DNA of 61,075 nucleotides from the IMG/VR virus record IMGVR_UViG_3300005530_000028, positions 1 to 61,075 of that record. One strand, 5' to 3'. The first letter of the stretch is position 1, and the number at the start of each line of letters is the position of its first letter. This stretch comes from a virus. Shown piece after piece: positions 1-61,075 of this stretch. The translations under genes and the position numbers were made by a program. A model generated the notes under the pieces. It had not been told where the DNA came from, ran no database searches, and saw only the letters and a list, made by a program, of their open reading frames with translations.

Positions 1-1
1 C

Positions 2-337
2 AAGTGGTACGAGCCTTACTGTGAATTGCTCGCGTCGTATGGCATGACGAACCTGACGCCCAAAGAAAAGCGCTATGGCTTCTATGTCATGGCACCGATC
101 GTGTCGAGTGAATGGCTGAGCGCGCCAAGCTATTTGAAGGCGCGACGGGCCAGCGACCGATATCGTGAATTGCAGCAGAACGTGCAGAAACTCCAGCTTT
201 ACGATCGGCTGAAGGCGCGACCCGACTTCTCAGGTAAAAATAAAAACACGCGCGAGGTCAACGACGCGCTCACCCAGCAATGGCGCGGTGTTGTAAATGA
301 TCCGTTCGTCAAACAATGGGACAACGACAATGAATGA
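2..337 (+). CDS. Hypothetical early protein, 5' end open at the window edge
   Basis: The frame is open from the first bases, so the gene is probably cut by the window edge. The first start-like codon inside is TTG at 26, giving 103 aa. The visible part is rich in Lys, Arg, Tyr and Trp with no recognised domain. The frame stays open across the window ends: the last codons of the window (about 61020 onwards) read into base 1, which would add about 18 residues if the molecule is circular. It overlaps the next gene by 8 bases, as is usual in this operon-like cluster. Function unknown. Confidence 0.6.
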   Translation, partial: KWYEPYCELLASYGMTNLTPKEKRYGFYVMAPIVSSEWLSAPSYLKARRASDRYRELQQNVQKLQLYDRLKARPDFSGKNKNTREVNDALTQQWRGVVNDPFVKQWDNDNE

Positions 338-530
338 TCGAGATAATATGTGGGTCAAGTCTGGCCAGCAGCTTCAGGCGGCACGTGTCATGCTAGCTGC
401 GCTGGAAGCGATTGAACCGCTCAGCAGTAACGATCATCCCGTGCTGAAAGTGTACGGCTCGGAGTTTGATGCAGTGCGCAACGCCATCTCCCAAGCCAAG
501 GCCGCAGGGATCACAACGGAGCAATCATGA
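330..530 (+). CDS. Hypothetical protein, 66 aa
   Basis: I start at the ATG that overlaps the end of the previous gene rather than at an upstream alternative start at 297, because tight ATG/stop overlaps are the rule here. The product is a small, mostly helical protein with no recognised domain. Its stop overlaps the ATG of the next gene (ATGA). Function unknown. Confidence 0.6.
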   Translation: MNDRDNMWVKSGQQLQAARVMLAALEAIEPLSSNDHPVLKVYGSEFDAVRNAISQAKAAGITTEQS

Positions 531-853
531 AGAGCTTTGATCAGGGCTGGCACGACCGGCTATTGGGTCTTCCCGTCCCGCAGGAGCGCAAGCGGTTACC
601 TCAGCAGGTCGAGTATGAGCGCGGCCGGCATATTGCTGCGATGTGGCAGTTCTACGTGCGCAGCGCCAGCGTCGAGAGCGGTACCATAACGAGCCGCGGT
701 GGCGTCAAATGCTTGACCCCCAACCACGCGCTGCAGTGGTCCTATGAGATGGCCCGCATGTATATGCCCGACGATCTGCTGACCGCGATCGAGCATGAGA
801 AAAGATTTTGTGCCACGCTGAACCAACGACTAGGCCTGAGTGCGCTCGCGTGA
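527..853 (+). CDS. Hypothetical protein, 108 aa
   Basis: The ATG overlaps the preceding stop (ATGA). The product is a soluble, basic protein with no signal peptide or membrane segment. No family was recognised. The stop overlaps the GTG of the next gene. Probably an early host-interaction or accessory gene by position. Confidence 0.6.
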   Translation: MKSFDQGWHDRLLGLPVPQERKRLPQQVEYERGRHIAAMWQFYVRSASVESGTITSRGGVKCLTPNHALQWSYEMARMYMPDDLLTAIEHEKRFCATLNQRLGLSALA

Positions 854-1080
854 ACTTCGCTGACTTTCAGGCGGCGCTGTTGCTCTACGGCAAAGCAAAC
901 AACGTCAATGTGAGCGTCGCCAAGTCGTCGCAAGATCCTACGCTGCTGTGCGTCTGGGTGCCGATGGAAAGCCTGCATCACGAGCCGGCGATCAAGGCGA
1001 TTGCCGAAACGTATGGCCATATGACACAGGCGATCGACGGCATGCATGACCGGCTCTATTTCTTTGACCTGAATAGGTAA
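850..1080 (+). CDS. Hypothetical protein, 76 aa, ends in the SD-stop motif
   Basis: I choose the GTG at 850 because it overlaps the preceding TGA (GTGA). An upstream alternative start at 808 would cause a 46-base overlap. The soluble 76-aa product has no known domain. The last codons are AAT AGG TAA, so the stop codon is part of the AGGTAAC motif and the next ATG follows after one base. This is the first example of the stop/Shine-Dalgarno/start fusion seen across the genome. Confidence 0.6.
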   Translation: MNFADFQAALLLYGKANNVNVSVAKSSQDPTLLCVWVPMESLHHEPAIKAIAETYGHMTQAIDGMHDRLYFFDLNR

Positions 1081-1081
1081 C

Positions 1082-1255
1082 ATGAAAACACATCCCGCTT
1101 TCAGGACGGTGCTGGCTGCAGCCAAGCGCGCCGCAAAGAGCGAGCTAAACCGCAATCGTCGCGAGCGACTGCGCGCAGCGATCAAGACGCTGGAGCTGTT
1201 CCGCAACGACAACCATGACTTCATCGAGTTCTATAACGACGATGCCGAGCTATGA
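1082..1255 (+). CDS. Small basic hypothetical protein, 57 aa
   Basis: A short gene starting with the ATG directly after GGTAAC (1076-1081), which supports the start. The 57-aa product has an Arg/Lys-rich helical first half, a pattern compatible with nucleic-acid or protein binding, and an acidic, aromatic C-terminus. Its TGA overlaps the next ATG (ATGA at 1252). Function unknown. Confidence 0.6.
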   Translation: MKTHPAFRTVLAAAKRAAKSELNRNRRERLRAAIKTLELFRNDNHDFIEFYNDDAEL

Positions 1256-1464
1256 AGCGTACTTACAAAGGCATCGTCGTTAAGCCCTTCGATGTGTGCT
1301 GGCTGGACTGGCACCCACCGCTGACGCACGCAAGCCACGGCTTTTCCCCGCGCAAAGTAAAAGTCGTGAAGGTCACCCGCGGCGGCCGCGACATACACGT
1401 GCAGGACGATAAGACCAACACCATCGAGATCGTGCATGCGTCGAGGCTGAGTTTCTTAACCTAG
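1252..1464 (+). CDS. Hypothetical protein, 70 aa, beta-rich
   Basis: The ATG overlaps the previous stop. The 70-aa product alternates Val/Lys/Ile residues and has WLDWHPP near residues 17-23. A small beta-barrel or KOW/SH3-like fold is possible, but I cannot establish this from sequence alone. It ends just upstream of the start-associated motif that serves the next gene. Confidence 0.55.
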   Translation: MKRTYKGIVVKPFDVCWLDWHPPLTHASHGFSPRKVKVVKVTRGGRDIHVQDDKTNTIEIVHASRLSFLT

Positions 1465-1475
1465 AGAGGTAACAA

Positions 1476-1931
1476 ATGGGTTATACACATTACTGGCGCC
1501 AGCCATGGCAAGCACTCGCGCCCGAGAAATGGGCGCTGATCGTGAGCGACGTGAAGAAGATACTAGCCACCACCGACGTTCCGTTGCTGCGCGAGTACGA
1601 CGAGCCGGGCACCAAGCCCGAGATCACTACGGATCTGATCCGCTTCAATGGCGTCGCCGATGAGGGCCACGAGACGTTCTACTTCGAGCGCACGCCCGGT
1701 GAAGATGTCGACTACCAGAAGCAACAACCGAAGCACTACGTGAAGGCGTTCAGCTTCTGCAAGACGGCACATAAGCCCTATGACGTTGTCGTGTGTGCGT
1801 GTCTGATCATCATCAGGCATCACGCGCCTAAAGTCGACATGTCGAGCGACGGCGACTATCCCGACTGGGCTGCAGGCCATGCGCTGGTGCTGGAGGCGAC
1901 CGGACAAAACTGCTTGGTTCTTCTCGACTAA
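1476..1931 (+). CDS. MGYTHYW-type conserved phage protein, 151 aa
   Basis: Begins MGYTHYW, the characteristic N-terminus of a conserved but functionally unassigned family found in phages and some bacteria. The start follows ACC-TAGAGA-GGTAAC with two intervening bases. The body holds several His, Cys and Trp residues and no membrane segment. A terminator-like hairpin lies about 40 bases after the stop, so the first early gene group probably ends here. Confidence 0.75.
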   Translation: MGYTHYWRQPWQALAPEKWALIVSDVKKILATTDVPLLREYDEPGTKPEITTDLIRFNGVADEGHETFYFERTPGEDVDYQKQQPKHYVKAFSFCKTAHKPYDVVVCACLIIIRHHAPKVDMSSDGDYPDWAAGHALVLEATGQNCLVLLD

Positions 1932-1972
1932 TCATCAAGGGGCAGCCGAGGATGCGTCCAAGGCTGGGCAAC

Positions 1973-2009
1973 GACGGGCAGATGGGATATGCTGCCTGTC
2001 CCCCGTTTT
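1973..2009 (+). terminator. Probable intrinsic terminator
   Basis: GACGGGCAG (1973-1981) pairs with CTGCCTGTC (1992-2000) with one G-U pair and a 10-base loop. A C-rich stretch and four T residues (2006-2009) follow. It sits in the 100-bp gap between the MGYTHYW gene and the next gene. Confidence 0.55.
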
Positions 2010-2031
2010 AATATGTACCTACGGAGGTAAC

Positions 2032-2166
2032 ATGCGTCTGTGGTGGTATAAGCTGATCTATAACTGGACAGGCCGCTGCATTAGCTTCTCGCCTGATCCA
2101 TGGGGTGTTTGTCGCGTGTGTCGATGGGCGCCTATCAACAAAGAGAACGAAGACGATCATGGCTAA
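2032..2166 (+). CDS. Small Trp/Cys-rich protein, 44 aa
   Basis: The ATG directly follows ACGGAGGTAAC, a perfect copy of the start motif, which fixes this start inside a longer open frame. The 44-aa product carries several Trp, a CRVC pair and an acidic C-terminus. Small phage proteins like this are often host-interaction factors, but no family was recognised. Overlaps the next gene by 8 bases. Confidence 0.55.
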   Translation: MRLWWYKLIYNWTGRCISFSPDPWGVCRVCRWAPINKENEDDHG

Positions 2167-2560
2167 CATCGACGCCCTCGAAAATCTTCGTCGTGTCGCC
2201 GAAGGATGTCTGCGCAATAACGACACTCTCAACATGGGGACCTTCTGGTCTAACTGCGGCACGTTTGGCTGCCTCGCCGGCTGGGCCGCGCAAGATCCGT
2301 GGTTTCAAGCTCAGGGGCTGGAGGTGATGAGCGCGACCCCTGCAGGTAATAGAGTTGGGGTTGTCGTGTGGTGGCGCCGCAAAGGAGGCGTACCATATGC
2401 ACTGCGCGATTTCGAGGCGCTGGAGGAATTCTTCGGGCTGGACACGTTCCAAGCCAACTACCTGTTCGCCGACAACCCGCATGCCACCAACGTCGAGACC
2501 ATTAAGGACTGGCATGACGCGATCGCGAGGATCAACGAGGTGATCCGTGGCGAAGTGTGA
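2159..2560 (+). CDS. Hypothetical phage protein, 133 aa
   Basis: I use the ATG at 2159 (MANIDAL), which overlaps the stop of the previous gene, rather than an upstream alternative start. The sequence has the pattern MGTFWSNCGTFGCLAGWAA followed later by a LEEFFGL-DTFQANYLF-HATN block. This resembles a widespread phage family of unknown function with a conserved Cys-Gly-T-x-x-C-x-x-G-W core. No enzymatic motif is evident. Overlaps the next gene by 14 bases. Confidence 0.65.
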   Translation: MANIDALENLRRVAEGCLRNNDTLNMGTFWSNCGTFGCLAGWAAQDPWFQAQGLEVMSATPAGNRVGVVVWWRRKGGVPYALRDFEALEEFFGLDTFQANYLFADNPHATNVETIKDWHDAIARINEVIRGEV

Positions 2561-2774
2561 GCGGTGGCACGTCTTGCTCTATTGGATGCTGGACGGAGAA
2601 CGCCATAAGGGCGGTCGCCGTGAAGCGCTAACCCCGCCGCGGAGCACATATGCTCTTGGTTTCTTTCGGAACGGCTACGTTGGTATGTCGTTTCCTGCTT
2701 CGTTTTATCCAACGACTAACGATCTACCTATGCGTCGCAGATGGGTAGATGTGTTCAAAGACCTGCGGCGGTAA
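2547..2774 (+). CDS. Small protein of the FPxxFY...DVFxDLRR family, copy 1
   Basis: GTG start at 2547 inside the end of the previous gene; 75 aa. The N-terminus is Trp/Tyr-rich and basic. The C-terminus reads FPASFYPT-NDLP-RRRWVDVFKDLRR. Five further genes between 3.9 and 7.8 kb share this C-terminal module, so this is a paralogous family. The stop TAA lies inside the GCGGTAAC motif. Function unknown; the spread-out duplication suggests early accessory or host-takeover proteins. Confidence 0.6.
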   Translation: MAKCERWHVLLYWMLDGERHKGGRREALTPPRSTYALGFFRNGYVGMSFPASFYPTTNDLPMRRRWVDVFKDLRR

Positions 2775-2793
2775 CCTAGAAAGGTAACAAGAC

Positions 2794-3921
2794 ATGAACC
2801 TACTACGTCTCAAGCGCGAGCTGCGTTCGTACATGGATGCGAACGTGCCTGTGCAGCTCATTTCCGCGCCGGGGCTGGGTAAGTCCGAGACGGTCGATCA
2901 GGCCGTCAAGGATTTTAGCCGGCAGGACAATGCCGAGTGGGGCATCGCCACGGTGCTCGCCGCGGCTTACACGCCCCCCGATGTGTTCGGCTATCTCGTG
3001 CCGACCGATCGGGTGATCGAGCGGGCCGATGGCACGACGGAGACCGTCAAGACTTCCGAGTTCACCATGCCGCCGTGGATGATCTCCGACGACGGCCGAC
3101 CCATGAATTCCTTCAAAAGGGGTATCGTGTTCTTCGACGAGTGGGACAAGGTCGAACCCGACACCAAGAAGGCGCTGGCCAACGTGCTGCTGAACGGCGC
3201 GGCGGGGCGCCACAGGACCCATAGGGGCATCGGCTTCGTGACCGCTGCCAATCGCGCCGAAGATCGTTCGGGCTCAACCAAGGAGTTCGATTTCATCATC
3301 AATCGTCGGGCCGAGCTGCATATTCGTCCCGACGTGGGCTCGTGGGAGGACTGGGCGGTGCGCAACGATGTGCCGCCGACGTTCACGGCGTTCGCCGTGC
3401 GGCGCCCGGAGATCGTCTTCTCGGGTCGTGTGCCCGACAAGCAGGGTCCGTACTGCACACCGCGCTCATTGGTGAAGTCTTCGCAACTTTGCGTCGCCGG
3501 TGGCCATCTCGATACCCAGACGGGTAACTTCGTCGGGCTGGGCGACGAGGACGCGGAGACAACGCTGAACGAGAAGCTCTCGGGCCTGATGGGACCCGAG
3601 GCAACCAACGAGTTGCTGATCTGGGCACGGCTCAAGACCGAGGTACCCGAGTTCGTCGAGATCGTGGCCGATCCGTCCAAGGCCAAGATCCCGACCAAGA
3701 TGGATGCCAAGATGCTGGTCGCTTACGACTGCGCCCATCGCATCGACGTGGCGAACGCCAGCAAGGTGGTCGAGTACATGCTGCGCATGGGGGCTGAGCA
3801 TCAAATGGTGTTCGGTGTCGCTTCGGTGAAGCGTAACTTCAGGCTGCTGCAGACCAAGGCGTTCGTGAATGATTTCATTCCGCGCAATCAGGGGATTATC
3901 TCTCTGGTCGGGATGAACTGA
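2794..3921 (+). CDS. MoxR/CobS-like AAA+ ATPase
   Basis: 375 aa. Walker A is APGLGKSE (K30), Walker B is IVFFDE (D115-E116), a sensor-1-like Asn occurs in TAANRAED (about N153), and arginines at 171-172 are candidate arginine fingers. This layout fits MoxR-type AAA+ proteins, which include CobS and RavA. Members act as hexameric ATPases with a VWA-domain partner to remodel or metallate targets. The partner is encoded at 4867-6276 (VWA plus HExxH), so a two-component machine is likely. The substrate is unknown; true cobalt chelation is unlikely because no cobalamin genes are present. The start follows GGTAAC-CTAGAAA-GGTAAC. Confidence 0.85.
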   Translation: MNLLRLKRELRSYMDANVPVQLISAPGLGKSETVDQAVKDFSRQDNAEWGIATVLAAAYTPPDVFGYLVPTDRVIERADGTTETVKTSEFTMPPWMISDDGRPMNSFKRGIVFFDEWDKVEPDTKKALANVLLNGAAGRHRTHRGIGFVTAANRAEDRSGSTKEFDFIINRRAELHIRPDVGSWEDWAVRNDVPPTFTAFAVRRPEIVFSGRVPDKQGPYCTPRSLVKSSQLCVAGGHLDTQTGNFVGLGDEDAETTLNEKLSGLMGPEATNELLIWARLKTEVPEFVEIVADPSKAKIPTKMDAKMLVAYDCAHRIDVANASKVVEYMLRMGAEHQMVFGVASVKRNFRLLQTKAFVNDFIPRNQGIISLVGMN

Positions 3922-3935
3922 CCCACGAGGGTAAC

Positions 3936-4172
3936 ATGGGCGATTTCTGGGAGTGGCGATGGTGGCGTAGTGGTGGGCGGCGTGCAAAGTTATTTACCTC
4001 TGGTATTAGCCGGTTCGAGTTTCGGCCAGTAGCTCACTACGTTCACCCAAACTACTCCGTCATGTACTTCCCGGTTAGTTTTTATCCAACACTAAAAGAT
4101 CTTCCGACCCAGCGCCGGGAGATCCAGATCTTCGACTGGCAACCCCTGACAATGGTTAACCTAGAGAGGTAA
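3936..4172 (+). CDS. Small protein of the FPxxFY family, copy 2
   Basis: 78 aa; the ATG directly follows GGTAAC (3930-3935). Trp-rich N-terminus (WEWRWWRS) and a C-terminal FPVSFYPT-KDLP-QRREIQIF segment matching the family. The tail after IF has diverged and ends VNLER, where the last codons and stop are written by the next start motif (CTAGAGAGGTAAC). Lies between the ATPase and its presumed VWA partner. Confidence 0.6.
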   Translation: MGDFWEWRWWRSGGRRAKLFTSGISRFEFRPVAHYVHPNYSVMYFPVSFYPTLKDLPTQRREIQIFDWQPLTMVNLER

Positions 4173-4176
4173 CATC

Positions 4177-4560
4177 GTGAAGAAAGAATTCCATTTGGTG
4201 CTGGCCTTCGACAGCGGCAACGAGGCGCTGATGAAGACCTACGAAGAGATCGTGATCCTGAAGGGTCGCGAGATCTTCGCTAGTGCCGTGCTGGCGCACG
4301 GTGCGATTAGAGATGCTTCGACGAAGCCCGAGATCCATCTCTACTGCGACGACTTCATCATGGGTCGCGAGGAGGTCGAGGTGAAGGCCAACGAGATCGC
4401 CCAAGGCGAGCCACCGCGGCTGGTGACGAACCCGACCAAGGAGCAGTTGGCGGCTGCTGTACCGGCGCAGGAGGTCGCCGGCGATACTGAGTTGAGCAAA
4501 AGCGTTGGCGGTGCCGGCACAAATCCTGTCAGCGGCTCAGCTTACGGCGATGAAGAATAA
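4177..4560 (+). CDS. Hypothetical protein, 127 aa
   Basis: GTG start three bases after GGTAAC. The N-terminal 80 residues look like a compact alpha/beta domain (KKEFHLVLAFDSGNEAL ... CDDFIMGREEVEV). The C-terminal third is Ala/Gly/Glu-rich and probably disordered. No recognised family. Position between the AAA+ and VWA genes makes it a candidate accessory subunit, which is inference only. Confidence 0.55.
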   Translation: MKKEFHLVLAFDSGNEALMKTYEEIVILKGREIFASAVLAHGAIRDASTKPEIHLYCDDFIMGREEVEVKANEIAQGEPPRLVTNPTKEQLAAAVPAQEVAGDTELSKSVGGAGTNPVSGSAYGDEE

Positions 4561-4852
4561 GCTCGAACGCCAGAGCCGCAAGCCGATCGAGAGCAAGCCG
4601 AGCACTCATCAATGGGCGCTGTGCGTCTACAACAGCTGGTGGCAGGGTTATCCTGTCAACGAGTACCGCTTCAATCGCGTCAAGAATTTCTACAGCGATC
4701 CGACGACCGGGCCGCAAGGTTGGTACCATACACAAGACAGTGGCCCGGTCTCGTCAGCGCTGGCCCCGAGCACCATGCAGATTTTCCGCAAGTGCCCGGT
4801 CTACCGCAACGATCTTCGCAGGATCGACGTGTTCGCCGATCTTAAAAAATAA
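4550..4852 (+). CDS. Divergent member of the DVFxDLRR family, copy 3
   Basis: 100 aa from the ATG at 4550, overlapping the previous stop by 11 bases. A TTG at 4505 is a possible longer start. The C-terminus reads RKCPVYRNDLRRIDVFADLKK, aligning with the family ending while the FPxxFY part is degraded. The central region is Trp/Tyr-rich like the relatives. Two stops before the motif separate it from the downstream gene. Confidence 0.55.
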   Translation: MKNKLERQSRKPIESKPSTHQWALCVYNSWWQGYPVNEYRFNRVKNFYSDPTTGPQGWYHTQDSGPVSSALAPSTMQIFRKCPVYRNDLRRIDVFADLKK

Positions 4853-4866
4853 CCTAGAGAGGTAAC

Positions 4867-6276
4867 ATGATTTACAGAAGGCATAAACTCATCAAGCTCA
4901 ACCCCGAAGGGTTGCGCCTGTGGGGCAACGACAAGGTGCGGCTGCAGTGGACGGTGCCGGCCTTCACGCATCTGCTTTATCGCATGATGAACCCCGACGA
5001 CACCGAGCAGGTCGCGTGGTTCACCAAGGAGGTGCAACGTGCGGCGACAGACGGAAAGCGACTTCTTCTCAATCCCGACTGGTACTTCCCGCTGCCCGAC
5101 AAGCAGCGCGTCTTCATCAACTGCCACGAGATCGCTCACGCTCTGTTCATGCATCCCGCGCAGTTCTACCTCCATCGCAAGGAAGATCGCGGCGTGTACT
5201 GGGCCGGCAAGACGCTGCCGTTCTTGCCTAAAGTGGCAAATTATGCGGCTGACTTCGTCATCAACGCGATGCTGATCGAAAGCAAGATCGGCGAGATGCC
5301 TCAAGGCGGCCTCTACGACACCAAGATCGCGACGTCCGACACGAGCTGGCAGGAGGCGTACCATCGGATCTGGGAGGAGTGTGAGAGCCAAGGTGGTACC
5401 TCCAAGGGTAACGGCGCCGGTGAGGCTGAGCCCGGCGAGGGCGAGCAAGGCGAAGAGGAAGACGGCGAAGGTCTGCCGCAGGACCCGGCCGACAAGGATG
5501 AACGCGGCAAGAACGGGCGCTTCGAGAAGGGCCAATTCGACAGTCATCTGGAGCCCGGTGCCACCGACCAGCTCAAGCCGACCGATAGCCGGGCGATGCC
5601 CGATCCGCAGCGCTGGACGCAGGCAATCATGGGGGCCAAGGCTGTGGCGCAGGGCACCGGCAACATGCCGGCCGCTCTGGAGAAGGTGCTGGACAAGCTC
5701 CTCGCGCCCAAAGTGTCGTGGACTGAGCACATCGAGGGGCTATTCGCCCGCAAGGTGCATGGCCACGCCTATGACTTCCGCCGCCTCGACCGGCGGCTGA
5801 TCGTCAGGAACATAGGGGCGCCCGGCAAGTCGGGCCACGGCTGTGGCACGATCGTCGTAGCGATGGACAGCTCCGGTTCGATCTATGCCGTGCCCGAGCT
5901 GATCGAGCGCTTCTTCGGTGAGACGGCGGGGATCTTCGAGCAGCTCAACCCGCGGCGGATCATCGTGATCTGGTGCGACGCCACGGTGCAGGAAACCTTC
6001 GAGATCGAGGACGCCGACGACCTGATGAAGTGCTTCTACAAGGGCGCAGTCGGCGGAGGTGGCACGGCGTTCAAACCGCCGTTCGACTGGATCGAAGAGC
6101 ACGACATCGACGATGTCGACGCCATGGTCTACCTCACCGATGGCGACAACTCCGACAAGGACGAGCTGGCCGCCATGGGTGAACCCAAGTACCCCGTGAT
6201 CTGGGGCTGCATCGCTGACGGCAAAAGTTTTCCCTTTGGCGATCAAGTGCGAGTGCCGGACGATGGCACGGCCTAA
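4867..6276 (+). CDS. CobT-like VWA domain protein with HExxH metallopeptidase-like domain
   Basis: 469 aa; the ATG directly follows CTAGAGAGGTAAC. The N-terminal domain contains CHEIAHALFMHP (HExxH at 87-91), as in the putative-metallopeptidase half of DUF2201 proteins. A Glu/Gly-rich acidic linker spans about residues 180-225. The C-terminal VWA domain has a MIDAS-type DSSGS at 334-338 and a later YLTDGD segment. MoxR-family ATPases usually work with VWA partners, and the ATPase gene lies about 950 bp upstream. The pair resembles phage CobS/CobT annotations; the real target is unknown. It overlaps the next small gene by 14 bases. Confidence 0.85.
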   Translation: MIYRRHKLIKLNPEGLRLWGNDKVRLQWTVPAFTHLLYRMMNPDDTEQVAWFTKEVQRAATDGKRLLLNPDWYFPLPDKQRVFINCHEIAHALFMHPAQFYLHRKEDRGVYWAGKTLPFLPKVANYAADFVINAMLIESKIGEMPQGGLYDTKIATSDTSWQEAYHRIWEECESQGGTSKGNGAGEAEPGEGEQGEEEDGEGLPQDPADKDERGKNGRFEKGQFDSHLEPGATDQLKPTDSRAMPDPQRWTQAIMGAKAVAQGTGNMPAALEKVLDKLLAPKVSWTEHIEGLFARKVHGHAYDFRRLDRRLIVRNIGAPGKSGHGCGTIVVAMDSSGSIYAVPELIERFFGETAGIFEQLNPRRIIVIWCDATVQETFEIEDADDLMKCFYKGAVGGGGTAFKPPFDWIEEHDIDDVDAMVYLTDGDNSDKDELAAMGEPKYPVIWGCIADGKSFPFGDQVRVPDDGTA

Positions 6277-6490
6277 GAGAACGTGGTGGTGGGTGGGATA
6301 CGCCGTCATGTGGGACCATGGCAACATCGCTGGGCTTCATAGCGTGAAGCGGAGACAACTGATCGCAATGGTGTCTTTGCATACTTCACACTCAAATTCC
6401 TGCTGCTTTCCCCGTAGCCTCTATCCCCACGTAAAGCATTTGCCGATACATCGTGTTATCATAGACGTATTTGCTGACCTGCGGAGGTAA
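6263..6490 (+). CDS. Small protein of the FPxxFY family, copy 4
   Basis: 75 aa, starting at an ATG inside the end of the VWA gene. The N-terminus MARPKRTWWWVGYA resembles MAPRPQIWWRVAWA of copy 6, so similarity is not limited to the C-terminus. The C-terminus is FPRSLYP-KHLP-HRVIIDVFADLRR. Its stop TAA is inside GCGGAGGTAAC and the next ATG follows directly. Confidence 0.65.
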   Translation: MARPKRTWWWVGYAVMWDHGNIAGLHSVKRRQLIAMVSLHTSHSNSCCFPRSLYPHVKHLPIHRVIIDVFADLRR

Positions 6491-6491
6491 C

Positions 6492-7301
6492 ATGGCCCTT
6501 TTCGGTGCTCGTTCGTCAAGAAGGCAAAAGCAGATAACATGCTTCGGCAGTCGCATCGGCAGCATAAACGGCGCGATCGACGCGCGTGCCAGAATGCATA
6601 ATCGCCACATCGTCACGAGCCGCCCGCATGTCAGCGAGCTGCTCAACTGGATCGTGCCGCCGGGCTATCGGAAATTTTGCCAAGACGTGTGGCACAATTT
6701 CAACAACGAGATCGACGCCGGCACTCGGCGAGCCAATGTAGCTTTGCCAGAAGAAATACCGTTCGGTGATGGCGTCTATCAGTCGCCCGGCATGTCGCTG
6801 GAGTTCGACTGGCGCAACGCCACCTGCGAGGAAGACAGCGACTGCTTCGTGCTGCCGCCTCATCTGCGCAACGTGAAGGCGTTTACCAGCGACACGCCGA
6901 AAGCGTTCCTCGACATGATCACCGAGTGGCAGACCAACGCCATCGAGTGGGGATTGGTGCGCAAGGTGGTCGACTGGCTCGATGACACTCTGGCGCCGAA
7001 CGATTTTGTGCAGGCGTGCTACCTGCTGCCGATGTTACCTTCGCTGGTAAAACATATCAGCGATGGCCGTGCGATTGTGCAGGCGGCCGGCTCTGTGCCG
7101 AGGAACCCGATGCGGGTCGACTTGCCTTGGCTGCTGGGATTGCAGCGCGCCAATCAGATACTGGCGGGGTCCGAGCTGATGGGAGAAGCAGACACGGAGT
7201 TGTCTTCGCCTGTCGACATGGTCATGAAGGTATCAGGGAACACAGTTCACCATCCGCTGTGGCCGTCTGCTTTCGATGCCGAGTACACGGCTCAGTATTG
7301 A
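6492..7301 (+). CDS. Hypothetical protein, 269 aa
   Basis: The start is fixed by the motif GCGGAGGTAAC directly before the ATG. The product is soluble, of mixed composition, with a run of Trp/Asp-rich segments in the middle. No catalytic motif is recognised. It contains a GTTACC-TTCGCT-GGTAAA near-palindrome in its coding sequence at 7034-7051. Unknown early phage protein. Confidence 0.6.
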   Translation: MALFGARSSRRQKQITCFGSRIGSINGAIDARARMHNRHIVTSRPHVSELLNWIVPPGYRKFCQDVWHNFNNEIDAGTRRANVALPEEIPFGDGVYQSPGMSLEFDWRNATCEEDSDCFVLPPHLRNVKAFTSDTPKAFLDMITEWQTNAIEWGLVRKVVDWLDDTLAPNDFVQACYLLPMLPSLVKHISDGRAIVQAAGSVPRNPMRVDLPWLLGLQRANQILAGSELMGEADTELSSPVDMVMKVSGNTVHHPLWPSAFDAEYTAQY

Positions 7302-7309
7302 GGAACCAT

Positions 7310-7543
7310 ATGCGCCACCACCGCCTGTTTGAGCGCCTACGCTACAAATTTCGCAATGGTCGGTGGGAGCTGAGACGTAGCCGCATAAGCGCTGAGAATG
7401 GAATGACCAAGTTCAATCGCGACAATCTGGCTGGGACAGCAGGCGACTTGTTATATACGAGCTTCCCATTGTGTTTTTACGCCACCAAGAAGTTTCCGTC
7501 TTACAGAAAAGAAATCAACGTCTTTCGTGACCTTCGGAGGTAA
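7310..7543 (+). CDS. Small protein of the FPxxFY family, copy 5
   Basis: 77 aa from the ATG at 7310 (MRHHRLFERLRYK), preferred over an upstream in-frame start that lies inside the previous gene. The N-terminal half is strongly basic. The C-terminus reads FPLCFYATKKFP-YRKEINVFRDLRR. The stop lies in TTCGGAGGTAAC, and the next family member starts two bases after the stop. Confidence 0.6.
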   Translation: MRHHRLFERLRYKFRNGRWELRRSRISAENGMTKFNRDNLAGTAGDLLYTSFPLCFYATKKFPSYRKEINVFRDLRR

Positions 7544-7544
7544 C

Positions 7545-7802
7545 ATGGCGCCAAGACCTCAAATCTGGTGGCGTGTTGCTTGGGCGCGAGACAAAGAGAC
7601 AGGCCGTATTGGTGGCCGGGGAAAGAAGCCCTATCTCAGCTCACGGATGGGAACAACAGGCAACGAGAGTGAGTTTCGTGGCATGGATCGAGGCTATTCG
7701 TGGCGCCACAAGTGTTGGTTTCCACTAAGATTTTACGCGACCGTCAACCATCTGCCACGCAAGCGTATCGAAATCGACGTGTTCAAAAATCTTCGGAGGT
7801 AA
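7545..7802 (+). CDS. Small protein of the FPxxFY family, copy 6
   Basis: 85 aa; ATG directly after CGGAGGTAAC. N-terminus MAPRPQIWWRVAWA and C-terminus FPLRFYAT-NHLP-KRIEIDVFKNLRR both match copy 4. Copies 5 and 6 are adjacent, the only tandem pair of the family. The stop again lies in the motif (CTTCGGAGGTAAC) that serves the next gene. Confidence 0.65.
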   Translation: MAPRPQIWWRVAWARDKETGRIGGRGKKPYLSSRMGTTGNESEFRGMDRGYSWRHKCWFPLRFYATVNHLPRKRIEIDVFKNLRR

Positions 7803-7805
7803 CAA

Positions 7806-8159
7806 GTGTCCAATCCCCCCGTACTGAGCCACCACGAGTATCGTATCATGTTTCGGCTGGCATACGACAACGCCTTGGCCAAGGTCAGCAGCTTCGACCA
7901 ACGCCTGCGCTACTACAGTGAGCTGCCGACGGTTACGCTGCCGCATCCCGGTTATATGAGAGGCATTCACTCGGCGATCGACGTAATGGCCGATGCAGAG
8001 CGTCACATCCAGCAAGACATCAAGCACTGCAGAGAGTGGCTGGAGCGGTACTCCAATATCGCCCGCTGGCTCGAACAGTTCCTCGCCACCGTCCGCGACG
8101 CTGACGACGAGGCGTGGATCGAAGGTATCCGTGAGTATCTTAACAGGAGCAAGAAATGA
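7806..8159 (+). CDS. Hypothetical helical protein, 117 aa
   Basis: GTG start two bases after GGTAAC. Predominantly helical, with many Arg/Glu/Trp residues and no recognised family. The stop overlaps the next ATG (ATGA), implying translational coupling with the coiled-coil protein that follows. Confidence 0.55.
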   Translation: MSNPPVLSHHEYRIMFRLAYDNALAKVSSFDQRLRYYSELPTVTLPHPGYMRGIHSAIDVMADAERHIQQDIKHCREWLERYSNIARWLEQFLATVRDADDEAWIEGIREYLNRSKK

Positions 8160-8452
8160 GTGAATTGAAAGCTGCCCTGCAGGCTATCCTGCAGGTGAAT
8201 TTCCGCCAGCCCGTGCCGGCGAACGATGCTGCGCACATCGCCGACTTTCTCGAACGTGCAGCGTTGGAGCTGAACCAACGTGTCGAGGCGGTCGAGCTGC
8301 GCGAGCAGGCGGTCAGCGCCCGCGAAGCCAAGGTCTCCCTGATGCAGGAAGAGACCACGGCCCAGATCAAGACCATCCGCACGCTGGGAAGAGTTTCCCA
8401 AGTGATGGAGATCCGGCCGAAGCGAGTGGGCTGGCTGAACCTGCGGAGGTAA
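8156..8452 (+). CDS. Coiled-coil hypothetical protein, 98 aa
   Basis: The ATG is preceded by AGGAG and overlaps the previous stop. Residues about 30-75 form a likely coiled coil (ALELNQRVEAVELREQAVSA). The C-terminus ends WLNLRR with its stop in CTGCGGAGGTAAC, so even this unrelated protein acquires the LRR ending through the motif. Function unknown. Confidence 0.6.
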   Translation: MSELKAALQAILQVNFRQPVPANDAAHIADFLERAALELNQRVEAVELREQAVSAREAKVSLMQEETTAQIKTIRTLGRVSQVMEIRPKRVGWLNLRR

Positions 8453-8454
8453 CC

Positions 8455-8871
8455 GTGCGCTTCGACCTGAAGAAGCCCTGTAAAAACTGTCCGTTCAACA
8501 AGGCTGATACGCGCATCGTGTTCGCCTGTCGTGAGCGGGCTGAAGAAATTGAAGAGCAGGCATACCGACAGGGCTTTCCATGTCACCTATCGGCGGTGTT
8601 TGACGAAGACAAGGAAGACGCAGGCTTTGAGCCCGGTCCAAATACGCAACACTGCGCGGGTGCGTTCATTCTTTATCTGAACGAAAGCGAGTATGGGTGG
8701 CCGGCAATTGACAACGACGAAGAGTTGGCAGCTAAGCTGGAGAAACAAACACAAGGCAATCGTCATCTTGTGTTTGACAGTATTGAAGACTTCCTATCAG
8801 CCAATGAACCCAAAAACCATCCACGTCATAAATCCAATAAAAGGCGCAAGAAAAAGACCTTGACAAGGTAA
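8455..8871 (+). CDS. Cys-rich PCKNCPF protein (DUF6283-like)
   Basis: 138 aa, GTG start one base after GGTAAC. The N-terminus carries PCKNCPFNK, later CRE, PCHLS and HCAGAF, giving a set of Cys/His suitable for binding zinc. The pattern matches the CxxCPF family common in phages (function unknown). The last 25 residues are Lys/Arg-rich. A second member lies at 9452-9808. The gene's end carries the -35-like TTGACA of the next putative promoter. Slightly AT-richer than its neighbours. Confidence 0.65.
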   Translation: MRFDLKKPCKNCPFNKADTRIVFACRERAEEIEEQAYRQGFPCHLSAVFDEDKEDAGFEPGPNTQHCAGAFILYLNESEYGWPAIDNDEELAAKLEKQTQGNRHLVFDSIEDFLSANEPKNHPRHKSNKRRKKKTLTR

Positions 8872-8888
8872 CACGGGTACCCCATATC
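8860..8888 (+). promoter_or_regulatory. Putative sigma70 promoter overlapping motif copies
   Basis: A perfect TTGACA (8860-8865) is followed after 17 bases by a weak CATATC -10 candidate (8883-8888). GGTAAC lies immediately downstream of the -35 (8867-8872) and another at 8910-8915, directly before the ribbon-helix-helix gene. The arrangement resembles the promoter at 16206, where the motif also lies in the spacer. Confidence 0.4.
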
Positions 8889-8918
8889 CAACAGGTTTCA
8901 ACCTACAGAGGTAACACA

Positions 8919-9146
8919 ATGGCGAAGCGCAAGAACAAGGTCGGCCGCCCGAAGATCGTCAAGCGCGGTGAGGTGCACATGTCGTGTCGTGTGCACGCGG
9001 CGGACAAGAAGGGCTTTGCCACTGTGGCCCGTCAGCGGGCGGTCCCGCAAAGCGAGCTGTTCCGGCGCTTTGTCGCGGCGATCGGGCGAGCCGGTGCCAA
9101 GACGAAGGCTGTGACGATCCGCATTACGGGGTATTCTGCGCTTTAG
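8919..9146 (+). CDS. Putative ribbon-helix-helix DNA-binding protein
   Basis: 75 aa; ATG three bases after ACC-TACAGA-GGTAAC. After a basic N-terminal arm (KRKNKVGRPKIVKRG) the sequence VHMSCRVHAADKKGFATVA followed by VPQSELFRRFV fits the Arc/MetJ-type pattern of one beta strand and two helices. Such proteins bind operators as dimers. It is followed by a terminator and preceded by a motif-bearing promoter candidate, so it may be a short transcription unit. It is my leading candidate for the protein that reads the GTTACC-N6-GGTAAC palindrome; that link is inference. Confidence 0.55.
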   Translation: MAKRKNKVGRPKIVKRGEVHMSCRVHAADKKGFATVARQRAVPQSELFRRFVAAIGRAGAKTKAVTIRITGYSAL

Positions 9147-9195
9147 AAGTTCGTCGCGCGGGGTGCAGCCTTAGCAGCCAGCCCTGACGTGACCT

Positions 9196-9232
9196 GCGGC
9201 GAGCGTGTGTACGTGCGCTCGTCGCTCCTTTT
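9196..9232 (+). terminator. Probable intrinsic terminator after the RHH gene
   Basis: GCGGCGAGCG (9196-9205) pairs with CGCTCGTCGC (9216-9225), ten pairs with one G-U, followed by TCCTTTT. It lies in the 103-bp gap between the ribbon-helix-helix gene and the XRE gene. No clear promoter was found in the rest of that gap. Confidence 0.65.
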
Positions 9233-9249
9233 CAAACGGAGAGGGTTCA

Positions 9250-9489
9250 ATGCTGGTGAAGCAACTGCGTGAAATACGCCTCAAACAAAAGCGCAGCCAG
9301 ATGGACGTAGCCGAGGACGCCGGCGTTGCACAAGTCGCCGTGATGGCGTGGGAAGGCGGACGCCGGCGACCGCGGCTTGATCTGTTCGAGGCGTGGGCCG
9401 GCGCGCTGGGCTACAAGATCGTACTCGAACCGATTACCCAAGAAGGTAAACATGCTTCCAACAGTCAAGCACAAGACACCGTGCAATGA
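9250..9489 (+). CDS. XRE-family helix-turn-helix regulator
   Basis: 79 aa; ATG preceded by GGAGAGGG. The core LREIRLKQKRSQMDVAEDAG followed by VAQVAVMAWEGGRRRPRLDLFEAWAGALGY is a classical Cro/CI-type HTH domain. It ends in a short polar tail. It overlaps the next gene by 38 bases. As a small single-domain repressor next to early replication genes it may control the early-to-middle switch; there is no sign of a lysogeny module. Confidence 0.8.
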   Translation: MLVKQLREIRLKQKRSQMDVAEDAGVAQVAVMAWEGGRRRPRLDLFEAWAGALGYKIVLEPITQEGKHASNSQAQDTVQ

Positions 9490-9808
9490 GTGTCCGTTCC
9501 GGCGCAAGGCTGCACCGGGATGGCTGGGCGGCGGCACTGTCGAAAGCTGGCATGCTAATCTTGTTTTTGGCGACACGGCATTTATCTGCCACACGGGTGA
9601 GCGGAAGGGCAAACGCTACTTCTGCGCTGGCTCGATGATCCACTACCGCAACCAACTCAAGACGCCACGCGATCCAGAGTTTGCCGCGATGGTGCTGAAG
9701 TACAGCAAGGACGTCGAGCACGTCTTTCAATGGCCGCACGAATTCAAGCAGCATCACGAAGCTGGGTTGCTGGCGCAGCGAGTACGTACCCGCGCAGGTA
9801 ACACATGA
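9452..9808 (+). CDS. Cys-rich PCNECPFRR protein (DUF6283-like)
   Basis: 118 aa from the ATG that follows ATTACC-CAAGAA-GGTAAA, a near palindrome. PCNECPFRR, FICH and FCAGS give four Cys and a His placed as in the relative at 8455-8871, so the two are paralogues separated by the two regulator genes. Probably a zinc-binding fold; function unknown. Its stop overlaps the polymerase start (ATGA). Confidence 0.65.
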   Translation: MLPTVKHKTPCNECPFRRKAAPGWLGGGTVESWHANLVFGDTAFICHTGERKGKRYFCAGSMIHYRNQLKTPRDPEFAAMVLKYSKDVEHVFQWPHEFKQHHEAGLLAQRVRTRAGNT

Positions 9809-11718
9809 GCGACTTGCTCTACGTCGTCGGCGACCTCGAAACCTACTACAACACTGCGTCCGGCTATTCGCTGCGTGCGAAGGGCATGGACATACCCAGC
9901 TACATTCTCAGCCCAGAGTTCGAGGCGATCGGCTGCGCGTTCAAGGTCAACGGTCAAAAAACAGGGTGGGTCGATGGGCCAGACATTCCTCGTTTCCTGT
10001 CTTCTCTGGGTGATCCTAGCCGCGTCGTTTTTATCGCTCACCATCTACTTTTTGATGGGAGTATTTTTTCGTGGTGCTACGGTTGGGTCGCCGGGTTCTA
10101 TGTCGATACGCTGGCTCTTAGCCGGGCTCTTCTTGGTTATGTTTTGCGTCGCCATGACCTTGACACCGTCGCCCGATATCTCGGTGTGGGATCGAAGGGC
10201 ACCACCATCCACAAGGTGAACGGCCTCAACCGGCAAGCGATCATCGACGCTGGCTTCTACAACGAGTACGCCGAGTACAGTTGCGGCGATGCCGATCTCT
10301 GCTGGGGGATTTTCAAACATTTGGCGCCAGTAATGCCAGTGAGCGAGCTACAAATCTGGGACATCGTGCATCGCATGGCGCTGCAGCCGGTCCTGAAGCT
10401 CGACCAGCTATTGCTGCATGAGCATCTGGCGAACGTGCGCGCCGAGAAGGAGCTGCTCCTTCAAGAAGCCGGCATCGCCGATAAAGCTGACCTCATGAGC
10501 GACCAGCGCTTCGCCGATATTTTGATCGGCATGGGCGTGACACCACCGACGAAAATATCTCTTCGCACCGAGGAAGAGACTTGGGCGTTCGCCAAGACCG
10601 ACGAAGGCATGAAGGCGCTGCTCGAACATCCCGACCATGCTGTGCAGGCTGTCACCGCAGCTCGGCTCGGGGTCAAGACCACGATCGAGGAAAGCCGCAC
10701 CGCACGCTTCATCAATCTCTCGGGACTGACGTTCCCGCACTACGGCACCAACCTGATGCCGGTGGCGCTGAAGCCCTCAGGTGCCCACACCCATCGTCTG
10801 TCAGGCGACTGGAAGCTGAACCAGCAGAACCTCACCCGCGAAAACAAAGTGCGCAAACGGCGTGCTGCTCTGCGCGAAAGCATTGTTACCCCTGAAGGTT
10901 ATTCGATGGTAGTGGCTGACGCGCGCCAGATCGAGCTGCGTGGGACCGCCATGTTCTGTGGGCAGGAAAGTCTTTTGGCGGCACTACGCGATCTCAAGCG
11001 CGATCCCTATTCCGAGTTCGCCTCGCGTTGCTTCGGCTATCTTGTCACCAAGGCCGACATCGGCCCGAGGTTCTGCGGCAAGACCGGCATGCTGAGCTGT
11101 CAGTACCAAGTGGGCTGGCGCAAGTACCGCGGCAGCGTCAGACATCTCAGCGTCGAACAGATCGGCACGCTGGTCGATCTCAGTGCCGCCGAGGCGCAGC
11201 TCCACGTGAATATCTATCGCACCGACAACTTCAACATCACCGGGATGTGGAAGATCCTGCAGTACCGGGTGATACCAGCGATGACCCGTCCCGACTGCGA
11301 CTTCATGCTGGGACCTGTGCGGGTAATGTTCGAGAAGATCGTGCTGCCCAACGGTATGTGTCTGCACTATCACGGCCTGCACAAAAGCCAAGCCGATGGC
11401 AACTGGCTGTTCACCTACGGCTGGGAGACCAAGCGGCTCTACGGCGGCAAGCTGCTGGAGAACATCATCCAAGCGCTCTGCAAGATCATCGTCATGGACG
11501 TGGCGCTGCGCGTAAAGAAGCCGTTCGAGAAACTCTTCGAGATGGCAGCGCTCAAGATGCAGAGCCACGACGAGCTGATGTATGTCTGCAGGGACCAGTA
11601 CGCGCCCGAGCTGAAGGGCGTCCTGATGCAGGAGCTGAGGGTACCTCCTACGTGGTGGCCAGAGATCCCCCTCGACGTCGAAGCGGAGATCGGAACATGC
11701 TACGGGAAAGTCAAATGA
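9805..11718 (+). CDS. Family A DNA polymerase with 3'-5' exonuclease
   Basis: 637 aa. The exonuclease part has GDLETY near residue 10, an AHHLLFDGSIF segment and YSCGDADLCW, matching Exo I, II and III. The polymerase domain shows motif A VADARQIELR (D372; the usual Ser before QIE is Arg), motif B FCGKTGMLSCQYQVG (K426) and motif C SHDEL (H588-D589-E590). It should replicate the phage genome. A GTTACC half-site lies in the coding sequence at 10885. The stop overlaps the next ATG. Confidence 0.93.
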   Translation: MSDLLYVVGDLETYYNTASGYSLRAKGMDIPSYILSPEFEAIGCAFKVNGQKTGWVDGPDIPRFLSSLGDPSRVVFIAHHLLFDGSIFSWCYGWVAGFYVDTLALSRALLGYVLRRHDLDTVARYLGVGSKGTTIHKVNGLNRQAIIDAGFYNEYAEYSCGDADLCWGIFKHLAPVMPVSELQIWDIVHRMALQPVLKLDQLLLHEHLANVRAEKELLLQEAGIADKADLMSDQRFADILIGMGVTPPTKISLRTEEETWAFAKTDEGMKALLEHPDHAVQAVTAARLGVKTTIEESRTARFINLSGLTFPHYGTNLMPVALKPSGAHTHRLSGDWKLNQQNLTRENKVRKRRAALRESIVTPEGYSMVVADARQIELRGTAMFCGQESLLAALRDLKRDPYSEFASRCFGYLVTKADIGPRFCGKTGMLSCQYQVGWRKYRGSVRHLSVEQIGTLVDLSAAEAQLHVNIYRTDNFNITGMWKILQYRVIPAMTRPDCDFMLGPVRVMFEKIVLPNGMCLHYHGLHKSQADGNWLFTYGWETKRLYGGKLLENIIQALCKIIVMDVALRVKKPFEKLFEMAALKMQSHDELMYVCRDQYAPELKGVLMQELRVPPTWWPEIPLDVEAEIGTCYGKVK

Positions 11719-11900
11719 GCATTTATGACGAACAAGTCGTACCAGTGAAGCTGGCATGTTTCATCATGGCGCTTGCCGTCAAGCGCCAACAAAAACCTTT
11801 GCCTAAAGATAGAACTAGTCTCGCACCTGAGTGGGACGAAGCTGAATGGGACGAAGTAGTTCAAACTATTCAGGTCGAAGATCTCTGTATTAACCCGTGA
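11715..11900 (+). CDS. Small acidic hypothetical protein, 61 aa
   Basis: The ATG overlaps the polymerase stop (ATGA), which fixes the start within a longer open frame. The product has a hydrophobic stretch VKLACFIMALAV near the N-terminus and an acidic, Trp-containing second half. Unknown function. The region is AT-richer than the polymerase gene. Confidence 0.55.
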   Translation: MSIYDEQVVPVKLACFIMALAVKRQQKPLPKDRTSLAPEWDEAEWDEVVQTIQVEDLCINP

Positions 11901-11910
11901 AGGTAACACC

Positions 11911-12204
11911 ATGGCCAAGTTAACTTCCAAAGAAAAAACTGAACTGCGCAAGTTATTAAAACTGGCGTCGCCGGGGCCATGGGAAGCTCAGATCCATCCC
12001 CGTTCTGCTCATCTATTTCCATCTGTCTGGCTTGGGCCAACACGGCGTTACTCTGATAACTCTGGCGAGTATCGCCCCCGTGTTTGCATTAACGAGGTAC
12101 ATGATCCTGCACGTAAGACGGCTGGTGCAGGACACGAAACATTCGACGCAACAGCACGCCTGATTGCCTTTCTGCGCAACCACGCCGAAGCGTTATTGGA
12201 TTAG
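11911..12204 (+). CDS. Hypothetical protein, 97 aa
   Basis: ATG three bases after GGTAAC. Begins MAKLTSKEKTELRKLLKLASPGPWEA and ends TARLIAFLRNHAEALLD. This organisation (LLxxATPGPWxx near the start, ATAxLIAxLRNxxxALL at the end) matches a common phage/bacterial family often annotated ead-like or Ea22-like with unknown function. Confidence 0.65.
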   Translation: MAKLTSKEKTELRKLLKLASPGPWEAQIHPRSAHLFPSVWLGPTRRYSDNSGEYRPRVCINEVHDPARKTAGAGHETFDATARLIAFLRNHAEALLD

Positions 12205-12211
12205 GTACCAT

Positions 12212-12526
12212 ATGCGCGCCGGCTCGATCCCTGCACCGCTGGAAATGTTCTACGCCCACATGGGCTGGAACGAGTTCATCCGGTTCCACCGCGACTTCCC
12301 GTTGCGCAACTGGAGTTCATGCATCAGGGCGAGCGACTGGCATATCGGCATCACTTGCACCGACATACGAACAGGCGAAATCGTGACGCTCTACGATCCC
12401 GAGAAAGATTTTCCCAGCAGCACGCTGATCACGTCGTTTCGCTTGCTGGCCGGGGCACTGTCAGGCATCATGTCCGACAACGAGAAGCGACTTAATCGTC
12501 GCACTGATCGTGGACGTCGGAGGTAA
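12212..12526 (+). CDS. Hypothetical protein, 104 aa
   Basis: I use the ATG at 12212 just after the preceding gene rather than an overlapping upstream start. The second half (IVTLYDPEKDFPSSTLITSFRLL, read in two parts) resembles YVVLEDETNLYPSDKLVASF of the next gene, suggesting distant paralogy. The stop lies in CGTCGGAGGTAAC and the next ATG follows. Function unknown. Confidence 0.55.
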   Translation: MRAGSIPAPLEMFYAHMGWNEFIRFHRDFPLRNWSSCIRASDWHIGITCTDIRTGEIVTLYDPEKDFPSSTLITSFRLLAGALSGIMSDNEKRLNRRTDRGRRR

Positions 12527-12529
12527 CAC

Positions 12530-13072
12530 ATGGGAATTTTCGAGAAAGACCTACCTCCGCAGGTAACAGAAAATATACCGCAATTACCGTCGTGTTTTTT
12601 CCCATTAAAATTTTTAGGCGTTACATGCCATAACACAAACGATCTGATCATAGCGGGGCTGAGCAACAATTTGTCGCGCGAAAAGACACGAGAATTAATC
12701 GGTGAAATTGGGAGCAACCCCATGAAGTTCGGAATGGGCGGATCGCAGATGCCATCACCTCCACCCATGTCTCAAAACGTCGCGTCGTCAGGGGCGCCGC
12801 CAACATGTTTGTTCACCGTGTGCTTTGTCAGTGCTGTGCCGGGCTTCGGCAATCCCGAGAAGATGCTCAAGATGCGCCTGCGGATCGGGGACACGGGCGA
12901 CGGCCACATCAGCGGCAACATCCTTCGCAATATCCACCAGTTCATCACCCACGAAAAGGTGACGTCAGTCTGCTTCAAGTCCAACGGCGAGTATGTCGTG
13001 CTGGAGGACGAGACGAACCTTTATCCTTCGGATAAGCTGGTCGCCTCGTTCCTCTTGTTGCTGAAAGGCTGA
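12530..13072 (+). CDS. Hypothetical protein, 180 aa, two-part composition
   Basis: ATG two bases after GGTAAC. The first 190 bases are AT-rich compared with flanking DNA and encode an N-terminal segment with little resemblance to neighbours. The C-terminal about 90 residues contain NGEYVVLEDETNLYPSDKLV, similar to the previous gene. A second motif copy (ACCTCCGCAGGTAAC) lies 23 bases inside the gene. This may be a fusion of an acquired N-terminus with a duplicated C-terminal domain. Confidence 0.55.
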   Translation: MGIFEKDLPPQVTENIPQLPSCFFPLKFLGVTCHNTNDLIIAGLSNNLSREKTRELIGEIGSNPMKFGMGGSQMPSPPPMSQNVASSGAPPTCLFTVCFVSAVPGFGNPEKMLKMRLRIGDTGDGHISGNILRNIHQFITHEKVTSVCFKSNGEYVVLEDETNLYPSDKLVASFLLLLKG

Positions 13073-13075
13073 CCT

Positions 13076-13285
13076 ATGTCCGAAGTCAGATTGCAAGGCG
13101 CGCTCACCAAGGCCCGCCAGATCGTCGAGCTGAACGGCATCGAGATGGTGTATTTCATCGGTTACAACCCCACCACGAAGCAGTTCGGCTCGCTGATCGG
13201 TAACAAGACCAACGAAGCCGATCGCCTTGTCGAGCTGCGCGATTACTGCATCGAGCAGCTCAAGCATTTGCCGCGGAACGGTTGA
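13076..13285 (+). CDS. Hypothetical protein, 69 aa
   Basis: Starts three bases after the preceding stop. A small alpha/beta protein: helical N-terminus, YFIGYNPTTKQFGSLIG strand region, helical C-terminus. No family recognised. One base separates its stop from the ATG of the exonuclease gene. Confidence 0.55.
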   Translation: MSEVRLQGALTKARQIVELNGIEMVYFIGYNPTTKQFGSLIGNKTNEADRLVELRDYCIEQLKHLPRNG

Positions 13286-13286
13286 C

Positions 13287-14012
13287 ATGCCATTCGTCCC
13301 AGTCACGACCTACGAAGGCGGCCCCCCGCCTGTCGTCAACAGCTACTCCAAGCTGAAGAATTTCCGCACATGCCCCAAGAAACACTGGCATGTCGACCTC
13401 GCCCCCAAGAGCGAACGCATCGCCGAGAAGAGATCGAAGGCACTCGACGACGGCGACTTCATCCATGGCGCCATGGAGAAGCGGGTGCGTGACGGCACAC
13501 CACTGCCGCCGCAGCTCAACTACTGTGAACCGGAGGCCACGAAGGCTCTGGCTGTTACCCCTGCAGGTTCGATCGTGCTCGTCGAAGAAAAGGCGGCGAT
13601 CCGGCAGGACTTTTCTGCGTGCGAGTATTTCGATCAAGGCGTCTGGTGGCGCATGAAGATCGACTTCGCCAAGATCGTACCGGCCGCTGGCATCGCCGCG
13701 CTCAAGGACTGGAAGACGGGCAAGATCATCGAGGACAGCGAGCAGCTCGCAATCACGGCGCAGTGGGTGTTCTCGAAGTGGCCCGAGGTTCAGCTCGTGA
13801 AGACTAGCTTCGTCTGGTTGGGCAACAACGCCACGACAGACCTCACGCTCAAACGTAGCGACATGCCGACGTTCTGGGCGGGGCTGTGGCCCGAGCTGGA
13901 GACGTACAAGGAAGCCGTGCGCACGATGACGTTCCCGCCCAAGCCTAGTGGGCTCTGTCGCGAGCATTGTCCTGTCACAAGCTGCCCCTACCATGGGAAG
14001 GGTAACCGATGA
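13287..14012 (+). CDS. PD-(D/E)XK exonuclease, Cas4/RecB-like, with candidate Fe-S cysteines
   Basis: 241 aa. ALKDWKTGK (middle of the protein) matches the D-x-K of PD-(D/E)XK nucleases, with VLVEEKAAI upstream and the ITAQWVF region after it. One Cys near the N-terminus (FRTCPKK) and three at the C-terminus (LCREHCPVTSCPY) match the 1+3 arrangement that holds a 4Fe-4S cluster in Cas4 and AddB proteins. The gene sits in the replication block, so a recombination or end-processing role is likely rather than CRISPR adaptation; no CRISPR array is present. Confidence 0.8.
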   Translation: MPFVPVTTYEGGPPPVVNSYSKLKNFRTCPKKHWHVDLAPKSERIAEKRSKALDDGDFIHGAMEKRVRDGTPLPPQLNYCEPEATKALAVTPAGSIVLVEEKAAIRQDFSACEYFDQGVWWRMKIDFAKIVPAAGIAALKDWKTGKIIEDSEQLAITAQWVFSKWPEVQLVKTSFVWLGNNATTDLTLKRSDMPTFWAGLWPELETYKEAVRTMTFPPKPSGLCREHCPVTSCPYHGKGNR

Positions 14013-14176
14013 AGCTCACAGTTGGCGGTTCATTCGCTAGAGGATTAGTTCTCACTACTTCTCCTACTTCCCCGAAAGGTGAACAGCGCTTCGAGCTGAC
14101 GCCCGAGCAGTCCAAGACGCTTCTACTAGTGCTCGAAGCGAAATGGAAAACTGAACAGGAAAGAACTGACCGATGA
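14009..14176 (+). CDS. Hypothetical protein, 55 aa
   Basis: ATG overlaps the previous stop (ATGA) and lies two bases after GGTAAC. A short polar protein with a Leu-rich helix near the C-terminus. No family was recognised. Its stop overlaps the next ATG, placing it in a chain of four ATGA-coupled genes. Confidence 0.55.
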   Translation: MKLTVGGSFARGLVLTTSPTSPKGEQRFELTPEQSKTLLLVLEAKWKTEQERTDR

Positions 14177-14349
14177 TCCTGCTCGCCTTCACGCTCTATC
14201 TGTTGTTTGGAGCGCCTGACGATCCGGGCCGTGTCACCGTTCGCTTCCTCCCCACGCAGCAGGCGTGTGACCTCGAAGCCCGGCATTGGAAGCACATGCT
14301 CGATCCCGAGTTGCGCAAGACCGTCCGGCACAAGTGCGTGCTGGAATGA
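14173..14349 (+). CDS. Small protein with N-terminal hydrophobic segment, 58 aa
   Basis: ATGA overlap at both ends. Residues 1-14 (MILLAFTLYLLFGA) could be a signal peptide or short membrane anchor. The rest is polar with two cysteines, compatible with a periplasmic disulphide. Function unknown. It is unusual to find an exported-type protein inside the replication block. Confidence 0.55.
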   Translation: MILLAFTLYLLFGAPDDPGRVTVRFLPTQQACDLEARHWKHMLDPELRKTVRHKCVLE

Positions 14350-14675
14350 GTACCCCTGAAGGTAAGGTCAAACGCGAAGTCGAGAAGCTCTTCGCCCGCT
14401 GCAGCAAAGATCTCAACATGCCGGTGCACTACTTCATGCCGGTGCAGACCGGCTACGGCAAGCGCGACCTCGACTACAACTGCACGGTCAACGGCTTCGC
14501 GCTGCGCATCGAGACGAAGGCGCCGGGTGAGTGGCTGACGGGTCCTCAGCGTCTGATCGCCAAGGCAGTCTTCGAGGCAGGCGGTGCCGTCTTCATCGTG
14601 AGCAGCGAAGACGGCCTCAGTGCACTGTCGCGCTGGATCTGGAAAGCGTGCGCCGCAAGTAACCCTCTGAGGTAA
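14346..14675 (+). CDS. VRR-NUC-like nuclease
   Basis: 109 aa from the ATG that overlaps the previous stop. The core GYGKRDLDYNC then LRIETKAPGEWLTGPQRLIA and AGGAVFIV follows the D-...-ExK-...-Q pattern of the VRR-NUC branch of PD-(D/E)XK nucleases, usual length about 100 aa. In phages such proteins act as structure-specific or Holliday-junction-type nucleases next to helicases, as here. The stop lies in CTGAGGTAAC, ahead of the helicase ATG. Confidence 0.75.
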   Translation: MSTPEGKVKREVEKLFARCSKDLNMPVHYFMPVQTGYGKRDLDYNCTVNGFALRIETKAPGEWLTGPQRLIAKAVFEAGGAVFIVSSEDGLSALSRWIWKACAASNPLR

Positions 14676-14678
14676 CAC

Positions 14679-16202
14679 ATGCAAGAGCCGTTGCTGCGAG
14701 TGCCGGCACGGCCGGACGTGCTGAACCTGTTCCCCGACTTCAAGGAGACGGAGCCGGGGTTTGGGGTCATCAAGCACGACATCGGCGCCACGCTGATGCT
14801 GCGCCATCTTGGCTTCGAGGTGCAGTCGCCGGTGCGGCTGCACTACGACTTTCCGCACCCGCCCGGCAAGCCACCTTTTGAAGTTCAGATCCAGACGGTC
14901 GAACGGCTGACGGAGAACAAACGCTTTTACGTGCTCTCCGGCATGGGCGTCGGCAAGACGGCCTGTGCAATCTGGGCGTTCGATTACCTGCGAAGGTTAG
15001 GGCTCGCCAAGAAGATGCTGGTCGTGGCGCCACTGTCGACGCTCAAGTTCACATGGATGCGCGAGTTCTTCGATTTCTGCCCCCACCTCAAAGTCGCTGT
15101 GCTCCATGGCACCAAAGCCCAACGCCTGAAGGTGCTCGCGACTGACGCCGACGTCTACATCATCAACCACGACGGCCCCTTGACGATCGCCGAGGCGCTG
15201 AAGACGCGCAAGGACATCACCAACCTTGTGCTCGATGAACTGGCTGTCTACCGCAATCCCACTGATCGCTCCAAGTGGATGCAGGAATATGCTCAGCACA
15301 TCGAATGGGTGTGGGGCATGACTGGCGCGCCGACGCCGCACGAGCCTACCGACGTCTATGGGCAAGCCAAAATCGTCACGCCCAACCGGGTGCCGATGCG
15401 CTTTGGCCGCTTCCGCGAGCAGCTCATGTACCGGGTGAGCCAGTTTATCTGGGTGCCCCGCAAAGACGCCAACGAGCAGGCGTTCAACGTGCTGCAGCCG
15501 AGCGTGCGCTTCCAACTGGAAGACGTGACTGAGCTACCTCCCTATGTCTCGATCCGGCCCGATGTCGATCTGGGACCGAAACAGAAATTCATCTACGAGG
15601 CGCTGCGCAAAGACGCGTACGCCATGGTCGGCAACCAGACGATTACTGCGGTGAACGCAGGCGCTGCCCTCAACAAGCTCCTGCAGGTGTCGTTGGGCTG
15701 GGTCTACGACAGCGACGGCAACGTGATCCAGCTCGATAACAAGCCGCGGCTCAAACTGTTGGGCGAGTTGATCGAAGGCGCTACCGGCAAGGTGATCGTG
15801 TTCTCGGCTTTCAAGCATGCCCTGTCCGGTATTGAACAGTTCATCACCAAGGACCTCAAATACAGTTGCGCCGTCGTCTCGGGCGATACCCCTATGGGTA
15901 AACGCAGTCAGATCTTTCATCAGTTTCAGAACGAGCTGCATCCTCGTGTGCTCGACGCCCATCCGCAGTGCATGGCGCACGGCATCACGCTCACCGCAGC
16001 CGACACGGTATTGTGGTTCGGGCCGATCACGAGCAACGAAATCTATGATCAGGCGAACATGCGCATCCGTCGCGTTGGTCAAAAGCGCAAACAATTGTTT
16101 GGTCATATCCAAGCGACACCGGCCGAGCGCAGGGTCTACAATCTTCTAATTGGACAACAGAACATGCAGGCACAACTACTCGACATGTTCAGGGAAGATT
16201 AA
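14679..16202 (+). CDS. SNF2-type DNA helicase/translocase
   Basis: 507 aa; ATG two bases after GGTAAC. Motif I GMGVGKT (about residue 90), motif II LVLDELA (DELA replaces the more usual DEAH), motif III GMTGAPTPHEPTD, and C-terminal motif VI QANMRIRRVGQKR. The compact organisation is typical of phage SNF2-family helicases encoded beside a VRR-NUC nuclease. It is expected to support replication or recombination. A promoter-like sequence follows its stop. Confidence 0.88.
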   Translation: MQEPLLRVPARPDVLNLFPDFKETEPGFGVIKHDIGATLMLRHLGFEVQSPVRLHYDFPHPPGKPPFEVQIQTVERLTENKRFYVLSGMGVGKTACAIWAFDYLRRLGLAKKMLVVAPLSTLKFTWMREFFDFCPHLKVAVLHGTKAQRLKVLATDADVYIINHDGPLTIAEALKTRKDITNLVLDELAVYRNPTDRSKWMQEYAQHIEWVWGMTGAPTPHEPTDVYGQAKIVTPNRVPMRFGRFREQLMYRVSQFIWVPRKDANEQAFNVLQPSVRFQLEDVTELPPYVSIRPDVDLGPKQKFIYEALRKDAYAMVGNQTITAVNAGAALNKLLQVSLGWVYDSDGNVIQLDNKPRLKLLGELIEGATGKVIVFSAFKHALSGIEQFITKDLKYSCAVVSGDTPMGKRSQIFHQFQNELHPRVLDAHPQCMAHGITLTAADTVLWFGPITSNEIYDQANMRIRRVGQKRKQLFGHIQATPAERRVYNLLIGQQNMQAQLLDMFRED

Positions 16203-16205
16203 CCC

Positions 16206-16245
16206 TTGACACTGTGTTACCTATTCACTACATTGTTGTGTTACC
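16206..16245 (+). promoter_or_regulatory. Sigma70-like promoter with two direct copies of TGTGTTACCTA
   Basis: TTGACA (16206-16211), a 17-base spacer and TACATT (16229-16234) form a good sigma70 promoter in the 58-bp gap. TGTGTTACCTA occurs in the spacer (GTTACC at 16216-16221) and again just past the -10 near the expected start of transcription (16240-16245). The sites are 24 bp apart, about two helix turns. This is the arrangement expected of operators for a repressor. Confidence 0.65.
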
Positions 16246-16260
16246 TAGAAAGGACTAATC

Positions 16261-16713
16261 ATGACTGACCAAGTCAGCACAGCAGTTCCTCCGGCTGAGC
16301 CGCAAGCAACGCTGGCGCCTCAGTACAATCTCGGCGAACTCACCGCCAAATACGTCAAGCTCCGTGACAAGATCGCAGAGCTGACCAAAGCGTTCGACGA
16401 GCAGCTTGCTCCCTACAAGAACCTCAAGAACCAGCTCGATGCGATTTTCGCCGGCGAGCTTGGCCGCACCGGCGCCATGAGCATGCGTACCGAAGGCGGC
16501 ACGATCAGCTTGACCAAGCGGAACTCAGCGACACTGGAAGACCCACTGGCCTTCCGCACCTTCGTCCAGAACATGGGCGAGTGGGATCTCGCCGACGTGC
16601 GCGCCAATGCGAACGCCGTCGAAGACTACGCCCAGAAAAACCAACAGCTCCCACCGGGAGTGAAGTTCTCGGCGATCTACACCGTCAGCGTTCGTCGTCC
16701 CAGCCAGAGCTAA
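16261..16713 (+). CDS. Conserved phage protein, 150 aa, helical
   Basis: ATG preceded by AAAGGA. A coiled helical region (LRDKIAELTKAFDEQLAPYK) is followed by a compact domain with RTEGGTISLTKRNSATLEDP and QQLPPGVKF. The DVRANANAVEDY-QLPPGV ending recurs in phage proteins encoded next to recombination genes; function unassigned. First gene behind the promoter at 16206, likely co-transcribed with the next gene. Confidence 0.65.
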   Translation: MTDQVSTAVPPAEPQATLAPQYNLGELTAKYVKLRDKIAELTKAFDEQLAPYKNLKNQLDAIFAGELGRTGAMSMRTEGGTISLTKRNSATLEDPLAFRTFVQNMGEWDLADVRANANAVEDYAQKNQQLPPGVKFSAIYTVSVRRPSQS

Positions 16714-16724
16714 CAGGAGAGACA

Positions 16725-18335
16725 ATGTCCAACCTTGCAGTGCAGTTGGCAGGCGCCCCCGCGCTTGCTCCCCGGTCGCAGGTCCTCACGACCGGCGTCG
16801 ACCCCAACGCCATCATGGGCGGTATCGGCCCATCGTTCGGGATACTTACCTTCAGGGGTAAGGTGTTCCGCGTGAAGTACCGCGGCGAAGAGCTGGCCCT
16901 GATGATGGACCCGCCCGGTCCCGGCATGCCGTCGCCCGGCCCCAAGCCGTTCTGCGACGTCGTGATCGTGAGCGCGTCGCCCGCGATCTCGAAGATTTTC
17001 TACGAGGACGCCTATCAGGAAGGCGACACCGACGCGCCGGATTGCTTCTCGACCAACGGTGTGACGCCCGACCCAGCATCGCCCAAGAAGCAGGCCGAGC
17101 TGTGCGCGACATGCCCCAAAAACATCTGGGGTAGCCGTGCCAACGCCAATACTGGCGCCAAAGGCAAGGCATGCCAAGACAGCAAGCGGCTGGCCGTGGT
17201 GCCGCTCGACGACATGGCTAACGAGCGGCTGGGCGGCCCCTTGCTGTTGCGTATCCCGCCGGCGTCGCTCCAGAACATGGGCAACTACAACACCTACCTG
17301 CAGAACCAAGGTCATGTGTTCTACTCGGTCGGCACGCGGCTGCAGTTCGATCCCGAGGCAGCCTATCCCAAGCTGACGTTCTATCCGATCAAGGGGTTAG
17401 GCGACGGCGAGGCCACACTCGTGAAGGAGCTGCAGAACGATCCGCGCGTGATCCGCATGCTGCAGGAGGCAGTCGATCAAGTACGCGACGCTGGCGTCGG
17501 AGGACTGCCAGCAGCGGGCGCACAGGCTGCAACTCAGCCAGCCGCTGTGCCGGCAGGTGCACCGCAGCCGGCCGTCTACGTGGCGCCACAGGCTACGGCT
17601 CAGGCTGTTCAGGTCGCTCAGCCCGCACAGCCTGCCCCTACAACGGCGGCTCCGCCGATGCCTGTCGTGCAGGTAGCTCCTGCCACTCCTGCCCCTCAGG
17701 CAGCGCCACCGATGCCAACGCCAACAGCGCCGCCCGCAGTTCCTGTGGCAGTTCCCGGCAAGATGATCACTGGGTTCGGGGCGACAGCGCCTGCCGGGGC
17801 GGTAGCGCCGCCTGTTGCTCAGCCTGTCGCTCAGCCTGTCGATCAGTCGGATCTTACGATCCCACCGTTCCTCCGCGCACAACAGCAACCGGCCAACAAT
17901 CCGGGCATCGTCGCTGGTCAGCCGCCGCAACCGGCAACAGCACCTGTCGTGGCGCCAGTGGTCCCCACGCCGGCTCCGGCCCCTACTGTCGCGTTCCGTG
18001 AGCTGGAGCCGGCTGAGATGGCTGCGCTGGCGTCAAGCGATCCAGCGGGCCTGCAAAAATACTTCGCTGACCTCGCTGCATGGAAAGCGGCGGGCGGTGG
18101 CAAGAAGTCACGAGCCAAGAGGGGCACCACCCAGCCTTCACCGTCGCCGGCTCCGACACCCATTCCCGAAACCGCCGTCGCTTCCCCTGCCCTCCCCGCG
18201 GCGGCGGCCCCTGCCACTGCACCGTTAGCTGTAGCCCCCGCCCAGCCGGCGGCTGCAGTGGCAGGTTCTCCTCCCCCACCGATGCAGGACGCGGCACTTG
18301 CTCATCTGGACGAGACTTTGCTGAAAGCGCTCTAG
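16725..18335 (+). CDS. Conserved phage protein with Cys motifs and a long Pro/Ala-rich tail
   Basis: 536 aa from the ATG behind CAGGAGAGACA. The N-terminal about 230 residues form a globular domain with DCFSTNG, CATCPKNIWGS and GKACQDSKRLAVV, four Cys that could bind zinc. A Pro/Ala/Gln/Val-rich, probably disordered region of over 200 residues follows, interrupted by a short helical segment and ending with an acidic LDETLLKAL tail. The layout (DNA-binding-like head, disordered arm, short C-terminal tip) is reminiscent of a single-stranded DNA binding or replisome hub protein, but I cannot assign it. Confidence 0.65.
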   Translation: MSNLAVQLAGAPALAPRSQVLTTGVDPNAIMGGIGPSFGILTFRGKVFRVKYRGEELALMMDPPGPGMPSPGPKPFCDVVIVSASPAISKIFYEDAYQEGDTDAPDCFSTNGVTPDPASPKKQAELCATCPKNIWGSRANANTGAKGKACQDSKRLAVVPLDDMANERLGGPLLLRIPPASLQNMGNYNTYLQNQGHVFYSVGTRLQFDPEAAYPKLTFYPIKGLGDGEATLVKELQNDPRVIRMLQEAVDQVRDAGVGGLPAAGAQAATQPAAVPAGAPQPAVYVAPQATAQAVQVAQPAQPAPTTAAPPMPVVQVAPATPAPQAAPPMPTPTAPPAVPVAVPGKMITGFGATAPAGAVAPPVAQPVAQPVDQSDLTIPPFLRAQQQPANNPGIVAGQPPQPATAPVVAPVVPTPAPAPTVAFRELEPAEMAALASSDPAGLQKYFADLAAWKAAGGGKKSRAKRGTTQPSPSPAPTPIPETAVASPALPAAAAPATAPLAVAPAQPAAAVAGSPPPPMQDAALAHLDETLLKAL

Positions 18336-18348
18336 TGTAACGTGAGGC

Positions 18349-21300
18349 GTGGCGGCGGGCGCGGGCGAGCGTCCGTCGTCGCTTCCTCCAACAGTTGCGG
18401 GGCGGGAATTGTTCACAGCGGTCGTCTCTCCGGCGTTGTCCGAAACGCGCGAGTTTTTAGCTCGCGCGTTCGCATGGCCGCAGGAACGCGACACCGAGCC
18501 GAGCTTCATCAACGTCCATCGTGTGATGCGGCTCACCAACGAAGACGGCACGCCCAAGATGGGCAAAGACGGCAAGCAGGAGATCGCTATGCCGGGCCGC
18601 GCGACGCGCAACGTCGATGAGGCAGCCCGCGCGATCGAGTGGGCCAACAGTCTTCAGACTGATGTCTACATGTGCATGTCAGCACAGCGCGAAGCCGAGC
18701 AGAAACTCTCCAAGCGCAACTTTCCCTATCTCAAGGCCGTGCGCAAGCAAACCAACGTGCTGCGCCACAAGAGCTTCTTCATCGACGTCGATGTGAAGCC
18801 CGACGATCTGGCACACGGCTACGCCACGCAAGCTGAAGCGATCCAAGAATTTATCCGTATCCGTGACGCGTTGGGTTTGCCCCGACAGACCTTCATCGTG
18901 CTCTCAGGTTCAGGAGGCTTCCATGCTCATTGGTGCCTATTCGAGCCAATCCTTCCAGACAGGTGGCGGCAGACGAGCGCTGCGCTCAGCGCTGCGTTCA
19001 TTGCGAAGGGCTTTCGCGGCGACACCCAAGTCATCGTTGATAGCGTTCGCCTACTCCGACCGCCCGGTACGTTCAACTTCAAGAACAAGGCTGCGCCGCA
19101 ACGTGTTACCCTCTTAGGTAACAAAGGCATCGACCACGACATTGCAGCGCTGGAGCTGGTGCTGGCGCCGTATGTCGGCATGATGCACACGCAGGCGCCC
19201 AAGCCCTACGTCAACGGCACGATCAACGGTTCTGTGAACGGCGCCGGTTTGGGACCGCGTTCGCAGATCTTCAACGGCACCATCCAGCCGGGGCTCGATG
19301 CCGGCATGGAGGCGCTGCTACCTACGATCAGGGACGTGGCGCTGGGCTGCCCCTTCATCTTCCGAACGATCGTCACGGGCGGCAAGGACAACGCTAACGC
19401 GCTCCGCCTGCAGACGATGAACCTCGCGTTGTTTTGCCAGAACTCCCTCAAGGCGGCCTTGGTAATGACCAAGGATCGTGCCACCTGTCCCCCCGAGGAA
19501 ACTCATGCACTATTTGATCGGCAACAGGCTTCTCGACGCGAACGAGATCTCGGATGGCCGCGGTGTTCCACTATCGCCTCATATGGCGCGCCCGAATGCA
19601 TTACATGTCCCCACCGGCAACTGGACCGGAGCCCTCTTAATTTTGCGCGTGGCAGCGCTCAACAAACAGCGCCATCGGGAACGAGCAGTACCAGCCAACT
19701 TCAAGCAGCTCCCGCGATCGTCACGGCCACTCCTATCCAAGTCGGTGGGACCTTTACAGGTACTACAGCAGCATCTGGTCAGATCGGACTTGCAGGGGCC
19801 GCCGTTAATGTTGTCAGCGCCGTTGGACTTGTCGGATCAGGCGGGGGACCTCTACCCGTGGCAGCGCTGGCACCTTTGCCAAGCATCTACGCCTACGACC
19901 AGCTCGGGCGGATCTGCATCATTGAGACGGACCCCGCGGGCAAGCAAACCTACAACCTCTTGACGGACTACATCCATGAAAAGCCATGGCTGCAGCAGAC
20001 GCCGCCGTCGCTCAACTTCACGACGACAACGTCGCAGGGTGTGACCACACAGATCAGATTACCTTTCGAGGTAATCAACGACAGCGCGCAGTTCAAACGC
20101 ACGCTCGGCCGGCAGGGCATGATCCCGCACAAGCACGAGCTGGACAGGTTGGGAGAATTCTACGTGGCATGGATCGACAAACTGAGGTCGGATCGCTCGA
20201 ACGTGATCCAGAACCAAGCCTTCGGCTGGGCCTCCAAAGGTGGCAAGCTCGAAGGCTTCGTCTACGGAGGCTACCTGTGGAACGCCGGTGTGCCACGTCC
20301 GGCAGCGAACATTGATCCGGTGCTCGCTTCGCAGTACCTTCCGATGGGAGATTTGCAGCCATGGGTCGACGCGTCAAAGCTGATCACCAACCAGAAGCGC
20401 CCGGCGCTCGATGCTATTTTGGCTTCAGCCTTTGCTGCACCCCTCATTCGCTTCACCGGCCAGAGCGGTGTCCTGCTGTCGACGTACAGCATGCTGAGCG
20501 GGATCGGGAAGTCGACGGCGCTGCGGGTGGCACAGGCGGTGTGGGGTTCGCCGATCAAAGCGGTCCAGAGCCTCGGCGACACGCAAAACAGCGTACTCCG
20601 AAAGATGGGCGACACTAAGAATTTGCCGCTCTATTGGGACGAGCTGAAGACCAAAGAAGATACCCAGAAATTTTCCAACCTCGCGTTCCAGCTCTCACTG
20701 GGCAAAGAAAAGTCGCGGCTACAGGCTGACACCAGCTATCGTGATCCGGGCACGTGGCAGACGCTGCTATGCTCGACCAGCAACGAGAGCACACTGGCCT
20801 ACATCTTGACCCAGACCAAGACAACCGCGGCAGGTCTCTACCGCGTGTTCGAGTACGAGGTGCCGCCGGGGGCTGTAGGGCAGATCTCAACATCGGAAGC
20901 CTCCAACATCATAGCGGCGCTCAACGAGAACTTCGGACAGGCTGGGCTGATCTACGCCGGCTTCCTCGGCACGCAGCACGAGCGCTGTGCGAAGGAAGTC
21001 GCGCTGTATAGCACCGAGCTGGAGAAGCACTTCAACGTGCAGCCCGACGAACGCTTCTGGCTGGCGCTGTTCGCCACGCTGATGATGGGCGCGAAGTACG
21101 CCAACGAGCTTAACCTCACCAACATCGACCTGAGCGTACTGCTGCAGTTCCTGTCGAAGACGTTCCAAGGCATGCGGCAGGAACGCACGATGTCCCATGT
21201 CGACATGAAGGTTGACGCCAACGTGCTGGGCATCGTAGCGCGCTATCTCAATGATCGCCGGCATGGCTACACGGTAGTCACCGACACCATGTGGCGGCAA

Positions 21301-21606
21301 GCCGGCAGGCCCTCGGGCATGATGATCAAGCTGGCACCAAACTGTGATACCACCAAGATCCGCTCGACCGAGATCCACGTCGCTGAAAACGATAAGGTGA
21401 TCCGCATGGCCAAGGGGCCGTGGGATGACTGGCTGGCCGAGCGCGGGCTCACACCGTCCCTCATCAACAAGCAGCTCACTGAGCAATTCGGCGCGACCAC
21501 GGCGCGCATGAAGCTGGGCGTCGGCACGCCGTGCACGAGTGCCTCTGAAGTTTGCGTCGAGCTGAATTACGGCGACGCGAGTTTCAGCGGCCTTCTTGAC
21601 CCGTAA
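18349..21606 (+). CDS. Primase-helicase: AEP-like primase fused to DUF927-type helicase
   Basis: 1085 aa. The N-terminal third has FFIDVDVK, SGSGGFHAHW and DSVRLLRPPGTFNFK, matching the catalytic motifs of archaeo-eukaryotic primases (PrimPol). The C-terminal half has GWASKGGKLEGFVYGGYLW and the Walker A LSGIGKSTALRVAQAVWGSP, typical of DUF927 superfamily helicases, with LYWDELKT as Walker B. The start is a GTG (18349); a later start cannot be excluded because there is little SD. One exact palindrome (19105-19122) and one near copy (20057-20076) lie within the gene. It should prime and unwind during phage replication. Confidence 0.82.
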   Translation: MAAGAGERPSSLPPTVAGRELFTAVVSPALSETREFLARAFAWPQERDTEPSFINVHRVMRLTNEDGTPKMGKDGKQEIAMPGRATRNVDEAARAIEWANSLQTDVYMCMSAQREAEQKLSKRNFPYLKAVRKQTNVLRHKSFFIDVDVKPDDLAHGYATQAEAIQEFIRIRDALGLPRQTFIVLSGSGGFHAHWCLFEPILPDRWRQTSAALSAAFIAKGFRGDTQVIVDSVRLLRPPGTFNFKNKAAPQRVTLLGNKGIDHDIAALELVLAPYVGMMHTQAPKPYVNGTINGSVNGAGLGPRSQIFNGTIQPGLDAGMEALLPTIRDVALGCPFIFRTIVTGGKDNANALRLQTMNLALFCQNSLKAALVMTKDRATCPPEETHALFDRQQASRRERDLGWPRCSTIASYGAPECITCPHRQLDRSPLNFARGSAQQTAPSGTSSTSQLQAAPAIVTATPIQVGGTFTGTTAASGQIGLAGAAVNVVSAVGLVGSGGGPLPVAALAPLPSIYAYDQLGRICIIETDPAGKQTYNLLTDYIHEKPWLQQTPPSLNFTTTTSQGVTTQIRLPFEVINDSAQFKRTLGRQGMIPHKHELDRLGEFYVAWIDKLRSDRSNVIQNQAFGWASKGGKLEGFVYGGYLWNAGVPRPAANIDPVLASQYLPMGDLQPWVDASKLITNQKRPALDAILASAFAAPLIRFTGQSGVLLSTYSMLSGIGKSTALRVAQAVWGSPIKAVQSLGDTQNSVLRKMGDTKNLPLYWDELKTKEDTQKFSNLAFQLSLGKEKSRLQADTSYRDPGTWQTLLCSTSNESTLAYILTQTKTTAAGLYRVFEYEVPPGAVGQISTSEASNIIAALNENFGQAGLIYAGFLGTQHERCAKEVALYSTELEKHFNVQPDERFWLALFATLMMGAKYANELNLTNIDLSVLLQFLSKTFQGMRQERTMSHVDMKVDANVLGIVARYLNDRRHGYTVVTDTMWRQAGRPSGMMIKLAPNCDTTKIRSTEIHVAENDKVIRMAKGPWDDWLAERGLTPSLINKQLTEQFGATTARMKLGVGTPCTSASEVCVELNYGDASFSGLLDP
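19105..19122. repeat. Exact GTTACC-N6-GGTAAC palindrome inside the primase gene
   Basis: GTTACC CTCTTA GGTAAC. Same spacing and near-identical centre (CTCTTA versus TTCTTA) as the copy at 29185-29202 in an unrelated gene on the other strand, although protein sequence constraints differ. Confidence 0.85.
20057..20076. repeat. Near copy of the palindrome in the primase-helicase gene
   Basis: GATTACCT TTCG AGGTAATC: a perfect 8-bp inverted repeat with the last motif base changed symmetrically on both arms (ATTACC/GGTAAT). The compensatory change argues for selection on symmetry rather than on codons. Confidence 0.75.
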
Positions 21607-21627
21607 TTTTACCTAGCGAGGTAATAC

Positions 21628-21831
21628 ATGTCTGAGGAACCTGTAGAGATCGACGACATCACGATAGAGACTGTCACCGAAGATGCGGTTTTATTTGAAT
21701 ATGAGGGCCATGCGTTCTGGGTGCCGCGCTCAATCCTCGGCATCAGGAGCGAGGACAAACGCCCAGAAGCTGGCGACGTGGTCGACATCACGATCCCGTA
21801 TTGGAAGGCCAAGCAGGAAGGTTTGGCCTGA
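21628..21831 (+). CDS. Small acidic protein, 67 aa
   Basis: ATG three bases after TTTACCTAGCGAGGTAAT, a variant motif. The protein is an acidic beta-rich domain (DAVLFEYEGHAFWVPRSILG ... VDITIPYWKAKQEGLA) that resembles small phage proteins of unknown function with a WVPRSxI core. The final A of its stop overlaps the next ATG. Confidence 0.6.
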   Translation: MSEEPVEIDDITIETVTEDAVLFEYEGHAFWVPRSILGIRSEDKRPEAGDVVDITIPYWKAKQEGLA

Positions 21832-22457
21832 TGCCCTTCGAGATCCCATGGGGACTGGAAGACGACACCGCGGCGTGTTCGCAGGTCGGCTTTCTGCCTC
21901 TGTGGCTCTCGGGCGAAGGCGGTGAGCATTTCGCCGTCGTCGATGAAGACGACTTCGTGTGGGCATCGCGCTGGCGCTGGCAGATCAAGCGTTCCAAGAA
22001 CGGGAAGAAGATCTATGCCTGCAGGTCCAGCCACTACGAAGGGCGCCGCGTTAGTATTTTTCTGCACAAGCAGATATGCCTGCGTGCACATGGCCGACCG
22101 CCCTCACCCCGTCACATCATCGCCGATCACGAGGATGGCAACTCTCAGAATATGCGTCGTGGTAATTTGCGTTGGGCCACACCGTCCGAGAACCGCCAAA
22201 ACTATAACGGTATCTATGCCCTGCAACTGCGATTAGACTTCAAAGACAACGGCGCTAGGCTTCTTCGATCGCATACCTTTGGAGGTAACAATGGGCACCA
22301 AGCTGAACCCCGGCCAGTTCGATTGCTACGACAGGGCACTGCCGAACGAGCCGCGTTTCACTTTTCTGGCACGCGATCCGATGGCGCCCGACCTCATCGA
22401 GATGTGGGCGGATCTGCGGCTGCGAGAGATCAAGCTGAAGAAGCGCCCCCGTTCTGA
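21831..22457 (+). CDS. HNH homing-type endonuclease with an aberrant C-terminal extension
   Basis: 208 aa as an open frame. VDEDDFVWASRWRWQ and the HNH core IIADHEDGNSQNMRRGNLRW then ATPSENRQN match phage HNH proteins of the NUMOD4/AP2-like group. Such proteins normally end soon after the NRxN segment. Here the frame continues through the start motif of the next gene in the wrong register (reading Gly-Gly-Asn-Asn), so it misses the TAA and overlaps the next gene by 167 bases. A recent frameshift near 22200-22280 is likely, leaving a nonsense tail of about 65 residues. Confidence 0.75.
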   Translation: MPFEIPWGLEDDTAACSQVGFLPLWLSGEGGEHFAVVDEDDFVWASRWRWQIKRSKNGKKIYACRSSHYEGRRVSIFLHKQICLRAHGRPPSPRHIIADHEDGNSQNMRRGNLRWATPSENRQNYNGIYALQLRLDFKDNGARLLRSHTFGGNNGHQAEPRPVRLLRQGTAERAAFHFSGTRSDGARPHRDVGGSAAARDQAEEAPPF

Positions 22458-22536
22458 CGGTCCGCAACTTCAGGAAGCGCGTGACTGTGCAAAAGCGATG
22501 CGTCAGTGGCGCATCGAGAACGCTGGAAAGTGGTGA
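22291..22536 (+). CDS. Hypothetical protein, 81 aa, last + gene before the late block
   Basis: ATG one base after ATACC-TTTGGA-GGTAAC, a strong start signal despite lying inside the HNH reading frame. The product has a Pro-rich N-terminus and a basic helical C-terminal half (LRLREIKLKKRPR). It converges with the minus-strand late operon, with only one base between the two stop codons. No terminator hairpin is evident at this junction. Confidence 0.6.
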   Translation: MGTKLNPGQFDCYDRALPNEPRFTFLARDPMAPDLIEMWADLRLREIKLKKRPRSDGPQLQEARDCAKAMRQWRIENAGKW

Positions 22537-22537
22537 T

Positions 22538-22786
22538 CTAGCGCAAATGCGGCCGGCTGAGGCCACCGCTGCCGAGCAGGCACTCGACCAGATCCCAGAT
22601 CAGGTAGAGCACAAAAACCACCATCACCGCCCACAGGACGATGTTGAGCACCTGCGCGAGCAAGCCGCCGGGGCTGCCGAACTGGGCCAGCACATACGGC
22701 ACGGCCAACTTGATAATCGCGTAGACCGCCCCGACAACGACCAGCCAGATCAAGAGCTGGAACAGGAAGCCAATTGAGAAGCACAT
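22538..22786 (-). CDS. Small membrane protein, 82 aa, two hydrophobic segments
   Basis: Two strong transmembrane helices, about residues 5-35 and 45-68, ending VLYLIWDLVECLLG and a short polar tail. Similar proteins with a D-L-x-x-C-L-L-G ending occur near the end of phage structural operons. A holin or membrane-disturbing role is possible but not shown. Last gene of the late transcript. Confidence 0.6.
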   Translation of the reverse strand: MCFSIGFLFQLLIWLVVVGAVYAIIKLAVPYVLAQFGSPGGLLAQVLNIVLWAVMVVFVLYLIWDLVECLLGSGGLSRPHLR

Positions 22787-22788
22787 GA

Positions 22789-23028
22789 CTAGCTCCGATC
22801 GGGGCCGAATGTCTTGTCGCCCCTGTTGGCGTGAGCACTACGCAACCTCAGGTTCGACGGTGCATTCGTGCCGCCACCCTTAATACTCAGCTTGTGGTCA
22901 ACGTCTATGCCGGCCGGGATGTTCCCCAGCTTGCGCTCCATGAACCGACGCGCCTGAACGCGCTCGTCGGTCTCTTTTCGGTGAGCGCGCTCATAGGGGC
23001 CGTAGTGATGAGGGCCAGAGCGAGGCAT
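22789..23028 (-). CDS. HNH-like endonuclease, 79 aa
   Basis: IPAGIDVDHKLSIKGGGTN followed by SNLRLRSAHANRGDKTF fits a short HNH fold (DxDH, then N and a final Asn/His-type residue). Small phage HNH proteins at operon ends may assist packaging or act as nicking nucleases. Its start overlaps the preceding stop by one base. Confidence 0.65.
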   Translation of the reverse strand: MPRSGPHHYGPYERAHRKETDERVQARRFMERKLGNIPAGIDVDHKLSIKGGGTNAPSNLRLRSAHANRGDKTFGPDRS

Positions 23029-23210
23029 CAGCTTTTGACGTTTCCGCCCGGCTTGGTGAACTTCTCCGTCGTGAGCCCGCGCCCGTTCGGGTCACCACCG
23101 ATAAGCGGCGCATAGGCGCTCTTCTCCTGCGCCGCCTGCGGCATCGGCTTGCCCTGCAGCTTCTTCGACAGGCCCTCGTTCAAGGGCAGGCTCTTGTCTT
23201 TCTCGGCCAT
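23028..23210 (-). CDS. Hypothetical virion-region protein, 60 aa
   Basis: I choose the ATG at 23210, which is preceded by GGAGG, over an alternative TTG one codon earlier. Polar, Lys/Pro/Gly-rich, no domain. One of five short Lys-rich genes following the giant virion protein; such clusters are common in podovirus structural operons and may encode minor virion components. Confidence 0.55.
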   Translation of the reverse strand: MAEKDKSLPLNEGLSKKLQGKPMPQAAQEKSAYAPLIGGDPNGRGLTTEKFTKPGGNVKS

Positions 23211-23230
23211 CAAAACCTCCGTATTCGGTC

Positions 23231-23434
23231 CTAGCGTCCCTGAGGGAGGCCCGGCCGAGGCATCTTAGCATAGTGGGGGACACCCGACACTACACCGCCT
23301 TTGGCGTAGCCTCGGGTATCGGCCCGGTTGAAGTCGCGTGCCACCTTCTGCGGAAAGCCCACCTTCTTGGCGAACACCGGATCATGGGCTGCCGCCGCCA
23401 TGGTGCGCTTCTGCTTGGGCGTGCTACTCGGCAT
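23231..23434 (-). CDS. Small Lys-rich phage protein, 67 aa
   Basis: KQKRTMAAAAHDPVFAKKVGFP followed by ARDFNRAD is a recurring phage family signature (KQRRxMxAAAHNPxFAKKVGIP). Its role is unknown; it is consistently found among virion genes. Overlaps the preceding gene by one base. Confidence 0.7.
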   Translation of the reverse strand: MPSSTPKQKRTMAAAAHDPVFAKKVGFPQKVARDFNRADTRGYAKGGVVSGVPHYAKMPRPGLPQGR

Positions 23435-23649
23435 CAGATCACCTTGCTCTTGTGGAAGGGCACGCCCTGCACGATGCCGCCCTTCTCGTAGGCCATGTTC
23501 AACGCGAAGTTGGCACGCTTGGCCATCTTCGGGTTGCCCGAGTTCTTCATCGCTTCGAGCCGCGACTTGCCGATCTTTTCCCCTTGGGGAATACCGGCCT
23601 GCGCATGCAGCGCGCCCTTCTTGATCGGGCCGATCGGCTTCATCGCCAT
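23434..23649 (-). CDS. Hypothetical virion-region protein, 71 aa
   Basis: Start taken at the ATG 23649, with AGG six bases upstream; a GTG at 23655 overlapping the previous stop is also possible. Contains GIVQGVPFHKSKVI at the C-terminus, similar to GVVSGVPHYAKMPRPG of the next gene, so a shared short tail motif may exist. Function unknown. Confidence 0.55.
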   Translation of the reverse strand: MAMKPIGPIKKGALHAQAGIPQGEKIGKSRLEAMKNSGNPKMAKRANFALNMAYEKGGIVQGVPFHKSKVI

Positions 23650-23651
23650 GG

Positions 23652-23783
23652 TCACCTGCCTTTCTTGAACTTGGCGAACTGCTTGGCGTCGCGCTTCTTG
23701 TCGGCAGCGCTGCCTTCCTTCTCGCCCTTCTTCTCCTTGTCGAAGCCAGAGCGCTCGAATGCCTTCATCGTTTTCTTAGCCAT
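23652..23783 (-). CDS. Lys-rich small protein, 43 aa
   Basis: Begins three bases after GGTAACCTCTGGAGGTAAC, a strong start motif. The product is 43 aa, highly basic, with GSAADKKRDAKQFAKFKKG, a pattern (xxDxAxDKKxAKxxx) typical of tiny proteins in phage virion operons. Possibly DNA-binding or a packaged protein; not established. Confidence 0.6.
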   Translation of the reverse strand: MAKKTMKAFERSGFDKEKKGEKEGSAADKKRDAKQFAKFKKGR

Positions 23784-23786
23784 GAT

Positions 23787-23805
23787 GTTACCTCCAGAGG
23801 TTACC
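23787..23805 (-). promoter_or_regulatory. Double start motif GGTAAC-N7-GGTAAC before the 43-aa gene
   Basis: On the minus strand the sequence reads GGTAAC CTCTGGA GGTAAC, two direct copies flanking ACCTCTGGAGGT. The upstream copy contains the stop region of the giant virion gene; the downstream copy is the Shine-Dalgarno. The same layout occurs on the plus strand at 2770-2788. Confidence 0.75.
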
Positions 23806-26800
23806 TATCTCGTGTCGTAATACTGAGCCTGTTGGCGGACAAACTCGTCCCGCTTGGTGGTGCGGAGCCCACCCTTGACATGCTCGTTCTTCGCCTCGAC
23901 CAGTCGGCGTAGTGCCGATCGCTGGACCTCCGCCATCGTGATCTTCGCAGCCGGCGGCTGCTGGGCGTTCCACTCCATGATATTGCGCCACGCCGTGGCT
24001 TTTTCCTCAGGCTTGGCGTTCACCCAGCCGTTGGTCAGCTTCGTCCGGTCCTGCTTCAGCCGCTGCTGGTCGCCGAACTGGGCACCATATGCCTCCATCG
24101 TCTCTGCCTCGCGCCGCGGCGCAAAGCCGATCGAACGGATGACGGCTTCGCTCGGCGTGTACGGCGACATCTTCTCGCGGCCCGACGCTGTCTGCCGGCC
24201 GACACTGGCGCGCTGGTAGGCCGTCATACTGTCGGCGAACACCTTGATCGGCACGAGGACGCGAGCTGCCTCTGCATAGTCACCCGACATGAGCGCCTGA
24301 ACGCCGTGGGGATACTCGGCCAACAGGGAGACAGGAGCACCTCCGAAAGCCTTTGCGGCGTATGCCAGTAAGTCGTTGGTTTTGAGAGAGGTAGGGTCAC
24401 CGAGTGGGAATACGAGGTCAGCCAAGCTGAACCGGCTGCTGACATCCACGCCAAGGTACCGAGGAATTCCGCGCGTTGCGATCTCTCCCCATCCAGTTCC
24501 GAGATTGCGCGCAGCAACACCCCGAACCCACTGCTCGAAATCGCCGTAGTTGTTCTGAGATGCGCCCGTGAGCTGGGCGGCCAGCATGCCGGCATGGACT
24601 GCCTCCAGAGGTAACCCGAGTGCGCCGGCCAACAGCCCGTGTGTTGCCATCAGGCCGGCGAACGCCTTCATCGCGTCGGTGTCGCCCCTGAGTGCCGCAT
24701 ACGCTGTCTTCCCCAGCAGGTAATACGTCTTCTGACCGAACTTCTTGAACTGCAGCGCCAACCGACCGACCGGATGATTGAACACCGGCGGTGCGTTGAC
24801 CTTGGAATAGTCGCCCATCGTGTTGACGGTCGTGTCGATCGCCGAGCGCATCGCCTGTTCGTGGGTGGCGCCATCGGCACGCTCCAGCCGGTACTTGGCG
24901 ATCAGCGAGACACCGCGGTTGATACTCTCGATCGCCGTGCCCATCTGGCGGGCCATGAGGTCAGCTCGATCCAGCCCACGTCCCAAGAGGTTGCCCTCGG
25001 GCTGGTACATGCGGCCAATCTCCATGCCGGCGTCCTTGCTGATGACGCCAGTTTCATGCGCCTCTTTCAGCAGCGCCACCAGCTCCTTGCCGTCCGCTTT
25101 GCCTTTGACACGATCGGATAACGTCGAGACGTAGTCGGTGAGACCTGTGCTGGCACGCAGCGCACGGGTAGTATCCTTGAAGCCCTTACCGACGATCGTC
25201 GGCGCTCCGATGTCGGCATAGGCTTGATGCAGCGACGCGATCGCGCGGCCGAAGCCATGCTTACCGGCGAGGATCGGCATCGTGGTCGTCCACGGCTCCA
25301 TCGAGTTGATGACGTGGAACGCCGGGCTCGCCAACTTGTCGAGCTGCGACATCTGCAGGAGCCGACTGCTGATCGTGTTAAACAGGCTTTTGCGCTCGGG
25401 CTCACCGTCGCGGAAGATCCTCTGCTGCAGTTCCTTCAGGATTTGCCCGCGCGGGTAAGTCTGGCTCGTGCCCTCGTGTGCGTGCTGGTCCTGATAGTCG
25501 ACCATCTGCTTCATCACCCGGTCGATCTCGGGCATGTGTTCCTGCCGCGACAGGAACCCCGCCATCGAGCCGGCGTACTGCGTGAGCCCCTTCTGGATGT
25601 CTTCCGAGGCGCCTTTCACGAACTTGCGCGGCAGGCGCTTACTCTGGGCACGCGTCGAGCCTAGCGACGCCAACGACAGCTCAGCAAGATGCGCCTCCAG
25701 CTCGCGCCGGGCGTTAGCATCGAGCGCTTGGAAGCCCCCGCGTTGACGCAGGCTATTCAGTGCGCGCGACCATTCATGGCTGAGGAACGTGGCGTTGGGG
25801 CCAGTCGGCTCGTAGCGTCGAGGTGCCACACCGTCCAGCTCGAAGCCCACGCCTTCCTTGGCGAAGTCGTGCGCAGCCAGCTCGGCATGCCGGCGCCGGG
25901 CCTGCGCTTCGCGCTCGAAGAATTCCAGATGCTTGGGCTGTAGCGTCACACGGAATTTTTCATCGGCGGTATTGGCCGCCCAGTCGTGCTTGGTGAGTTT
26001 AACTTTTTCCCCAGTCGCAGGATCAACAGCAAATCTCTCGCCTGTTGCGGGGTCAAGGTAAACCCGCTGTTCGCGCGTAACTTTGACAGGACTTGATCCC
26101 GCAAAGCGATCAGCCTCCGCCTTCGTGTCGAACTGATAGACGTTGCCCTTGGCATCCTGCTTGCCCTCTTCATCGAGCCGCGTAGCACCTTTAGGGGCTG
26201 GCACGTCGTAAGTGCCGCTGACCACGTGCTCGCCGATACGTGTCAGAGGGACATAAGGCCCTTCGACACGGCTCAGCGCTCGGGCGTTGCGGATCGAGCG
26301 GAACACGTGGTGGCGATCGAGCACGGCTTTCTCGGCGTCGCTCAGCGTATTACTATGGATCTTCGCCGCCAGCGCGTCGTCTGCTTCGCCGTTGGGGTTC
26401 ACGGCACGGACGATCGCCTTCAGGGTAGCGAGAGCGGCTTCGTTCTGCTGTTCTCGAAAATAATCATGCAGCGCGGTGCGAAGTTCTCGCTCGTCTTTCG
26501 ACAGCAGGTTATAACGACGCTCAAGATCTCCATGTTGAGCTTTACCTTGGGAGGTAACACCTCGCTGTCCTTTGAGCGCTCGATCGGCGTAAACACCTGC
26601 CATAGTCTCGTCACGCAGGAATTCCCCGAACTCTGCCATTCGATCAGGCCCGTTCGCCCGACTGAGGTCGGCGACGCGCTGGATGAGGTCGCGAGCACCA
26701 GACTGGTCAATGCGAAGGTCACGGCCATGTGACATCTTCTTCGCCAATGTCCAGAGCCGCATCGCGGGGCTGTCGGGTCCAAAAAGTCCCTCTCCCATCT

Positions 26801-29800
26801 GCGCGACCTGATGTGTGGTGCCGAGGTGCAGACCGACGTCGCGCAGGCGAGACCGGAATGCAGCAGTCAGGTGGGGAGCTTCTTCGATCTTACGCTTCAA
26901 ATCCTCGGCTGTCCGTTCGCCAGCGGACCAACGGATCTCCGCTTCGGCGATATGTTTAGTGTTCAATCCGGTACGCATGTCAGCGATGCCGATCATCGAG
27001 TGACTTTCCGGCGTATGGGTCATCGCCTCGTCGCCCAGATGTAATACAGCGTCCATCAAAGCGTAATGCTTCTCGCCCAGCCCCAAAGCACGCGATACGG
27101 CAGCAACCAGCGATCGCCAAAGCGAGTTGCCACGATCGAGGCCGAGGCGTGCTACCAGCGCAGGCGACGCTGGCGTCTCGACCAACAGTCGGCGCAGCCG
27201 GGGGTCGGCCAACGCTTCAGCCATGAATTCTTCTTCGTTCTTGAAACCATAGAGATAGTGCTGACCACCTTCGTTGGTCATGATCTCAGTCCAGCTCGGC
27301 CGCGGCTCAGCAGCACGCGCCTTCTTGAACCAAGCGTTGATTGCCTCGGCCTTCACGGCATTGAGATTATAGCGCAGCTTTGGGTTGGCGCGGATCGCAT
27401 GCGTCGTAGCAGCATGAACCGCTTCGTGCAGGATCACTTGCGGGCCAATCTTCTCGTGCGCGACATCATTGTCGATGAAGATCTCGCCGCGCAGTCCTTC
27501 CTTGGTGGCGGCGCCACGCAGGAACTGGAAAAACCCACGGCGCCCTTCGGTGCCAAGGTTCAGCTCAGCCTTCTTCGCGGTGTCGGCGACGAAGTGCACA
27601 GGCGTCTCACCGACCGTGCGCGCGACCTTTTGCACGAAGGTTTGCATGAGACGCGCCGTCGCTTTGATCTTGGGTGTGTCAAATCTGTCGGGGTGCATCT
27701 CATCAGCGAGATGTGTCAGCTCAGGCCCAACAGTCGAATGACGAACACCTTCCTTGCTCTCAACAGCGTAGTGGTCTTCCTTGGCGCGGATGTCGGTCTC
27801 TTCACTCTGATCAGTGATCAGCTTATCCAGCTCTGCCTGCTCCTCGATCGAGCGCGACTTCTCAGCCGCAGCCTTATGCCGTGCGTTGCGGGCCTCGTTC
27901 GCTTCGAGCCGACGCTCGGCAGCCCCTTCAAGGTCGCCGGCACGGATCAGGCGCTCGGCCTTGACGTGTTCGGTGTAGAGCTGGCTGAGCTTGTCCTCCA
28001 GCTTCGCCGGGTCACCCTTCAGCGTGTTGCGGGCGATCTTCTCCAAGGTCAGGAACTTCTTCAGCTCGATCAGACGACTGAGGTAAGGCGTCGGGTTCTT
28101 GATGCCGCGCTCGGCCGTCTCCTGTGAATGGGGCGTGCGCTCAGGGATGCGGACGCCGGCGTTCTCGGCAGCCGCCACCGTCTCGGCAACGCGTCCCTTC
28201 AGGATCTCACGTGCACTCTCGCGGCCGGGCGATGGCTTGCCGAGTGCGTTCTGCTCGATCGCGAAGTGGTCTTGCAGCTCTTCGGCATCAGTCGGATGCT
28301 GTGACTTCACCGCCTGCTCGGCCTTCGCCTCGGCATCCCCCGTGCGGCTCTGACGCGCCTGCCGCTTGCGCTCGGCATCGGCCGCACGAGCGTTGACGTC
28401 TTTGGTCTCTTTCTCCTTGGCAGCGGCGATCAGCTCACCCAGCTCGTTCTTTACTCGGAAGACGCTCTTGCCTTCGTCCGTCTTACCGACGAACTCGGCT
28501 GGTTGAACCTCGTCTGGCTTGGGCTCAGGCTCGGCCTCTTTAACAGCGCGGTTGAGGTCTTCGATCGGAGCTGATACTTCTGTCGGAGCTTCTCTAGGCT
28601 CCGTCTGGGCTGCAACCGCCGGCTCTGGCTCCTTCACTGGAGCTGGGGCCGGTTCTTTTTTAGCAAGGTCAGCGACCAGCGCTTCAGCCTCGGCCTTCGA
28701 TACCGGCTCAATCGTCTCCACGGGCTCTTCCAGCGGCACAGCCGTGCGCTCGACCGGCGCCTTCGGCCGCGGCGGCAAGTTCGTCCTGTCGGTCGGAGGA
28801 AGAGGTATAGGTGGCTCCGGCGTGATCCTCTGTGGGCTAGTGGGCGCTGGCGCCACCGGAGCCGTAGGCTGCGCAGTTGGGGGCTGCGCCCCTTCGTCAG
28901 CGACCGGCAGTGTGTCAGGGGGGACGATGCCGGCCTGAGGAACATCGGGTGTGGGAGACTGCGCGGGGGGCTGTTGGCGCGCTTGCTCTTCCTTCGCGAT
29001 CTGATCAGCCAGTGTACCCGGAGCGGGTGTACCCGGCGCAGGTGTGGCGGGAGCCGGCTCTGCAGGGGGCGTCACGCCCTTGTCGGCAGGCTGCCCTTCA
29101 GCAGCAATCGCCGCGCCCTGCGCAGGGTCGGGACCGGGAGCCACGACGGTACGTCCCGTCGTCACGTCCTTGTCGATCTTGGGTGTTACCTTCTTAGGTA
29201 ACTTAGCGCCTCGGGTAGCGCCAGCAACAGCACCAATAGTAAGACCAAGTGCAGCAGAATTGAGCCCCGCGACGGCCACCTGTTCCGGGTCCGTGACATC
29301 GCCTGCTTCTCCTGTAACATTGGTTCCCATCTGGCGCCCAGCTTCGGAGCCCGCGCCCATGATGCCCATACTAAGCGCGCCTTCGCCGGCACCACCGACT
29401 AACGACTTCATGAAGCTCTGGGCAGCCTGTCCCTTCACGAGATGACCCAGTACGCCGCCGGCCAATGCATTCGCGCCGCCCGTCATCAAGAGCGAGCGTG
29501 CATCGTTCTGGGCAGCGTAGAGCGCCTGCCGTGCACCTTTCTCGTCGTGATCCTCGCGATAGGCTTTGTAGAGAGGCACCTTCTCCTGCAGCTCCCGATC
29601 GCTCATGCCTTCGAGCTGACGCTGGGTGTCGTTGAGCTGGTTGGCCACGCCCTGCGCGCCGAAGAACGTCGAACCGGCAGCCACACCGGCCCAGCCCTCC
29701 GGCAACGCCATGGCCGCCAAGATCGAAGGAGCGATGTTAGCTGCAGTCTGCGCCGCATAGCGCACAGGGTTCTTGGCGATGAGATCGCGACCTTCGGGGG

Positions 29801-30068
29801 TCGTGATGTCGGCAGCCGCCACGGCTTTAGACTTTGGCGAGATGGCGTTCTCGATGATGTCGGCGCCGGTATTGAGCAACGTCTGAAGATGGCGGTCTTC
29901 TTGTGGCGTCTCCGCCAAGTCGCCAAGAAGGCCGACACCCGCTGCAGTCTGCCGCGTGACGCCGCTCATCAGCGTCTTGGCCGCGTCGCCTACCGTCGAA
30001 CCAGATGCGGGTCCGGGCGGAGGCGGCTCGGGCGCCTGATCGCTTAAAAGGTCGGGTTCAAACGCCAT
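23805..30068 (-). CDS. Giant internal virion protein with metallopeptidase-like HEAVH motif
   Basis: 2087 aa, the largest gene. The N-terminus is Ala/Gly-rich and hydrophobic (about residues 30-260), followed by a Pro/Ala/Glu linker to about residue 420, long helical regions, a VILHEAVHAATTHA zinc-protease-like motif near residue 880 with a downstream Glu-rich stretch (EEEFMAEAL), and a helical C-terminal half. In podovirus-like phages such giant proteins are packaged in the capsid and ejected into the host, forming a conduit or acting as polyvalent effectors. HExxH suggests proteolysis after ejection; activity unproven. Palindrome copies lie at 24610, 26541-26558 and 29185-29202. Confidence 0.8.
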   Translation of the reverse strand: MAFEPDLLSDQAPEPPPPGPASGSTVGDAAKTLMSGVTRQTAAGVGLLGDLAETPQEDRHLQTLLNTGADIIENAISPKSKAVAAADITTPEGRDLIAKNPVRYAAQTAANIAPSILAAMALPEGWAGVAAGSTFFGAQGVANQLNDTQRQLEGMSDRELQEKVPLYKAYREDHDEKGARQALYAAQNDARSLLMTGGANALAGGVLGHLVKGQAAQSFMKSLVGGAGEGALSMGIMGAGSEAGRQMGTNVTGEAGDVTDPEQVAVAGLNSAALGLTIGAVAGATRGAKLPKKVTPKIDKDVTTGRTVVAPGPDPAQGAAIAAEGQPADKGVTPPAEPAPATPAPGTPAPGTLADQIAKEEQARQQPPAQSPTPDVPQAGIVPPDTLPVADEGAQPPTAQPTAPVAPAPTSPQRITPEPPIPLPPTDRTNLPPRPKAPVERTAVPLEEPVETIEPVSKAEAEALVADLAKKEPAPAPVKEPEPAVAAQTEPREAPTEVSAPIEDLNRAVKEAEPEPKPDEVQPAEFVGKTDEGKSVFRVKNELGELIAAAKEKETKDVNARAADAERKRQARQSRTGDAEAKAEQAVKSQHPTDAEELQDHFAIEQNALGKPSPGRESAREILKGRVAETVAAAENAGVRIPERTPHSQETAERGIKNPTPYLSRLIELKKFLTLEKIARNTLKGDPAKLEDKLSQLYTEHVKAERLIRAGDLEGAAERRLEANEARNARHKAAAEKSRSIEEQAELDKLITDQSEETDIRAKEDHYAVESKEGVRHSTVGPELTHLADEMHPDRFDTPKIKATARLMQTFVQKVARTVGETPVHFVADTAKKAELNLGTEGRRGFFQFLRGAATKEGLRGEIFIDNDVAHEKIGPQVILHEAVHAATTHAIRANPKLRYNLNAVKAEAINAWFKKARAAEPRPSWTEIMTNEGGQHYLYGFKNEEEFMAEALADPRLRRLLVETPASPALVARLGLDRGNSLWRSLVAAVSRALGLGEKHYALMDAVLHLGDEAMTHTPESHSMIGIADMRTGLNTKHIAEAEIRWSAGERTAEDLKRKIEEAPHLTAAFRSRLRDVGLHLGTTHQVAQMGEGLFGPDSPAMRLWTLAKKMSHGRDLRIDQSGARDLIQRVADLSRANGPDRMAEFGEFLRDETMAGVYADRALKGQRGVTSQGKAQHGDLERRYNLLSKDERELRTALHDYFREQQNEAALATLKAIVRAVNPNGEADDALAAKIHSNTLSDAEKAVLDRHHVFRSIRNARALSRVEGPYVPLTRIGEHVVSGTYDVPAPKGATRLDEEGKQDAKGNVYQFDTKAEADRFAGSSPVKVTREQRVYLDPATGERFAVDPATGEKVKLTKHDWAANTADEKFRVTLQPKHLEFFEREAQARRRHAELAAHDFAKEGVGFELDGVAPRRYEPTGPNATFLSHEWSRALNSLRQRGGFQALDANARRELEAHLAELSLASLGSTRAQSKRLPRKFVKGASEDIQKGLTQYAGSMAGFLSRQEHMPEIDRVMKQMVDYQDQHAHEGTSQTYPRGQILKELQQRIFRDGEPERKSLFNTISSRLLQMSQLDKLASPAFHVINSMEPWTTTMPILAGKHGFGRAIASLHQAYADIGAPTIVGKGFKDTTRALRASTGLTDYVSTLSDRVKGKADGKELVALLKEAHETGVISKDAGMEIGRMYQPEGNLLGRGLDRADLMARQMGTAIESINRGVSLIAKYRLERADGATHEQAMRSAIDTTVNTMGDYSKVNAPPVFNHPVGRLALQFKKFGQKTYYLLGKTAYAALRGDTDAMKAFAGLMATHGLLAGALGLPLEAVHAGMLAAQLTGASQNNYGDFEQWVRGVAARNLGTGWGEIATRGIPRYLGVDVSSRFSLADLVFPLGDPTSLKTNDLLAYAAKAFGGAPVSLLAEYPHGVQALMSGDYAEAARVLVPIKVFADSMTAYQRASVGRQTASGREKMSPYTPSEAVIRSIGFAPRREAETMEAYGAQFGDQQRLKQDRTKLTNGWVNAKPEEKATAWRNIMEWNAQQPPAAKITMAEVQRSALRRLVEAKNEHVKGGLRTTKRDEFVRQQAQYYDTR
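26541..26558. repeat. Near palindrome TTTACC-N6-GGTAAC in the giant virion gene
   Basis: TTTACC TTGGGA GGTAAC; one base differs from the exact palindrome. It lies in coding DNA far from any start codon. Confidence 0.7.
29185..29202. repeat. Exact palindrome GTTACC-N6-GGTAAC in the giant virion gene
   Basis: GTTACC TTCTTA GGTAAC, differing in one central base from the copy at 19105-19122. Confidence 0.85.
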
Positions 30069-33000
30069 CAGGGCCTCAGCGTGTCTTCGGGGTGGAACGC
30101 CTGCCCAGTATCGACAGCCCCCTTAATCGTGCGCTCGGCGTAGTCACGCGCTGCTTGACCTACACGAATAGGTGCCAAGACCGCAGCCTTGCCGACGTTT
30201 TTGCCGATGCGAAGCACATCCCCTGTGAGGCCACCACGAGGCGTGTTACCTGCAATGTAGGAAGGCGTCTCCGCCGCCACCTTGCCAGCTTGTTGGACAA
30301 CACGACCAGACGCGCTGCCCAACCGATCCGTTAGCGGCATGTCTTTGTCACCCGGCTCCGTCGTCGCCGTCTCAGCCGCTTGCTTACCCCGAGATGCAGC
30401 CGCCTTCAGGCGCTGCTGCACGATGCCCGTCAGATCCGCGTAGGCGTCGGGGCGAATATGAACGGGGGCGAATTTATGCGGCCCGCCCTCGGCAGGTGCC
30501 ACAACGACATTTTTGCTGGCCGTCACGTCGGTCCCGACAGGCTTGTAAGTACGCTTCGTTGCATCCTGCGGATCAATCGCCGAGAGCTGATAGACGAGGC
30601 GCACGGCCTTCTCGGGCGTCATATTCGGGTTCGAGGTCAAGAGCGACGTCGCCACGCTCTTGAGCTTCTGCGCGCTCACTGTCTTGTCGCCGAAAATCGA
30701 AGCATCGAAATTGGGCTTATTGGCCGCTGCAGCCGCCTTCGCATCGGAGCTGCCCGGATCATCGAAGCTCTGACCCGCGGGGTAGATAGCTTTCTTAGCT
30801 GCCTCGTCCCACGCGTCACCGACGTCTTTCTCGGCTTTCTCCAGCTCGTGCGGCTTGAAGCTCTGATCGTAAGCGCTCATCGCCTTCTTGAGATCTGCAC
30901 CGGCTGCCTTCGTTTCGCCGGCGACGCGCTGTTTTTCGCCCTGATCAAACGCCTTCTTGCGCGCAGTGTATGTCTTGACACTGGCGTCGTAAGCCGACGC
31001 TTTCTTCTGAATGAGCTGGCGCAGCGCCACGCCCTCCTTGCCCGGCACCTTGGCAGCGTCAGCTTCGTACTTGCGATACGGGTTCGGCTTGGGCGCTTCT
31101 TCGGTGAATTGACCTGCAGGGGTAACATCGGAGCCCGGCACGTACTTCTCACCGTCGTGAGCGATCTTGATGTCGGGCACGCGATCGGGCGTCTCGTAAT
31201 GCGGCTCAAAGCCGGGATGGTCACCACTCGCCGGTATACGCTCAGGCGCCTGATCTTTGCCGCCAGTCGGCGCCAGCAATGTCACATCAGGATCGTTCTC
31301 CTTCAGGTACGCGCGCACGCGCTCGATGCCACCGTTCTTCAGGTTGGCCGGGCCGGGCGCGAAGCTCCACTTTCCATCGCCGGTCTGCGCCCAGTGGCCG
31401 CCCTTGTTCTTATCGTCAGCATAGATGCTCTCATCGCTGAACGTCGGATGTGTCGGTTTCTTGAAGCGATCGGTCATGTGGCCGCGCTCATCGGGTTGCT
31501 CACCCGCGGTGAAAGCGCCCTTCATGTCGTAGTCAGGACTTTCGCGCAGGTTGTTCTTCTGAAGCCATGCCTTGTAGTCAGCATCGGCTGGCGCGGGTGT
31601 GCCTTGGTTAGCAGCCGGAGGTTGCGTACGCAACACGCTCTGAGGCGCAGGCGTCAGGCTCGGACCTGCAGAGGTAACAGGCTGGTCAGCCGTGTCGAGA
31701 TCAGCCGTCGCCTCGCCAGATGCCGTGCCGGGCTGTCCTTCGGGTTCACCGCCATCAGCTCCGTCGCTGCTGCCTGCGGGCGCCGCCGGAAGTGGCGGCG
31801 GGCTACCTTTTGGGCCTGTGGCGTTTCCCGCGTCCGGTTCCTCCGCGTTGATCTTGTTCACAAGGTCGGTGAACACAGCACTATGGCCGCCACCTGCAGC
31901 GGGACCAGCCTTGAGCTTCGCCGTGCGAGCACGGACATTCTCGGCTCGGGCGCGATCGAGATCCTGCTGGCTGTCGGTCCGGTTGCTCGCCTTGGTGCCT
32001 CCAGCACTCGCACGCTGCGCCAGCACCTGCCAGTAGAGCGAACGGTTACTGAGACCCATCGCAGCGCCGAACACCTGTTGGGGCGAGAACTGGAACTGCT
32101 GGATAGGCTGGCCGGTGCGGCTGTCGACGATCGTCGCCGTGTTCCCCTGCACCTGCATGTGGCGGCCATCGGGAATGTAGTTGTATCCCTCCTGCACGGA
32201 CTTGATTGCGCCCGGCACGTCGCCCGCCTGCATCTGCTTGGCAGCGCGATCGCCCCATTGAGCTGCCACGCCGGCGGTGAACTGCACCAGCTCGAACGCC
32301 GCCTTGTTGGCTTCGGCCGTCTTGCCGTTCATCGAGTACCAGCGATAAATCGCTTCGAGACGACGCACCGCATAGAGCTGCGGGTCGGCCGGGACATTGG
32401 CATTAACTTTCTGATCCATCTGCTTCACGACATCGGGGCTCGCAGCACCAACACCCGAAAACAGCGCCTGTTTGCCGCCTTCATGGTGTGGATCGTTGGC
32501 GTCCCTGAGATGGAACGTATCCTGTGCGAACGTCATGGCGCCATGCAGCGCGTTCTCCAGATCCGAACGGGCGTTGTTAGTCGAAAGACCCTTGTCGCTC
32601 GGTGCGCCTGTCATGGCGCTCGCCGGTGTCTGCTGGGTTGGCACAGCGGGGGCTGGCGCTGCCATGCCCGCCGCTGGCACCGCGCCAGTGGCCGGCGGTC
32701 CCTCTACACTGGGATCGAAAGCCGCGGTGCGGGTTTGGTCGTCGTGGGCTTTAAGAGGGTTACCTGCAGAGGTATCGACGGCGCTGCCGGTCGGTGCCGG
32801 CCTTTGCGGAGGCAGCGGGATCGGTGGCTCACGCGATGGCGCGTTCGGATCGAACGGAGGCATCTGCTCCGATTGAGCCGGATCGACATAAGCCGGCAAC
32901 TCGACGTCACCACCGCCAGCATAGCTATCATCGCCGCCAGCAACATCCGATGTCACCTGATCGCTCGGGTCGACATCCGACACAGCCGGATCGAACTGGC

Positions 33001-33271
33001 CGCCACCGCCCACAGCAGATCCCGGTGAAAACGACATTGGCACCGGCTGCACCGGGTTGCCTCCCGAGACACCGGGAACGGCTGGCGCCGCAGGCGCAGC
33101 GGCCTGCGCGTTCGCCCACTGACCAGCTTGGGTCGCCGGGTTCGTCGGATCGTTCTTGGCACGTCGAGCGTCCTTGTAGCTCTTGATACGCGCGAAGTTA
33201 CCGGCGATGTTCATCGTGCCGCCGAACGCACCGAGAAAATTTTGCAGCTCACGATTGAGCGACATCTTCAC
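30068..33271 (-). CDS. Large internal virion protein, 1067 aa
   Basis: Begins with an N-terminal domain (LNRELQNFLGAFGGTMNIAG), then a Pro/Ala/Gly/Asp-rich, probably disordered stretch of over 150 residues, a helical middle (DAFHLRDANDPHHEGGKQAL region, YRWYSMNGKTAEANKAAFEL), and a Lys/Asp-rich C-terminal half. No enzymatic motif seen. Its position between the 525-aa and 2087-aa proteins fits the three internal virion (ejection) proteins of podoviruses. Four motif copies or half-copies lie in the gene (30245, 31121, 31673, 32759). Stop and next ATG share one base. Confidence 0.7.
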   Translation of the reverse strand: MKMSLNRELQNFLGAFGGTMNIAGNFARIKSYKDARRAKNDPTNPATQAGQWANAQAAAPAAPAVPGVSGGNPVQPVPMSFSPGSAVGGGGQFDPAVSDVDPSDQVTSDVAGGDDSYAGGGDVELPAYVDPAQSEQMPPFDPNAPSREPPIPLPPQRPAPTGSAVDTSAGNPLKAHDDQTRTAAFDPSVEGPPATGAVPAAGMAAPAPAVPTQQTPASAMTGAPSDKGLSTNNARSDLENALHGAMTFAQDTFHLRDANDPHHEGGKQALFSGVGAASPDVVKQMDQKVNANVPADPQLYAVRRLEAIYRWYSMNGKTAEANKAAFELVQFTAGVAAQWGDRAAKQMQAGDVPGAIKSVQEGYNYIPDGRHMQVQGNTATIVDSRTGQPIQQFQFSPQQVFGAAMGLSNRSLYWQVLAQRASAGGTKASNRTDSQQDLDRARAENVRARTAKLKAGPAAGGGHSAVFTDLVNKINAEEPDAGNATGPKGSPPPLPAAPAGSSDGADGGEPEGQPGTASGEATADLDTADQPVTSAGPSLTPAPQSVLRTQPPAANQGTPAPADADYKAWLQKNNLRESPDYDMKGAFTAGEQPDERGHMTDRFKKPTHPTFSDESIYADDKNKGGHWAQTGDGKWSFAPGPANLKNGGIERVRAYLKENDPDVTLLAPTGGKDQAPERIPASGDHPGFEPHYETPDRVPDIKIAHDGEKYVPGSDVTPAGQFTEEAPKPNPYRKYEADAAKVPGKEGVALRQLIQKKASAYDASVKTYTARKKAFDQGEKQRVAGETKAAGADLKKAMSAYDQSFKPHELEKAEKDVGDAWDEAAKKAIYPAGQSFDDPGSSDAKAAAAANKPNFDASIFGDKTVSAQKLKSVATSLLTSNPNMTPEKAVRLVYQLSAIDPQDATKRTYKPVGTDVTASKNVVVAPAEGGPHKFAPVHIRPDAYADLTGIVQQRLKAAASRGKQAAETATTEPGDKDMPLTDRLGSASGRVVQQAGKVAAETPSYIAGNTPRGGLTGDVLRIGKNVGKAAVLAPIRVGQAARDYAERTIKGAVDTGQAFHPEDTLRP

Positions 33272-34845
33272 ACCCCCGGAACAGGCGAGCGCACTGCGCC
33301 CGAAGATGACCCAAGCACGCCAGCGCCAGTCGGGCGCGGCGGCCGATGACCACCAAGATTAATCGCCGGACCGCGGCCTGCGCCACCGCCAGCACCGGGA
33401 GTGAGGCGCTGATACGGGAGCTGAACAGCGCCGCCTCCGGCGTAATGCTGCGCGAAACGTGGCGGCTGTGGTTGCGGCGTAGCGGGGTGCACTCGGCCTG
33501 TGGCATTGAAAGCCGCCTGTGGCATCGCATGCCTTCCAGCAGTCGTATCCACACGAGGAGCCGAAGGAGCGTGTCCTGCCATGCCGAGTGCACGCGTGTT
33601 GACGGCGCCATGGCTAGGAGCGCCACCCCCGCCGGGGGCGTGCTCGCCAATACCCATTGCTTTGTGCGCCTTGGACATCAGACCGTGTAAATGCTTGGAG
33701 CCGTAATACTCGGTCGATGGCTTGTCGAAAATGAACTCGCCTGCGTTGATACGAGCCTGAGGGCCGGGCGCTGCAGGTCCGTTGGGCGACTGTCCCACCT
33801 GTGCAGGAATGTCGTCGGTCACTGCGCCTCCCGAAGGTGACATGCTTGCCGGCACCTGCTGCCCAGCCAGAGGCACGGCACCCCCGCCATCGAACTTCAT
33901 CGTGAGCGGGATGTTGCTGCCGCGATGAAGCCCACGCGGGAAAGACATCGGCCGTTGAGGGGTCGGGATCGACTGGCGCGCTGCCTGAGGATTGATCTCG
34001 TTCGGGCTCGGCACTTTGCCACCCTTCGCCATCAACGCCAGCGCAGCGATCCCCGCTCCAGCTCCCAGCAAGCTGCCAATGCCGCTCGAAGCATTTTGAT
34101 CCGCGCCAAATTGCTGAAGCGAGTTTTGGAAACCCTGATTGGTGAAGCTGCCCTGCAAGCCCAACGCGTTCTGCGAGAGACCGTAGTAGCCCAGCGGGTT
34201 GCCGAGCGCACCGGCGTAGGGCGAGTAACTGCTGGTCGTGGCGGCCGTGGTGCCCGCTCCAGCTCCCGTGGCAGTGTTGACCGACTGGTTGGCGCCCGAC
34301 GCTGTCTGGTTGCCAAGGTTGAGCGCTGTCGCTTCGAGCCCGAGACCCGTCGCCTCGCGCGTCACATCCGACTGTGTACCGGCAGCCGCCTCAGCCGCCG
34401 CCTTGGACGTGCGGAAGCCGACATCGAGGCCACCGAACCGGGCAGAACTCGGGTCGACCCCGAAGCTCTCCAGCGATCGCTTGGCGGCGTCGCCCGCCTG
34501 CTCGTACTGATCGCTGACGGTCGCCATGGCCTGCCCGCGGGCGCGAGCCATCTCGTCGGGACTGCTGTACTGCTGGACGGCGCCGGTAAATTGCTGCGCG
34601 ATCGGCGCATAGAGCTGCTGGTATTGGGCAGCCTGCGTGCCGGCGAGACTGCTCGACGTCCCAGCATTGGCGGTGTCAGTGCCAGCAACGCCCTGATAAA
34701 CGGGCAGGTTGGCGTTATAATTGTTCTGCGCGAATTGGGTCGACTGAGCGCCCAGCCCACTGAACTGGTTCATCTGCTGCGTGGCCGCACTGATGAGGCT
34801 GGAATAGTCCGGCGCATTGGGCGCGCTCGTGCCGCCTTTACTCAT
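33268..34845 (-). CDS. Internal virion / ejection protein, 525 aa
   Basis: The N-terminal half is Gln/Ala/Ser-rich and helical (SLISAATQQMNQFSGLG, YQQLYAPIAQQFTGAVQQYS), a composition like DNA-ejection proteins. The middle has a Gly-rich hydrophobic patch (GIGSLLGAGAGIAALALMA). A conserved phage segment NAGEFIFDKPSTEYYGSKHL follows, then a Gly/Pro/His-rich tail. First of three consecutive large virion genes; overlaps both neighbours by a few bases. Confidence 0.7.
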   Translation of the reverse strand: MSKGGTSAPNAPDYSSLISAATQQMNQFSGLGAQSTQFAQNNYNANLPVYQGVAGTDTANAGTSSSLAGTQAAQYQQLYAPIAQQFTGAVQQYSSPDEMARARGQAMATVSDQYEQAGDAAKRSLESFGVDPSSARFGGLDVGFRTSKAAAEAAAGTQSDVTREATGLGLEATALNLGNQTASGANQSVNTATGAGAGTTAATTSSYSPYAGALGNPLGYYGLSQNALGLQGSFTNQGFQNSLQQFGADQNASSGIGSLLGAGAGIAALALMAKGGKVPSPNEINPQAARQSIPTPQRPMSFPRGLHRGSNIPLTMKFDGGGAVPLAGQQVPASMSPSGGAVTDDIPAQVGQSPNGPAAPGPQARINAGEFIFDKPSTEYYGSKHLHGLMSKAHKAMGIGEHAPGGGGAPSHGAVNTRALGMAGHAPSAPRVDTTAGRHAMPQAAFNATGRVHPATPQPQPPRFAQHYAGGGAVQLPYQRLTPGAGGGAGRGPAINLGGHRPPRPTGAGVLGSSSGAVRSPVPGV

Positions 34846-35302
34846 GTACTGCCCCCGCTAAAAAGCCTTTGGGCGCCGGCCCCTGCAGGTATCGGCACTG
34901 TGACAATCGCATGGATAGTAGCACAATTCCACCCCCCGGTGCTGCATCTGGGATCGAATGTTCGTCCTGAAAGCCAATGCCCCGGACGAACCTCAGGCAC
35001 CTTTTGTTGGAAGCCAGTACGACGATTAGGCAGACGCGCACCTTCAGGAGCCTGAAGGGGTAGGCAAAAACTGCCCACGCCAGATGCTTGCTCCACCACC
35101 GGGGGTCGGCCGCGGCAGCATGCATCCCGATCGAGCCATTTTCAAGGTAGTCCTGATAGACCACACCGCCAGCAAACTTCCCGTCGATCGAGCGGCTGAT
35201 CACGTGGTCGAACCTAGAATTGTAGGGACACGGCGCCATCTGGCCGATCAGCTCGCCGTGCTCTTCGTTGTCCAGCTCGATGCCGCCAAAGTCAAAATCC
35301 AT
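34838..35302 (-). CDS. GNAT-like acetyltransferase-fold protein
   Basis: 154 aa from the ATG at 35302 (MDFDFGGIEL), which overlaps the preceding gene. GSIGMHAAAADPRWWSKHLAW and NKRCLRFVRGIGFQDEH follow the GNAT pattern seen in phage structural operons (a W-region helix, then N-x-R-x-x-x-F-x-x-x-G-F). Such proteins are common in podovirus late clusters; substrate unknown and a purely structural role is possible. Confidence 0.65.
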   Translation of the reverse strand: MDFDFGGIELDNEEHGELIGQMAPCPYNSRFDHVISRSIDGKFAGGVVYQDYLENGSIGMHAAAADPRWWSKHLAWAVFAYPFRLLKVRVCLIVVLASNKRCLRFVRGIGFQDEHSIPDAAPGGGIVLLSMRLSQCRYLQGPAPKGFLAGAVHE

Positions 35303-35858
35303 TGGAGACCATCGTTGGCGCGCCAGTGTAGGTGACGACGATCGACTGCTTGGCTGCAAGCGAGAAGCTGCCCGACATGAGCCCAGTCGACACGCCGCTG
35401 ATCGAAATGTCTGTCACCACGCCGCCTGAAACGAACACCTGCTCGGGAGTAGCGCCAGCGGTGTAAGTGAACGGCGACGCACCCACCGTGATCGGCACCA
35501 TGCCCACAACTTTGTGCACGAACACACCCGGCATCGTCAGCAGCACCCACTGCCCTTGCATCGTTTTTCCAGCCACATCGGACTGCGCTGCAGACCGTCG
35601 CCAAATCGACATCGTGACGCCACCGGTCGGAAGTGTCGGTATCACGAACAACAAATCACCGTCGTGGACACCATCAGGAACCGACTGTGGATCTGCTGTC
35701 GTGTCGACAATAAAAATCGCCGGGGCGCCGCCACGCTCACTCGTCGGACTGATCAGCGTGTTTAGTGTCGCAGTCGCTGCTTTAACCCAAGCCAGCACAC
35801 CCTGCAGGTCGTTAACGTCAGCCGGCAGCGACGAAAAAGTTAGCGGTGCTTTAGACAC
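35292..35858 (-). CDS. Hypothetical structural protein, 188 aa
   Basis: Beta-rich second half (VFVSGGVVTDISISG ... GSFSLAAKQSIVVTYTGAP), with repeated Gly/Ser/Thr, suggestive of a beta-sandwich virion decoration or tail component. Overlaps the tail hub-like gene upstream by eight bases and the GNAT-like gene by eleven. No family recognised. Confidence 0.6.
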   Translation of the reverse strand: MSKAPLTFSSLPADVNDLQGVLAWVKAATATLNTLISPTSERGGAPAIFIVDTTADPQSVPDGVHDGDLLFVIPTLPTGGVTMSIWRRSAAQSDVAGKTMQGQWVLLTMPGVFVHKVVGMVPITVGASPFTYTAGATPEQVFVSGGVVTDISISGVSTGLMSGSFSLAAKQSIVVTYTGAPTMVSNGF

Positions 35859-37599
35859 CTTGAAGCGCCTTCACGGTGTCGCCGAACTGGAACGACTTGA
35901 CCACGAGGTTGCCGCTCAATTGGAACTGGTAAGCGTCAGCTTTGAAGCCTGAAGGCAAGCGAAAGACTTGGTTGCTGGCGGGCAGCGCCCGCTGCAGCCA
36001 GAGGAATGGCGGTTGCCCGTTGTTCCAAGCGTATACTGAAAGCTGACTTGACGCCGGCGAACCATCAGGCGGAGGGTCATAGGTAAACTTCGCTGCGCCG
36101 AGGTTCGTAGGATAAGGCAACGTGAAGATCTTCGACGTCCATGTATAAGTCTGCTGTGACGGCGACGTGAGATCCATCCAAGAGACGGCTGTGTCACCGA
36201 CCAACAACACTTCGCTTGTCCATGGATCAGTGAAGACGTTGCGAATGGTCGACGGCGACAACAGGCGTGTAACACCCACGTTGGGCTGTTGGAACTCAAT
36301 CAGCAAGCCGGTGCGAGTACCGACGCCGCTTGCTAGTTGAAAGGCAGTCGGCTCAAACGCTGTCGGCTCGAACGCCGCCGCTGTCACACCGCAGTAAACA
36401 AAGTACGCACCATTGAGCAATGCTGCACGCAGCTCGACCAAGTTGAGCAACGACTGCCACGCTTGTTTCGAGATCGTATTGCGCGTCACATTCGCAGCAA
36501 CACCGGCAGCACTCAAAAACACAAGACCGTTGGGCGATGCGTAGTAAGCGCCGAACTCCGTCACCACCATTGAGCCGCGTGACAGGCAAGGCTCGGGCGC
36601 GGGAATACGTCCCAGCACAAATTGATCGGGCGCAACGCCAGTACCGAAATAGGGATAGCCATCAGTGCCAACAATCAACGACTGTCCGACGCCTGCCATG
36701 ACGACGATCGGGTACTCGATCGAAACCTGATACTGCGGTGGCCATGCATGTGGCTTGTAAGGCTCGCAAAACCAAATCTCATTGTTGAGCCAGCCGGCGA
36801 CCATGCCGTTCGCCATCGGCGTGAGACCCTGCAACCCGGCGGGCGGCGCAAGATAGTTGGTGCTCTCCAACACACCAGCCGAAGTGATCGAGCTGTCAGC
36901 AAGCGTGTCGTTATAGGCAAGTGTCGCAATCGGGAGCTGCGCCACGAAATAGTACGTCGCCACACCCGCGCTCGATGTCACCGTGCGATAGATGTTCGTG
37001 TAAGTCAGCACGCGATTGGTCGTGTCGCCGACAGTCGGCGCCGTCATGCCAATCGCCCACGTGTCGTCGATCTTTCCAGTGACGACAGTTGGCGGGCTAG
37101 GCGGCCCTTCCTCGAAGAACGCTGAAAGCCACGTGTAGACGTAAGCACGCGTCTCCATCACCGTCGACACACCGCCCGCCGGCACCACAGTGGGCGCTAC
37201 TTCCGGTGCAGGGATACCAAGGATCAAATTCGGCTGAGCCGCGGCAATTCGAGACTGCGTATTGTAGCCGGGCGGCGAGCTGTCTGAAGCAAAGTAGATC
37301 GCCGGATCTGCGCTTTCAGCGACCGGCGACTTGATGACCGAGATGTTGCTTTGAGGGAATTCCAACCACCAACTGTTCGGAAAGTTCCCAAACTCGCCGA
37401 GGATCTTGGGGATGCGAAATATGCTGTTCGTCACACCGGGATCGGCGATCGTGTAGACGCTTTTCCCCAACACGAGCCCTTGAATGGTCCCGTTGTAATA
37501 CCAGACGTTCTGACTGTCTGCTGCGGCATCCACCGGCAACAGACGGGGGTCGATTGCCGGGATCATGCCGCCGAAGGCTTGCAGCTTTTCGGCGGCCAT
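35851..37599 (-). CDS. Tail hub/nozzle-like virion protein, 582 aa
   Basis: Start two bases after GGAGGTAAC. Beta-rich throughout, beginning MAAEKLQAFGGMIPAIDPRL with DSQNVWYYNGTIQGL, a layout typical of podovirus proteins that form the tail hub or nozzle. A short tandem repeat FEPTA occurs twice (about residues 426-435), with the matching 15-bp DNA repeat. Function is inferred from position and architecture. Confidence 0.6.
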   Translation of the reverse strand: MAAEKLQAFGGMIPAIDPRLLPVDAAADSQNVWYYNGTIQGLVLGKSVYTIADPGVTNSIFRIPKILGEFGNFPNSWWLEFPQSNISVIKSPVAESADPAIYFASDSSPPGYNTQSRIAAAQPNLILGIPAPEVAPTVVPAGGVSTVMETRAYVYTWLSAFFEEGPPSPPTVVTGKIDDTWAIGMTAPTVGDTTNRVLTYTNIYRTVTSSAGVATYYFVAQLPIATLAYNDTLADSSITSAGVLESTNYLAPPAGLQGLTPMANGMVAGWLNNEIWFCEPYKPHAWPPQYQVSIEYPIVVMAGVGQSLIVGTDGYPYFGTGVAPDQFVLGRIPAPEPCLSRGSMVVTEFGAYYASPNGLVFLSAAGVAANVTRNTISKQAWQSLLNLVELRAALLNGAYFVYCGVTAAAFEPTAFEPTAFQLASGVGTRTGLLIEFQQPNVGVTRLLSPSTIRNVFTDPWTSEVLLVGDTAVSWMDLTSPSQQTYTWTSKIFTLPYPTNLGAAKFTYDPPPDGSPASSQLSVYAWNNGQPPFLWLQRALPASNQVFRLPSGFKADAYQFQLSGNLVVKSFQFGDTVKALQGV

Positions 37600-37626
37600 A
37601 TGTTACCTCCAGAGGTTACGTCGAGC

Positions 37627-38388
37627 TTACCGGCGACCGGCGTTGTAGCCCATGTCGTCTGACCGGGGCTGATCACCTTCAGCGAGGCGGCTGGCATTGG
37701 CTTCAGCCACTGCGGCCTTCACCTTGTTGCTGTCCATGTTGCGACGCTCAACGGCCAGCCGGCCAGCCTCCATCTCCGCTCTGGTCTTCTCATTGACCGG
37801 AGGCGGCTTTAAGTCGCCGTCGAAGCGATCATGCACCGGCTTCGTGGCTGCATGGCCCATCGCGACCTCGCCGAGTTTTTCACGGGCAGAGCGGATGTGG
37901 GGCTCGACCCATGTGCTCGCATCGAAAGTTTGGCCGGGATGTGAACGCTCCCAGCCGGCCCGTACTTCGTGCTGGGTCTTCTCTGGCAGCTCAGCGAAGG
38001 TCTTGGGCGCCCGCGGGGGTGGCGGCCGATCTTCGATGAACGTCGGCTGAGGCCGCTGCATCTGCTCGGCTGACGCCAGCGGGAAGACACCACCCGGCGC
38101 AAACGCATGCACACCCGCAGGAACATTCGCAGGATCGCTCGACACGGGAGGAAGCGGCGGAGGAAACGCCGCAAGCTCTTCGGGTGTAGGTGTCTTGAGC
38201 AAGCCGCTCGACTGGACCGGATCGGCGATCGCACCAATCGGCTTCTCCGGTTCCGCAGGTAGTGTCCCTCCCGGCGCTTCACCGGGCGTCTCAGTCGGCG
38301 GACCCGCCGGCGGCTGTACGGGCGGCTGTACGGGCGGCGCTTCACCGGGCGTCGAAGGCGGTTGTGGATTGTTCGGTTGGTCAGTCAT
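37627..38388 (-). CDS. Pro-rich virion-region protein, 253 aa
   Basis: Start three bases after TCTGGAGGTAAA. The first 120 residues are extremely Pro/Gly/Ala-rich with a short tandem repeat PPVQ (also visible in the DNA, 38311-38339). The C-terminal half is helical (PEKTQHEVRAGWERSHPGQT, REKLGEVAMGHAA). Possibly a flexible virion-associated protein; no family recognised. Confidence 0.55.
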   Translation of the reverse strand: MTDQPNNPQPPSTPGEAPPVQPPVQPPAGPPTETPGEAPGGTLPAEPEKPIGAIADPVQSSGLLKTPTPEELAAFPPPLPPVSSDPANVPAGVHAFAPGGVFPLASAEQMQRPQPTFIEDRPPPPRAPKTFAELPEKTQHEVRAGWERSHPGQTFDASTWVEPHIRSAREKLGEVAMGHAATKPVHDRFDGDLKPPPVNEKTRAEMEAGRLAVERRNMDSNKVKAAVAEANASRLAEGDQPRSDDMGYNAGRR

Positions 38389-38433
38389 GATTTTACCTCC
38401 AGAGGTTACCTTATAGGAGAGCCGTTCGTCGCA

Positions 38434-38763
38434 CTAGCGAACGAAGACGCCCTTCACCTGCGTATTGCCGACGAAGGCCGACAATGGCGCAGTAGCACCA
38501 ACGCGACCAACAGTGACACCGGCTGGCGCCTGATTGGCAGCCACGGCTGCGCAGATCGCGTTGGCGACTTGACCCGGCACCGCCGACATGCCGCCCGAAA
38601 CGATGCCAATGACAGTCTCGACGGTCGGCAGAAAGCCGCACACCGACACCGCAGCCTGCTGGATCGCCGTGATGGTCGCCGGGCTCACGCCCAGAGACTG
38701 TAGGGCTTGGCAGCCGTTCAACAACCCAACGCACGCAACTAGCACCGCAATTCGCTTGAGCAT
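38434..38763 (-). CDS. Putative lipoprotein, 109 aa
   Basis: MLKRIAVLVACVGLLNGCQ is a lipoprotein signal with lipobox LLNGC; ATG preceded by GGGAG. The mature part is Ala/Val-rich and hydrophobic, with two further Cys. Anchoring to the inner leaflet of the outer membrane is expected. It lies just downstream of the papain-like peptidase and the lysis genes. Confidence 0.7.
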   Translation of the reverse strand: MLKRIAVLVACVGLLNGCQALQSLGVSPATITAIQQAAVSVCGFLPTVETVIGIVSGGMSAVPGQVANAICAAVAANQAPAGVTVGRVGATAPLSAFVGNTQVKGVFVR

Positions 38764-38774
38764 GATGATCTCCC

Positions 38775-39524
38775 TTATTTACCGATGAAAATCGTCCAGA
38801 AGTCTGAGCCGTACTTTTCGAGGTAGCCACGTGGGAATTTGCCATAGCCCTTTTTCTCGGACAGACCCCACCACGTATCCCAGCTATTCATGAAAATGTC
38901 CCACTGCGGATCGTAGGCGCCAAGCAGAATGCAATGACCACCGACTGGCGTTTGCCCAAACGACGGCATCGGGATGATGCCCGTTTGCGCTGCTTCGTCA
39001 CTCTCGAAGCCAGTGAACACGTCAACCCCGATGATGATCGGGTGACCCATGTAAATGGCAGTGTTGATCGCAGCGCGGCTCACGTCGACACGAGCATATT
39101 CGAGCGCCATCTGATTAGGCGCATCGGCGTACACTTCGAGTGGTGGCTGCTGCCCCGCCTTGTCGTAAGGCCATAACTCTTCTCGGGCGACACCCTTAGT
39201 CGCCAGACACTTCACCACGTCGCGGATCTGGCGCCCGTTGTCGGACGTGTCGCCTTCGAGAACGCCGCTGTCCCACATAAGCTGCGCGATCGACAAGGGT
39301 ACGTCGGGCCGGTCAGTATTGAGCAAGTTGTAGCGGTATGCTTCTGTCGAGCCGAAGCCAGTGCAATAGCCGTACGGCCCCTGATCCATCACCGGCGGGA
39401 AGATCGACGTGAGATCGTGCGCGTCCGGCACGACAAAATCAGGCGCAGGTGCAGCGGCGGCGAACTTGTGATCGCGCACGTCCGGCAAGTCGGGGATGCA
39501 GCCATAGCCGCGACCGTGTGGCAT
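38775..39524 (-). CDS. Papain-like (C1) cysteine peptidase
   Basis: 249 aa. VMDQGPYGYCTGF carries the oxyanion Gln (Q48) and nucleophile C54, VGGHCILLGAYD the His (H197), and FMNSWDTWWG the Asn (N213), the full C1A catalytic set in order. There is no prodomain of usual length and no signal peptide. It lies in the lysis region between an ultra-short lipoprotein and a larger lipoprotein gene. Possible roles are virion maturation, host-protein cleavage or envelope breakdown; none can be chosen from sequence. Confidence 0.85.
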   Translation of the reverse strand: MPHGRGYGCIPDLPDVRDHKFAAAAPAPDFVVPDAHDLTSIFPPVMDQGPYGYCTGFGSTEAYRYNLLNTDRPDVPLSIAQLMWDSGVLEGDTSDNGRQIRDVVKCLATKGVAREELWPYDKAGQQPPLEVYADAPNQMALEYARVDVSRAAINTAIYMGHPIIIGVDVFTGFESDEAAQTGIIPMPSFGQTPVGGHCILLGAYDPQWDIFMNSWDTWWGLSEKKGYGKFPRGYLEKYGSDFWTIFIGK

Positions 39525-39635
39525 CTACATCCCCCCACGGTTCGAGCACATGCCCGCCCAGTCTCGCGTCAGGCCAGCCGGGCACGGTCCACTACAAGCA
39601 GACAGGGTGAGCGCCAGAAGCAAGAACCACTTCAT
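39525..39635 (-). CDS. Ultra-short lipoprotein, 36 aa, Rz1-like candidate
   Basis: The ATG overlaps the stop of the upstream gene (ATGA), and its TAG is directly followed by the ATG of the peptidase. The sequence MKWFLLLALTLSACSG has a textbook signal and lipobox LSAC. The mature peptide is about 23 residues with three Cys and a Pro. Position and type fit an o-spanin (Rz1-like outer-membrane lipoprotein), though an i-spanin partner is not clear. Confidence 0.65.
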   Translation of the reverse strand: MKWFLLLALTLSACSGPCPAGLTRDWAGMCSNRGGM

Positions 39636-39820
39636 GAAGTCGCTGCCGCGTCGGCAGCCGCCGCCATGTTCTCGATCAAATTGCTGCGGAAAGTCTCGTC
39701 GAGCAAAGCCTCGGCCTTGGCGTGCACTGTGCTCTCCATGAAGCCATGGTAGCTCGAAATCGTCTGCTCAAGAACTGTGTCGAGCGTGGCGCGCATGGCG
39801 GACTTCTGTGCGTCGGTCAT
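39632..39820 (-). CDS. Small helical protein of the lysis region, 62 aa
   Basis: ATG preceded by AAGGAG. Entirely helical and polar (TDAQKSAMRATLDTVLEQTI, AKAEALLDETFRSN), no membrane segment. It lies between two lipoprotein genes with ATGA overlaps on both sides, so it is translated together with them. Function unknown. Confidence 0.6.
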   Translation of the reverse strand: MTDAQKSAMRATLDTVLEQTISSYHGFMESTVHAKAEALLDETFRSNLIENMAAAADAAATS

Positions 39821-39987
39821 TGTCCATTCTCCTTCCAAACTGTCGGACCGGGCTTGACGATGAATTTCTCTTTCCAACCGGCCACATAATATCTGTCGTC
39901 GTACGCTGCTGGCCAGACACCGCGCTCAGTGTCTTTCACGTAACCCGTCATACAGCCACTCACCGGGATGAACGTGATCAGCAGCAA
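39817..39987 (-). CDS. Putative lipoprotein with lipobox VSGC, about 56 aa
   Basis: No ATG precedes the signal sequence. The best start is TTG at 39987 (CTG at 39996 is another), giving LLITFIPVSGC at the N-terminus with lipobox VSGC. The mature part is aromatic and charged (YDDRYYVAGWKEKFIV). The reading frame runs to a TGA overlapping the next ATG, with no gap to the holin-like gene upstream. Could be part of the spanin system. The start is the least certain point. Confidence 0.5.
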   Translation of the reverse strand: MLLITFIPVSGCMTGYVKDTERGVWPAAYDDRYYVAGWKEKFIVKPGPTVWKENGQ

Positions 39988-39992
39988 GCGGA

Positions 39993-40412
39993 TCAGGATA
40001 CCTTGGTTCCCTTCTTAGCGTCAGCTTCGTTTTGTGTTTCAGTCACGATGTTAGGGTGATTGTCGGACTGCGCCAGCTTCGCCGGTCCGTCAGTCGCCGT
40101 GTCCTTCACAACGATAGTGGCCACGGCCGGCACCGCTTCAGCGATCTGCAACTTGGCAGCGTCGGATACATGGGTCAGCGCCTCGTTCTGTTGAACAGGC
40201 GTCAAGGAAGCGACCGAGTTCACTACGCCAGTAGGACGCTGCATGTAGGTGAATATCGCGCCTGAGATCGTCGGTGTGAGCAACGTGCAGACGTCAAGGA
40301 TGGAGTGGATCAGCCCATCGTCCATGTGGAACACCAACGCCAAGATCTTGGCAAGCGGGCCAGAGGCGCCAAACAAACCGAGCAGCAGGGCATTGATCTG
40401 CGTCTGTGTCAT
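39993..40412 (-). CDS. Holin-like membrane protein, 139 aa
   Basis: Two hydrophobic stretches, about residues 8-28 and 35-58 (LDVCTLLTPTISGAIFTYMQ), then a polar Ala/Thr/Lys-rich tail. Adjacent to the putative muralytic gene upstream and lipoproteins downstream, the classical holin position. The gene is preceded by the near palindrome CTTACC-TGTGAA-GGTAAC at 40424-40441. Confidence 0.6.
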   Translation of the reverse strand: MTQTQINALLLGLFGASGPLAKILALVFHMDDGLIHSILDVCTLLTPTISGAIFTYMQRPTGVVNSVASLTPVQQNEALTHVSDAAKLQIAEAVPAVATIVVKDTATDGPAKLAQSDNHPNIVTETQNEADAKKGTKVS

Positions 40413-40423
40413 GCTGGAAAGTC

Positions 40424-40441
40424 CTTACCTGTGAAGGTAAC
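40424..40441. repeat. Near palindrome CTTACC-N6-GGTAAC upstream of the holin-like gene
   Basis: CTTACC TGTGAA GGTAAC, one mismatch. Lies in the 60-bp gap between the putative muralytic gene and the holin-like gene, about 10 bases before the ATG, and so could act as an RNA hairpin over the leader or as an operator. Confidence 0.7.
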
Positions 40442-40472
40442 ACTCTAGCGTCTAGTTGGACAGGCGACAACC

Positions 40473-40889
40473 CTAATGGGTAGTCACCCAAGAAAATCCC
40501 TCCAAAATCAGCTCATCGTCATACGGCACACCGCCGATTTCGACCGACATCTGTCCCTTGCAGAAATCAAGTTTCCGGTCCTCAAGGCTGAACGCCGAGC
40601 CCCGAGGAAGGTGCATGTAGTCTTCCACTTCGTGGGTATAGGTCACCGGATCATTGTCATCCGCAGCGGGCGCATAATGAACGATGTAGTCCCAAACATG
40701 CTGGCAACCCCAAGTAGCTTGGTAGGAATGGCATTCCATCAGCCACGCTCGGAAGCAATATCGCGGATCTGAAAAAGTACAGAAGCCGCTCAAAACGCCA
40801 GTCTGCCCATGCCACATCTGACCGTTAGCAAGAGGGCGCAGGTTGAGCGGATTGTTGTGCTGATAGCCGAAAGTATCGGTGACGCTCAT
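40473..40889 (-). CDS. Putative peptidoglycan-degrading protein, 138 aa
   Basis: Start three bases after CGGCGGAGGTAGCAC, a TAG variant of the motif. NNPLNLRPLANGQMWHGQTG followed by FCTFSDPRYCFRAWLM matches a phage lysozyme-like group (N-N-P-x-N-L-R ... W-x-G-x-x-G ... F-x-x-F ... G/C-x-R-A) that includes virion-linked transglycosylases. Location next to holin and spanin-type genes supports endolysin function. Catalytic residue assignment is uncertain. Confidence 0.65.
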   Translation of the reverse strand: MSVTDTFGYQHNNPLNLRPLANGQMWHGQTGVLSGFCTFSDPRYCFRAWLMECHSYQATWGCQHVWDYIVHYAPAADDNDPVTYTHEVEDYMHLPRGSAFSLEDRKLDFCKGQMSVEIGGVPYDDELILEGFSWVTTH

Positions 40890-40892
40890 GTG

Positions 40893-41237
40893 CTACCTCC
40901 GCCGGAGTTCCTGAATGATGTTATCGAGCTTCGTCTTGTTCTCGGTGTGCTGCACTGCCTGCGACCGGCTTAGTTCATGCACACGCTCTTTCAGCTCGTC
41001 GATGTGCTCGATCGTCGGCATGTGCTCTAGGGCTGACTTCAACACCTTCAGCTCTGTTTCGAGGTCTTTGCGTGCGCTGGTCTCTAGCATTTGCGCATCC
41101 TTTAGCGGTCGGACGAGAGCGTCTACATAGGCACGCGTGGCATACTGACCTTTGAGCAGCCGATTAACAATGCTGCTGAACAGAATGAACGTGTTGAGCG
41201 CAAGCACTCCTAAGGCAGCGACTGTCTCCCATTTCAT
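40893..41237 (-). CDS. Membrane-anchored coiled-coil protein, DUF2730-like
   Basis: 114 aa from the ATG at 41237 overlapping the preceding stop. Residues about 5-27 form one transmembrane segment, then a long coiled coil (LKDAQMLETSARKDLETELK ... VHELSRSQAVQHTENKTKLD). The pattern resembles DUF2730 / Rz-like inner-membrane proteins, so it could be the i-spanin counterpart of the nearby lipoproteins. Ends ELRRR with its TAG stop in GGAGGTAGCAC. Confidence 0.6.
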   Translation of the reverse strand: MKWETVAALGVLALNTFILFSSIVNRLLKGQYATRAYVDALVRPLKDAQMLETSARKDLETELKVLKSALEHMPTIEHIDELKERVHELSRSQAVQHTENKTKLDNIIQELRRR

Positions 41238-41950
41238 GGCTGTCCCGAGAAGCCAGCGGGGACTGAAAACGTGAAGGGCGAGCTGAACTTGCCAATGAAG
41301 GCGTTCTGCGTAGCGCCATCGTAAATCAGGCCATAAGCCCAAAAGAGATTGCCGGTGACGCCGATCGTCTGGCCTCCGACGCCTGTCGCTGGATTAGCCG
41401 CGCCACTGTTGTTCCAGTTGCCGGCATTGATGCGCCACCACATCAAGCCAGCGTTGAAGTCGACCGCTACCGAAATAACATCGCCGGTAGTAAAGCCACT
41501 GTACGACGCTGGAATGCCGTTGTTGTAAAGCACACCGCCGCTCGGCAGCAGCCCAATGCCATTGGTGTCGATCCCGAGATAATTGAAGTTAGCAAACGAG
41601 AACGAAGCGTTGACGACGCCAATCAAGGAATTGCCGGTGTTCACTGTCGCTGTGAACTCACCGTAGATCTTCTGACCAGTGGTGATCGTTTGCGACCCGC
41701 GACCAGAAGTGTTCGCCGTCGTGGCCGTGCCCGAGCTAGCCGTCAGGTTGCCGTTCGACAAAACGACGTTGGCATTCTTGTTGACCGTGTCCCAAGTCGT
41801 GGTCGAAGGCGGCGGTCCGGCGGCCACGGTTCCTGTGTAGACACCGCCTCCGATCGACGGCACCGCCACAAGTGAGCCACCGTCAGGCAGCGTCTGTGCA
41901 CTGACAGCGAAAGCCAACGTCGTCAGCAAAAACGCAAGGAACGTCCGCAT
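41234..41950 (-). CDS. Secreted SPRY/ConA-like domain protein, 238 aa
   Basis: Signal peptide MRTFLAFLLTTLAFAVSAQ with cleavage near AVSA-Q. The rest is beta-rich: TWDTVNKNANVVLSNGNLT, YGEFTATVNTGNSLIGVV, GDVISVAVDFNAGLMWWRIN. This is the layout of SPRY-like (ConA fold) modules found in phage tail proteins. A signal peptide on such a protein suggests an envelope location in the host, unusual for a tail protein. Confidence 0.65.
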   Translation of the reverse strand: MRTFLAFLLTTLAFAVSAQTLPDGGSLVAVPSIGGGVYTGTVAAGPPPSTTTWDTVNKNANVVLSNGNLTASSGTATTANTSGRGSQTITTGQKIYGEFTATVNTGNSLIGVVNASFSFANFNYLGIDTNGIGLLPSGGVLYNNGIPASYSGFTTGDVISVAVDFNAGLMWWRINAGNWNNSGAANPATGVGGQTIGVTGNLFWAYGLIYDGATQNAFIGKFSSPFTFSVPAGFSGQP

Positions 41951-41954
41951 GCGA

Positions 41955-42332
41955 CTACTGCCCGGTGTAAAGTTCCAGCGTCTGCGCGTTGGTGCCGATC
42001 ACGGTCACCGCGTTGTACGGCCCAGACTGTCCCTGAAACGACAGCATCGTGCCGGCCGCTACCGGGATGCCGCGGCTGCTCGTCGCCGTGCCCCCCGAGA
42101 TGTCGACGTAAACCGTGGCGTTGCCAGAAGGGTTCACCACGATGAACCCCGTAGCGTTCGTACTGCCGGGCGTCTGAGCTGCGATCAGCGTCTGCGAAGA
42201 TCCGTTCAGCGCAAAGGCCGTATAGCTCCACTTGACGTTGTTCGAGATGATCAAACGCGTCGTGTTCTGCGCGTCGGCTGGCGCCCCGACAATGAGTGCC
42301 AGCCAGATAAAGGCGAGTAAAAGCCACCGCAT
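41955..42332 (-). CDS. Secreted small beta protein, 125 aa
   Basis: Start at ATG 42332 three bases after ACCTTTGGAGGTAACACC. Signal peptide MRWLLLAFIWLALIVGAPADA. The mature 104 residues are Thr/Ser/Asn/Val-rich, likely one beta sandwich. Together with the next gene this forms a pair of exported proteins between tail and lysis genes. Confidence 0.6.
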   Translation of the reverse strand: MRWLLLAFIWLALIVGAPADAQNTTRLIISNNVKWSYTAFALNGSSQTLIAAQTPGSTNATGFIVVNPSGNATVYVDISGGTATSSRGIPVAAGTMLSFQGQSGPYNAVTVIGTNAQTLELYTGQ

Positions 42333-42336
42333 GGGT

Positions 42337-42354
42337 GTTACCTCCAAAGGTAAA
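42337..42354. repeat. Near palindrome GTTACC-N6-GGTAAA at the start of the secreted beta protein
   Basis: GTTACC TCCAAA GGTAAA on the plus strand; on the minus strand its GGTAAC half is the Shine-Dalgarno-bearing start motif. It shows a nearly complete palindrome acting at a start site. Confidence 0.75.
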
Positions 42355-42362
42355 GCCGCTGA

Positions 42363-42902
42363 TTAACGGAACAGACGACCGTACACGTAGAAGTCCGCAG
42401 TAGCAGCGGCGCCCTGTGGTGTCGTCAGCGAAAGGAACAACCCCAGCGCCGTCTGCACGGCGTTGAACTCCGTCGTGGCAGCGGCGGCGGCCAGCGTGAG
42501 CGCAAGGGCTGAACCGGCAGCGTTGTCACCCGGCGCCGTCAAGCCGGCATAGGCCTGTCCAGCAGCCACGAGAGGCACACCAGCCTTGGCCGCGGCAGGA
42601 TAAATGCCACCCGCTGCAGTGGTCAGTGAAACACTCGCGTTGTTCGCATAGATCGCTTCGATACGGTACCTCGAATAGCCGCCGGGAATTATCAGCGGGA
42701 TGTTCTGATCCGTCGTCACGTTCATATTCGCGCCGACGAGCTGCCCGATCAGCACGATACCGCTGGCAGCAGCCTGCACCACGCCACCGCTGGCGTACCC
42801 AACTCGGCCGTTCGCGTCCACGAACAAGCCGTTCTTGGGCGCTGAACTCATCGGGATGAACTTGAGGAACTTGGTAGCAAGACTGTCAAAACGCTGTGTC
42901 AT
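42363..42902 (-). CDS. Short tail protein: tailspike paralogue without the beta-helix
   Basis: 179 aa. The N-terminus MTQRFDSLATKFLKFIP aligns with MTQKFDSLFSKYINFQP of the 755-aa tailspike, and the C-terminal about 100 residues (IPLIIPGGYSRYRIEAIYA, SLTTAAGGIYPAAAKAGVP, LTTPQGAAATADF) align with the tailspike's C-terminal domain. The central enzymatic beta-helix is missing. The upstream leader is also conserved. It looks like a duplication with internal deletion, perhaps a structural adaptor sharing the same attachment site. Confidence 0.7.
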   Translation of the reverse strand: MTQRFDSLATKFLKFIPMSSAPKNGLFVDANGRVGYASGGVVQAAASGIVLIGQLVGANMNVTTDQNIPLIIPGGYSRYRIEAIYANNASVSLTTAAGGIYPAAAKAGVPLVAAGQAYAGLTAPGDNAAGSALALTLAAAAATTEFNAVQTALGLFLSLTTPQGAAATADFYVYGRLFR

Positions 42903-42966
42903 TGTTGGCTCCTGTTAAGGCGCCCGTCTAGCGGGCTCAAGCGGGTAACACTTCAACACGGGGGAA

Positions 42967-45234
42967 CTAGGGCATCGGCTGGACCGTCACCGTCACAGTG
43001 CCAGTTGCAGCGCTGCCCTGTGGAGTAGTGACGCGGAAGAAGAGGCTCGCAGCAGTGTAGCTCTCCGTGCCTGAGTTGGCGACGGTGAGGCTTTGCGAAT
43101 TGTTGTTCGTAGCATCCGACGCAGTCGCAACCGTAACCGCCGTGCCGCTGGCAACGACAGGAACACCGCCGCCTGCCGCAGCCGTGAACAGTCCCACCTG
43201 CGACGTCGTAAGCGACGCGGACGCGCCCGAGATCCTGACCCCTGTGACTTGATAGCGCGTGCAGCCGTTCGGCAGGATGATCGGGATCTGAGTGTCGGCG
43301 ACCGCATTGAAATTGACCGTCTTGGCGAACGTCGAGAGCTGCGCCGGCTGCGGATTGTCGATGCGGCTCGTCTGATAAGAGATGTTCGTTCCCCAGTCGG
43401 CGCTCGCCACTTGGTTGATCAGAGGAAGAGCGCCGCCAACGATGACGTTGTTGTGGATCGAGATAAAATCGCGCGTCGCGTGGCTGACAGTACCGGGCGC
43501 CTGTATCCTGATCGGCGAGAACGTCGGCGTCTCGATGACAATCACATTGTCGCTCGCGATGACGTTGCTACAGTCATAGAAGTCAAACGCAATGCTGGCT
43601 CCGCCCAACGTGATCTTGTTGCCAACGATCACATTGTTGTCGCTGCCAAGCGCGGCGTTCTCGCCATCCACGTAGAGGATCAAGCCAGTGCCATTCACGC
43701 CACTGCCGAAAGGACACTCGATCGTGTTGCCGGTGAACGTGCACTTGGTACCCCGAACTGGAATACCCTGATAGTTGTCCCAGACGCCAAAACCCCGAAT
43801 TGTGTTACCTGTGACAGCATGATTGTAATTGGTGCCGTCCATGAGCAAGCCAAGCTGCATGTACGAGCCACCACCATCGATCGTGTTGTCCGCCAGCGTG
43901 CAGTTGAAGCCGCCTAGCTCGATACCGATGTAACAGTTTTTGATGGAGTTACCGACAATCGTGCTGTCGGAAACATTGATGGCACTAATACCCTCGGCGC
44001 CGCCCAGCGGGCCACCACCGCCGATCGCTCCTTCGATCGTGTTGCCATCAGCATGTCCACTCCGCCAAGCCGCGCTGTCGTCGAGACCGCCGGCCATCGG
44101 CGAGAAAATCTGGGTCGCCGTGTAGTAGACGTTGGTGTTGAGCCCGGCATAGATGGTGTTACGGCACATCGACCAGCGATCGGTGGCCAGCCCAGCGCTA
44201 CCCGTGAAGTTGATCGACAACTGGATCGGCGTGCCGACCGCTGGCGGGATCGTGCTGCTGTCAATGTAGTTGTCATCTACGTGCACATCGAAAAGATTGA
44301 CCAGCGAGCGTAGCACAAGTATGTCGGTGCCGGTACCGCCTTTATGGTCAGTGTGCGTAACCCACAACTGGCTCGTGTCTTCCGTCCAGATGCCGGCGCC
44401 GCGAGAATTGCGGATGCGCGGACCGTCGATGTGAACATTGGTGTAGTACGGACCACCAACACTGGGATTGCCAGTCGTGACGTAAATCAACGACGTGTAG
44501 CCGCCCACTCCTGTGTTCGCGATATTCCAATCGAACGTGCCATTACCGTCGATGTAAACATCGTTCGACTGGACCGTGAGCACGCCGATGACATTGCTGG
44601 CGACGGTACCCCATCCGACCGGAAGCGCCCCCATCGTTGCCAAGATAATCGTGGCATTGGGATCGACATACAGGTGCATCGGGTTAGCGATTTTGAGCGC
44701 ATTTTGCCCGAGCGCGCCGGGCGCAGATCCCCCGAGCGAGACTTTGTAAGTGCCAGCCGAGACGACGAGCGTCTTGTGAGCCGCTGCATTGATCGCGTTC
44801 TGAAGCGCAATCGTGTCGTCGGTGGCACCCGCTCCGGTGGTACCGAACCATTCAGAATAAAGTATGTCAGTGTAGAGGCGAAAGTAGCGACCAGTCGCAA
44901 TGCCGGTGACTGCGAAGATCGTACCGTTGTCAGGCGTCGCCGTCGAAAGCGCGTTCCAGACAAAGACACCACCACCGCCATCGTTGGCAGCGTGGTACCC
45001 CTGCAGCAAAACAGTATCCGCCGGCGGGTTGGCCTGCCCAATGAGAGCAGGAATGTTCGCCAGAACAGTGTCACCTCCGCCGCCTCCACCTCCATTGAGC
45101 GTAGCGACCTTGACACCATTAACGGCAACACAAAAATTTCCAGAGTTATCGCGGTAGATGCCGTTTTGCGGGATCGTCGCTCGCGGCTGGAAATTGATGT
45201 ACTTCGAGAAAAGACTGTCGAACTTCTGTGTCAT
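42967..45234 (-). CDS. Tailspike with right-handed beta-helix domain
   Basis: 755 aa. N-terminal anchor MTQKFDSLFSKYINFQP, a Gly run, then YSEWFGTTGAGATDDTIALQ leading into NAINAAAHKTLVVSAGTYKV, the typical entry of a pectate-lyase-like right-handed beta-helix, with many later repeats of the type NxIxGxxxxxxN. A C-terminal domain of about 120 residues is shared with the small paralogue downstream. Expected to bind and probably degrade a surface polysaccharide of the host. Confidence 0.8.
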   Translation of the reverse strand: MTQKFDSLFSKYINFQPRATIPQNGIYRDNSGNFCVAVNGVKVATLNGGGGGGGDTVLANIPALIGQANPPADTVLLQGYHAANDGGGGVFVWNALSTATPDNGTIFAVTGIATGRYFRLYTDILYSEWFGTTGAGATDDTIALQNAINAAAHKTLVVSAGTYKVSLGGSAPGALGQNALKIANPMHLYVDPNATIILATMGALPVGWGTVASNVIGVLTVQSNDVYIDGNGTFDWNIANTGVGGYTSLIYVTTGNPSVGGPYYTNVHIDGPRIRNSRGAGIWTEDTSQLWVTHTDHKGGTGTDILVLRSLVNLFDVHVDDNYIDSSTIPPAVGTPIQLSINFTGSAGLATDRWSMCRNTIYAGLNTNVYYTATQIFSPMAGGLDDSAAWRSGHADGNTIEGAIGGGGPLGGAEGISAINVSDSTIVGNSIKNCYIGIELGGFNCTLADNTIDGGGSYMQLGLLMDGTNYNHAVTGNTIRGFGVWDNYQGIPVRGTKCTFTGNTIECPFGSGVNGTGLILYVDGENAALGSDNNVIVGNKITLGGASIAFDFYDCSNVIASDNVIVIETPTFSPIRIQAPGTVSHATRDFISIHNNVIVGGALPLINQVASADWGTNISYQTSRIDNPQPAQLSTFAKTVNFNAVADTQIPIILPNGCTRYQVTGVRISGASASLTTSQVGLFTAAAGGGVPVVASGTAVTVATASDATNNNSQSLTVANSGTESYTAASLFFRVTTPQGSAATGTVTVTVQPMP

Positions 45235-45286
45235 TTAGTTGGCCCCCGTGAAGGTGTCCCGTCTGGCGGGCTCTGGCGAGTAGATT

Positions 45287-46513
45287 TTAGTAACCGCGTT
45301 CTGCGATGAACTGATATTTCCACCTTGTTCCTGTCAACTGCACGGCGTCGACACCGGGATTTTTGCTAATCACAAAAAAGGGAGTTCCAGCGGCGTTGGC
45401 AACAGCGAGGTTGATCGTGTTCACGTTGGTCGAAAGCGTATGAAGGAACGGTATCGTGTTGGTGATGTCAGTGCCGCTTGTGTCATGCAGACGAAGTTGG
45501 TCACCAACCGAGTAGCCTTGGTCCGCCACAATACACTCCAAAATGAAATCGGCGAACTTTGGCCTGACGCCAAGGTTGTGATTTCCCGGCACGTTAGTGA
45601 GAGATGCTGGTAGCGGTGTAACAAATTGGCCCTCAAATATACCGTTGTAGCAATAGGCAATCGTCGATGTGATGCTACCTGACGAGGCCACGCACTCTCC
45701 AACGCAGACCATGTACGCCTGCGGCGCGGCGCCCCCGTTACCCAAGTAGCCTTTTTGCTCGGAGATGTTGTACGTAAACTGTCCGATCGTCACCGAAGGC
45801 GCACCGCCATATTGATAGATCGGAGGCAACGTAAGCGGCACTGCCGTCATCAAATTCGTCGCCGGGTTGATCGTCAGAAAAAGATAATTCGTAGCGTTGT
45901 TGGTGACAGCCCACGTCAGATTTGGAAAGCCACCTGATGCGTCAGCGTAGCCGATCGCATCGACCCGCCGGCCGCCGCTCGTGTAGCCGTTCGCAGCCGA
46001 CACGACTAGAGGCGCAGTCGTTGAAAGGTTCTGCGTCGTCAGGTTGAGACTGCCCAGAACGCTGGCCGGCAAAAAGCTCGGAAGCCCCGATGACAGAACA
46101 GGTCCGTTATTAACCGCCTGACGAACGCCGGGGCCGACGCTCACACTCGCAATCGCTGTATTGACGAACGCTTGCGACGCGAACGACTGCCATGCCGCGC
46201 CGTCATAGTATTCTTTGGCCGTCAGCGTCGTGTTGAAGCGCTCGTAACCTTGCGCAGGTGACCCCGGTCGCTGTCCCGTGGTGCCAATTGCTGCGAGGAA
46301 GAAACCTGTCGACAAAATTACAGTGTTACCCGTGGCGTCGACTTGAATAGGTAACTCGACCGTTTGTCCTGAGCCGCCGAGAAGCGCACCAAGGACCGTG
46401 CCGGGGAGCTGTGTCATCGCATGTTCAGCATTCCAATCAGTCGGCTGCACCAGCGTTGGATCGGAACCATCGCTCTTGCCTGAGACGAAAGTGTGAGCCA
46501 GATGAAGGGTCAT
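45287..46513 (-). CDS. Tail fibre protein, 408 aa
   Basis: Start at the ATG overlapping the preceding stop (46513). The N-terminus MTLHLAHTFVSGKSDGSDPT then VQPTDWNAEHA is the common virion-attachment start of phage tail fibre proteins. The rest is beta-rich and Thr/Asn/Gly-rich. Adjacent to the tailspike, so it is likely part of the adsorption apparatus. A motif pair lies at 46325 and 46350. Confidence 0.7.
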   Translation of the reverse strand: MTLHLAHTFVSGKSDGSDPTLVQPTDWNAEHAMTQLPGTVLGALLGGSGQTVELPIQVDATGNTVILSTGFFLAAIGTTGQRPGSPAQGYERFNTTLTAKEYYDGAAWQSFASQAFVNTAIASVSVGPGVRQAVNNGPVLSSGLPSFLPASVLGSLNLTTQNLSTTAPLVVSAANGYTSGGRRVDAIGYADASGGFPNLTWAVTNNATNYLFLTINPATNLMTAVPLTLPPIYQYGGAPSVTIGQFTYNISEQKGYLGNGGAAPQAYMVCVGECVASSGSITSTIAYCYNGIFEGQFVTPLPASLTNVPGNHNLGVRPKFADFILECIVADQGYSVGDQLRLHDTSGTDITNTIPFLHTLSTNVNTINLAVANAAGTPFFVISKNPGVDAVQLTGTRWKYQFIAERGY

Positions 46514-47145
46514 ACGCCGCGTTGCCTCCCCACAGTCACGATCGACTGCGGATATTGCCAAGCCTGACCATTAAACACGTTTTGGCGCATCACGTCAGCA
46601 AATGCTTCGCCGCGACCCGCCCTGTATCGCTTGAAGTGGTAGCTTGCGAGGCTAGTGTCCGACCATGGCTTCGCCTTCTGGATGCACATGCGGTACATCA
46701 CACCCGAGAAAAACGTATCGAAATAGTCGTCCAAAATCCAAGCAGGCAACACCGGATCGTTGTTGCTGTCAGTCGGATCAACTGGATAAAGGCTGTACTG
46801 GACTTGCCACGTATAGGTGTTCTGGAGCTGCTGGTAGAGCGTCAGCGTGTTCGGCAGCACGAGACCGGCGGGCCACTTCACTGGCTGGAACGGCGGCTGA
46901 ATGCTGTTGGTTATGTCAGCAATCGACAGCAGGCGCTTGATCGCGGCCGACGTCGGCACCGTCAGCGCATACACGTTCGAGCTGGTGCTCACCACGATGT
47001 TCATGGTGTCGAAGTAAATGTTCGTCTTCTGGCAAAACTCCCGCGCGATCTCGAACAGCTCCGGCTGCAAAGTCTGAATGATAGAGCCCGGCAAGTTCTG
47101 TCGCAGATTGGCGTAGAGGCGGGAAAAATTGGCTGGCTCGGTCAT
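46510..47145 (-). CDS. Head-tail connector / tail-adaptor protein, 211 aa
   Basis: Start two bases after CCCCTACAGGTAAC. FSRLYANLRQNLPGSIIQTL, LFEIAREFCQKTNIYFDTMN and later WPAGLVLPNTLTLYQQL follow the pattern of podovirus adaptor proteins encoded between capsid and tail fibre genes. Function by position and similarity of pattern. Confidence 0.65.
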   Translation of the reverse strand: MTEPANFSRLYANLRQNLPGSIIQTLQPELFEIAREFCQKTNIYFDTMNIVVSTSSNVYALTVPTSAAIKRLLSIADITNSIQPPFQPVKWPAGLVLPNTLTLYQQLQNTYTWQVQYSLYPVDPTDSNNDPVLPAWILDDYFDTFFSGVMYRMCIQKAKPWSDTSLASYHFKRYRAGRGEAFADVMRQNVFNGQAWQYPQSIVTVGRQRGV

Positions 47146-47164
47146 GTGTTACCTGTAGGGGTTA

Positions 47165-47512
47165 CTATACCGGCATCGTCAAGTTCTGGGTCAAGGCGTT
47201 CACGAAGACAGTCGCCACTTGGAAGTTCGTCGCCTCGTCGTCCTGCATCATGATGCGGCCAATCACGAAGTTGATCAGCGCCGGCTTATACATATCGGGA
47301 TAGTTGATCGTGAGGTTGACGTCGGTTGTGGCGTACTGCGGGATCGGTACGTCGCGATAAAAGTCCGGCCGACGCAGGCCCGAAGTGAGCAACCCTTCGT
47401 TCAATGCGTTGTAGAGATCCGTGTCGCTCCAGCGAAAGTTCCCTGCCTCGGTATCCTGCAGCAGGATGCGAGCTTCTGAGACGATGTCGCCGACAGTGAT
47501 GAAGCCAGCCAT
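47165..47512 (-). CDS. Head-tail adaptor-like protein, 115 aa (DUF6682-like)
   Basis: GDIVSEARILLQDTEAGNFR then WSDTDLYNALNEGLLTSGLR and PDFYRD match the DUF6682 adaptor family of phage connectors. It lies just downstream of the capsid gene, the usual place. ATG preceded by GCGGAG. Follows a terminator-like hairpin, so its expression is probably lower than that of the capsid. Confidence 0.75.
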   Translation of the reverse strand: MAGFITVGDIVSEARILLQDTEAGNFRWSDTDLYNALNEGLLTSGLRRPDFYRDVPIPQYATTDVNLTINYPDMYKPALINFVIGRIMMQDDEATNFQVATVFVNALTQNLTMPV

Positions 47513-47536
47513 GCGAACTCCGCTAGACGGGGAAAT

Positions 47537-47562
47537 GGGGCCGAGCGGTTAAGCTCGACCCC
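47537..47562 (-). terminator. Hairpin after the major capsid gene
   Basis: GGGGCCGAGC (47537-47546) pairs with GCTCGACCCC (47553-47562), 10 pairs with one mismatch and a six-base loop, in the 84-bp gap between capsid and adaptor genes. On the minus strand it is followed by ATTTCCCC, so the U-tract is poor. Likely a partial terminator or mRNA-stabilising hairpin. Confidence 0.5.
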
Positions 47563-47596
47563 ACCTCAGCTCCCCCGAGCTGACCCCGAGCTTCTG

Positions 47597-48697
47597 TTAG
47601 AAGCCCTGAGTGCAGATGGCTTCCGCCAGCGCCTTGGGATCGACGACTTGGTAGCCGAAGACCTGCAAGCCACGAAGCAGGTTGCCGAAGGTGAACTCGG
47701 AACGGATCGTCTCAACGTTGGTCATCTGCGAGGCGAAGGTAAGCGCGTGCGCGTGACCCGCGTAGACCACGAACTCGCCCGCCGCCAAGGTGCCTGCCGT
47801 GCCATTCGGCAGGAGGTTCGACACGTAGACCGTAAAGCGGTCGATCATGCCGAGCTTGCCGTTGCGCAGCATCGTCACGCTGTCACCGGAGAGGAACACC
47901 TCACGCAGCTCCGACAGCTTGATCTGAGTGCCGAACCACGTCGGGATTACGATCCAGCGGCCGATCTCGGGGATGTTCTGCTCGTCGAGCACCTGCCCGA
48001 GGCGGGTGATCACGTCGATGACGGTGACCTGTCCCGCGGCCGGCGCATTCGCCACGACCACGAGAGACGTGCCGGTGACACCGAGGTTGATGTTGCCCGA
48101 GATGACCCCGGCAGTCGTGCCGCGGTTGTTAGCTGAGGCCGTGTGCAGGATGCCGAGCAGCACCTGCGTGTCGACCGCGATCTTCATCTGCTGGGCGGCG
48201 TCGTCCGACCACAGCGCCATCAGGTTGATGTCGCTCTGGATCTTCATCACGTCGTCGAGGATCGCGTTGAAGTAGTAGCCCTGATTGATCAGCAGGGTGA
48301 CGATCGGCGCCGAGGGGCGCTGCACCGCCAGATTGCCACCCGCGAGGTACGGCGAGACGGTGATCGTCGGGATGGTGCGGATGTTGACGGTGTCGCCGAA
48401 GCTCTTGATCTCGCCTTCGTAGTCGGTGTTCGAGATCGCCGCGAGCACGGTAGCTGCGTAGAACTTCTCGACCAGCTTGCCGGACCAGATCTGCGGGATG
48501 AACGTGCCCGAGTAGGGCGTCGCCGGCTGGGTTGAACCAGTCGGGAAGATAGGCGGCGTGGTCATCGACCCGGCGAGCGGGAAGGCGAACGCCGTATTCT
48601 TGGAGATCTCGACCGGGTGCTGAGGCAGCAGGCCCGGATCGGAAGCGCCGACCATAAGGGCCGCGGCGCTGATCGACATCTGCAGACGCTTGTCCAT
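47597..48697 (-). CDS. Major capsid protein
   Basis: 366 aa from ATG 48697, which has GGAG seven bases upstream. An alternative start at 48730 (377 aa) has no good Shine-Dalgarno. The content (FIPQIWSGKLVEKFYAATVL, INQGYYFNAILDDVMKIQSD, IPTWFGTQIKLSELREVFLS, a C-terminal VETIRSEFTFGNLLRGLQVFG) matches HK97-fold capsid proteins of podoviruses, encoded directly after the scaffold. Followed by a hairpin that may limit downstream expression. Confidence 0.88.
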   Translation of the reverse strand: MDKRLQMSISAAALMVGASDPGLLPQHPVEISKNTAFAFPLAGSMTTPPIFPTGSTQPATPYSGTFIPQIWSGKLVEKFYAATVLAAISNTDYEGEIKSFGDTVNIRTIPTITVSPYLAGGNLAVQRPSAPIVTLLINQGYYFNAILDDVMKIQSDINLMALWSDDAAQQMKIAVDTQVLLGILHTASANNRGTTAGVISGNINLGVTGTSLVVVANAPAAGQVTVIDVITRLGQVLDEQNIPEIGRWIVIPTWFGTQIKLSELREVFLSGDSVTMLRNGKLGMIDRFTVYVSNLLPNGTAGTLAAGEFVVYAGHAHALTFASQMTNVETIRSEFTFGNLLRGLQVFGYQVVDPKALAEAICTQGF

Positions 48698-48753
48698 GCA
48701 TAGCTCCATGAGCGCGCCGCCGGCGCCCATGGAGATGAGTGCGACGGAGCCGG

Positions 48754-49893
48754 TTAGCCCGGAACCACCCGCCCTTCCTTTTGAGCGGCGAAGATGTCCA
48801 CCTCGATCGCCGCGGCGAACTGAGCGCGCTGCGGCGTATCGTTGTAGAGACCTCGCCCCTTGTCCTGAAAGAACTTGGCGATCTGGGATTGGGTGTAAAG
48901 ATTGGGCTCAGGGGCGCCCGGCGCTGACGCCTGCCCCCCTCGTGTCGGACCCGGTGCGGCTAGACTGTTCAGGGGGAGCCGTTGCGACGGCGGGGGCATG
49001 CCACCATTCGGTGGGAAGCCGCCCTGCGGTGCGCCGGGGCCACCCTGTCCAGCCGGAAGCGGCTGTGGGTTCATATACGCAGCGAAGATCCGGTAGACAG
49101 TCTCGGTATCGTTAGCTTGCCAAGCCTGCTGCAGGATCTGCTGCCGTGACATGCTACTGAACCCGTCACGCTCTTGCAACCAATTTCCGAATTGGGGGTC
49201 ATCGTTGACAATTCGCCACCCGGCCCGGCCCTGTCCATCGGGCAGTCGTTCATCGAGCATGCCCATCATCGCCATCTGACCGGCCTGCCAGATCTGCTGC
49301 TGGCTCTGCTGAATGCGCTGATCGACGTGCTGGGTGATCTGGCCCGCCTGCGCGCCGACGATTTTACCAGCAACATCAAGGACAAAGTCGCACATCTCAT
49401 CGCCCCAAGTCTTGCGCATCTCGGGCGTGATCACGTTCTTGTCGATCGCCGGCGCCCCGCCGGGGCCAGCCGGCAGACGCCCTGCGCGCATGTCATCGAG
49501 CTGGCGCATGAGATCGTTCACCTGCGTCTGCAGGGCTCCCGACTGATTGTTGAAATTTCGCTCCATTGCCTCGCGTCGACCACGCTCAGACCGATAGCGC
49601 TGTTCCCACGTCTGATCGTCGTTACCCGGCTGGGTAACATGCTGAGGCGGCTGGGGCGCAGTCGGTTGCGGCGGTTGCAAGTTCCAGCTCGTGCCGGCGG
49701 GGGGCGGCGCACCAGCAGCGATGATTTCCGCTGCATTCGCAGGTGGCACAGGCGTCGGCGTGCCCGGCATGGGGGGCGTAGGCGCTACGTTCGCCAGCAT
49801 CAACGCGTCGGCCGCGGCACCAGCAGCCACCACGGCAGCGGGCAGGATCACAGATTTATCGACAGGAAAATGCGCAGAAGGGTCAGTCGCCAT
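48754..49893 (-). CDS. Scaffolding protein
   Basis: 379 aa; ATG preceded by GGAG. Pro/Ala-rich N-terminus, coiled central region (RYRSERGRREAMERNFNN, NDLMRQLDDMRAG, QQSQQQIWQAGQ), Pro/Gly-rich C-terminus with a final charged helix. Directly upstream of the capsid gene, the canonical scaffold place and composition. Contains the exact palindrome GTTACC-CGGCTG-GGTAAC (49621-49638). Confidence 0.78.
   Translation of the reverse strand: MATDPSAHFPVDKSVILPAAVVAAGAAADALMLANVAPTPPMPGTPTPVPPANAAEIIAAGAPPPAGTSWNLQPPQPTAPQPPQHVTQPGNDDQTWEQRYRSERGRREAMERNFNNQSGALQTQVNDLMRQLDDMRAGRLPAGPGGAPAIDKNVITPEMRKTWGDEMCDFVLDVAGKIVGAQAGQITQHVDQRIQQSQQQIWQAGQMAMMGMLDERLPDGQGRAGWRIVNDDPQFGNWLQERDGFSSMSRQQILQQAWQANDTETVYRIFAAYMNPQPLPAGQGGPGAPQGGFPPNGGMPPPSQRLPLNSLAAPGPTRGGQASAPGAPEPNLYTQSQIAKFFQDKGRGLYNDTPQRAQFAAAIEVDIFAAQKEGRVVPG
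49621..49638. repeat. Exact palindrome in the scaffold gene
   Basis: GTTACC CGGCTG GGTAAC; the C/G flanks extend the stem to GTTACCC / GGGTAAC. Similar to the perfect copy at 55468-55485 (centre CGGCCG). Confidence 0.85.
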
Positions 49894-49896
49894 AGG

Positions 49897-50262
49897 TTAG
49901 CTCCATTGTCCGGGGGAGGGATTTACGAGCCGCGGGCCAGCCGCCGGAAGTCCGGCAGTCTTCTTGCGGCGCACGATCTCAGCGCAGTTGTCGAGCGCGC
50001 CGAGCACGTCTTGTGCCACCTGTGCGCGCCCTTGGCTGGTCTCCAGCTTGTCGCGCGGCACACGGACGATGTGCTGAAACTCTTGGTCGAGCAGCCCGTG
50101 CAACGCTGCACTCAGCTCGGTGTAGAGGAACGGCTGTGTCGCCCGGATCTTCTCGATCACCTCGGCGACGGCGATCACCTTAGGATCGACGGTGATGGGG
50201 GTGCCGGGCTTGGGAGAGGCAGACGGCGGCGCACCCGCCGCAATGTCGAAGGGCTGGGACAT
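49897..50262 (-). CDS. Hypothetical virion-region protein, 121 aa
   Basis: Pro-rich N-terminus then helical (DPKVIAVAEVIEKIRATQPF, LYTELSAALHGLLDQEFQHI). Encoded between portal and scaffold. No family recognised. Typical of small assembly accessory proteins. Confidence 0.55.
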   Translation of the reverse strand: MSQPFDIAAGAPPSASPKPGTPITVDPKVIAVAEVIEKIRATQPFLYTELSAALHGLLDQEFQHIVRVPRDKLETSQGRAQVAQDVLGALDNCAEIVRRKKTAGLPAAGPRLVNPSPGQWS

Positions 50263-50263
50263 G

Positions 50264-50491
50264 CTAAAACTTCGTCTTGGCGAAGATGTCCTCGTTCAAA
50301 GCTCCAGCCCCGATCGGCGTGAGCCGGCCGAAGTTCTGGATGCTTTGCTGGGCTGGATTACCCTTGGCAAGTTGCTTCAAAGCCTTCTGGCCGGGAAGTA
50401 ACTCGCTGGTGTCACCCTTTGTCTTTTTGGAAGCGGGGACACCACCAAAAGGTGACTTGTTGAACTCGGGGCGGGGGAGCTGCTTGGACAC
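50264..50491 (-). CDS. Small virion-region protein, 75 aa
   Basis: GTG at 50491, just one base after the preceding stop, is chosen; the longer open frame upstream overlaps the repeat gene. Polar, with SELLPGQKALKQLAKG. Function unknown. Confidence 0.55.
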   Translation of the reverse strand: MSKQLPRPEFNKSPFGGVPASKKTKGDTSELLPGQKALKQLAKGNPAQQSIQNFGRLTPIGAGALNEDIFAKTKF

Positions 50492-50492
50492 G

Positions 50493-50897
50493 CTACATAC
50501 CGCCTGTCTCGCCGGGACTGCGCTTCTGGCTGCCGCGCCGACCGAACATGTGGGTCTTGCCACCTTGAGCGAACTGGTTGCTCGATCCGGGTGAGCCGAC
50601 GTCACGACCCGTCTCGCCAGCCTTCATCGGCGAGGCCCCCATGCGCGGGAACATGTGGTTGCCGTGACCGCCTTCGATGAATTTGCCACCCTTGCCGGGC
50701 AGGCTGACGGGCGCTGTCGTGCCCGGCTTCATCGGCTCAGCGCCGCTGCGACCGAACATGTGACCGTTGCCGCCCTGTAGAAAATCCACCTTGCCCGGAC
50801 CGCCCGAACCTTTGTGGTTGCTCGCGTTCTTCACACCGCTGTAGCCGGTGCCCTTGCCCTTGTCGCCGGTGTCGGCGGCGTTCTTTTTCACTGCCAT
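50493..50897 (-). CDS. Gly-rich repeat protein with GHMFGRxG units, 134 aa
   Basis: ATG preceded by GGAGGTTGAT. Contains three repeats of the form GGxGHMFxRxGAxPMKxGxT (around GGNGHMFGRSGAEPMKPG, GGHGNHMFPRMGASPMKAG and a third GGKTHMFGRRGSQKRSPG). The family is found between terminase/portal and capsid genes in many podoviruses with unknown role; the Met/His/Arg pattern may allow binding to nucleic acid or portal. Confidence 0.7.
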   Translation of the reverse strand: MAVKKNAADTGDKGKGTGYSGVKNASNHKGSGGPGKVDFLQGGNGHMFGRSGAEPMKPGTTAPVSLPGKGGKFIEGGHGNHMFPRMGASPMKAGETGRDVGSPGSSNQFAQGGKTHMFGRRGSQKRSPGETGGM

Positions 50898-50919
50898 ATC
50901 AACCTCCTACAAAATTGCT

Positions 50920-51213
50920 TCACGTGAAGCGGTGCAGGTTTAGGTGGCACCGGCGACACAACCAGTCTACAGCAAGCGGCCTAGTGTAGTCACTGTGATG
51001 CTTTTCGGCCGCTTCGCCGCATTCGCACGGTTGTGGCACAAGATGCCCACGTCGCTGATAAACGTTCGCGTACGCTCGGGCGACGTCTTTCAATTTTTGC
51101 AGTCCTGTCAGCGGGTTAAACTGCCGCCACCGGCGCATATTCGCTGCGTGGCACGCCCGGCAGTAGCGCTGCTCAGGACGATCTTGTGGCCCTCCACACT
51201 TCGAGCATGTCAT
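50920..51213 (-). CDS. Zinc-binding HNH-like protein, 97 aa
   Basis: ATG overlaps the portal stop (ATGA). N-terminal CSKCGG and RYCRACHAANMR form a zinc ribbon; a second Cys pair (PCECG) precedes KHHSDYTRPLAVDWLCRRCH, the HNH-family core, with LNLHR at the end. HNH proteins next to portal and terminase genes often assist packaging; a homing nuclease is the alternative. Confidence 0.7.
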   Translation of the reverse strand: MTCSKCGGPQDRPEQRYCRACHAANMRRWRQFNPLTGLQKLKDVARAYANVYQRRGHLVPQPCECGEAAEKHHSDYTRPLAVDWLCRRCHLNLHRFT

Positions 51214-53369
51214 GGCGAACCGCCCACACCTCCAGCGACGCGCGCCGGAATTAAGTTCGTCCGCGGTCCCTGCTGTTGCGAGGGTGGCGTCGGCTGATGA
51301 CCCTGCGCCTGCGCGGCCGGTCCACCGGGACCACCTTCGCCGCCGGGCTGCGGCCCCATCGAATGACCCACCATGCCCTGCATCTTCGCCTGAGCCTGCG
51401 CGGCCTTCTGTTGCGCAGCCATGTCTTCGTCGCTGGGCACGATCTCGGCACCGGGGATGCCGACATTCTGGGTGACCGCGCGCAGCAGCGTGGCGCGCCC
51501 CTTCGGTCCCATGATCTGCATGTCGATCGGGTTGGCGGTGACCTGCAGCAGTTCGAGCTGGCGGCTGCGCATCGTCTCGCGCTGCATGGCGATCTGGACG
51601 CCCTTCACTACGACCTTCTCGTCGCCCTCCAGCATACCCGTCTGGTCGGTCAACAGGATCATGTCGAGGGTCTCGGTGAGGCAGGGCACCAACGCGTCGA
51701 TGTCGATGTTGCCGCACACCGTCTGAAGCACCTTGGAGGCGTTGCCCATCAGCATCGCCAGCCCCGAGGCCGTGCGCCCGGCGCCTCCGGCAGCGCCGCC
51801 CTGCAGGTAGCGCGGGATCGCCGAGACGTCGTCGGCCATCGTGTACATCAGCTCGAACACCTGAACGAGCGCCTGCACGTTGTTGGTGGGCTGGAAGAAG
51901 TCCACCGGCGGCACCGTCGCGCTCGAATTCCCCAAGGGATCGCTCATGACATGCCAGCGCTTCCATGGGTAGATCTGCTCGCCGTTCTCCATGCCCGACA
52001 GACGATCGTCGTGCACCACGACCTGCGGCCCCGACGACATCGCCATGTTGTTGACGATCGAGCGGAACGCTGCATTGGCACCGTCCTGCAGGTCGCCGAT
52101 GGTGTCGGGCAGGGCGTTACCTACAGGGGTACCCGGCACCTTCTCGAAGCTGGTCGAATAGTAGCAGTGGCGCTTGCGTGGGGAGGGATTGAGCTGAACT
52201 TTGATCACGTAGCGGCCGATCAGCCAGACGCTGCAGCCGTAGTCGCGCAGCGGGTCAGGGATTTGACGCTCAGGCACGCCGGCCTGCAACAGCACTTCGC
52301 CCTGCACGTTGCCGTGGAATTCGAGCTGGTCGAGCAGCCAGCTCTCGTTCATCGTCGGGTTCTCCCGACTTTCGAGCACGGCACGCTGGGCGTCGGTGAA
52401 ATCCGGTGCCTCCGTGTACCCCCGGTTATACACCGTAAGCACTTCCCTCACAGCGTCGTGATTGTAACCGGGGAGGTCAAGGCAATCGTTTAGTTGTGCT
52501 CGGGTGATGCGGCTACGTTCGATCACGTCAGCGTCTTTGATGTCGGCGACGCCGGGAGTAAACCAGACATCAAAAGGACTTACCCGCATCCATGTGAGCC
52601 GAGGTACCTGATCGACGTAGGGGACGTTGTTCTTCCACGAGACCTGCGGCACCATCTTGACTACTGGGCCTTTTAGAAAGGCTAGGGGGTACACAGTCAA
52701 GTCGAACAAGAATTCGGCCAATGCTGTGTAAAAGCCCCCCTGCTCTAAAAGAGCTTGAACCTTGTCTTCGGCCAACTTCGCTTTGTCAGCCCCCTGCCGT
52801 TTAGCGGCGTTGCGCGCCGCTTCGATCAGGGCATAGGTGCGATCCTTGACGTCGTCGACCGAAGGCAACGGCTGGCCGTTCACCTTCAGGTTCATGATCT
52901 CCGACTGCACCGCCTGTGTGATCTTCTGGAAGATCTCGATGGGGATCTCGGGGTCGGCCGAGCCCTGTAAGCCGAAGGGACGGTCTTGGCTGAGGTAGAT
53001 GTCACGCAGGAGCGACGTGGCGCCGCGGCACTTGGTGGCGGTGAGCCGGGCGTAAATCGTGCTGCCGCCGAACTGCTGGATCTCCGCGAGCTTCTGGGGG
53101 TCGTACTGGCCGTTGAACTGGCGCAGCGCACTCAGCATGCGGTTCGACCAGCCCGAGCTGCCATTGCGATGGCGCTGGAAGATGTCCCAGTTGCGCCTGA
53201 TGATCGCAGCGAGCCCCGTCGCCTCTTCGTCGCTGACTGTCTGGCTCGACTGCGCCAACGCGTCCTTCTGGGCGTTCTCCGCTGCCGTGAGATCTTTCAG
53301 GCTCATGACCTGAAGCGCACCAAAGCGATTGGCCGCGGGCATCTGCGGAGTGACGGGGACGGCCGGCAT
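51210..53369 (-). CDS. Portal protein
   Basis: 719 aa from ATG 53369 (a GTG two codons earlier at 53375 is possible), with AGGTG upstream. RRNWDIFQRHRNGSSGWSNR then MLSALRQFNGQYDP, FEKVPGTPVGNALPDTIGDL, DVSAIPRYLQGGAAGGAGRT and a Gln/Gly/Pro-rich tail are features of podovirus portal (head-to-tail connector) proteins. It forms the dodecameric vertex for packaging and ejection. First gene of the late minus operon. Confidence 0.87.
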   Translation of the reverse strand: MPAVPVTPQMPAANRFGALQVMSLKDLTAAENAQKDALAQSSQTVSDEEATGLAAIIRRNWDIFQRHRNGSSGWSNRMLSALRQFNGQYDPQKLAEIQQFGGSTIYARLTATKCRGATSLLRDIYLSQDRPFGLQGSADPEIPIEIFQKITQAVQSEIMNLKVNGQPLPSVDDVKDRTYALIEAARNAAKRQGADKAKLAEDKVQALLEQGGFYTALAEFLFDLTVYPLAFLKGPVVKMVPQVSWKNNVPYVDQVPRLTWMRVSPFDVWFTPGVADIKDADVIERSRITRAQLNDCLDLPGYNHDAVREVLTVYNRGYTEAPDFTDAQRAVLESRENPTMNESWLLDQLEFHGNVQGEVLLQAGVPERQIPDPLRDYGCSVWLIGRYVIKVQLNPSPRKRHCYYSTSFEKVPGTPVGNALPDTIGDLQDGANAAFRSIVNNMAMSSGPQVVVHDDRLSGMENGEQIYPWKRWHVMSDPLGNSSATVPPVDFFQPTNNVQALVQVFELMYTMADDVSAIPRYLQGGAAGGAGRTASGLAMLMGNASKVLQTVCGNIDIDALVPCLTETLDMILLTDQTGMLEGDEKVVVKGVQIAMQRETMRSRQLELLQVTANPIDMQIMGPKGRATLLRAVTQNVGIPGAEIVPSDEDMAAQQKAAQAQAKMQGMVGHSMGPQPGGEGGPGGPAAQAQGHQPTPPSQQQGPRTNLIPARVAGGVGGSP

Positions 53370-53426
53370 TGTCACCTGTGGAGGTCGAGTGTACGGTATC
53401 TAGGCGCGAACCGGAGTAAATTGTCA
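53370..53426. promoter_or_regulatory. Divergent terminase/portal junction
   Basis: About 57 bases separate the portal start (minus) from the small terminase start (plus). On the minus strand TTGACA (53427-53422) is followed about 19 bases later by TAGATA, a possible late promoter for the structural operon. Weak by comparison with 16206, so tentative. Confidence 0.35.
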
Positions 53427-53978
53427 ATGGCCGGGCCTCCCCCGCTCCCACCTCCCTCCCCACCCGTCGTTAAAACTTCCGCCTCGCCTTTTGCTCGTGG
53501 GCCGGCGTGGCAACTCGACGATGTCATACTGCAGCGTCTTGCGCAGGAGCTGGCGCGCGAGCTTTACACGATCCCCGAAACCCTCTCGCGCTACAATCTC
53601 GACCCGACGATTTTTCAGGAACGCATCCGCCCCAACCCGAGCTTCATCAAGCACTACCAAGAAGCGTATGCGGTGTGGCACGGCTCGACGAACACCGTCG
53701 AACGCATCCGCGCCAAGGCGCAGGCGTCGTTCGAGGACTGGCTGAGTGAAGCCGATCGTCTCTTTCACGACACGCAGCAAACGCTTTCGGGCAAAGTCGA
53801 GCTGATGAAGGTCGTCGAACGCGTCGGCGGCCTCAGCGTCAACGAAAAAGAACGCCCCGGCATCGCTCCCGGCGATCGCGTGTTGGTGCAGATCAACCTT
53901 GGTGCCGCGGGACAGGCGCAGCCGATCGTCATCGACAAGATTGCCATCCCGAGCTTCGACATCACGGCGACTAAATGA
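53427..53978 (+). CDS. Terminase small subunit
   Basis: 183 aa from ATG 53427 within a longer open frame. After a Pro-rich N-terminus, LAQELARELYTIPETLSRYN, LDPTIFQERIRPNPSFIKHY and SFEDWLSEADRLFHDTQQTL form the helical DNA-binding and oligomerisation part typical of small terminases, and a C-terminal GDRVLVQINLG beta tail follows. Overlaps the large subunit by four bases (ATGA). It recognises the packaging site. Confidence 0.78.
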   Translation: MAGPPPLPPPSPPVVKTSASPFARGPAWQLDDVILQRLAQELARELYTIPETLSRYNLDPTIFQERIRPNPSFIKHYQEAYAVWHGSTNTVERIRAKAQASFEDWLSEADRLFHDTQQTLSGKVELMKVVERVGGLSVNEKERPGIAPGDRVLVQINLGAAGQAQPIVIDKIAIPSFDITATK

Positions 53979-55465
53979 GCGCCATCAGCTACACAGCGCC
54001 GCCGATCTGCGCGCTGTTCATGCTCTCCGAGACATTCATCCGCGCCCTTCTAGGGCCTGTCGGTTCGGGCAAGACCACCGCCTGCATCTTCGAGTTGTTC
54101 CGTCGCGCGGCCGCACAGACGCCATCGAGCGACGGCTACCGCTATACCCGCTTCGGGATCTGCCGGCAGACCCTGCAGCAGCTCAAGATGACCGTGCTCA
54201 AGGACATCATGCAGTGGCTCCCCGGTATCGCGCTGTGGCGCGTGAGCGAGAGCACGATTTACATCGAAGTGGGCGACATCAAGAGCGAGTGGGTGCTGCT
54301 GCCGCTCGAAGACCCCGAAGACCAGCGCCGCCTGTTGTCGATGCAGCTCACCGGCGCGTGGATCTCGGAGTGCATCGAGATCAACTCCGACCTCGTCTCG
54401 GCGATCGCCGGCCGCTGCAACCGCTATCCGTCAGCCAAGATGGGTGGCTGCACGCACGCTTTCATCATCATGGACACCAACTTCCCCGAAGAAGGCTCCA
54501 AGTGGTGGGAGCTGTTCGAGAACCCACCGCCGGACTGGACCGTCTACAAGCAGCCGGGCGGCCTACACGCCGACGCCGAGAACCTCGACTGGCTCGCACA
54601 GACGCAAGAGAGCCTGAAGTTTCCCGAAGGCCACCCGATCCGCAAGGCACAGGGCCGCACGTACTACGAGCGCCTCGCGCGAGGCAATTCACAGGCGTGG
54701 GTCGATCGCTACGTGCACGCCAAGTATGGCATCGACCCCTCGGGGCGCGCCGTGTTCGGTGCAATCTTCTGGCCGAAGAATTCTTACGGCATGCCGTGGC
54801 ATGTGGTAAAGGACCTCCAGCCCTATCCGGGTGGCACAATCATCGTCGGACAGGACTTTGGTCGCGATCCCTGCGCCATCATCACGCAGGTCGATCAGAA
54901 CGGCCGGCTCCAACTCCTCGAAGAGATCATCTGCCGGCACATGGGGCTGCAGATCGCTTACGACCAGCACATCATCCCGGTGCTGCGCTCATCCCGCTAC
55001 CTTGGCCTGCCCATCGCGATCATCGGCGATCCCGCAGGCGCGGCGAAAGACACGATCTTCGAGGTGACGTCGATCGACTTCATCAAGTCCAAGGGCTTCT
55101 TCGCCTTCCCGGCCCACACCAACGATATCGACCCGCGCATCCGCTCGATCGAGAGCTGGCTTTTGGGCTCACGCATGGCAGGTGCTGCCATGGTGATCGA
55201 CCAAGACCGCTGCCCGGTGACAATCAACGGGCTGAAGCAGGGTTATCGCTACGAAAATTTGAAGTCGAACCAGCCGACAGCCCAGTCGGAAACCAAGCCC
55301 AAGCCGCTCAAGAACGATTTCAGCCACATCATCGACGCCCTACAGTACGCTTGCCTTGCGACCGAAGGCGGTCTCTCGGGAATGCTGGGCTATATCCAAG
55401 GCCGCATGATGAGGCGGTTCGCTTCAGGTCACACACCGGCTGTGCCGGTCGGAGCATGGACCTAA
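53975..55465 (+). CDS. Terminase large subunit
   Basis: 496 aa. ATPase domain: Walker A GPVGSGKTT (K33), a Q-rich adenine motif region, Walker-B-like AWISECIEI. Nuclease domain: GQDFGRDPCAI, GDPAGAAKDT, DALQYACLAT with acidic residues in the order expected for the RNase H-like nuclease. It packages DNA with the small subunit and portal. Followed by a perfect 18-bp palindrome and a convergent gene. Confidence 0.9.
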   Translation: MSAISYTAPPICALFMLSETFIRALLGPVGSGKTTACIFELFRRAAAQTPSSDGYRYTRFGICRQTLQQLKMTVLKDIMQWLPGIALWRVSESTIYIEVGDIKSEWVLLPLEDPEDQRRLLSMQLTGAWISECIEINSDLVSAIAGRCNRYPSAKMGGCTHAFIIMDTNFPEEGSKWWELFENPPPDWTVYKQPGGLHADAENLDWLAQTQESLKFPEGHPIRKAQGRTYYERLARGNSQAWVDRYVHAKYGIDPSGRAVFGAIFWPKNSYGMPWHVVKDLQPYPGGTIIVGQDFGRDPCAIITQVDQNGRLQLLEEIICRHMGLQIAYDQHIIPVLRSSRYLGLPIAIIGDPAGAAKDTIFEVTSIDFIKSKGFFAFPAHTNDIDPRIRSIESWLLGSRMAGAAMVIDQDRCPVTINGLKQGYRYENLKSNQPTAQSETKPKPLKNDFSHIIDALQYACLATEGGLSGMLGYIQGRMMRRFASGHTPAVPVGAWT

Positions 55466-55863
55466 GCGTTACCCGGCCGGGTAACAGCGCCGTCCAACTT
55501 CTTCGCTTCGGCCTCAGCTTCCTTGATCAGTTTCTGCCGGTGGTTCTCCATCGACTGACCAAGCGCCAGCTTGATTTGGTCCTCGGCGATCAGCACGCCG
55601 CCCAGCAGCACCGCCGCAGCGTTGGGCTTCACCAAGAACGCATGTTGCGGTACGTCGCTCTTGTCGACGAACACGCAGCTCAGCGAACAGAGGTTACCTT
55701 TACCGGCCTCGGCATGAAGATAGGCCAGCATCTGCTGCATCATTTTGTTTTGGTCGACCTCATTAATCACCGGGCCAGTCTCACCGGCTTTCGGCCGCGG
55801 CGATTGCGACTGTTCACCGCGTAGTTTCTCATCGAGGGGAACGGCGCCGTTGTTGTCGGTCAT
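55462..55863 (-). CDS. Hypothetical protein, 133 aa
   Basis: Acidic/Pro N-terminus, a middle with CSLSCVFVDKSDVPQHAFLV, and a helical C-terminus (QSMENHRQKLIKEAEAEAK). The last codons are written by the perfect palindrome. No family recognised. First of the ATGA-coupled small minus-strand genes in reverse order (last in transcription). Confidence 0.6.
   Translation of the reverse strand: MTDNNGAVPLDEKLRGEQSQSPRPKAGETGPVINEVDQNKMMQQMLAYLHAEAGKGNLCSLSCVFVDKSDVPQHAFLVKPNAAAVLLGGVLIAEDQIKLALGQSMENHRQKLIKEAEAEAKKLDGAVTRPGNA
55468..55485. repeat. Perfect 18-bp palindrome after the large terminase gene
   Basis: GTTACC CGGCCG GGTAAC is identical on both strands over all 18 bases. It starts three bases after the terminase stop, where the minus-strand gene 55462-55863 converges and encodes its last residues through it. 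The best copy of the motif in the window; could also act as a bidirectional hairpin. Confidence 0.9.
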
Positions 55864-56153
55864 TGCTTATCCTCTGGTTTTTCTTCAGTGACGTCGTTGT
55901 CCATCTCGCGCGACAACCGTTCTGCCGTGTAATGGCAGGCGCCGATCAGGGCTGTAAGCTTGTAAGTGTCAACCGCATAGTCGACCCACGCCATGCCGTT
56001 CTCGTCGACAGCGACCAGCGCCACCGCGGTGATCTTCCGCTCGTTCATGAGCTTCTCGAAACTTTCGAGCCGCTCAAAATGGCGCTTGGCCGTCTGGCCC
56101 GGCAGCTCCAGCGCCTTGCCGTTCAGGCTCACGACTTTAGGAGTGTCAGCCAT
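55860..56153 (-). CDS. Hypothetical protein, 97 aa
   Basis: ATG at 56153 (MADTPKVVSLNG), preceded by CGGAGAAG, chosen over an earlier start within the upstream gene. A compact alpha/beta pattern: KRHFERLESFEKLMNERKIT, AVALVAVDENGMAWVDYAV. No family recognised. Stop overlaps the next ATG. Confidence 0.6.
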   Translation of the reverse strand: MADTPKVVSLNGKALELPGQTAKRHFERLESFEKLMNERKITAVALVAVDENGMAWVDYAVDTYKLTALIGACHYTAERLSREMDNDVTEEKPEDKQ

Positions 56154-56388
56154 CGCTCTTCTCCGGCGCCTCAAATAATTTTCCGTCGACAACTATCGCG
56201 GTCCCACGCGCCCACTGCCCGACAAAAAAGACATCTAACATTTCAGGAAAACTGCCGAGAGATTTTTCAATATCCTTGAACGCGTAGCGATCCACCGGAC
56301 CAACCAGCAACACTGCCTGTTGTCCAGCGACGGTGTCATTCGCCCAGTCCATGAGCTGGTTGAACCTGTCTTCGGCTTTCACGCTCAA
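56146..56388 (-). CDS. Hypothetical protein, 80 aa
   Basis: TTG start overlapping the previous TGA (TTGA); a GTG two codons downstream is an alternative. Beta/alpha small protein (AVLLVGPVDRYAFKDIEKSL, MLDVFFVGQWARGTAIVVDG). Unknown function. Confidence 0.5.
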   Translation of the reverse strand: MSVKAEDRFNQLMDWANDTVAGQQAVLLVGPVDRYAFKDIEKSLGSFPEMLDVFFVGQWARGTAIVVDGKLFEAPEKSDG

Positions 56389-57008
56389 ATCTCCGACAAC
56401 TTCACGCGTGTAACGCTAGGATCTTTCTTGCGCAACCGGCGCAGCTTCTCGCGCACGTCGCCGATCTCGGGGCGCATCATGATCGCCTCGTCGTACGTGA
56501 GCAAGCCACCGCTGGCGCTCTCGATCTGCACCCGCATCTGGCTGATCGCCAAGTCGCGTTTGTCCAATAGGGGTACATCGCTGAGGTCGAGCGCCTGCTC
56601 GATCGTCATACCGCGCGCCAGCCGCTTGTAAGCCGTATGAAGTTTTATATCGCGCTTCTTGCAATGCACCGCAAGACTGCCCACCGTCGCCACGGGCTCG
56701 CCGAGGTACTGCACGGTATAGACTTTGCGGGGCTTGAACTCGTTCAGCAGCCGCCAGCCTTTGGCGACCCACGTCTGACGTGTTACCTCCAGAGGTTCGC
56801 CCGACACCACGAACGCCCACTCGGCAGATGGATGCCTGGGGAAGTCCTTGGCCGGCGCCATGCCGCCATTCTCGTACTGCAAGAGCCGCGCATCCCACAG
56901 CATCGCACGTTGTTTAAGATCGCGCGTCTCGCTGACATAGGCTTGCCCGGTCGGCTGGTGATAGATCACGAACACGCCGGGAGCGCGTGGAACCTCGGGG
57001 ATCTGCAT
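56385..57008 (-). CDS. Degenerate GIY-YIG-like protein with HTH tail, 207 aa
   Basis: The N-terminus PGVFVIYHQPTGQAYVSETR then DLKQRAMLW parallels SGIYLLKNQATGQLYVGQAL then DLRRRWLEW of the intact GIY-YIG nuclease at 58735-59274; GIY is changed to GVF and YVG to YVS. The C-terminus LTYDEAIMM ... VREKLRRLRKKDPSVTRVKL parallels MSYAEAAIE ... VKKKLQRFRKIGITLVKL. Same two-domain architecture, different composition. It may be a domesticated, catalytically impaired homologue with a structural or DNA-binding role. A GTTACC half-site is at 56782. Confidence 0.65.
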   Translation of the reverse strand: MQIPEVPRAPGVFVIYHQPTGQAYVSETRDLKQRAMLWDARLLQYENGGMAPAKDFPRHPSAEWAFVVSGEPLEVTRQTWVAKGWRLLNEFKPRKVYTVQYLGEPVATVGSLAVHCKKRDIKLHTAYKRLARGMTIEQALDLSDVPLLDKRDLAISQMRVQIESASGGLLTYDEAIMMRPEIGDVREKLRRLRKKDPSVTRVKLSEI

Positions 57009-57211
57009 CAGCGCCCTTCGAGGCTGTCAGCCATGATCTTCAGCAAAGGCTCGGTCGCCGTCAACGGATCGACACCGGTCGCCAGCCTGAACGTCTCGAC
57101 CAGCGCCTGCATGTCGTTTTCGGTGAAGGTTTTCAGCTTGGCGTCGCCGAGACCGACGATGCAGCGAAAGAACTTGGGGTAGCTCGGGGGAGCTTTTTCG
57201 TCGAGGCTCAC
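57008..57211 (-). CDS. Hypothetical protein, 67 aa
   Basis: GTG start overlapping the previous stop (GTGA). Helical, acidic, with DMQALVETFRLATGVDPLT. Stop and next ATG share one base (57008). Unknown. Confidence 0.55.
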   Translation of the reverse strand: MSLDEKAPPSYPKFFRCIVGLGDAKLKTFTENDMQALVETFRLATGVDPLTATEPLLKIMADSLEGR

Positions 57212-57585
57212 AGGATACCCGCCTTCATGGCGAGTGCCATCATCATGTTCAGCTCACGATCGTTTTCGGCGAGCATCTGCTCGTGCACCGGCGACAATTT
57301 CGGCGTGCCGCGGATCGTCGCCGAGTTGTACTTCATGAGCGCGATCTTGTTCTTCGCCCACTCGACCGCGTCGTCGCCTTTGTAGAAGCCGGGATGGCGC
57401 AGCGGCGGCTTCTCGGGCTGGGCCGGATTGAGGCCGGGGTCCGGGCCGCCCGGTGCAATTGGATCAACCATGTCTTTTTCCTCCGTGTAAACCTTGCCTG
57501 TGATGTTACCTGTAAAGCCGTAATAGACCACCTTGGGGTAGTCTTCGCCACTTGGCAACGGCACGATGTCGACACGGATCTTCAC
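57208..57585 (-). CDS. Hypothetical protein, 125 aa
   Basis: Start at GTG 57585 with GGGAG upstream and overlapping the stop of a 28-aa membrane peptide gene. An ORF extending to 57618 would run through that gene. Contains YPKVVYYGFTGNITGKVYTE and PVHEQMLAENDRELNMMMAL. No family recognised. GTTACC half-site at 57505. Confidence 0.55.
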   Translation of the reverse strand: MKIRVDIVPLPSGEDYPKVVYYGFTGNITGKVYTEEKDMVDPIAPGGPDPGLNPAQPEKPPLRHPGFYKGDDAVEWAKNKIALMKYNSATIRGTPKLSPVHEQMLAENDRELNMMMALAMKAGIL

Positions 57586-57668
57586 CCACGCTCTCCCAGA
57601 TGGCGCTCGCTGGGCCACAGCACGGCCAGCCAGAAGAAGCCATAGATCAGGACGCCAGCGAAGATCAC
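57582..57668 (-). CDS. Micro membrane protein, 28 aa
   Basis: GTG start with GGGAG eight bases upstream. VIFAGVLIYGFFWLAVLW is one transmembrane helix, followed by a charged tail SERHLGERG. The TGA overlaps the next GTG (GTGA), consistent with the coupling seen in this cluster. Confidence 0.5.
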   Translation of the reverse strand: MIFAGVLIYGFFWLAVLWPSERHLGERG

Positions 57669-57679
57669 CAATCGCTCCC

Positions 57680-58078
57680 TTAGCTGTCCAGTTTCCTGAT
57701 CGGATCTGCCGTCTGACCCTGCAATTTCGCCGCCTTGGCGTTGTCCTCGGCCTGCTCGGTCATGGCGATCGCCGAGCGCACGGCGCCCATGAAGATGTCG
57801 AGGTTGTGCTCGCGCTTGCGGCGGTCGCCCTGAAACTTGAAGTGCGCCTGACCTACGACGGTAGCGAGCGCTCCGAGCGCGATGTTCATGGGTACGGCGG
57901 CCAGTGCCTTCGAGATACGATCGACCGCGAGAGCCAGTTGCGTAGTCTCGCTAAGCCTACGATCAGCAGCCCGAACAGGCTCAGCCACAGGAGCGTCAGA
58001 ACAACCAGCCACGTGAACGCCATTCACGCCTCCACAGGTGACACAAACATCCTGAGCATTGGAGTTGTCACGTGCCAT
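57680..58078 (-). CDS. Hypothetical protein, 132 aa (or 69 aa from an internal ATG)
   Basis: The full frame begins MARDNSNAQDVCVTCGGVNG with a CxxC and a later Cys, then helices (QLALAVDRISKALAAVPMNI, REHNLDIFMGAVRSAIAM). An ATG at 57889 that overlaps the stop of the nested frame (57886-58023) would give 69 aa. The first half uses many T-ending codons, unlike the genome's C/G-ending preference, while the nested frame has the usual bias. Which start is used, or both, is undecided. Confidence 0.5.
   Translation of the reverse strand: MARDNSNAQDVCVTCGGVNGVHVAGCSDAPVAEPVRAADRRLSETTQLALAVDRISKALAAVPMNIALGALATVVGQAHFKFQGDRRKREHNLDIFMGAVRSAIAMTEQAEDNAKAAKLQGQTADPIRKLDS
57886..58023 (-). CDS. Nested micro membrane protein, 45 aa, alternative frame
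   Basis: ATG with GAGG five bases upstream, in another frame inside the 132-aa gene. MAFTWLVVLTLLWLSLFGLL followed by IVGLARLRNW is one long hydrophobic helix with a basic tail. Its TGA overlaps the internal ATG at 57889 (ATGA), as in bona fide coupled genes here. Codon ends are mostly G/C, matching the genome. Confidence 0.5.
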   Translation of the reverse strand: MAFTWLVVLTLLWLSLFGLLIVGLARLRNWLSRSIVSRRHWPPYP

Positions 58079-58370
58079 GATTGCGTACCTCTACACTCAC
58101 GAACACGTGCTCGTCGCTATAGACGGCGTAAGACACCCCCCTGTACGGACCCTCATCGCCCCGGCCGTACGGCGTGTTCGGCGCTCCGACGCCTGCTTTC
58201 ATCGCATTGTCGACGTCGATGAACTTCACCGCCTGCTTGCGGCCTTCCACTCCCGGCAGCCACCTGTGGCAACCTGCACCCGGCGCGCCTTTTTGTGGCT
58301 CGTAACCACACCAATACATCAGCGGGTCGCCCTTGGGATCAGCAAGAAGAGCTATTACTGCGTAGCTCAC
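58068..58370 (-). CDS. Hypothetical protein, 100 aa
   Basis: GTG at 58370 overlaps the preceding TGA (GTGA); longer frames to 58421 would run through that gene. Begins VSYAVIALLADPKGDPLMYW with CGYEP-KGAPGAGCHRWLPG. Could carry a Cys-pair-stabilised fold. Family unknown; overlaps the next gene by 11 bases. Confidence 0.55.
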   Translation of the reverse strand: MSYAVIALLADPKGDPLMYWCGYEPQKGAPGAGCHRWLPGVEGRKQAVKFIDVDNAMKAGVGAPNTPYGRGDEGPYRGVSYAVYSDEHVFVSVEVRNHGT

Positions 58371-58456
58371 GGTTTTGGCCTCGACACGATGAACCAGAAC
58401 ATCAGCACGGCACCGATGCACAGGCCACCACCTATGACAACTGCTTGCCAGCTCAT
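58367..58456 (-). CDS. Micro membrane protein, 29 aa
   Basis: Start two bases after CGTAGGTAAC. MSWQAVVIGGGLCIGAVLMF then WFIVSRPKP is one transmembrane helix. The stop overlaps the next GTG. Motif-driven start argues that it is real despite its size. Confidence 0.55.
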   Translation of the reverse strand: MSWQAVVIGGGLCIGAVLMFWFIVSRPKP

Positions 58457-58459
58457 GTG

Positions 58460-58573
58460 TTACCTACGAAGGGCACTGAACATGCCCCAGATAACCAGAA
58501 CGAGAAAAATTGCGATACCCACGGCCGGCATCGGGTTGCCATTCGTCCAGCTATCGAACGCGGCTTCACCCAT
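58460..58573 (-). CDS. Micro membrane protein, 37 aa, stop in motif
   Basis: ATG preceded by GGAGGTCACAC. MGEAAFDSWTNGNPMPAVGI precedes one transmembrane helix (AIFLVLVIWGMF), and the protein ends SALRR with the TAA in CGTAGGTAACACATG, directly coupled to the next micro-protein. First gene of the micro-protein cluster. Confidence 0.55.
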   Translation of the reverse strand: MGEAAFDSWTNGNPMPAVGIAIFLVLVIWGMFSALRR

Positions 58574-58628
58574 GTGTGACCTCCGTAGGGCGCGGCGGAG
58601 CCCGACAAGGGCGGAGCGCGCGTTGAAA

Positions 58629-58676
58629 ATCTAAAAATCCCCGTCGTGACTTGGGTAATGAGCCGGCCACGACGGG
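58629..58676 (-). terminator. Probable intrinsic terminator downstream of the GIY-YIG gene
   Basis: Read on the minus strand, CCCGTCGTG (58676-58668) and CACGACGGG (58648-58640) form a 9-bp stem with a 19-base loop, followed by GATTTTTAG. It separates the GIY-YIG gene (58735-59274) from the micro-protein cluster that follows in the same direction. Nothing else is seen in 58574-58734. Confidence 0.6.
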
Positions 58677-58734
58677 TTAGAGGGGGGTAGACACCTAGAA
58701 AGTGATCCAAAGATGGAACGCTATGCGGGGGATG

Positions 58735-59274
58735 TCAAGTAGCTCGGAGGTGTCCGTCTTCTAATTTCACCAAGGTAATCCCTATTTTGCGAAATCGCTG
58801 CAACTTCTTTTTAACTGCCTGAGGGGTTATACCTAATTCGATGGCTGCCTCAGCGTAGGACATGCGACCGCCGAAAGGCTTCATAATCATCGACTTTGCG
58901 GTATCAGAAATACCACCTAATCCCCTACGAGGTGCCGCAAATGATTGTAATGAATTGAGCAACAATGGACCTCGATCTTTTAGTCGGGTAATAGCTGCTC
59001 GTTCCAAACGATCTAGATCTTTTTGTTCTACTTCTACAAGAACTTGATAGGTCCAATCTTCAGGCCGTGTTCCAGCGATAGCATTGAGCAACACCTTGCT
59101 TTTGACCCCAATTTTTTCATTGAAAGCTGACCGCCATTCAAGCCATCGACGACGAAGATCCAGAGCCTGCCCAACGTAAAGCTGGCCAGTGGCTTGGTTT
59201 TTTAGTAGATAAATTCCAGAATTTCTGGGGGGCGATGATAAGGGGTACGTTGTCATACCCGGTATCTTATACAT
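58735..59274 (-). CDS. GIY-YIG endonuclease with C-terminal HTH
   Basis: 179 aa; ATG at 59256 (MTTYPLSS) is an alternative. N-terminus SGIYLLKNQATGQLYVG then DLRRRWLEWRSAFNEKIG carries the G-I-Y ... Y-V-G and Arg of the family. The C-terminus FGGRMSYAEAAIELGITPQA then VKKKLQRFRKIG is an HTH-type DNA-binding module. This is the architecture of homing endonucleases. The gene is clearly AT-richer than its surroundings, consistent with recent acquisition. ACGTACCCCT is repeated at 59241-59250 and 59280-59289 around its start on the opposite strand. Confidence 0.8.
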   Translation of the reverse strand: MYKIPGMTTYPLSSPPRNSGIYLLKNQATGQLYVGQALDLRRRWLEWRSAFNEKIGVKSKVLLNAIAGTRPEDWTYQVLVEVEQKDLDRLERAAITRLKDRGPLLLNSLQSFAAPRRGLGGISDTAKSMIMKPFGGRMSYAEAAIELGITPQAVKKKLQRFRKIGITLVKLEDGHLRAT

Positions 59275-59772
59275 GTAATAGGGGTACGTCTACTTTTTTC
59301 GAGGTCTACATTTCAACAGGGGATAACGCGACCCCCCGCCACCCCCCGCCTGTCCAGATAGCCCCCCGGCCTACCCCTAGAGGTAACTTGCCGGACGTTT
59401 AGCAGTGGGTGAGCATCGACCAAGCCCACCGCAAGGCGACAGGGGCAGGCGACGGGGCCAGCACGGCTCGTATGACAAGGCTCTCACCTAGCCCGAACCT
59501 ACATGGCTAATCGTGCTGTAGCGCGTCCCTAGCCCGGATAGCGCCGTATCGTGAGCGTAGCGTACCACCGCCCAGAGCAGGGACCCCACGGCGGGCTAGG
59601 ACCGAATACGGGGCATCATGACGCGAGCCTTAGGTCTGGCCGCGGCGCCCCGTCTTTCGCAACCTACCGCGAACCGAGCGCACGGCGCCACGGTCTCCCA
59701 GCAGAGCCAAGTCACGGTAGGTTCCGAAAGACCAGCGAACGAGGCGCGACAAGCGCCGAGGAGCGAACAAAC
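59275..59772. other. Non-coding control-like region with repeats
   Basis: About 500 bases between divergent genes without a convincing gene; open frames here have shadow-like composition. It holds a C-rich stretch (59330-59380), a motif copy (ACCCCTAGAGGTAAC, GGTAAC at 59382), CCTAGCCCG at 59487-59495 and 59528-59536 with its reverse complement CGGGCTAGG at 59592-59600, and a GGAGCG Shine-Dalgarno ahead of 59773. Candidates are an origin, packaging site or structured RNA. Confidence 0.5.
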
Positions 59773-59964
59773 ATGCCAACCTATCGCGTTTGTCCACCGG
59801 GCAAGGCGCGGGGCACTTTCAAGGCTCGCGTGAGTGCGGCCTATGGGATGCAGCCCGTCATTGCCGCGGCTATGATCGGCCGCAAGCCCTGCAAGATCGT
59901 TCCCGCGACGTGGATCTATCGCAGCTATCGCAAAGACGTGCTCGTGAAGAACCCGCAGAGGTAA
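59773..59964 (+). CDS. Basic small protein, 63 aa
   Basis: ATG preceded by GAGGAGCG. Strongly basic (PPGKARGTFKARVSAAYGMQ, ATWIYRSYRKDVLVKN), likely nucleic-acid or ribosome-associated, but no family is recognised. Ends PQR with the TAA in GCAGAGGTAAC (GGTAAC 59960-59965). A longer upstream frame exists but lacks support. Confidence 0.6.
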   Translation: MPTYRVCPPGKARGTFKARVSAAYGMQPVIAAAMIGRKPCKIVPATWIYRSYRKDVLVKNPQR

Positions 59965-59979
59965 CACAACGCTGCGGTG

Positions 59980-60019
59980 TGGACTAGGGAGCTAGTCCAG
60001 CCCGAAGCATTGTGCTTCG
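59980..60019 (+). promoter_or_regulatory. Two tandem hairpins in the leader of the 271-aa gene
   Basis: TGGACTA (59980-59986) pairs with TAGTCCA (59993-59999), loop 6; CGAAGCA (60003-60009) pairs with TGCTTCG (60013-60019), loop 3. They lie 22 bases before the ATG, followed by ACCTAGAAAGGAG. No T-run follows, so an mRNA-stabilising or regulatory leader is more likely than a terminator. Confidence 0.5.
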
Positions 60020-60041
60020 TCAGACCTAGAAAGGAGACTGT

Positions 60042-60857
60042 ATGTTGGATCAGACAAACGAACAGGTCGCTGCGGTTGCGACCTCTGGAGGTAACATCGA
60101 AGGCCAGATGACGCTGAAGCAGGTCATCGCGCGAGCCAAGGAGCTTGGCAAGCGTGAGGGCTTGGGCGACAACAGTCGGCCGGGCATGTTCCTGCTGTGC
60201 GTCGACGCTGCCAAGCGCCGCGCCATTGCGAAGTCCGATGTGCCCGTGATCTTCGAGGACTACTCGAAGTCAAGTGCAGCGGCTCGCGGTGTCGGCTGGA
60301 AGAAGCAGGACAGCGAGAAGCAGCAAGTCTCCAAGCTCGCGGTGGCCGTGCGCTTGGGCGAACTGCCCCACGTCGATGGCATGGCTTTGATGGAGAAGGT
60401 TGTTGCCTTCCAGAAAGCCGAACGCATCGCAATGGAGGGCAAGATGGATTACTCGCCATTCGATGGCATGGTTCGCGTTGCTCGCTATCAGATCGGCAGC
60501 CCCAGCGTCATGCTGAACGATGACGTGATCCAAGGCCTGCTCAAGAAGCCGGCCAAGGAACTGGCAGGCGAAGCCGACAGACTTGCAAAGGTAACACAGC
60601 AGATCGACAGCCTGCTGAACGCCAAGGAAGATCCAGTGAGCGACGAGAGCGTCGCGTCGCTGGTCAATGCTCGCAAGATCGTGCGGGCTCGCATCGACGA
60701 ACTCGGTGGCACGACGCGCGAGGTCGCCCGCCGCGAGAAGGAGAAGGCCATGCTGACCGAGCTGGTCACCATGGGCGCCGAAGCCAACGCCAAGCTGGCA
60801 GCTCGCGGCATCGTGGTCGAGCCCCAAACCTACGTCGACAACGATAGCAGCGAATAA
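60042..60857 (+). CDS. Hypothetical early phage protein, 271 aa
   Basis: ATG preceded by AAAGGAG. The first 22 residues are encoded across another copy of the start motif (ACCTCTGGAGGTAAC, GGTAAC at 60090), so a shorter product from the ATG that follows (MTLKQVIARAKELGK) is possible. Highly charged and helical, with RGVGWKKQDSEKQQVSKLAV, and a coiled-coil C-terminal third. No catalytic motif recognised. Possibly a DNA-organising early protein. Another GGTAAC lies in coding DNA at 60590. Confidence 0.6.
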   Translation: MLDQTNEQVAAVATSGGNIEGQMTLKQVIARAKELGKREGLGDNSRPGMFLLCVDAAKRRAIAKSDVPVIFEDYSKSSAAARGVGWKKQDSEKQQVSKLAVAVRLGELPHVDGMALMEKVVAFQKAERIAMEGKMDYSPFDGMVRVARYQIGSPSVMLNDDVIQGLLKKPAKELAGEADRLAKVTQQIDSLLNAKEDPVSDESVASLVNARKIVRARIDELGGTTREVARREKEKAMLTELVTMGAEANAKLAARGIVVEPQTYVDNDSSE

Positions 60858-60871
60858 ACGGCTGATACCTA

Positions 60872-60915
60872 CCTAAACGGCATGAAGATTAAAGCTAGGC
60901 TTCATGCTGTTTAGG
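60872..60915 (+). terminator. Strong 16-bp hairpin after the 271-aa gene
   Basis: CCTAAACGGCATGAAG (60872-60887) pairs with CTTCATGCTGTTTAGG (60900-60915): 15 Watson-Crick pairs and one G-U, 12-base loop. It lies 15 bases after the stop codon. There is no T-tract, so it may be a factor-dependent terminator or structured RNA. Confidence 0.55.
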
Positions 60916-60968
60916 ATAGGGTCTGCAATAAGGCAATACTGATTAGGTTCGGCAGTGGACTGAGTGAT

Positions 60969-61036
60969 AGTTCTTATATATATTATATTTATTAGTTATA
61001 GAATAGATTAGAATGATAAATTAAAAAAACAAGAGC
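60969..61036. other. AT-rich segment at the window end
   Basis: From about 60969 to 61036 the sequence is almost purely A/T (TATATATATTATATTTATTA and similar), in strong contrast to the GC-rich genome. It contains several TATAAT-like hexamers on both strands. It precedes the first gene if the ends join, so it may be an early promoter region, an origin, or a genome end. Confidence 0.55.
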
Positions 61037-61075
61037 TATTTGGCGAACGATCAACCCACGTGAATTGAGCTTACC

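Follow-up and report, generated by a model that had tools for sequence, protein, structure and literature searches.

Between positions 2547 and 7802 of the window, six small genes are scattered among unrelated larger ones, and each of them ends on the same stop/Shine-Dalgarno motif. This raises the question of whether their similar C-terminal ends define a protein family or are a by-product of the motif and, if they do define a family, of what its role may be. The window, i.e., the whole stretch of DNA that was analysed, corresponds to the complete record of a single contig from an environmental virus (61,075 bases). Among isolated phages, the nearest relatives found belong to the RHph_TM3_14A type of Rhizobium phages (37% amino-acid identity for the ATPase, 42% for the DNA polymerase), and the first 12 kb of the window are without DNA-level match in phage records. 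Related contigs were gathered with the ATPase as an anchor. They include the environmental phage L007 and the phage L008, whose neighbouring ATPases are 59 and 55% identical to that of the window, respectively.

Genomic Setting and Family Members

On the + strand, the gene order is p2162 (2162..2560; 53% identical in L007), a MoxR-like AAA+ ATPase (2794..3921; PHROG 1297 ATPase, 1e-46), p4177 (4177..4560; 47-49% identical in L007 and L008), a DUF2201 metallopeptidase-like/VWA protein (4867..6276; Pfam DUF2201_N 1e-21, DUF2201 1e-14), p6492 (6492..7301; 21-26% identical in L007 and L008), more small genes and the DNA polymerase. The ATPase and DUF2201 genes are core genes, of which p2162, p4177 and p6492 are the core neighbours. 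All six small ORFs are present on the + strand. Member 1 (2547..2774; 75 aa) has a GTG start and overlaps the stop of p2162 by 14 nt. Member 2 (3936..4172; 78 aa) lies between the ATPase and p4177 genes, and member 3 (6263..6490; 75 aa) starts inside the DUF2201 gene, again with a 14-nt overlap. Member 4 (7310..7543; 77 aa) and member 5 (7545..7802; 85 aa), the clearest of the window, follow p6492.

Membership was assessed by profile searches. In an all-against-all comparison of the 463 small ORFs of the window, E<1e-3 was reached in five pairs only, each of them within the family. Leave-one-out profiles recovered 2547 (E 6.5e-9), 3936 (1.9e-11), 6263 (7.4e-10), 7310 (6.1e-7) and 7545 (1.3e-13), the top non-family ORF of the window scoring 0.05 or worse in these searches. 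Profiles built from other phages alone found the same genes, with E-values of 1.8e-7 for 7545, 4e-6 for 3936, 1.4e-5 for 6263, 0.003 for 2547 and 0.013 for 7310. Moreover, 7545 is 37% identical to gene 13236 of L008 over 73 aa. The six paralogues proposed in the sequence-only reading are thus reduced to five clear ones. The remaining gene, 4550 (4550..4852; 100 aa), has a leave-one-out E of 3.1 and is not recovered by the profiles built only from other phages. It is family-like only at its end (RRIDVFADLKK), its GC3 of 0.75 is core-like, and the one match in its favour, a single comparison, is that of its tail to gene 8791, which occupies the corresponding slot in L007 (E 0.002). Gene 4550 is possibly a highly diverged member.

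The Tail Is Conserved as Protein

The family was aligned using 15 members from the window and the other phages. A W(W)xV stretch close to the N-terminus is followed by a middle part of variable length and sequence and then by a tail FPxxxYPTxxxLPxRRxEIx[IV][WF]. Hence, the genes are paralogues that have the tail in common and differ strongly in the middle, and both features expected from the sequence alone are borne out by the alignment. The tail, in the form FPxxxYPxxxxLPxRRxEIx[IV][WF], is found in five of the six window genes; 4550 retains the last residues only. It corresponds to FPASFYPTTNDLPMRRRWVDVFK in member 1 (about 2691-2759), followed by the motif-coded DLRR, and to FPVSFYPTLKDLPTQRREIQIFD in member 2 (about 4068-4136), and it spans positions of about 6407-6487, 7463-7540 and 7719-7799 in members 3, 4 and 5, respectively. 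The N-terminal MAxPxxxWWxVxWA, which had been reported for some of the genes, holds for 6263 and 7545, two proteins that are 31% identical over their full length; across phages it shrinks to roughly W(W)xV.

The very end of these proteins has to be considered separately. Where the proteins end in LRR, LER or KGNT, these residues are a translation of the next gene's ribosome-binding motif, encoded by CTG-CGG-AGG-TAA-C, by CTT-GAG-AGG-TAA-C or, in L007, by the same motif in another reading frame. Most L008 genes are without LRR/LER, the protein stopping 1-2 residues past I-x-I-W. Similarity limited to the DLRR residues would have been explained by the motif; about 22 residues upstream of it are conserved as well. 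The alignment and the saturation of silent sites described below rule out that the tail is a stop/Shine-Dalgarno by-product beyond its last 3-4 residues. In such genes, terminal LRR/LER residues should therefore be discounted as translated ribosome-binding sites.

Tails share 50-60% of their residues (50% within the window). Where two tails of the window carry the same residue, the same codon is used at a frequency of 0.33, vs. 0.50 expected from core-gene codon usage; the corresponding values are 0.35 and 0.48 in L007. In the window tails, second codon positions are the slowest and third positions diverge most. Silent sites of the tail are thus saturated, and the tail is kept as protein, not as DNA, which rules out recent duplication or gene conversion of the tail DNA for these copies. 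Because third positions are the most divergent and no Rfam match to a known structured RNA was found in 2000-9000, a structured-RNA reading was also rejected.

As regards composition, the family proteins are small (70-100 aa), aromatic-rich and mostly basic. Their net charge reaches +13, whereas core proteins are mostly negative; not every member from L007 and L008 is basic. Most family genes have a GC3 of 0.44-0.77, vs. 0.70-0.91 for core genes, and such low values are typical of fast-turnover accessory genes. Another gene of the window, 8455, has a GC3 as low as that of the family genes.

Stop Codons and the Ribosome-Binding Motif

The presence of a stop/Shine-Dalgarno motif at or immediately past the stop was confirmed in all six genes. 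In 2547 and 4550, the stop TAA forms the left end of TAACCTAGARAGGTAAC, and in 3936, 6263, 7310 and 7545 the stop is located in the right arm of the motif (AGG-TAA-C). For instance, CTGCGGAGGTAACATG (6480..6493, + strand) encodes the final LRR of member 3 together with its stop and directly precedes the next start. The motif serves the gene downstream of it as a ribosome-binding element. Since the last 3-4 residues of the proteins are encoded by this motif, each stop adjoins or lies inside the signal. The motif ACCYNNNNRGGTAAC occurs 43 times in the window, vs. 0 in shuffles, and is distributed genome-wide on both strands; it is not particular to the small-gene family.

Two rival explanations can be weighed here. 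One was already contained in the sequence-only reading, according to which a gene-plus-motif cassette had been copied repeatedly. Several copies in each phage, the motif at the 3' end of all window copies and the low GC3 would agree with recently copied mobile cassettes of this kind. However, no DNA-level similarity is left among the copies, as the codon frequencies given above indicate, the slots are ancestral (see below), the motif is genome-wide, and four of the six genes have no 5' motif, the two exceptions being 3936 and 7545. Cassette copying is thereby largely refuted, and we regard it as very unlikely. According to the other explanation, the ORFs would serve mainly as translational relays: ribosomes that terminate on them would start again on the core gene that follows, and the peptide as such would be unimportant. 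The 14-nt overlaps of starts with upstream stops, as well as the placement of stops within the next gene's ribosome-binding motif or beside it, speak for such relays. A relay role would not, however, account for the fact that about 22 residues before the motif are conserved despite saturated silent sites, nor for the W-rich N-terminus that members also have in common. The relay explanation is weakened accordingly and appears quite improbable as the main role of the genes.

Slots and History in Related Phages

Examination of the related phages showed the family between the same core genes in L007 and L008, most of whose members occupy the same core-gene junctions as in the window. Eight members of L007 have a leave-one-out E <0.01; a further clear one follows a primase/helicase-like gene at ~25.9 kb of the reversed contig, giving nine clear copies in total. 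Gene 11030 of this phage is marginal (leave-one-out E 0.18). In gene 9040, one of the eight, the WWR start and the tail lie in different frames. In L008, three members have a leave-one-out E <0.01, a fourth ends with RRTEIDLWR, and there are about seven candidates, alike mainly in their I-x-[IL]-W end. Counted over ORFs of the coding vs. the other strand, the end-of-protein pattern occurs 13 vs. 0 times in L008 and 8 vs. 1 times in L007. The loci of more distant relatives show 0-3 pattern matches per strand, without profile match. Finally, a near-identical contig, L006, ends within the ATPase gene and shows the 2547 copy only. The protein encoded by this sole common copy is unchanged, and therefore no rapid diversification is seen at the strain level.

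Gene 6263 and its counterparts in L007 and L008 have starts that overlap the DUF2201 stop by exactly 14 nt. Similarly, 2547 and gene 6663 of L007, which share a slot, have an identical 14-nt overlap with p2162. It follows that at least two of the slots predate the divergence of these phages. The tails behave differently from the slots. The nearest tail comes from the same phage in 11 of 14 cases (p=0.0006), and in 8 of 14 (p=0.05) when three columns around VF/IW are left out, and tails do not group by slot (p 0.42). This likeness within a phage may reflect either old lineage-specific duplications that replaced residents or coevolution with a phage-specific partner.

Searches Beyond the Three Phages

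No credible homologue of the family was found in Pfam, PHROGs, NCBIfam, PADLOC or PDB. For PADLOC, none of the 15 members had a match up to E 1, so that no known defence or anti-defence family is indicated. A weak match of PHROG 29210 to residues 22-71 of 2547 (E 0.022) was treated as chance, since it was absent from any other of the 15 members scanned. By tblastn against 50,697 phage records, 7545, L007 6915 and L008 13236 gave no match and 2547 only short, chance-level ones. A degenerate-codon scan of IMG/VR returned the L007 and L008 contigs only, plus three matches that do not read as members; the same type of scan on contigs of 84,980 genomes gave chance matches only, one of which, L088, had looked like a relative. 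Searches for related contigs with single core proteins (polymerase, DUF2201) yielded almost nothing; the ATPase alignment performed better as a query, and it found nothing in bacterial genomes. Two AlphaFold2 models were of low confidence (pLDDT 67 and 70, pTM 0.43 and 0.46), and fold recognition with them gave no PDB match at E<=0.001. In the literature searched, which was limited in coverage, no description of such a family was found. The family is thus new to every library tested.

Possible Functions

It can be proposed that the genes encode early accessory proteins in which a common scaffold or docking tail is combined with a variable binding body and a host-directed role, a reading to which we give about an even chance. 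In the ATPase/DUF2201/polymerase segment, the junctions from one core gene to the next would be occupied by small accessory proteins. Their Trp-rich N-terminal stretch and their C-terminal module may form a common scaffold or docking element, and the variable middle would provide each copy with a separate target, probably a host protein during takeover. The sequence-only reading had already suggested host targeting, which is plausible. If the docking partner differs from phage to phage, the similarity of tails within each phage would be accounted for. The old lineage-specific duplications mentioned above as another source of that likeness are a point against docking, and the low confidence of the structure models counts against the scaffold idea.

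Alternatively, the proteins might be adaptors of a phage machine. The constant tail would dock on the AAA+ ATPase/DUF2201-VWA pair, and the variable body would bring different clients for remodelling or inactivation. AAA+ proteins are commonly addressed through short hydrophobic signals at the C-terminus, which counts for such adaptors. So does the arrangement in three phages, where family genes immediately flank the ATPase and DUF2201 genes and also lie between them, and so does the variation of the tails between phages together with their ATPases. Nevertheless, more distant phages have the same ATPase/DUF2201 pair without the family, and the L007 copy behind the primase/helicase-like gene lies elsewhere; we consider adaptors rather unlikely. 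Host-clamp docking peptides follow a QL[SD]LF-type consensus with Gln first. That the tail is a degenerate peptide of this type, docking on the host sliding clamp and interfering with host replication, is suggested by an x-[IV]-x-[IV]-[FW] residue pattern near the C-terminus and by the location of the genes in the replication segment. However, the first-position Gln is missing in all members and conservation extends upstream for about 15 residues more than a motif of this kind requires, which makes this possibility extremely slight.

To return to the docking tail with a host-directed body, different targets for the bodies and one docking tail would mean that the phage holds a small modular effector library. 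If true, such a library would help to locate vulnerable points of the host and to study the origin and divergence of orphan phage genes. In any case, a run of small genes annotated as "hypothetical" in these phages corresponds to one family.

Comparison With Other Small-Protein Families and Known Systems

Expanded small-protein families of a different kind occupy this region in other phages of the group: L009; L017 (AMLLG family); L022 (CCPxCG start, LAKLFxSN end); and L023 (five copies). The six L009 genes end with GYLIPLED or GYLIPLEA and acidic residues. This tandem GYLIPLEDDDE family, located upstream of the same ATPase, resembles that of the window in that its bodies vary and its tail is constant; the tail DNA likewise includes the ribosome-binding site for the following gene. 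On reading the sequences, all nucleotide differences in the tail core GYLIPLED are silent but one (D to A), which suggests that in L009, as in the window, it is the protein that is kept. Profile comparison did not support homology with the window family, either for the L009 family (probability 0.1) or for the IPLYD genes of L011, L012 and L014. The only profile link found among these is between the L009 family and the single-copy genes of L011, L012 and L014 (E 1e-4, probability 57). The IPLYD gene of L012 starts at the DUF2201 stop, which is the slot of 6263. It is tentatively suggested, as a rather doubtful generalisation, that ATPase/DUF2201 phages each expand their own early set of small proteins, in which a constant element for a phage-specific partner and variable bodies for different targets would make up a modular set of effectors or adaptors with fast turnover. 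The window family, with L007 and L008, would then be one of at least five examples, together with those of L009, L017, L022 and L023.

Among known systems, the start-associated sequences of Cluster K mycobacteriophages (SAS/ESAS) are similar in that a repeated sequence with a ribosome-binding site stands just upstream of many small-gene starts. About half of these sites also have an inverted repeat (Pope et al. 2011, PMC3203893). However, the SAS is the asymmetric GGGATAGGAGCCC, which was not found directly upstream of starts in the window, whereas the window motif has an internal dyad and a stop codon and, unlike the SAS, is located on both strands (PMC3203893). Moreover, SAS genes belong to many different families and the window genes to one. 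The two motifs are analogous only. As for the proteins, 25 of 66 small non-structural genes tested from mycobacteriophage Adephagia were toxic or strongly growth-inhibiting (PMC11373665). The window genes are also small and non-structural, a likeness that implies no claim of sequence relation. Orphan small non-structural phage genes are a familiar kind, of which the interleaved arrangement described here, with its constant tail and variable body, is a variant.

Expanded families and single-copy genes in related phages

In L009, a related environmental phage of the ATPase/DUF2201 group, six small genes (6790-8319) encode proteins ending in GYLIPLED or GYLIPLEA followed by acidic residues. The DNA of this tail includes the ribosome-binding site TTGGAGG of the next gene and, in most of the six, the start of that gene as well. 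Nearly all changes in the tail core are silent. A similar tail (hhalign E 1e-4) is found in small single-copy genes of three other phages of the group, L011 (15629-15892), L012 (about 14720-14985) and L014 (up to 7786), which lie at or near the DUF2201 slot occupied in the window by gene 6263 and whose proteins end in FFGYTIPLYND or FGFYIPLYDPDD. Profile comparison gave no support for homology between these single-copy genes and the window family.

Rhizobium phage RHph_TM3_14A (L017) has about twelve small proteins of a different expanded family, AMLLGxxY...DADTMEP (7031-10407, 19140, 19755 and 22888), located like the window family in the early region. Two more expanded small-protein families, unrelated, lie close to the same MoxR-like ATPase in L022 (1264, 1761, 3975 and 6668; CCPxCG start, LAKLFxSN end) and L023 (5931, 6290, 6775, 8265 and 15739).

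In L007, an environmental phage carrying the window family, the WWR start of one copy (about 9037-9250; MYWWRCSYG-stop) is out of frame with its tail, reflecting either decay of the copy or an assembly error. In the window, the non-family gene 8455-8868, whose start is preceded by an AGGTAAC motif, has a third-position GC content (0.54) as low as that of family genes.

The stop/Shine-Dalgarno motif

The near-palindromic motif ACCYNNNNRGGTAAC(A)(C)ATG occurs 43 times in the window, versus 0 in shuffles, on both strands and throughout the genome (for example at 1467, 2025, 4167, 4860, 6485, 7538 and 12521 on the plus strand and at 37608, 42343 and 47154 on the minus strand). It is likewise present in L007. 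In the motif a dyad is joined to a stop codon, to a Shine-Dalgarno sequence and often also to the next start, and in this it can be likened to the start-associated sequences that Cluster K mycobacteriophages carry. It could serve at once as ribosome-binding site and DNA operator.
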